Virus record (IMG/VR): IMGVR_UViG_3300028388_006029
Span: 1 to 21,126 of that record
Reading direction: 5' to 3' (one strand)
From: a virus
Length of the DNA stretch: 21,126 nucleotides
The stretch's first letter is position 1. Each line of letters starts with the position of its first letter. The notes under the pieces are model-generated. The model searched no databases. It had not been told where the DNA came from and saw only the letters and a program-made list of their open reading frames with translations. A program made the translations under genes and the position numbers. Shown here in pieces: positions 1 through 21,126 of this stretch.

Positions 1-3000
1 CTTAACTCTTTCAAGTTAATATAACTGTCTTCATAGAGGCAAGAAGTTTGTGAAAGAATTTGAGTAAAATGATCGTTGACTGAAATTAGTTTTGATATGT
101 CTTGATTTAAAAATTTTACTGATGAAAAGTCTATATAAAGCCTTTGATCGTCAAAGTATAAGTATTCTGGGTGATGTTGGCTTGAAAAAGTTGTATTTTG
201 ATTTAAAAACTGATCTTTGCTATATTTTGTATTTAAAGAGTTTATATAAACTTTATTACTATTGTCTGGCGTATCTATTTGCAAGCCTTGTTCAAGCAAA
301 CTAATTTCTTCGGATGTAAACAAATATTTAGTTTCTATTTGATTTTCTACTAGTAAATCTTCCCCTACGAATAAATTAACTGCTTCTTTGCTTGTGCTAT
401 TAACATTATGTGTAAAGTTAAACAATTGATTTGTTGTTTGTGTAAAGTTTTCTGGAATGTCTTGAGATAAGTCTAAATTAATTTTTAATTCATCTTTAAC
501 TATTTTGTTTTTTTGTAGACTTAAAAAGTCAATATCTTTAGTTTTTATTCTTTTAGTAGATTCATCTATAAAGCCTTGATATGCCCTAAAGTTTGTTATT
601 TTTCCTTGAAAAGAAGTCTCGTAAGATATGCCAGCGTTTTCACTATTATTAATTTGATCATTGTATTTATAGTTTCCAATAGCAAATCTGTACTTATTTG
701 TAGTAGTGTTTTCAACATCAACATGATTTTGGTCAGTCTCTATCTCAATAGAATATTTAATTGCATAAGATAATCTACCTGAAGGCGTTATATCAATTTT
801 ATACTCATAATTTCCAGTAACTTCATTGTATTTTTTTCTTAGGCAGAAGTGATACAATACACCGTTAAGTAAATTTACATTTTCAAGAGTACCTGAATTT
901 ATACTTCCATCAGGAAAAATTGCATAAACCTTTAATTCACCACTTTCTACGGTATTATTTTTTCTTTCAAAGACTACGTTTATAAAAGGTTTGTCAAAAT
1001 TTGCTTCATCGTTAACAAGTCTATCAACTCTAAAAATAGACTGTTGATTTTTAAACATTTTTAACTTATTTTTATCGTAGCAAAAATAATGTTCAGCAGA
1101 CCAATCGTTTTCAAAATTTATTTTTCCATTGTCTAGACTATGTGTACTCTTTGAAAACGTCGAAGTAAATAAGCATACTTTATTAGTTACGTTATTAGCA
1201 TCATATTGATCTTGTTCAAAAACCTTACTGTTGCTATTGAAATTAACAAACTTAACTCTTTTGCTGTACTCGACAAACTGGTTGTTTATGTTTAATCGAT
1301 TTTGTCCGTTAATTTCCTTAATGCTTACATACTTGCTAGCTTCCAAACCAAAAGAGTTAAAGACTGATCTAATACTTCTTTTTGTTCCTTTAGACATTAA
1401 ATAGTCTTTTGAGTTTAGCAAAAATCTTTTCCATAGTATGTTTTGTATTTGTCTAATACTAATGTCAGACATAACTTGTTCGTGAGATAGATTTTTTCCA
1501 TCAAGTTTTTCTGTGACAGGTATTGCTTGCAATTCTCTAAACTTAAATCCAGCCTGATTAAGTGCTAAAGGTAAAATCATGCCGTCTATTTTTTTATTTT
1601 TATTGATTGTGTCGTAATCAAAGTTTAGTATTTCTGTAAAGCTGTCTATGTACATCTTAAGTTGATCGAAAAATCTAGCCCAAATAGATATTAGTTTAAC
1701 CAATTCTTGATTTACAGATCTTTCTGTTCCAAGCACGTTATTGTTTGGTTTATTTTTGCTAGAAACATATGCTGATTCAACATTATCGTAGTCTGAACCT
1801 TCTAAAAAAATGTTTTTAGGAAAAAGCTTCCAGAACGAATTAGGATTAATAAGATCATATTCAGCTGCATCGCTAAGCATCTGTGCTTTTTCGTTTTGCG
1901 AAGCTGAAGAAAATAGTACCGGGTTTATTTCTGCTTTTTCATAAATTAAAGGCGTCGCAACATCTACGTCTAATCCATTTCTTATAAATGAGTTGTCAAA
2001 ATCAGCAAATTCAAAGTCAGGATTAGTTTGCGTTATTCTTCTTAACACACTGTGCAGCTTATTTCCAGAATAGTCTAAAATTATATGATTATTTGAATAG
2101 CTTCCTGCGGGCTCGTTAAATTTGTAATAAAGTTTTAGTCCTTCACTAGCAAAAGTATTTTCATTCTTGCTTTTAAGAATGTCTTCTATATCATAATCAA
2201 TTCCTATGCTTATTTTTAACTCATCTAAAAGGCCGGAAAATCCTCGACTAAATGTAATATCAGATAGACTACTTGATAAAAAGTTAATTTGTCTAGTATT
2301 TGAAGAACCTATATAAAGCTTCTCGTTATAAAAGTCAGATATGTTTTTATATTTAAGTGTTAAAGAATTAATATTACCATTAGATGTTAAGTTATTTGAA
2401 TCTTGATTTATTTCTTTTCCGTCGATTATAAGCCTGTAACTTCTATTTACTTCAATGTTGTTTGTAATAGTTGACTTTATGTCAAAAAATACATGTTGAA
2501 ATCTGTTGTTTTCTATTTTATAACTTACTTTAAAAAAGTTATTTTTTTCAACTACAATAAAGTTAATCTTGCTATCACTGTTTTCTGTATGGTCTATTGT
2601 AATTAAAAAACCATAATCATTGTTATATTTCTTTAATACACAAACAGTTTCAGTTATATTTGTTGTTTTTGGGTAAATCCAAAAGTCAAAGCTTATTGTT
2701 TGCCCATCAGGGTCAAAGTTGTTATTGAAATTTTTTCCTTTAAAATCGTCTAAAAGATGACCTTTTTTATCAACAACTTCTAAAACAGTGTTTGAGTCAA
2801 AAGAAAGATAGTTAATTGACTTTTTAACTTTTTTATCAAGAACGTATCTAGTAAAACCGTCTAACTTTTTTAGATATTGATTAAACTTATATTTTGAGCT
2901 GTCATAAGGAAAATCATTTATTGACTTGCTAAACGCGTAATTTACTTTTTCAACAGCTGAATCGAAAAAAACATGTTCTGAAAAATTGTTGTAATCTATA

Positions 3001-3212
3001 CTTTCTATTTGCTGTGTACTAATAAATCCGTCATATCCATCTATTCTCTCATAAAACTCAGTCTCGTTATTAAGATATAGTTCTAGAAAAGTCTTGAAGT
3101 CGTCTTTGTTTAAAATATTTTTAGAAGACTTAAAGTTTGTTCTAGACATTTTCTTGTTTGAAGATTGCAATGTATTTGCAATGTTGTTTTTAAGAGAAAT
3201 TAAATTAGTCAT
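1..3212 (-). CDS. Large virion/baseplate protein with two LamG-like domains (3' end missing)
   Basis: An uninterrupted reading frame of 1070 codons runs from an ATG at 3212 to the left edge, so the C-terminus is missing. The start overlaps the stop of the preceding gene as TAATG, indicating translational coupling. Around residues 170-330 there is a LamG/concanavalin-like sandwich (ISFDFWIYP, later LYIGSS and FSGLLDELKI). Around residues 720-875 a second, similar domain ends in FQGKITNFRAYQG. Between them, near residues 590-635, is a stretch (ILWKRFLLNSKDYLMSKGTK followed by RSIRSVFNSFGLEAS) that I know from other phage structural proteins, where such a helical segment recurs next to LamG domains. 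Its place after gp25 and gp6 is where T4 carries gp7/gp8/gp10, so a baseplate-periphery or fibre-network role is inferred. LamG domains suggest glycan or protein binding. Exact function unknown; structural role fairly sure. Confidence 0.8.
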   Translation of the reverse strand, partial: MTNLISLKNNIANTLQSSNKKMSRTNFKSSKNILNKDDFKTFLELYLNNETEFYERIDGYDGFISTQQIESIDYNNFSEHVFFDSAVEKVNYAFSKSINDFPYDSSKYKFNQYLKKLDGFTRYVLDKKVKKSINYLSFDSNTVLEVVDKKGHLLDDFKGKNFNNNFDPDGQTISFDFWIYPKTTNITETVCVLKKYNNDYGFLITIDHTENSDSKINFIVVEKNNFFKVSYKIENNRFQHVFFDIKSTITNNIEVNRSYRLIIDGKEINQDSNNLTSNGNINSLTLKYKNISDFYNEKLYIGSSNTRQINFLSSSLSDITFSRGFSGLLDELKISIGIDYDIEDILKSKNENTFASEGLKLYYKFNEPAGSYSNNHIILDYSGNKLHSVLRRITQTNPDFEFADFDNSFIRNGLDVDVATPLIYEKAEINPVLFSSASQNEKAQMLSDAAEYDLINPNSFWKLFPKNIFLEGSDYDNVESAYVSSKNKPNNNVLGTERSVNQELVKLISIWARFFDQLKMYIDSFTEILNFDYDTINKNKKIDGMILPLALNQAGFKFRELQAIPVTEKLDGKNLSHEQVMSDISIRQIQNILWKRFLLNSKDYLMSKGTKRSIRSVFNSFGLEASKYVSIKEINGQNRLNINNQFVEYSKRVKFVNFNSNSKVFEQDQYDANNVTNKVCLFTSTFSKSTHSLDNGKINFENDWSAEHYFCYDKNKLKMFKNQQSIFRVDRLVNDEANFDKPFINVVFERKNNTVESGELKVYAIFPDGSINSGTLENVNLLNGVLYHFCLRKKYNEVTGNYEYKIDITPSGRLSYAIKYSIEIETDQNHVDVENTTTNKYRFAIGNYKYNDQINNSENAGISYETSFQGKITNFRAYQGFIDESTKRIKTKDIDFLSLQKNKIVKDELKINLDLSQDIPENFTQTTNQLFNFTHNVNSTSKEAVNLFVGEDLLVENQIETKYLFTSEEISLLEQGLQIDTPDNSNKVYINSLNTKYSKDQFLNQNTTFSSQHHPEYLYFDDQRLYIDFSSVKFLNQDISKLISVNDHFTQILSQTSCLYEDSYINLKEL

Positions 3213-5104
3213 TATACAAACCTTAGAATAGTATTATCATTTTTTACTTTTCTGTGCAAACCAGTTAGAGGATCTGAGTATTTAAATGAAAAATTTATTC
3301 TCTTGTTTTTATAGTTTTCAGAACAAAACAGATTTAAAACGTAGTGTTTTCCATTAAACGACATCTGTGTGTATACACCGTCTTCTTTGATAATCTTGTC
3401 ACCTGAATCTACATCATACATTTCGTAATTAATGTCACCTAAGTCCTCTGAATATAGCTCAACTCTTGTATTAACAGACTTATACTGTCTATTAATATCA
3501 ATAAAGCTTACCTTTAAAGGCACAATTGAATTATTTGCAAGCAAGTTTTTTTGTAAAAGATCGATTGAAACCCTAATGTTTCTAGTATCGAATGATATTT
3601 CGTTTTGATCAGCTTCAGCAGGATAAAACTTTTCTGTAACACTTTTAATTAAAGTTGTAGTATCATCAGCGTTTTGATAATAGTACTCAAGCTTTATTTT
3701 TGCAAAACCTAAATCTTTTATTTGCTTTAAAAATACACTATCAGAAGATATCTGACTTATTACAGAGTCAGCTATTGCAAATTTTCTAATTCCTGCTACT
3801 TTTTCGCCTTTATAGTTATAGACTTCACTTCCTACTATTGGACCAACTCCAGAAAAAATATTTAGACTTTCGTCACCTATAAATTCAAATTTCAAATGCA
3901 CAGGAGTTTCTGCAACAAAGCTAGAAGTTTTATTGCCTTTTATGTTTAACAAATAAAAGTTTTCTTCGTTATCAAAGTACCTCTTTTTATCTGTTATTAT
4001 ATTTTCTATTTCTCTATCGTCAATTTTTAATATTAATTGTGGTATATATCTTTTGTTCTTTAAATTTCTACTTCCAAATCTCTTAACAAAATATGTGTTA
4101 TTATCAAACAAAAAGTCTGTTGGAAAGTGTATGACAAAATTTTCTTTATCTGCTCCAGCTGTTTCTTTAAAAAATTCGTGAACGTAATTTGTAATATCTA
4201 TTTCTAAATCTTCTTTTCCAGACTCAAAATTAAAATCACTAAATGTAAAGTCAGAATACAAGTCTTGACTAGAAACAATCCCTTGGTTTGTCCAGTTAAT
4301 ATTGTTTTTTGAATCCAGAGTGACAAAGTTTGCATCATCTAAGTCAGAAAAATGAACTATATCTTTGCCTAAACCTTCTTTGAAGTCACTATTTAAAATG
4401 TTTAATTTTAAGCTAAAATCTTTAGGCCGAGTTGAAGATTTGCCTACGTCTATAAGACGGAGAATAGCCTTAAACTTCCTGTCAGCCTTAAATACTGAAT
4501 TGTCTATTTTGTCGTTATCTGGTAAATGTGCTGTTTTTAAGTCTGATATTTTAAAATTTAATAATGCAGCTGAATGTTCAAATCTTACAAAATTCGTAAT
4601 ATTGACACTGCTTTCATTGTCAGGAACAACAGGAATAGTATCACCAGAAGAACCAGGTTTGTTCTGTTTTAAAAGAATTTTGCTGCTATCTAGTTTATAT
4701 GCCGTAACATCTAAAGTCAAACCGTTGTTAAAACTATTAACATTGTTTATCGCACTAATAAACCTGTCACACTTAGCTTCTTCTGTAAGCGCTCCGCTTA
4801 AGCCTACTTTGACTTTTTTGTCTTGCCCGTTTATCTCAACAGAGCCGTCAACAGTTTCTTCTAAGGTTCTTATTATGAAAGTAACGCTACTACCTAAAGA
4901 ATCTTTAATTGTGAATGTGTTACCATTAATGATTGTATTGCTAATAGTTAGCAAAGCTCTAGAAAAAGTTTTATTGTTTTCTCCAGTAATTTTAAAAAGA
5001 TCAATTGTTGAACTTTGACCAACATTAGCGTTTATTCCATTGTTGCTTGTAGTCTGTATGTCTGTAACGTACGTGTCTTTTTCTGGATTCTGTATAATAA
5101 TCAT
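3212..5104 (-). CDS. DNRLRE-like virion structural protein, probably baseplate-associated
   Basis: A 630-residue protein from the ATG at 5104, which lies one base after the gp6 stop; a GTG at 5113 would add three residues. The ATG is preferred because GAGTGG sits a few bases upstream. It opens with a KDTYVTD segment and later has AALLNFKISDL, LEIDITNYVHEFF and FVKRFGSRNLKNKRYIPQLI. This spread-out pattern resembles DNRLRE (CBM96-like) beta-sandwich domains of surface and phage proteins. Residues about 55-160 appear to be a separate insert (NGNTFTIKDSLGS, FISAINNV, SKILLKQNKPGSSGDTIP), a module I have seen in other phage structural proteins. The remainder, from about residue 365, looks beta-rich and I cannot assign it. 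Position between gp6 and the LamG protein implies a tail/baseplate component. Family call is from pattern reading only. Confidence 0.72.
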   Translation of the reverse strand: MIIIQNPEKDTYVTDIQTTSNNGINANVGQSSTIDLFKITGENNKTFSRALLTISNTIINGNTFTIKDSLGSSVTFIIRTLEETVDGSVEINGQDKKVKVGLSGALTEEAKCDRFISAINNVNSFNNGLTLDVTAYKLDSSKILLKQNKPGSSGDTIPVVPDNESSVNITNFVRFEHSAALLNFKISDLKTAHLPDNDKIDNSVFKADRKFKAILRLIDVGKSSTRPKDFSLKLNILNSDFKEGLGKDIVHFSDLDDANFVTLDSKNNINWTNQGIVSSQDLYSDFTFSDFNFESGKEDLEIDITNYVHEFFKETAGADKENFVIHFPTDFLFDNNTYFVKRFGSRNLKNKRYIPQLILKIDDREIENIITDKKRYFDNEENFYLLNIKGNKTSSFVAETPVHLKFEFIGDESLNIFSGVGPIVGSEVYNYKGEKVAGIRKFAIADSVISQISSDSVFLKQIKDLGFAKIKLEYYYQNADDTTTLIKSVTEKFYPAEADQNEISFDTRNIRVSIDLLQKNLLANNSIVPLKVSFIDINRQYKSVNTRVELYSEDLGDINYEMYDVDSGDKIIKEDGVYTQMSFNGKHYVLNLFCSENYKNKRINFSFKYSDPLTGLHRKVKNDNTILRFV

Positions 5105-5105
5105 T

Positions 5106-6950
5106 TTAACCACTCACAACTTCTATGTCATCTGGATATTTTAATTCAAAAATACCACCTCGAGGCGGCGAAATAATTCCCTCTAAATATCTATCGTAAA
5201 CTGAGAAGGAGTTGTCGTTATAAAACCTTTCAGGACTTCCTGGGTTTTGTCTTACTGCATTGTTATTACTTATTGATCTAACAATGTTTTTAAAGCTAGA
5301 TGTTATTGTTAAAACGCCTGGTGTATCAAGAGCAATTTTAACTATTTTGTTGACATTTATAGGTTCACCAACTTGAAGCTTTTCGAACTGCATTAAAGTA
5401 AATATTTTGCTATTGACTTCTGTAAGAACATCGTTTTCGTCATAGTTTCCTGAAACTTTTATTTTTAAAAATACTGAAATGTTATATATGTCAACGTCTA
5501 TAATGTTAAAGGTATCGCCAATTAGCCTATATTCGTTTAGATATTTTGAAAGATTATATTTTAAAGCGTCATTTGCGTTAACATAGAAACCGTCTTCATC
5601 CTTGCAAGTTACATAAAGATCTTTTGAAGACTTAGAGTAGGGATTATCAAGAATAGAAATTTTACTTACTCTTCCAAAGTTTGAAGGCATGCTGTAAATT
5701 CTTGCAATTAAGTCTTCGTGAGTAACAATTCTTGACTGCATTTTCATAGAAGGTATAATCATTTCTCTAAGTTCATCTAAAGACAAAGGATCAGATCCAC
5801 CAACAGCTGCGTCTTCATTTATAACAGAAATAGAATTGATCATCAAGTCTGTAGTTCCATCTTCTGTTTGCTTGTTTGGGAAAGAGTAAAGAAGCTTGTT
5901 GATGGTGTCAATGCTTCTTGCTTGCACATTATGATCTTCACCACCACCGTACCTGTATTTTACGTTAATACTTCTACCTGCAGGAGAAACCCCAAGGCTT
6001 TTACTTTTTATAAGTCTTTTAGGGTCTAAAGAATAATTGTTAATATAGTCTCGAGACAAAAGAGGCAAAGAAATTTCTTCTGGGTTTGTAAGCACACCGT
6101 CTTCGTTTATTTTATTTCGACTATTACCAAATCTTAAAACAGTCAAACCATCTTCAAAGTTTCTTTCAGTAACAAATCTAAAAGCAGCAGGTTTAACATG
6201 AACATATTCTGTATTTTCAAAATGAACTTTTTCATAAACTGTATCTTGTGTAAGAAACTCTACTTCTTTGTACTCGTTTAAGTCTGAAGAATTGTCATTA
6301 ACTTTAATTATTTTTGTTACGTTTTCGTTGCTTAAAGTACAAGTAATAAAGTCATCAATTGTATTCTCTTCAAAAACAAAAGTTTCATTTACTATGTTTC
6401 CAGATGTACATATTCCTCTTTTCTTAAGCATTAAATAAGGTAAACTACCAACTGCAACAGTTCTTACAATTTCTGGATTTTTCCTAAAGTCTAAATCTTC
6501 TTCAAGTATAAAATTAATATCGTCTATTGAATTAATCTGTGTTTCTCTTTTGAAAATAGGTAAATAACTGCTATCAGGTTTCGTAACATCATTTGCGTCT
6601 GTTGGACATAATATGTAAAAGTCAGCCATCACGCTAGAAGGAGAAGAAAACCCAGCCTGTATGTTTGCTTTTTTTAAGTGGTTTAAAATGCTATATTCTG
6701 TAGATGCTGTTTCATAGTCTAGTTCGTTAATTTGTTGATCGATATAAAACGTTAAAGACTCACCAACAATTGCAGCAAAGTCTAATAACATTCCGCCTAA
6801 AGAAGCTTCAGAAAAATCTGTTATCTGGTCTTTAAAGTTACTTCTAGCATAATCTAAAAGCTCACTTTTAAACTCTTCTTTGTTTTTATTTACCAGTCTT
6901 TTTCTATTAAAATAATTTTTTTCTTTATTTAATATGCTTACGTTAGACAC
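5106..6950 (-). CDS. gp6: Baseplate wedge subunit, gp6-like (baseplate J family)
   Basis: A 614-residue homologue of T4 gp6, close to the usual length. In T4, gp6 dimers form the inner ring that ties the baseplate wedges together and drives the conformational change on contraction. Near residues 27-75 it has the typical N-terminal pattern (LLDYARSNFKDQITDFSEAS then LLDFAAIVGESLTFYIDQQI). Residues about 370-415 (LDELREMIIPSMKMQSRIVT, then HEDLIARIYSMPSNFGRVSK) match the J-family core that precedes the C-terminal domain (DVDIYNISVFLKIKV). The start is GTG with a GAGGT ribosome-binding site about 6 nt upstream, located in the last codons of gp25, whose stop lies 4 nt before the GTG. This spacing indicates coupling to gp25, its structural neighbour in the wedge. 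Family call is strong. Confidence 0.93.
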   Translation of the reverse strand: MSNVSILNKEKNYFNRKRLVNKNKEEFKSELLDYARSNFKDQITDFSEASLGGMLLDFAAIVGESLTFYIDQQINELDYETASTEYSILNHLKKANIQAGFSSPSSVMADFYILCPTDANDVTKPDSSYLPIFKRETQINSIDDINFILEEDLDFRKNPEIVRTVAVGSLPYLMLKKRGICTSGNIVNETFVFEENTIDDFITCTLSNENVTKIIKVNDNSSDLNEYKEVEFLTQDTVYEKVHFENTEYVHVKPAAFRFVTERNFEDGLTVLRFGNSRNKINEDGVLTNPEEISLPLLSRDYINNYSLDPKRLIKSKSLGVSPAGRSINVKYRYGGGEDHNVQARSIDTINKLLYSFPNKQTEDGTTDLMINSISVINEDAAVGGSDPLSLDELREMIIPSMKMQSRIVTHEDLIARIYSMPSNFGRVSKISILDNPYSKSSKDLYVTCKDEDGFYVNANDALKYNLSKYLNEYRLIGDTFNIIDVDIYNISVFLKIKVSGNYDENDVLTEVNSKIFTLMQFEKLQVGEPINVNKIVKIALDTPGVLTITSSFKNIVRSISNNNAVRQNPGSPERFYNDNSFSVYDRYLEGIISPPRGGIFELKYPDDIEVVSG

Positions 6951-6954
6951 TTTT

Positions 6955-7443
6955 CTACCTCGATGTTAGCAATTTAATTATTACGTTGTGCATTGTGCCA
7001 GAATCATCGAAGTTATAGTCAACTTTAATTTCATGATATTCTGGATTTTCAAATGTTTCATCAATCTTGACAGAAGTAAAATTTGAAAGACTTATAAACG
7101 GCATATATCTAGAAACAGCTTTCTGAATTTCTGACATTGCAATATCTTCCACATTTTCAATGTCAGTTCTGTTGTACAAATCAATTAAATTTGTTCCAAA
7201 CTCAGGAAGGCATAAATATTCACCTTTTCTTGTCATTATTAGGTTTTTTAAGTTAATTCTTACTTGATCTTCTAAACTATACGTCATTTCAAACAAAGTT
7301 TTGTTTTTATTTTTTTTTGGCGCTAGCGGAAGTTTAATTCCTATCGGCTTTTTACTATAGTTTTCTATTGAAGATTTATAACTTTCTTTTTTGATAAAGT
7401 CTTTCTTAAGCTTACCTGTATTTTTAAACTTTACTTTTGACAT
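6955..7443 (-). CDS. gp25: Baseplate wedge subunit, gp25-like
   Basis: A 162-residue member of the GPW/gp25 family, which forms part of the inner baseplate wedge and nucleates sheath assembly with gp6 and gp53 in T4. The family core is clear: a YSLEDQVRINLKNLIMTRKG segment near residues 55-74, the signature EFGTNL at about 81-86, and the helix SEIQKAVSRYMPFI before the closing beta strands. The N-terminal 50 residues are a lysine-rich extension (GKLKKDFIKKESYK, PKKNKNK), so the protein is somewhat longer than T4 gp25 (132 aa). It starts at ATG 7443 with a weak TTGAG upstream, after the only sizeable gap in the left cluster. It is followed directly by gp6. Family call is strong; the function of the basic extension is unknown. 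Confidence 0.93.
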   Translation of the reverse strand: MSKVKFKNTGKLKKDFIKKESYKSSIENYSKKPIGIKLPLAPKKNKNKTLFEMTYSLEDQVRINLKNLIMTRKGEYLCLPEFGTNLIDLYNRTDIENVEDIAMSEIQKAVSRYMPFISLSNFTSVKIDETFENPEYHEIKVDYNFDDSGTMHNVIIKLLTSR

Positions 7444-7498
7444 CTATAAAACTCAACATATATTTCTTAATGTTATAAATATATAAATAATGACTAAG
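7444..7498. promoter_or_regulatory. 55-nt intergenic gap with tandem TATAAATA octamers (plus strand)
   Basis: This is the longest gap inside the left minus-strand cluster and separates the gp5-like gene from gp25. It is almost pure A+T. Two perfect copies of the octamer TATAAATA, the T4 late-promoter core recognised by gp55, lie head to tail at 7474-7481 and 7482-7489 on the plus strand, that is pointing against the flanking genes. On the minus strand, usable -10-like hexamers (TATATT, TATAAC) are also present. A promoter for gp25-gp6 is plausible from position; the antisense orientation of the best match makes this uncertain. Confidence 0.35.
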
Positions 7499-9433
7499 TC
7501 AAGTTGTTTTAACAAACTTACTAAGAATTTTATCAAGACTTTTTTCAATCTTTTCTAGTCTACTATACAATAATTCGCTATTACTATTTTCTTTTTTGCC
7601 TAGCGCTTTAAAATTATTTATTTGAGTTTGATAATCATTAACAGGAATTTTTTTAATTTCCTCTTCGTTCTTAATTATTTCTTCTTCGTTATTATTCATT
7701 TTTTCAAAAAAAGCTTTAAACGGAGGATTTAAAGGAGCAACAGGTCCAGATTGGGTCGCATCGTTAATTGCACCTGCAAATTCTTTTATAACGTTGTTGG
7801 TTACTTTTAATTTACTGTTAGTATTGTTTAAGTTAGTTTTTATTAAATCATCCATGTCTTTTGACATTATAAATAATTCTTTTGTTAAATTTAATGTTTC
7901 TTTTTGAACACTTAATATCTCTTCAATAAAAGCTTTAAGTTGTTCTCCTAAAACTAAGCTTTGCATTTCATTTGAAAAGCCTAAATATAATCCAGCATTT
8001 GTACCGTGCGAAGAAGGAGTTCTAGATGCTTCACCAATGACTATTTTTTGTGCATCGATATGTAAATTTCCAGTATTTGATATTTTTAAGTAGTTATGTC
8101 TTCCATCACTACTATTTGGTGCTGAAAGAAGAATATCACCAAAGTTTTTATTGTGCAACGAAATTGAAATATCATCTGATATTGCTGAAATGCTTGATGA
8201 ATAAAGTGGATCGCCCATAGAAGATGACTGTTCAGCATTAATTTCAGGTAAATTTGTTATAAATTGTTTATTGCTTAACACATTTGCAGAATTAACTTTT
8301 TGATCAAAGCTATCTCCAACAGGAGGAATACTAAATCTTATTTCGTTTTTAATAGAAAGAAACTCTTCATTGCTTTCAGATACAATCAAAGAAGAACTGT
8401 TGTTTATAAAACCTTTGTTACTTTGCTTGTTAATTCCATTCTTAAGGTTTTCGTCTTCCAACATAGAATTAACAAAAATTCTCGGCGTCTTAATTGTTTC
8501 TGTAAAGTAGCCATTAAAAACTTCAGGTGAAATATTATTTTTATATGTTGAAATAACAGTACCTTCTTCGTCAATAAATCCTGTGTTGTCTACTACTTTT
8601 ACAGGTTTAGTTGTCTCAAAAGACAAAGCTTTAAGTTTTTCGTTTTCTCCAGCAATTATTTCAATTTTTGCTTTTTTAGGCTCAGTCTCTATGTTACTTG
8701 TACTATTCTCTTTGCTTAAGCTTACAGACGTTAGCCTGATAGATGAATTATATGTTCCTGTTAAACTTAAGTCTTCTATTGCATTACTTTTTTTATCATA
8801 AGCACCTAACTTATAATCTTCAAGTATGTTTTTGTAATAACCAGTGTTTAAAACTTGGTTTGAGACATTAGAATAAGATTCAATGGCAGGTTTATGCATT
8901 ATAGTTTCTTGATCTACAAAAAACTGCTCATGAGCCTCAACTGCTTCCAGAACACCTTGTTTAGTATCACTCAGCTCGTCTTCGTTATCATAGTTATCCA
9001 AGTTATAAATAGTGCTTTCTCTTTCAGAAAAACAATACGATGTATCTTCTGTATTTAGTAAACTATGTACTCTTCCTAAGTAGTAACCGTCGATTGAATA
9101 TGAATCGATTTGAGGCAGGTTTTGATCTTGTTTGTCGTATTTATAAAACCATACGTTTTCTCCAACCTTAACAGGAAAGTTAACGTGTGATGACAGAAAA
9201 GGTATCGCAATACTAACGCTGTTGACTCCTTCAAAGCTGTGGTTAATGTTTGAGCAAAATACTGTATTTCTTGGTAGTGAGCATATAAACCTTATAAAAG
9301 ATTTGTTTTCAACTTCAACTTCTTTCTTAAAAAAATATTCAAGTATGCTATGTCTATTTAAGCTATTAATAATAACGTTTGAATTTCCTGCTTCTTCACC
9401 AATAACGTACAATACTTTGGTCTGAGTAAACAT
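7499..9433 (-). CDS. Baseplate hub / central spike protein, gp5-like, no evident lysozyme domain
   Basis: A 644-residue protein starting at ATG 9433 behind a good AGAGG ribosome-binding site. Residues about 45-135 look like the OB-fold of gp5/VgrG spike proteins: VSIAIPFLSSHVNFPVKVGE, VWFYKYD, then DGYYLGRVHSLL. Residues about 445-470 (YLKISNTGNLHIDAQKIVIG) resemble the triple-stranded beta-helix repeats of the needle. Residues about 490-507 (MQSLVLGEQLKAFIEEIL) resemble the conserved segment seen near the end of many phage spikes. The last 130 residues are helical and charged, probably a coiled coil. I see no T4-type lysozyme segment between the OB and beta-helix parts; that region is low-complexity, Ser/Asn/Glu-rich. 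It sits just upstream of gp25-gp6. A hub/spike role is likely; gp5 orthology is less certain. Confidence 0.7.
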   Translation of the reverse strand: MFTQTKVLYVIGEEAGNSNVIINSLNRHSILEYFFKKEVEVENKSFIRFICSLPRNTVFCSNINHSFEGVNSVSIAIPFLSSHVNFPVKVGENVWFYKYDKQDQNLPQIDSYSIDGYYLGRVHSLLNTEDTSYCFSERESTIYNLDNYDNEDELSDTKQGVLEAVEAHEQFFVDQETIMHKPAIESYSNVSNQVLNTGYYKNILEDYKLGAYDKKSNAIEDLSLTGTYNSSIRLTSVSLSKENSTSNIETEPKKAKIEIIAGENEKLKALSFETTKPVKVVDNTGFIDEEGTVISTYKNNISPEVFNGYFTETIKTPRIFVNSMLEDENLKNGINKQSNKGFINNSSSLIVSESNEEFLSIKNEIRFSIPPVGDSFDQKVNSANVLSNKQFITNLPEINAEQSSSMGDPLYSSSISAISDDISISLHNKNFGDILLSAPNSSDGRHNYLKISNTGNLHIDAQKIVIGEASRTPSSHGTNAGLYLGFSNEMQSLVLGEQLKAFIEEILSVQKETLNLTKELFIMSKDMDDLIKTNLNNTNSKLKVTNNVIKEFAGAINDATQSGPVAPLNPPFKAFFEKMNNNEEEIIKNEEEIKKIPVNDYQTQINNFKALGKKENSNSELLYSRLEKIEKSLDKILSKFVKTT

Positions 9434-9443
9434 TTATACCTCT

Positions 9444-9821
9444 TTAACTGTTAATTTGACTAAATATGTCGTCTACAGAAACTTCAGCCGACTTCTCTTC
9501 TTCTTTTGAAATAAGCTCTGCAAGTTTTAAAATTTGATCGTTTGACTTGCTCATCCTTTCAAGATACTTTGACATTATAGATCCAATATTCATATGCTCG
9601 TTAACACCACCCTGCATTGAAATATAAGCATCGTTAAATAACAACTTAGCTTTTTCTCTGTCTTCTATTGCATTTTCATAAGTTTCTTTCCAGAGCATCT
9701 TTTTCTTGTCTTCAAGAGATTCAATGTTATCAAGTATATCAGAAAAGTTTTTAATTTGATCTTCTTTTTTATCAACTTTATCCATTTTTTTTGAAAGAGT
9801 TTCAATTTGATCGGTTTTCAT
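9444..9821 (-). CDS. Small all-helical protein, possible gp16-like small terminase
   Basis: A 125-residue, highly charged, helical protein with a good AAAGGA ribosome-binding site before ATG 9821, 9 nt after the sigma factor stop. Compared from memory with T4 gp16, the central part keeps the same spacing of residues: a helix with alternating Ala/Leu (KAKLLFNDAY), a glycine-containing turn, then HMNIGSIMSKYLERMSKSND and QILKLAEL. In gp16 the corresponding stretch has HME, LMGQM and NREILKLHKDM. Small terminases form rings that stimulate the packaging ATPase-nuclease; the large subunit is not in this window. The C-terminus (VDDIFSQINS) is short and acidic/hydrophobic, so a gp33-like late co-activator next to the sigma factor is an alternative. 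The assignment is tentative. Confidence 0.5.
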   Translation of the reverse strand: MKTDQIETLSKKMDKVDKKEDQIKNFSDILDNIESLEDKKKMLWKETYENAIEDREKAKLLFNDAYISMQGGVNEHMNIGSIMSKYLERMSKSNDQILKLAELISKEEEKSAEVSVDDIFSQINS

Positions 9822-9830
9822 GTATATCCT

Positions 9831-10562
9831 TTAAAATATGTCAAACTTTTTTCCTGGTCCAGCTAGTTTTCTGTAATGCTTTCTTATAGAAGAAAGCGAA
9901 GAACTTAGCTCTGAACTATTAAGTCCAGAGATTTCTCTTAAGTACACAAATACTGCACGCTTATTCAAGTAGTCTAAATCTTCAATGTTTCTAAATATCT
10001 GCTGAACTGCTTTAATGCATCTAATATCTCTCTCGTCTTTTAAGAGGCCTTCTATGTGGATTAACATTTCGTCAATTATTCCTGGCATGCTTTGCCTTCT
10101 TTCAAGTTCTTCAGGAGAAGGTTCTATATTTGTTTCTAAAATAAACTTCTTGTCAGCCAAAGACATTGAATCAGAGTCACTTAATGATACGCACCTGTTT
10201 GCATTTTTTGCTAAACGTCTAGAGTTAATTGTCAGCCAGTTTTTTGCAACAACATTAAAATAAGAAAATGCTTTAGTACCGTTATCTGGATTCCACTTGT
10301 GTATAACTTCAAATAAAAAGTTTGAACAATCGCTTTTTAAATGGTTTATGTCTTCATTAACAGCTCGAAATTTATATACAGATATTAAGCTTTGTACTAA
10401 TTCATTAAAAGCAGGCATAATATGCTGAACGTATATTTTATCTTTTTCTTCTTTGCATGTTGAGTTTTGATACAAAACAATATTTTTTTGAGTCTCTGCA
10501 GTAAAATATTGTCTGCGCTTTCTTTTTGCTCTTGTTTTTTTTTGCTTTTCTGCCAATTTCAT
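9831..10562 (-). CDS. gp55: Late-transcription RNA polymerase sigma factor, gp55-like
   Basis: A 243-residue protein with the layout of phage late sigma factors such as T4 gp55, which replaces the host sigma on RNA polymerase and recognises a TATAAATA-type -10 element. Residues about 50-118 resemble sigma region 2: IMPAFNELVQSLISVYKF, then SDCSNFLFEVIHKWNPDNGT and KAFSYFNVVAKNWLTINSRR. The N-terminus is strongly basic (KKTRAKRKRR). No clear region 4 for -35 binding is seen, as expected for gp55. The last residues, KKFDIF, resemble the short hydrophobic C-terminal tails by which T4 gp55 and gp33 bind the sliding clamp (inference). The ribosome-binding site AAGGAT abuts the ATG at 10562 unusually closely; an in-frame TTG two codons later would be better spaced. 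It probably controls the structural genes around it. Confidence 0.8.
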   Translation of the reverse strand: MKLAEKQKKTRAKRKRRQYFTAETQKNIVLYQNSTCKEEKDKIYVQHIMPAFNELVQSLISVYKFRAVNEDINHLKSDCSNFLFEVIHKWNPDNGTKAFSYFNVVAKNWLTINSRRLAKNANRCVSLSDSDSMSLADKKFILETNIEPSPEELERRQSMPGIIDEMLIHIEGLLKDERDIRCIKAVQQIFRNIEDLDYLNKRAVFVYLREISGLNSSELSSSLSSIRKHYRKLAGPGKKFDIF

Positions 10563-10571
10563 ATCCTTAAC

Positions 10572-10874
10572 TTAGTTTTCAATATCTTCAATTTCTTGCT
10601 CAATTTCTTTACTGTTAATCTTACTAAGTCTCGCTGAAATTTTTAATATTACAATTTTTATATCTTTTATCTCTAAAAGAAGTCTTCTTATTTCTGGACT
10701 ATCAAAAAAAACAGGAATATCCAAAATCTCAGTAATTCGGTTGTATTTCTTGTCTATTTCGTCTAGTGCATATTCTAGTTCTTCTTGCATTTTTATAATT
10801 ATAATTGCAAACTTAATGCAGTAATACGTAAAAAACAAAAGTAAAATTGACAACATTGATATTAAAATTAACAT
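10572..10874 (-). CDS. Small membrane-anchored coiled-coil protein, function unknown
   Basis: A 100-residue protein with one hydrophobic N-terminal segment of about 28 residues (ISMLSILLLFFTYYCIKFAI) followed by a charged helical region (EELEYALDEIDKKYNRITEI) and a second helix after a DIPVFFDSPEIRRLL turn. The architecture is a single-pass inner-membrane protein with a cytoplasmic or periplasmic coiled coil. Similar small proteins with an IPxFxDSPEI-like turn occur, as far as I recall, in other marine T4-like phages, always as hypotheticals. The ATG follows the stop of the glycosyltransferase directly (TAAATG), so the two are coupled. A spanin-like or envelope role could be imagined from the architecture, but no lysis gene is nearby and I do not claim it. 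Confidence 0.75.
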   Translation of the reverse strand: MLILISMLSILLLFFTYYCIKFAIIIIKMQEELEYALDEIDKKYNRITEILDIPVFFDSPEIRRLLLEIKDIKIVILKISARLSKINSKEIEQEIEDIEN

Positions 10875-12050
10875 TTATAGAATCTCAAAAAATTTATTAT
10901 AATCTTTTATGATTTTATCAAAATTATAATTTTGTTTAATTAAAACGCTTCTTTTCTTAGCTATCTCTTTGTAATAACTCATATTTTTAAAAAACAAGTC
11001 TAACTTTAATAAAGCATCATCTTCACAAAATTCAGCCCACTCTTGGCCAATATTTTTATCAAAATAACTTTCATCGAAGTTTTTAATAGGTAATGTCTTG
11101 AATTTTATTTTTATAAAATCTTCTTCTAAAAATTCCTTATAAGCAGAATGATTTGTTGAAATTATAGGTAAACTACACCTAGCTGACTCCATAAAAGATA
11201 ATCCCCAACCTTCACCTCTAGTACCTGAAAACATGCAAGATATTTTTTGACAAATGTATAAGCTGTACATTTGTTTTTTACTTAAGTTTCCAAAAATAAC
11301 TTTTATTTTTCTTCTTTCTTTTTTATTAAAAACACTTCTAATATGAGAAATCATCTGATTTTTAAAAAAGCCCGTGTATTTACCAGTATTAATTTTTAAT
11401 AATATGCCTATATCTTTATCATCAACATATTTAACCGCTGTCTTAACTGTCCTAATTATGTTTTTCCTGTCAACATCTTCATTCACATTGTTAAATTGAC
11501 CAATTATTAATATATTTTTATCATAATGCAGATGATCTTCAAGCTTCTCTATAAAATCAAAGTCTACTACTTCATCATCAAATTCTTTAAAATATGATTC
11601 ATTTATTACGTAACATTTAGATCTAATAGGGGTATTAAACTTATTTGATGTATTAAAAAAAGCTTGCTGAGTAAACCCTGAAGGAAATATTAAATAATCC
11701 ATTAAGTTACTAAAGTCAATCCACTCTTTTTTAACAAAATTAGATTCAAAACCAGCAGTTAGTCCAATGTTTATTTTTGCTTCTTTGTTACTCCAAGAAA
11801 ATGGTGTACAAATCTGAAAAGATTCATCGAAAACAATGTTTTTATCAAATTTTGATAATTCTACTATTTTTTTAATTGTATCACTATCATCTTGGTCTTT
11901 TAGTAAAAAAGTCGTTAATCCCCATTCAGTAACTGCAGTATGCAAAACAATATCTTTTCTTTTTAATAATGCATTAAAAACTTGCCTAGCATGAACACCG
12001 TAACCTGATTGTGAAAGTAAAGGTCCTTTAATTAAAACTTTTTTTAGCAA
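10875..12050 (-). CDS. GT-B fold glycosyltransferase (family 4 type), second of a pair
   Basis: A 391-residue glycosyltransferase. The N-terminal strand and glycine loop are KVLIKGPLLSQSGYGVHARQ (residues 4-23). The C-terminal nucleotide-sugar site has the E-x7-E motif, E280 to E288, in RGEGWGLSFMESARCSLPII. These features are those of retaining GT-B enzymes that transfer a sugar from a nucleotide donor; donor and acceptor cannot be told. The start is TTG, overlapping the stop of the upstream glycosyltransferase by 7 nt; no ATG lies before the essential first strand, and GAGAT sits about 6 nt upstream. Pairing with a second, different glycosyltransferase suggests a two-step glycan addition, on virion proteins or on host surface polymers (inference). 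Enzyme class is confident. Confidence 0.85.
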   Translation of the reverse strand: MLKKVLIKGPLLSQSGYGVHARQVFNALLKRKDIVLHTAVTEWGLTTFLLKDQDDSDTIKKIVELSKFDKNIVFDESFQICTPFSWSNKEAKINIGLTAGFESNFVKKEWIDFSNLMDYLIFPSGFTQQAFFNTSNKFNTPIRSKCYVINESYFKEFDDEVVDFDFIEKLEDHLHYDKNILIIGQFNNVNEDVDRKNIIRTVKTAVKYVDDKDIGILLKINTGKYTGFFKNQMISHIRSVFNKKERRKIKVIFGNLSKKQMYSLYICQKISCMFSGTRGEGWGLSFMESARCSLPIISTNHSAYKEFLEEDFIKIKFKTLPIKNFDESYFDKNIGQEWAEFCEDDALLKLDLFFKNMSYYKEIAKKRSVLIKQNYNFDKIIKDYNKFFEIL

Positions 12051-13285
12051 TCTATTATCTCAAATCTACTTTTTGTCTTAAAGTTTTCTATTGTTTTTTC
12101 AATTGACTCGTCCCATAAATCTATACACTTCTTGTAATTGAATTCTTTTATAGCATATTCATAAGACTTTTTGCCTAATTCTATCTTTTTATTTTTATCA
12201 AAGTCATAAAACTTTTTAATAGACTCTGCAATATTTTCACACGAAGCGTGATCTTCATTTAAAAATTTAACTTTTTGATTTCCAGAAACTGTTATATAGT
12301 CTACATTAATAGCAATGCCGTTTTCTTCTTGACTAACTTGATTTACAACTTGTCTTGTAAGTCCTCCTGTCTTAACTGCAATTATAGGCGTTTGAGTCAT
12401 CATAGACTCTAACGTTGTTAGACCAAAGCCTTCGTTAAAAGATATGTTAATTGTAACATCAGAAATATTATATAAAACGTTAAGCATTTGAGTGCTTATT
12501 TTTGTTGTTGAAAAAATTACATTCTTATCTAATTGAAGATGATTTACAATTGACTCAAGGTCAACGCCGTGATGATCTTTAATGTCTGTATGCATTATTA
12601 ATAAGCACTTTTTTCTTTTACTTTCAGGTAACATATTAAGAAAAGCTCGCCAAGAAACAACTAAATCAAGAGGCCTTTTTCTTTTACAATTTCTATTTAC
12701 CCAAAGACAAACAAAGCTATCTACATTTTCTTTATCTAAAATTCTTTCTTTTTCTTTTGTAATTTCTTTTTCTTCTAGCTTATAGAACATTTCTTTCGGA
12801 TAAGAATGTGGTATATAATTAACTTTGTCTTCTTTTATGTTTCGACTAAGTAAATCATAAGTTAGATAAGAAAGACAGTTTATTGTATCAACTGAGTCAT
12901 ACATCCACTTGTTAAATTCTGGATAAGGTTTGTTGTCCCAGACGTGCCACCAAAGAATAGGGCAAATTTGGTGCACTTCGTCTTCTATTTCAAACAGGTA
13001 TTCGAAAAATCTAGGATCAGAAAAAATTATTAATGCATCAGGTTCTTCGTTGATCAAAACTGACCTTATTAAGTTAGTATTACCAAAGCCGTTAACTGGC
13101 TTTATGTAAAAATCATCATTAACTTTAACGGTTTCAAGACTCTGATGTTTTACAGCAGCACCAAGTTGTATTACAGAATATTTATTTGTTTCTAAAAGAC
13201 CGTCAATTAAAAGCTTTGACTGAACTCCTACGCCGCTTGGGGACAACGCATGATCTGAAATTACTAGTAATTTTTTCTTTTTCAT
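12044..13285 (-). CDS. GT-B fold glycosyltransferase (family 4 type), first of a pair
   Basis: A 413-residue glycosyltransferase. The N-terminus KKKLLVISDHALSPSGVGVQ carries the first Rossmann strand and glycine loop. The second domain begins near residue 192 (FVCLWVNRNCKRKRPLDLVV), and the donor-site E-x7-E motif is E285 to E293 within NEGFGLTTLESMMTQTPIIA. A WWHVWDNKPYP stretch lies at about 112-122 in the acceptor-side domain. Its ATG overlaps the nuclease stop (ATGA) and its 3' end overlaps the next glycosyltransferase, so three genes are tightly coupled. It is not a simple duplicate of its neighbour: the two share only the general fold and motifs. Substrate unknown; modification of tail fibres or host lipopolysaccharide are the usual suggestions for phage enzymes of this class. 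Confidence 0.88.
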   Translation of the reverse strand: MKKKKLLVISDHALSPSGVGVQSKLLIDGLLETNKYSVIQLGAAVKHQSLETVKVNDDFYIKPVNGFGNTNLIRSVLINEEPDALIIFSDPRFFEYLFEIEDEVHQICPILWWHVWDNKPYPEFNKWMYDSVDTINCLSYLTYDLLSRNIKEDKVNYIPHSYPKEMFYKLEEKEITKEKERILDKENVDSFVCLWVNRNCKRKRPLDLVVSWRAFLNMLPESKRKKCLLIMHTDIKDHHGVDLESIVNHLQLDKNVIFSTTKISTQMLNVLYNISDVTINISFNEGFGLTTLESMMTQTPIIAVKTGGLTRQVVNQVSQEENGIAINVDYITVSGNQKVKFLNEDHASCENIAESIKKFYDFDKNKKIELGKKSYEYAIKEFNYKKCIDLWDESIEKTIENFKTKSRFEIIDC

Positions 13286-14115
13286 CTACAATACTCAGTA
13301 CTTTTAAATTCGCAAAACATGCAAGAGTTTTTGTTTTTTAAATAAAGTTTCTTCTCAACCGTTTTAATCATACTTCTTACTAGTTTATTCGATTTTTCTA
13401 GATTTTTAGGACCACTTGAAACTTTTATTAGTTGACATGACTTGCCGATAGTTTTTACCTTTTTAAGCAAAACAAAACCACATTGAATATCTTTCATTGG
13501 TATATTGTTCTTAGTTCCCCAAAAATATTTGTATAATATAACCTGAGCTTGTGTGTTAAAGTCTCTTTGTTTATCTAATGACCAACCTCTTCCACTAGAA
13601 GTTTTCCAGTCAAGAACCCAATACTTATATTTGTCTTTATAAGGAACTTTGATAATACAATCAATATAGCCTTTAAACTTTGTATCAATGTTTTCAATGT
13701 TTTCATATAAGGCTTCTTCTGCAGACTGAAATTCCCATCCAGGAAAAGTATCGTCTAAAAATTGAGGAACTGAGCTTATGCTTGTTTCTGCCCACTGAAG
13801 CCAATCTTTTAATTTATTATGCTTATATTTCCAACCCTGCAACTCAGCTCTTTGCGTTTGCAATTGAATAAAATCTTCAGAGTCAAACCCATGCTCGTCC
13901 CAAGCCAACTTAATCTTTTTTTGTGCTTCTTCAATTTTTAGTTCTTTTGTTTTAAGATAATGCTCGCAAGCATCATGAATAATTGTTCCGTAATGGAGAT
14001 GAGGACTTTCTTCAAATGTAGAAAGCTTGTCAATATATAATAATTTATGTCTCCAGCTGCATTCTTTCCATTGCCTGACTTCAGAATACGAGACATGCTC
14101 TTTTAAAATAGCCAT
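13282..14115 (-). CDS. PD-(D/E)XK nuclease, Cas4/RecB-like, with four-cysteine Fe-S signature
   Basis: The start is placed at ATG 14115, giving 277 residues, because AGAGAGG lies about 7 nt upstream; a TTG at 14133 would put the ribosome-binding site inside the gene. A full exonuclease active site is readable: H47 (GTIIH), D152 (KGYIDC), D169-x-K171 (VLDWKTSSG) and the Q191-x3-Y195 motif. C19 near the N-terminus (QWKECSW) and C265, C268, C276 at the very end (CMFCEFKSTEYC) are placed as in Cas4 and AddB, where four cysteines bind a 4Fe-4S cluster that staples the domain. Such enzymes are single-strand DNA exonucleases. In a T4-like phage it may act in replication, recombination or host DNA degradation (inference). 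No cas genes or repeats are present, so a CRISPR role is not supported. First gene of the left operon. Confidence 0.88.
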   Translation of the reverse strand: MAILKEHVSYSEVRQWKECSWRHKLLYIDKLSTFEESPHLHYGTIIHDACEHYLKTKELKIEEAQKKIKLAWDEHGFDSEDFIQLQTQRAELQGWKYKHNKLKDWLQWAETSISSVPQFLDDTFPGWEFQSAEEALYENIENIDTKFKGYIDCIIKVPYKDKYKYWVLDWKTSSGRGWSLDKQRDFNTQAQVILYKYFWGTKNNIPMKDIQCGFVLLKKVKTIGKSCQLIKVSSGPKNLEKSNKLVRSMIKTVEKKLYLKNKNSCMFCEFKSTEYCR

Positions 14116-14240
14116 TCTAGACCTCTCTTTCAATTTATATTATATTAAATTGACTCTGTATTTACACAAATTTTTAAAAAGAAAAAGCAAATTGATAATT
14201 ATTATTAGCATAAAAAGTTAACTTGAAAGGATAAGATAAC
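14116..14240. promoter_or_regulatory. Divergent intergenic promoter region
   Basis: This 125-nt, very AT-rich stretch separates the leftward nuclease-to-baseplate operon from the rightward fibre operon, so it should hold promoters in both directions. On the minus strand there is TATAAT at 14144-14139 and, overlapping its downstream side, TATAAATT at 14139-14132, one base off the T4 late octamer; the latter is so close to the ribosome-binding site (14119-14127) that a transcript from it would have almost no leader. On the plus strand the best I see is a CATAAAAA at about 14210, a poor late-type match, ahead of the AAAGGA ribosome-binding site of the fibre gene. No strong -35 boxes or hairpins are visible. 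Promoter presence is inferred mainly from gene layout. Confidence 0.4.
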
Positions 14241-16154
14241 ATGGCAACACATACTGATAATATTATGTTGTATAATGCAACTAAAGGAACATTAGATAAA
14301 ATTGGTGACACAGAAACCTTAGAGATTCATGGACTCGAGTTGACAAGCTCATTAACTGTCCCGGAAAGCTCTCTTACTCTTGGCACAACTGCAGTCACAG
14401 CAACTGCAACAGAACTAAACAAACTTGACGGCTTAACAGCATCTACTACACAGTTAGATTACGTGAACGTAACTACATTAGGCACAGCTGAAGCTTCAAA
14501 GGCAATCACGGTTGACGCATCTTCTCAAGTTGACGCAAGCACAATTACTTTCACAGACTTAGGAACAGTAACTACTGTTGATATAAACGGCGGTACACTA
14601 GATGGTGTTACAATTGGTGGAGCAAGCGCTGCAGCAGGTACATTTACTTCGCTTGATTGTACAGATGGAGCTTTTGCAATTGCAAATCTAGATATCGATG
14701 GCGGAACTGATATTGGCGCAGATCTAGTTGATAGTGATCTAATTGTTATCGACGATGGTGCTTCAGGTGCCAACAGAAAATCTGAATTATCAAGAGTCAA
14801 AACATATATTCAAACATCTACACTAAGCTTTACTGGAGCAAATACTTTTGAAAGCTCAGTTGGGCAAACTTTGCAAGGTGACGAAGGTAGCGCAGGTAAT
14901 CTTTATCTTAAAGCTGATCAGGGTGATGATGCTGGCGACTCTTGGGAAATTTCTGTTGCAGACGGTGGTGTACTTACGTTTAGCAACGACATTGCAGTCA
15001 AAAATACATTTGTAAATCACGTTACATTAACTCCTAATGCAACTGCAACAAACTCATCTGCTTTATTTGCAGGCAACGTTACAGTAAATGGTAACTTAAC
15101 TGTTAATGGTGACACAACAACACTTAGCACTTCTACTCTTACTGTTGAAGACATCAATATCGTTGTCGCAAACGGTGCGGCAAATAGTGCAGCAGCAGAC
15201 GGTGCAGGTATAACAATTGATGGTGCAGATGCTACTTTAACTTGGGTAAATGCTAGTTCTCATCTTGCATTTAACAAGGATGTAAATTTCCTAACTGACG
15301 GAATAAAAATCAACGGTACAGCTGTAACAGCAACTGCTGCAGAATTAAACAAGTTAGACGGTGTCACAGCAACAACAGCAGAAATTAATACTTTAGCTGG
15401 CTTAACAGCTTCAACTTCAGAACTTAATCTGCTAGATGCAACTGCAGGTTCAACTCTAGCACTTGCAGCTGGTGATGGATTAATTATTAATGATGCTTCT
15501 GACGGTAATGCAACCAAAAAGGTTTTAGTTTCTGATCTTACAGACTTTTTTGCTTCAAGCGGTACAACATCAGCTGATAACATTACAACAGGCTCTAGCG
15601 CTGTAGAAATTACCACAACTTCAGGTGACATCGTTGTAGATGCTCCTGCTGGACAAAGTGTTGATTTACAAGTAAATGGCGGGAATGTTGTAGAAGTGGC
15701 TGCAGATAGAGTTAAGGTTTCTCAGCCTTTAATTGTTACTGCAGCAGGTTTAAGCTTAGCACCAGCAGCTACACACCCTGCATTTGTTGCTGGCAATATT
15801 TTGGCTTTTGAAAGTGGTGCCTCAGGAGGTCTTGAGTTAGCCGATTGTGATGACAATGTCAATACGTATCTTAATGCACCGTTTGGAGTTGCATTAGAAT
15901 CTTCAGCGCTAGATGATACAACTGAGATTCTAGTACATACTATTCACGGTGGGCTTGTTAATGTTAAGATTGCCTCAAGCACAACTGCTAAAGGTCAATG
16001 GATTTATCTAGACGGAACTGCAGGACAAGCAACAACAACAGTTCCAACTGCAGGAATGGTTTGGAGGCTAGGACTTTGCGCAGAGCATAACGGAACCGCG
16101 GTCACAGACACAGATATTATTTGGATGCCTCAGTTTATAGCAGATTTAGGTTAA
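14241..16154 (+). CDS. Repeat-built tail fibre / virion structural protein
   Basis: A 637-residue protein beginning at ATG 14241, with AAAGGA about 10 nt upstream. It is rich in Ala, Thr, Ser, Gly and Asp and made of short beta-type modules: TATELNKLDGLTAST near residues 53-67, TAAELNKLDGVTATTAEINT near 363-382 and LTASTSELNLLDATAG just after. Two copies of an LIxxDDGxxGAxRK-like unit (DLIVIDDGASGANRKSELSR near 165-185 and GLIINDASDGNATKKVLVSD near 413-432) also occur. These modules are typical of marine myovirus fibres. The last 130 residues form a distinct domain, without repeats, ending in IIWMPQFIADLG, probably the tip or a trimerisation/decoration domain. Its base composition is visibly less AT-rich than that of the baseplate genes. 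First gene of a three-gene rightward unit. Structural role likely, host-recognition role inferred. Confidence 0.8.
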   Translation: MATHTDNIMLYNATKGTLDKIGDTETLEIHGLELTSSLTVPESSLTLGTTAVTATATELNKLDGLTASTTQLDYVNVTTLGTAEASKAITVDASSQVDASTITFTDLGTVTTVDINGGTLDGVTIGGASAAAGTFTSLDCTDGAFAIANLDIDGGTDIGADLVDSDLIVIDDGASGANRKSELSRVKTYIQTSTLSFTGANTFESSVGQTLQGDEGSAGNLYLKADQGDDAGDSWEISVADGGVLTFSNDIAVKNTFVNHVTLTPNATATNSSALFAGNVTVNGNLTVNGDTTTLSTSTLTVEDINIVVANGAANSAAADGAGITIDGADATLTWVNASSHLAFNKDVNFLTDGIKINGTAVTATAAELNKLDGVTATTAEINTLAGLTASTSELNLLDATAGSTLALAAGDGLIINDASDGNATKKVLVSDLTDFFASSGTTSADNITTGSSAVEITTTSGDIVVDAPAGQSVDLQVNGGNVVEVAADRVKVSQPLIVTAAGLSLAPAATHPAFVAGNILAFESGASGGLELADCDDNVNTYLNAPFGVALESSALDDTTEILVHTIHGGLVNVKIASSTTAKGQWIYLDGTAGQATTTVPTAGMVWRLGLCAEHNGTAVTDTDIIWMPQFIADLG

Positions 16155-16182
16155 ATTATATATAGGTAGTTTATTATCCAGC

Positions 16183-16228
16183 AAGATTATATTTATTAAC
16201 GTGCAAAAAATATTAATATAATCTTTTT
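16183..16228 (+). terminator. Possible terminator hairpin after the 637-aa fibre gene
   Basis: AAGATTATATT at 16183-16193 is perfectly complementary to AATATAATCTT at 16215-16225, giving an 11-bp stem with a 21-nt loop followed by a short T run (to 16228). The stem holds only one G-C pair, so it is weak, and the T run abuts the GGAG ribosome-binding site of the next gene. It may instead be an RNA-processing or translation-tuning hairpin. Confidence 0.4.
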
Positions 16229-16239
16229 GGAGTTACAAT

Positions 16240-16626
16240 ATGTCTACGAATGAAAAAATACTGAGAATTGGTCTAGGTGAAGCAATTTCTAGATTGATGA
16301 ATTTAGAATTAATGCGATCAAATAGACTTCATCCAATGCCTGATCAGGCAATTGCTGAAAGAGAAATGCTTTATTTAGCATTAAATGAGATCAAAATAGA
16401 TCTAGGTTTTGATTGTGATGGTGATGGTTTGCCAGACTCAGTAGAAATATTTGAAGAAAGCGCAAAGTCGTCTTGCTGTAGACTTGTTCAGACAGATGAT
16501 AACTTGTTGCCTAGACGAAAAGAAATCAGTCGTGCAAAGATACAAAAAGGCAAAGTAACACGCTCTTCTAAACCAAAAGAACAAATTAAAAAAGAAAGAA
16601 AGCGTCGTGCGTCTAGTAGAAAATAA
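16240..16626 (+). CDS. Small protein with a calcium-loop motif and a strongly basic tail, function unknown
   Basis: A 128-residue protein starting at ATG 16240 with TTTGGAG upstream. Residues 5-55 look helical (RIGLGEAISRLMNLELMRSN). Residues 58-69 are a perfect calcium-loop pattern, DxDxDGxxDxxE (DCDGDGLPDSVE). The proline before the fourth aspartate is as in bacterial thrombospondin type 3-like DGLPD repeats rather than animal EF-hands. This is followed by SSCCRL (C79, C80); with C59 there are three cysteines. From about residue 92 the tail is almost entirely Lys/Arg/Ser (KKERKRRASSRK at the end), which suggests nucleic-acid binding or an unstructured anchor. It sits between the fibre gene and a membrane protein. 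I do not recognise a named family; a virion accessory or fibre-assembly role would be a guess. Confidence 0.8.
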   Translation: MSTNEKILRIGLGEAISRLMNLELMRSNRLHPMPDQAIAEREMLYLALNEIKIDLGFDCDGDGLPDSVEIFEESAKSSCCRLVQTDDNLLPRRKEISRAKIQKGKVTRSSKPKEQIKKERKRRASSRK

Positions 16627-16646
16627 TACAAAAAGGAGTTATAGGT

Positions 16647-16916
16647 TTGTCTCTGTTTGAACTTTTGTTTTGTTACGGTTTAACCTTTGGAATGATGAAT
16701 AAAACTGCGCAAATACAAAACAGGTTGAATATTGATTTTATAAAAGAAATGTTATCTTGTTCGTATTGCACAGGTTTTCATGCTGGCTGGTTAAGTCTTT
16801 TAATTCTTCATCCAGAATTATTTTTTAATATCCAGACTTTTATCTATTGGTGCCTCGTATCTTCATCTTTTTGTTATATAACAGACACACTTGTTGTTTA
16901 CTTAGAAGATCGCTAA
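16647..16916 (+). CDS. Small membrane protein with CxxCTGFH motif, function unknown
   Basis: An 89-residue protein beginning at TTG 16647. This start is supported by AAGGAG at about 16633-16638 and by the absence of an earlier start in frame near it. Two to three hydrophobic stretches are seen: LFELLFCYGLTFGMM at the N-terminus, GWLSLLILHPELFF in the middle, and FIYWCLVSSSFCYITDTLVV near the C-terminus. Between the first two is LSCSYCTGFHAGW, with C38, C41 and H45, reminiscent of the CPxCxGxW motif of DUF1360-like small membrane proteins. The cysteine pair and histidine could bind metal or be redox-active. Third gene of the rightward unit, 20 nt after the 128-aa gene. Possible envelope-related function; not known. 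Confidence 0.72.
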   Translation: MSLFELLFCYGLTFGMMNKTAQIQNRLNIDFIKEMLSCSYCTGFHAGWLSLLILHPELFFNIQTFIYWCLVSSSFCYITDTLVVYLEDR

Positions 16917-17026
16917 GCCCAAGAATCAAAATCATCCATTTTTAAATTAACTTTGGTTATCCAAGGCGTCTTACTGTAAGGCTGTTATTTGTTTATATAA
17001 GTCACTATATTGTTTCCTAATTTTAA
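16917..17026. other. Convergent intergenic region
   Basis: This 110-nt stretch lies between two converging genes. The only structure I see is a small hairpin, CTTTGG-TTAT-CCAAGG (about 16952-16967; one G-U pair), without a T run on either side, so termination is possible but not shown. Confidence 0.4.
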
Positions 17027-18289
17027 TTAAATAATAAACCAGTTTGAGCCATCTGTAACGAGTGTGACTGAAGAATATTGACTAGTAATTACAAACGTCG
17101 ATGAACCGTCAATTGTTTCTGATCCATTGCCATCAATTGTCACGTTTGCAGTCCCAAGTTGTTTAATATTATATTTGTAACCGCTACCTGCAGTTGCAGC
17201 AGCTGGCAAAGTAATTGTTACAGCGTTTGTACCGTTACTAATCAAGTGAATTTCTTCAATGCCGGAAGTCGTGGATATTGTTGTATTTGTTCCTGAAGTG
17301 TCTGTAATGACTGTTGGCACAGAAGCTCCTCCACCTCCCCCGCTAGGCTGGTCTACAAAAGTCAATACTCCCGCGCCGTCAGTTTTGAGTATTTGATCTG
17401 CTGAGCCGTCTGTAATAGGAAACGTATAAGGAAGTGCTGTCATTTGATCATTTGTTGGGTTATATCTTAACACTTGACCCGCTGTGCTTAGTGACTCTTT
17501 ACCTGTTTCAAGTTGGTCACTAACAACCCATTCATAATGTGATGTGCCTACAATAGAGTATACCTCAACTAAACAACGCGAGTTAAAGTATTTCATTGAC
17601 GAGCCGCTATTACCTGGATTTGAGCCGTCTTCTGATGGGTCAATAAGTCCAGGATTATTCAGTTCTAAAATGCGTAAAGTACCATCGCCATGATTGAAAA
17701 ATTTAAATCTATATTCTAGCGATGTGTCATTACTGCGATCTGGCAAAGTTACTGATGTAGTTGTTCCACTTGAAGTATTGACAAAGTAAAATGTATTGTC
17801 AGATGCTGTGAAGTCAGCACTGCCGACAAATGACGTTGTGTAACCCAAATTACTAAATGCAAGATTACCGCTACCATCTGTTGTGATTGCTTGACCGCTT
17901 GAGCCATCATTAGTTGGTAAATTATATGCGTCTGATATTCTAACTTGTGCGCTTGATCCACTGCCTTGAACTTTAATACCTTCTCTGATTGAATTGCTTC
18001 CTAGGACACTTAGTCTTATAATTCCATCACCACTATTTCTACTAAAGTTCATACGTGTATATTCAGTATTATTTATAAAACTTGCAAATTCTCCAAGAGA
18101 ATTTGCTGCAGTATTTGTCCTTGTAAATCTAATTCTACTGCTGTGCCAAGATGTTGTAGAATTGCTAACTATTTCTAAATCAGGGGAGTTATCGTTTGCA
18201 CTGCCATCGTTTAAAATTTGAAGTGTATTGCTTCTATTTGAATCGCTTTGACTACGCTTGATTTTTATAGCATTACTTGAACCAAACAA
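17027..18289 (-). CDS. C-terminal part of a tail fibre protein (frame-shifted from the upstream fibre reading frame)
   Basis: Reading from TTG 18289 gives 420 residues, but the frame is open up to the TAA at 18323-18325 and there is no ATG until residue 79 and no good ribosome-binding site, so this is probably not an independent gene. Residues about 40-115 (PDLEIVSNSTTSWHSSRIRF and IRLSVLGSNSIREGIKVQGS) repeat, at the level of pattern, a module in the upstream fibre frame (FVLESNNSANFGPRFTLRQ, GRITGEIV, IRIMPSPASANSRGLSVEG). Two related beta modules follow (TSVTLPDRSNDTSLEYRFKF near 180 and VTITLPAAATAGSGYKYNIK near 360), separated by a GGGGG hinge. The C-terminus (SSVTLVTDGSNWFII) is a typical fibre end. 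Likely the distal tip of the fibre whose N-terminal part is encoded at 18300-21126. Confidence 0.75.
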   Translation of the reverse strand: MFGSSNAIKIKRSQSDSNRSNTLQILNDGSANDNSPDLEIVSNSTTSWHSSRIRFTRTNTAANSLGEFASFINNTEYTRMNFSRNSGDGIIRLSVLGSNSIREGIKVQGSGSSAQVRISDAYNLPTNDGSSGQAITTDGSGNLAFSNLGYTTSFVGSADFTASDNTFYFVNTSSGTTTSVTLPDRSNDTSLEYRFKFFNHGDGTLRILELNNPGLIDPSEDGSNPGNSGSSMKYFNSRCLVEVYSIVGTSHYEWVVSDQLETGKESLSTAGQVLRYNPTNDQMTALPYTFPITDGSADQILKTDGAGVLTFVDQPSGGGGGASVPTVITDTSGTNTTISTTSGIEEIHLISNGTNAVTITLPAAATAGSGYKYNIKQLGTANVTIDGNGSETIDGSSTFVITSQYSSVTLVTDGSNWFII

Positions 18290-18299
18290 TAAAGATGCA

Positions 18300-18325
18300 T
18301 CATTTGTGCCTTGGATTGAAGCTTA
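18300..18325 (-). other. Frame break / possible +1 frameshift site in the long fibre gene
   Basis: The upstream frame reads EAIGNISFNPRHK and stops at TGA 18302-18300. The next frame (+1) is open from just after the TAA at 18325-18323 and reads SIQGTNDASLLFGSSNAI. Skipping one base anywhere between 18323 and 18302 restores one continuous fibre; for example a slip at CCA-AGG-C would give ISFNPGTNDASLLFG. A real programmed shift, a mutation, or a one-base assembly error would all look like this. Confidence 0.6.
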
Positions 18326-21126
18326 TATTGCCAATAGCTTCAATATGATTTTCTGTAGTTAAATTAGCATCTGAGTATTGACTGTTAATAATTTTAAATG
18401 CTTCTATTTCGCTATTACGATCTGTATGGTTTGCTGCGAGTATAAGCTCTTGATTATTAGCATTTACACCTAATTTTAAATCACCTATGCTTGCTGTTAT
18501 TTTATGATTTGTACCTAACGAACTTCTTACGTTTAAGTCTCCGCCAAGTTGAGGTGACGTGTCTGCTTCAACGCTAGATATACCCCCGCCAGAAGAAGCT
18601 GCCCAATGTAAACCATTTGCTGAAGTGTATGTTAAAACATCATTGTCACTCGGGTTTTCTGATGAAATGTCTAGCGAGTTTAACTCAGCAGCTGATGATT
18701 TTACAAGCGTTCCGTTTAAATGTAAACCTGAGTCAACTCCGTTATGCGTATCAACATTAACTTTTACTTTTGTATTAGAGCCTGAGATTCCTTCTACAGA
18801 TAAACCTCTTGAGTTTGCAGAAGCAGGAGAAGGCATAATTCTAATTTTACCAGACTCAGACCCGCTTACAGGATTTACTATTTCTCCTGTAATTCTGCCA
18901 AACTCACTAACAGTTCCAGAAGAATCATTGGCTTCAAATAAAATTTCACCTATTCTATCGTAAGTAGCGGGACTAGAACTTTTTTGTCTAAGAGTAAAAC
19001 GCGGGCCAAAGTTAGCGCTGTTATTACTTTCTAGAACAAACTTTGGATCAAAAGATCCAGCTGTGTTCATAGATAATGTAAGTCCATTATCAGGATTATG
19101 ATTAAACTGGACGTCTTGATCGTTTCCAAAGTATATTGCTGAGTTATCGCCAAGATATAAGTCTCCCCAGGTTTGCGAGCCGCTACCTAACGCTCTAATA
19201 TTTGTAGGTGTAGGAAGTATATTTGAAGCAACGTTACCAAAGTCAACTGAAGCACTTAAACCGCTAACAAAGTTTGCTCTTGTTATTTTGCGGAGCGCAC
19301 CAGAAGCAGATGTATCTGAAATGAGAATTAAATCGTCGTCGTGGATATTGGTTTCTAATGTCTGCCCTGTTATTGCCGTGCTAGTTAAACTTAGTGCACC
19401 TAAACTTGATATTGATGCATCACCAGAAACTTTGCCAAAAGTATATTCTGGTAATCTTTCTACTAACAAGCTTCTATTAGCGCCAGCACCACCGTCATCA
19501 ACAATTAACAAATCACCATCTGCAACGCCAGCACCAATTTCAGTCGCTCCATCTAAATCAATTGATGAAAGTGCAACTTTATTTGCTGTAGTTAGCTGGT
19601 TTAGCTTAGAGTTTGCAATTGAGCCCGCCAACATTGCACTTGTTATTCCTCCTGATTTAACACGAAGAACGTCAGTATTAACTTCAAGAGAAGCATTATC
19701 AACATTAATGTCGAAAGCATTTGCATTTTGAACTAAACCTTCTCCTGCTGTAATACCTGCTGAAGAATTGAATTGTGTAACTGTTATTCCATCTGTGCCA
19801 ACTGTAAATGTTGAGGGATCAGTTACAATTTGAACCCAACCTGTTCCTTCATTAACAGTGCCACTTGCAACAAATATAAATGCACCAGGAATTTCACTTG
19901 ATTCATCACAAAATCCGCATCTTGTTAAAATCCAGTCAGTTGTTGCATTACCAACTTGCGAAACATAGTATCGACCATTTTCAAAAGAATCAGTTTGATC
20001 TTTTACTAATATTCCGTCAAACTGTGACCACGCTGTTACGTCGTCAATGTTTAATGTAGCAGCTGGACCTAGATTTAGTGTAGCACCAACACCTAATGTA
20101 CCATTATCATATGTTCCTGCAAGATCAGCTGTTGTTGCTGCAATCACTGAAGGCTTTGCGTTTAACCCTTGCGCAACTTCATCAACGTATGCCTTATTTG
20201 CTGCATCACTTCCAGCTGTCGGATTAGATAAGTTAACAATCTTGTTCGAATTTAAATCTAAATCTGAACTCTGGCCTGTTAGACTCAAAGTAGAGATATT
20301 TGTACTGCTAGAAATCACCAGATTTCCTGCGTTAACACTTAACTCAACATCTGATGTATTATTCGAATCTAACGTTGCCTTATCAACACGATCAATTATA
20401 AGTCTTTTTGGAGCAGTTACTGCAAATGGATTAACTCTCGCATTAATTGTTAAAGCATTTTTTGATGCCATCACAATTTCACCATCAGCTTGATTCTGGT
20501 CACCAGCAACTAAATGTAAACCATGTGCTGACTGTGTAACTACATCCATACCGTAATTACCACCAGTTATAAATCTTGTATTCTTTGTTCCTGCATGAGA
20601 CGCCTGATTATACGCCGCATTTGTAAAAATACCTGCATAACTCTGCACGTCGCCATTTGCATCTCCAAAAGAAGAATCATTACTATGCACAGCACCTTTA
20701 ACCCGTAAAGATGTTGCGTTGTCTTTATGCCCTATAATAACACCACTCGCTGTCAAATCTTGACCAACCTGAACGTGCGAAGTGCTGTTCCCAATCAATA
20801 CTTCATTGCTACTACCTGGCTCTGCAGATATTCTTAACTGTCCAGATGTATTATTTAATAATGAATTTGCCCCATCGTGATGAATTTGCAAATCTTCGTC
20901 TGTGCCAAGACTAATCTTAAAACCATCAGGCAAAATAGACACATTATTATCAGCAAAAGTTAAAACCTTACTCGACTCTGCAGTTCCTAAAGTTGTCAAA
21001 TCATTGTAATTTAACTCACTTGCAAGTGCAGTCACACCAAGTGACAATATAGTATCAGCAGGTGACTTATTGACCCAGTTTTTTGTTTCACTGTCATATA
21101 TAAGTGCATGGTTATTAGATAAATTA
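18300..21126 (-). CDS. Long repeat-built tail fibre protein (5' end beyond window; frame breaks at 18302)
   Basis: The reading frame is open to the right edge. A TTG at 21047 is not a real start, because in-frame codons upstream read LIYDSETKNWVNKSPAD, a common fibre phrase. About 940 codons are present. In order they show: ASELNYNDLTTLGTAESSKV; a TDEDLQIHHDGANSLLNNTS unit; the ANKAYVDEV attachment module (about 20170-20210); a domain with FENGRYYVSQVG and GWVQIVTDPSTF; two LIxxDxxxxGAxR units (about 19470-19510 and 19290-19340); a DNSAIYFGNDQDVQFNHNPD unit; and a GGG hinge before a final repeat set. The upstream neighbour lies outside the window. Modules match those of the plus-strand 637-residue fibre. 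Role in host recognition is inferred from this architecture. The stop is probably premature; see the frame-break entry. Confidence 0.82.
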   Translation of the reverse strand, partial: NLSNNHALIYDSETKNWVNKSPADTILSLGVTALASELNYNDLTTLGTAESSKVLTFADNNVSILPDGFKISLGTDEDLQIHHDGANSLLNNTSGQLRISAEPGSSNEVLIGNSTSHVQVGQDLTASGVIIGHKDNATSLRVKGAVHSNDSSFGDANGDVQSYAGIFTNAAYNQASHAGTKNTRFITGGNYGMDVVTQSAHGLHLVAGDQNQADGEIVMASKNALTINARVNPFAVTAPKRLIIDRVDKATLDSNNTSDVELSVNAGNLVISSSTNISTLSLTGQSSDLDLNSNKIVNLSNPTAGSDAANKAYVDEVAQGLNAKPSVIAATTADLAGTYDNGTLGVGATLNLGPAATLNIDDVTAWSQFDGILVKDQTDSFENGRYYVSQVGNATTDWILTRCGFCDESSEIPGAFIFVASGTVNEGTGWVQIVTDPSTFTVGTDGITVTQFNSSAGITAGEGLVQNANAFDINVDNASLEVNTDVLRVKSGGITSAMLAGSIANSKLNQLTTANKVALSSIDLDGATEIGAGVADGDLLIVDDGGAGANRSLLVERLPEYTFGKVSGDASISSLGALSLTSTAITGQTLETNIHDDDLILISDTSASGALRKITRANFVSGLSASVDFGNVASNILPTPTNIRALGSGSQTWGDLYLGDNSAIYFGNDQDVQFNHNPDNGLTLSMNTAGSFDPKFVLESNNSANFGPRFTLRQKSSSPATYDRIGEILFEANDSSGTVSEFGRITGEIVNPVSGSESGKIRIMPSPASANSRGLSVEGISGSNTKVKVNVDTHNGVDSGLHLNGTLVKSSAAELNSLDISSENPSDNDVLTYTSANGLHWAASSGGGISSVEADTSPQLGGDLNVRSSLGTNHKITASIGDLKLGVNANNQELILAANHTDRNSEIEAFKIINSQYSDANLTTENHIEAIGNISFNPRHK

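Follow-up and report, generated by a model that had tools for sequence, protein, structure and literature searches.

A three-cysteine protein and a DUF1360-like membrane protein encoded by a recurring gene pair in large uncultured phages

The window analysed here is the whole 21,126-nucleotide stretch of viral DNA from IMG/VR record IMGVR_UViG_3300028388_006029. Within it, a small gene lies between a large fibre-type gene and a gene for a small membrane-type protein, all on the same strand. The features of this region are as follows (loci are identified below by numbers with the prefix L).

14241–16154, + strand: gene for a large fibre-type appendage protein of 637 aa; tail-fibre-like repeats, and a C-terminal domain that ends in ...PTxGxVxRxG...PQFIA..
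16177–16231, + strand: predicted RNA hairpin, the 3′ arm of which holds most of the Shine–Dalgarno sequence (GGAG, 16229–16232); proposed translational lock
16240–16626, + strand: gene for the Cys3/calcium-loop protein, ATG start, 128 aa
16273–16389, + strand: N-terminal helical hairpin, residues 12–50, with conserved GLGxA..RL ... ALN (block pLDDT 86–88)
16411–16446, + strand: DxDxDGxxDxxE loop, residues 58–69, with the invariant Cys59 at its second position
16474–16479, + strand: vicinal Cys79–Cys80, invariant, followed by Arg81
16486–16623, + strand: Lys/Arg-rich tail, variable, of low confidence and probably disordered, as judged from conservation and predicted structure
16647–16916, + strand: partner gene, 89-aa DUF1360-like membrane protein, TTG start, with C38-x-x-C41-x-G43-x-H45-x-G47; predicted three-helix membrane-type bundle

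Residues 58–69 of the 128-aa protein read DCDGDGLPDSVE, an exact fit to DxDxDGxxDxxE which a preliminary description of this DNA had singled out as rare by chance. When the protein was shuffled 200,000 times the motif never arose, and among the 52 window ORFs of at least 60 aa it was present in one, namely this one, where shuffled sets of ORFs gave a mean of 0.0. The match is therefore no artefact of composition, and its rarity is borne out. The vicinal cysteine pair and basic tail that had been described after the loop are also present, as Cys79–Cys80 and as a segment (residues 82–128) with 18 Lys/Arg against 5 Asp/Glu. When the gene was compared with those of five close relatives, dN/dS was 0.03–0.23 and pS 0.58–0.72, with the core (residues 8–82) less changed than the tail. 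With pS this high and dN/dS in this range, the frame at 16240–16626, on the translation of which the preliminary description depended, is therefore translated and selected for its protein.

The AlphaFold model of the 128-aa protein has a mean pLDDT of 65.8 and consists of a confident helical hairpin (12–27 and 35–50), a short helix at 69–76 and little else. A Foldseek search of the PDB with this model gave no match at an E-value of 0.001 or better; the rows of a VIA fold search, with Z up to 4.9, mainly covered the helical hairpin (residues 5–54) and contained no related fold. The best Pfam match of the window protein was TSP3_bac (PF18884; E 0.005, residues 58–70), and the DxDxDGxxDxxE loop is shared with this family and with dockerin-type loops. 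However, the score of 17.1 bits lies below the cut-off of 25, the loop holds a cysteine, the surrounding domain is different, and the window protein has a single loop rather than the tandem repeats of TSP3 (two loops being found only in L007/L023). TSP3_bac was matched weakly by three of 18 family members. As regards canonical EF-hand geometry, the model places 18 residues between the helices at 35–50 and 69–76 (block pLDDT 57–66), and no Pfam EF-hand match was obtained for the window protein at E-values up to 1.

Relatives of the protein, here called the three-cysteine family, were found at seven viral loci by a scan with the single protein and at 19 by a scan with an alignment, the contigs being partly shared. 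A DNA pattern based on the loop matched 36 stretches, all 36 of which carry a family member. A total of 40 distinct core sequences were placed on a tree. The relatives come from uncultured, often very large phages in environmental sequence, with several members in records of 126–308 kb, although fragments make up most of the records, and the loci that carry the family together with its partner span 0.27–0.70 GC. The gene is single-copy: exactly one match was seen in 13 of the 15 records searched and none in the other two, which are partner-only. Two contigs from metagenome-assembled genomes (MAGs), L028 (RFZO01000148.1) and L029 (RGPS01000183.1), also carry the gene. They are filed under Actinomycetota and Terriglobia MAGs, their DNA is phage-like and L029 also has the partner; they are probably phage contigs that were binned with their hosts.

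No believable match was found when four members were used as tblastn queries against 50,697 phage records. None of the models in the curated families (Pfam, PHROGs, NCBIfam) claims the three-cysteine protein, PDB sequences gave nothing convincing for it, and phrog_34396 matched a single family member (8.8e-5). Within the accessible parts of the open PMC literature on DUF1360, on thrombospondin-type-3/EF-hand phage proteins and on patatin in phage lysis, no paper dealt with the gene pair. The family thus appears to be undescribed in the libraries searched; its separate elements (the calcium-type loop, the DUF1360 fold and the hairpin at the ribosome-binding site) are each of a known kind.

The preliminary description was silent on the DUF1360-like gene directly downstream, which proved to be the most informative neighbour. 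This partner was the next gene on the same strand, at a spacing of −4 to +20 nt, in all 28 distinct members with downstream sequence (29 distinct members were found by their own sequence, and the 29th, L028, stops at the contig end; the spacing list runs to 30 entries, two of them being truncated duplicates of members already counted). The stop of the three-cysteine gene and the start of the partner often overlap. F14, K19, C38, C41, G43, H45, G47, D80 and E87 were invariant in the 27 aligned partners, all of which were reached via the three-cysteine gene (the copy in L062 was omitted as its sequence is identical to that of L051). Each of nine records searched contained one partner.

The partner model has a pLDDT of 95.8 and helices at 3–19, 39–54 and 62–88. 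Its best BFVD match was A0A6J5RIU7, a DUF1360 phage protein (TM 0.87/0.77, rmsd 1.9, E 8.7e-4). The partner therefore shares the fold of DUF1360 (PF07098), with a weak sequence match over the CxxC region, although the window partner scored 14.2 bits against a cut-off of 21 (E 0.046) and differs from DUF1360 in its CxxCxGxHxG motif and in the small-protein neighbour of most copies found. Across the 27 partners the DUF1360 Pfam model was matched weakly by six, with a best E-value of 0.013. A fold search of the PDB with the partner model gave weak rows only, and the partner as a query in phage records returned nothing convincing. The top VIA score (Z 5.7, to a TIM23-complex subunit) was within chance for helical bundles. 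There was no convincing match to a phage holin either, proteins named holin being matched at E 5 or worse.

To what extent the loop and the cysteines define the family can be seen from two sets of sequences. In an alignment of the 29 distinct members, C59, C79, C80 and R81 were invariant, as were G11, G13, A15, L48, F57, D62 and D66. This set was mostly collected with the loop as bait and is biased towards it; D58 was found in 28 of its members and D or N at position 60 in all 29. A set free of this bias was obtained with the partner pattern CxYCxGFHxGW as bait, which gave 60 stretches. A family member lay upstream in 43 of these (32 distinct proteins; in four cases a different stretch of the contig was used to decide). 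All 32 proteins have the three cysteines, each core containing exactly three, whereas the loop, written as D.[DN].D[GDSN]..D, was found in 28, a count made with a profile built from loop-bearing rows which members too distant from the profile would escape. Cys59, which lies inside the loop and was absent from the preliminary description, is thus as conserved as the vicinal pair.

The four exceptions (L082, L084, L086 and L087) have lost the loop aspartates and have retained the cysteines and the partner. On the tree the loop underwent four changes, of which at least two are forced by well supported branches and one falls within the sister pair L017/L084, where L084 is sister to a loop-bearing member. 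The spacing from Cys59 to the vicinal pair varied from 20 to 30 in the partner-found set. In L007/L023, two DxDxDGxxD loops stand in tandem between Cys59 and the vicinal cysteines. The loop can be lost and duplicated and its spacing is variable while the cysteines are always present, and it is therefore an accessory of the cysteine core. These comparisons favour a reading of the calcium-type loop as a dispensable structural staple.

This alters the picture given in the preliminary description, where calcium sensing or stabilisation was the essence of the protein and where homologues lacking the loop aspartates were expected to count against it. Such homologues exist, and calcium sensing as the main function is accordingly set low; the loop nevertheless persists in the large majority of the partner-found relatives. 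Joint conservation of loop, cysteines and tail holds fully for the cysteines and largely for the loop; a basic tail accompanies them in most members, but its sequence is free. A calcium-triggered switch, whereby calcium entering a leaking or infected cell would fill the loop and alter the hold of the protein on membrane or nucleic acid, could account for the general retention of the loop aspartates in both sets and for the two loops in a row in L007/L023. However, a trigger should be indispensable, and with four relatives that have lost the loop and kept the cysteines and the partner we consider such a switch very unlikely.

Net charge per tail residue reaches +0.10 or more in 23 of the 29 members, and the tail is near neutral in the other six, including L028, which is cut by the contig end; a conserved tail charge was rejected on these grounds. 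The near-neutral tails of L017, L018, L025 and L029 terminate in motifs resembling GFFxx[LM][LF], of which L048 and L050 have related forms. This GFFxxLF-like C-terminal motif is perhaps a short docking or membrane motif.

The Shine–Dalgarno-like GGAG of the 128-aa gene, at 16229–16232, lies largely within the 3′ arm of the predicted hairpin, and a hairpin at the same place is predicted in L009, L004, L080 and L086 despite quite different stem sequences. As a control, the 90 bases preceding every ORF in nine A/T-rich loci that starts with ATG, reaches 80 aa or more and has free space upstream were folded. By a criterion that was set after the folds had been seen (z below −1.4 and at least seven of 12 bases of the Shine–Dalgarno region paired), a hairpin was predicted for seven of eight family starts against none of 43 other starts. 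The eight include two close relatives, the window and L011; the start that failed is that of L068, and the start in L012 had been dropped by the overlap rule.

The starts of the T4 genes e, soc, 49 and I-TevI are hidden in RNA helices, and transcripts of gene e that arise from late promoters lack the 5′ part (PMC3014915). The family gene is like these T4 genes in that a stable hairpin is predicted to take up its Shine–Dalgarno sequence in the 3′ arm; in L080 and L086 it is the stretch up to the AUG that this arm holds. Unlike the T4 examples, the hairpin here precedes a gene of unassigned function in other phages. Should the predicted hairpin act like that of T4 gene e, synthesis of the pair would be confined to late infection.

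A TATAATTAATAT-like box is found 19–31 nt before the ATG in the window, L010, L013, L080, L086 and L068; in L009, L011 and L012 the best match to TATAATTAATAT lies elsewhere. In the window the box is weakly enriched (21 occurrences where 13.2 were expected, with 4 of 100 shuffles as high). Several relatives have the box inside the hairpin, where it may correspond to the internal late promoter of T4. In the window, no T4-consensus TATAAATA was found near the 128-aa gene and no terminator-like site around it; sigma-70 promoter-like sites there occurred at chance level only and were discounted. In the G/C-richer loci L020, L021, L022, L026, L029, L043, L048, L051, L062 and L067, the gap before the gene contains, by eye, a hairpin followed by T's, and the pair therefore seems insulated from the appendage gene.

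The preliminary description had placed the ORF next to a fibre gene, and a fibre-type gene does precede the family gene in the window and at most loci with upstream sequence. The gene before the pair usually encodes a large appendage protein, the last 100 residues of which follow, by eye, G.P.YLS...G.....PT..G.V.R.G.....PQF(I/V)A; among these appendage rows a few are wrong-frame ORFs (e.g. L007, L017, L028 and L079) and eight have no upstream ORF or a different one. No confident family name was obtained for the 637-aa appendage protein of the window. Among the neighbouring genes on the other strand of the window are those for baseplate wedge proteins, for two glycosyltransferases and for an exonuclease, from which the phage is contractile-tailed. 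The two glycosyltransferase genes (phrog_2170) are adjacent and lie in the structural region, at 10875–13285.

In T4, fibre gene 37 is followed by the helper gene 38 and the holin gene t. The loci studied here have the same order of a large fibre-type gene, a small soluble protein and a small membrane protein, although the DUF1360-like protein, unlike the t holin, has three predicted helices, and the likeness to T4 is one of gene order alone. On this basis the three-cysteine protein might be a fibre-tip adhesin or a helper of fibre assembly that binds the C-terminal domain of the appendage protein, with the loop and a disulfide giving stability outside the cell. There is little free calcium in the bacterial cytosol, and such a loop would fill outside the cell; moreover, at most of the loci with upstream sequence the gene comes, as judged by eye, directly after an appendage gene with the recurring C-terminal pattern. 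However, the tight coupling is to the membrane gene rather than the fibre gene, and at many loci a hairpin or a terminator-like element (the terminators by eye) stands between the latter and the pair. In addition, a patatin gene intervenes in L017, and a membrane-type partner would be unlikely in a tailed virion. We therefore regard a role at the fibre tip as unlikely.

The simplest reading is instead that the three-cysteine protein forms the soluble part of a membrane module that is made late, given its tight coupling with a CxxC membrane gene, its position after the appendage gene and the predicted lock on its translation. We put forward tentatively, at a little under an even chance, that the product of the 128-aa ORF is the soluble component of a membrane module which large tailed phages encode in two genes and express late. 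That the two proteins act jointly at the membrane seems probable. The dependence appears to run one way, because the partner was found alone in 17 of the 60 partner stretches (no three-cysteine protein being present in their records, many of which are fragments), while every member of the three-cysteine family that could be judged had the partner.

In such a module the soluble protein and the partner would bind each other at the cytoplasmic membrane. The cysteines would make the contact, whether by thiol exchange, by a disulfide or by a metal site common to both proteins; the calcium-type loop would act locally to staple the segment between Cys59 and Cys79, and the variable, usually basic tail could aid docking to the membrane or to nucleic acid. 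In the A/T-rich relatives, the hairpin would delay translation of the pair to late infection. The job of the module could be lysis or late control of the host envelope, for example lysis timing, although we hold this to be possible rather than likely. In the window, none of the genes flanking the pair could be recognised as a lysis gene. Patatin-like phospholipase genes are present in L017 (7072–8004; Pfam E 9.6e-34), directly upstream of the module, and in L092 (4063–5013; E 6.7e-23), directly upstream of a partner-only copy. A more specific version, to which we give a low probability, is an undescribed device in which the three-cysteine subunit docks on the three-helix CxxCxGxHxG protein through thiols or a metal and, delayed by the hairpin, disables or remodels the inner membrane, with a patatin beside it in some phages.

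The nearest alternative to envelope control would be exclusion of superinfecting phage. With help from the soluble protein, the membrane protein would mask receptors or otherwise prevent related phages from adsorbing or from getting their DNA into the cell. Blocking of this kind is a known pattern among small phage membrane proteins, and the recurring position after an appendage gene would suit this role. Exclusion genes, however, are often early and non-essential, whereas the pair seems late from its hairpin and is kept across loci of 0.27–0.70 GC, so that exclusion is in our view rather improbable.

What began as an isolated calcium motif in one ORF is thus a widespread two-gene unit in large uncultured phages, with invariant cysteines in both proteins, a predicted RNA lock and a wide range of base composition. 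If the pair does act on the host membrane, as in the proposed late membrane module, it would represent a late envelope module of a new type; if it does not, the family still unites dozens of unannotated phage genes under one identity and points to a few key residues.

We also noted that in L072, L074, L075, L076 and L096 the slot upstream of the DUF1360-like gene is occupied by a coiled-coil-like protein (449–886 in L074) in place of the three-cysteine protein. This protein has a basic tail in L074 and L096, and in L075, L076 and L096 the next gene downstream encodes a product ending in DCC, ECC or EYC.
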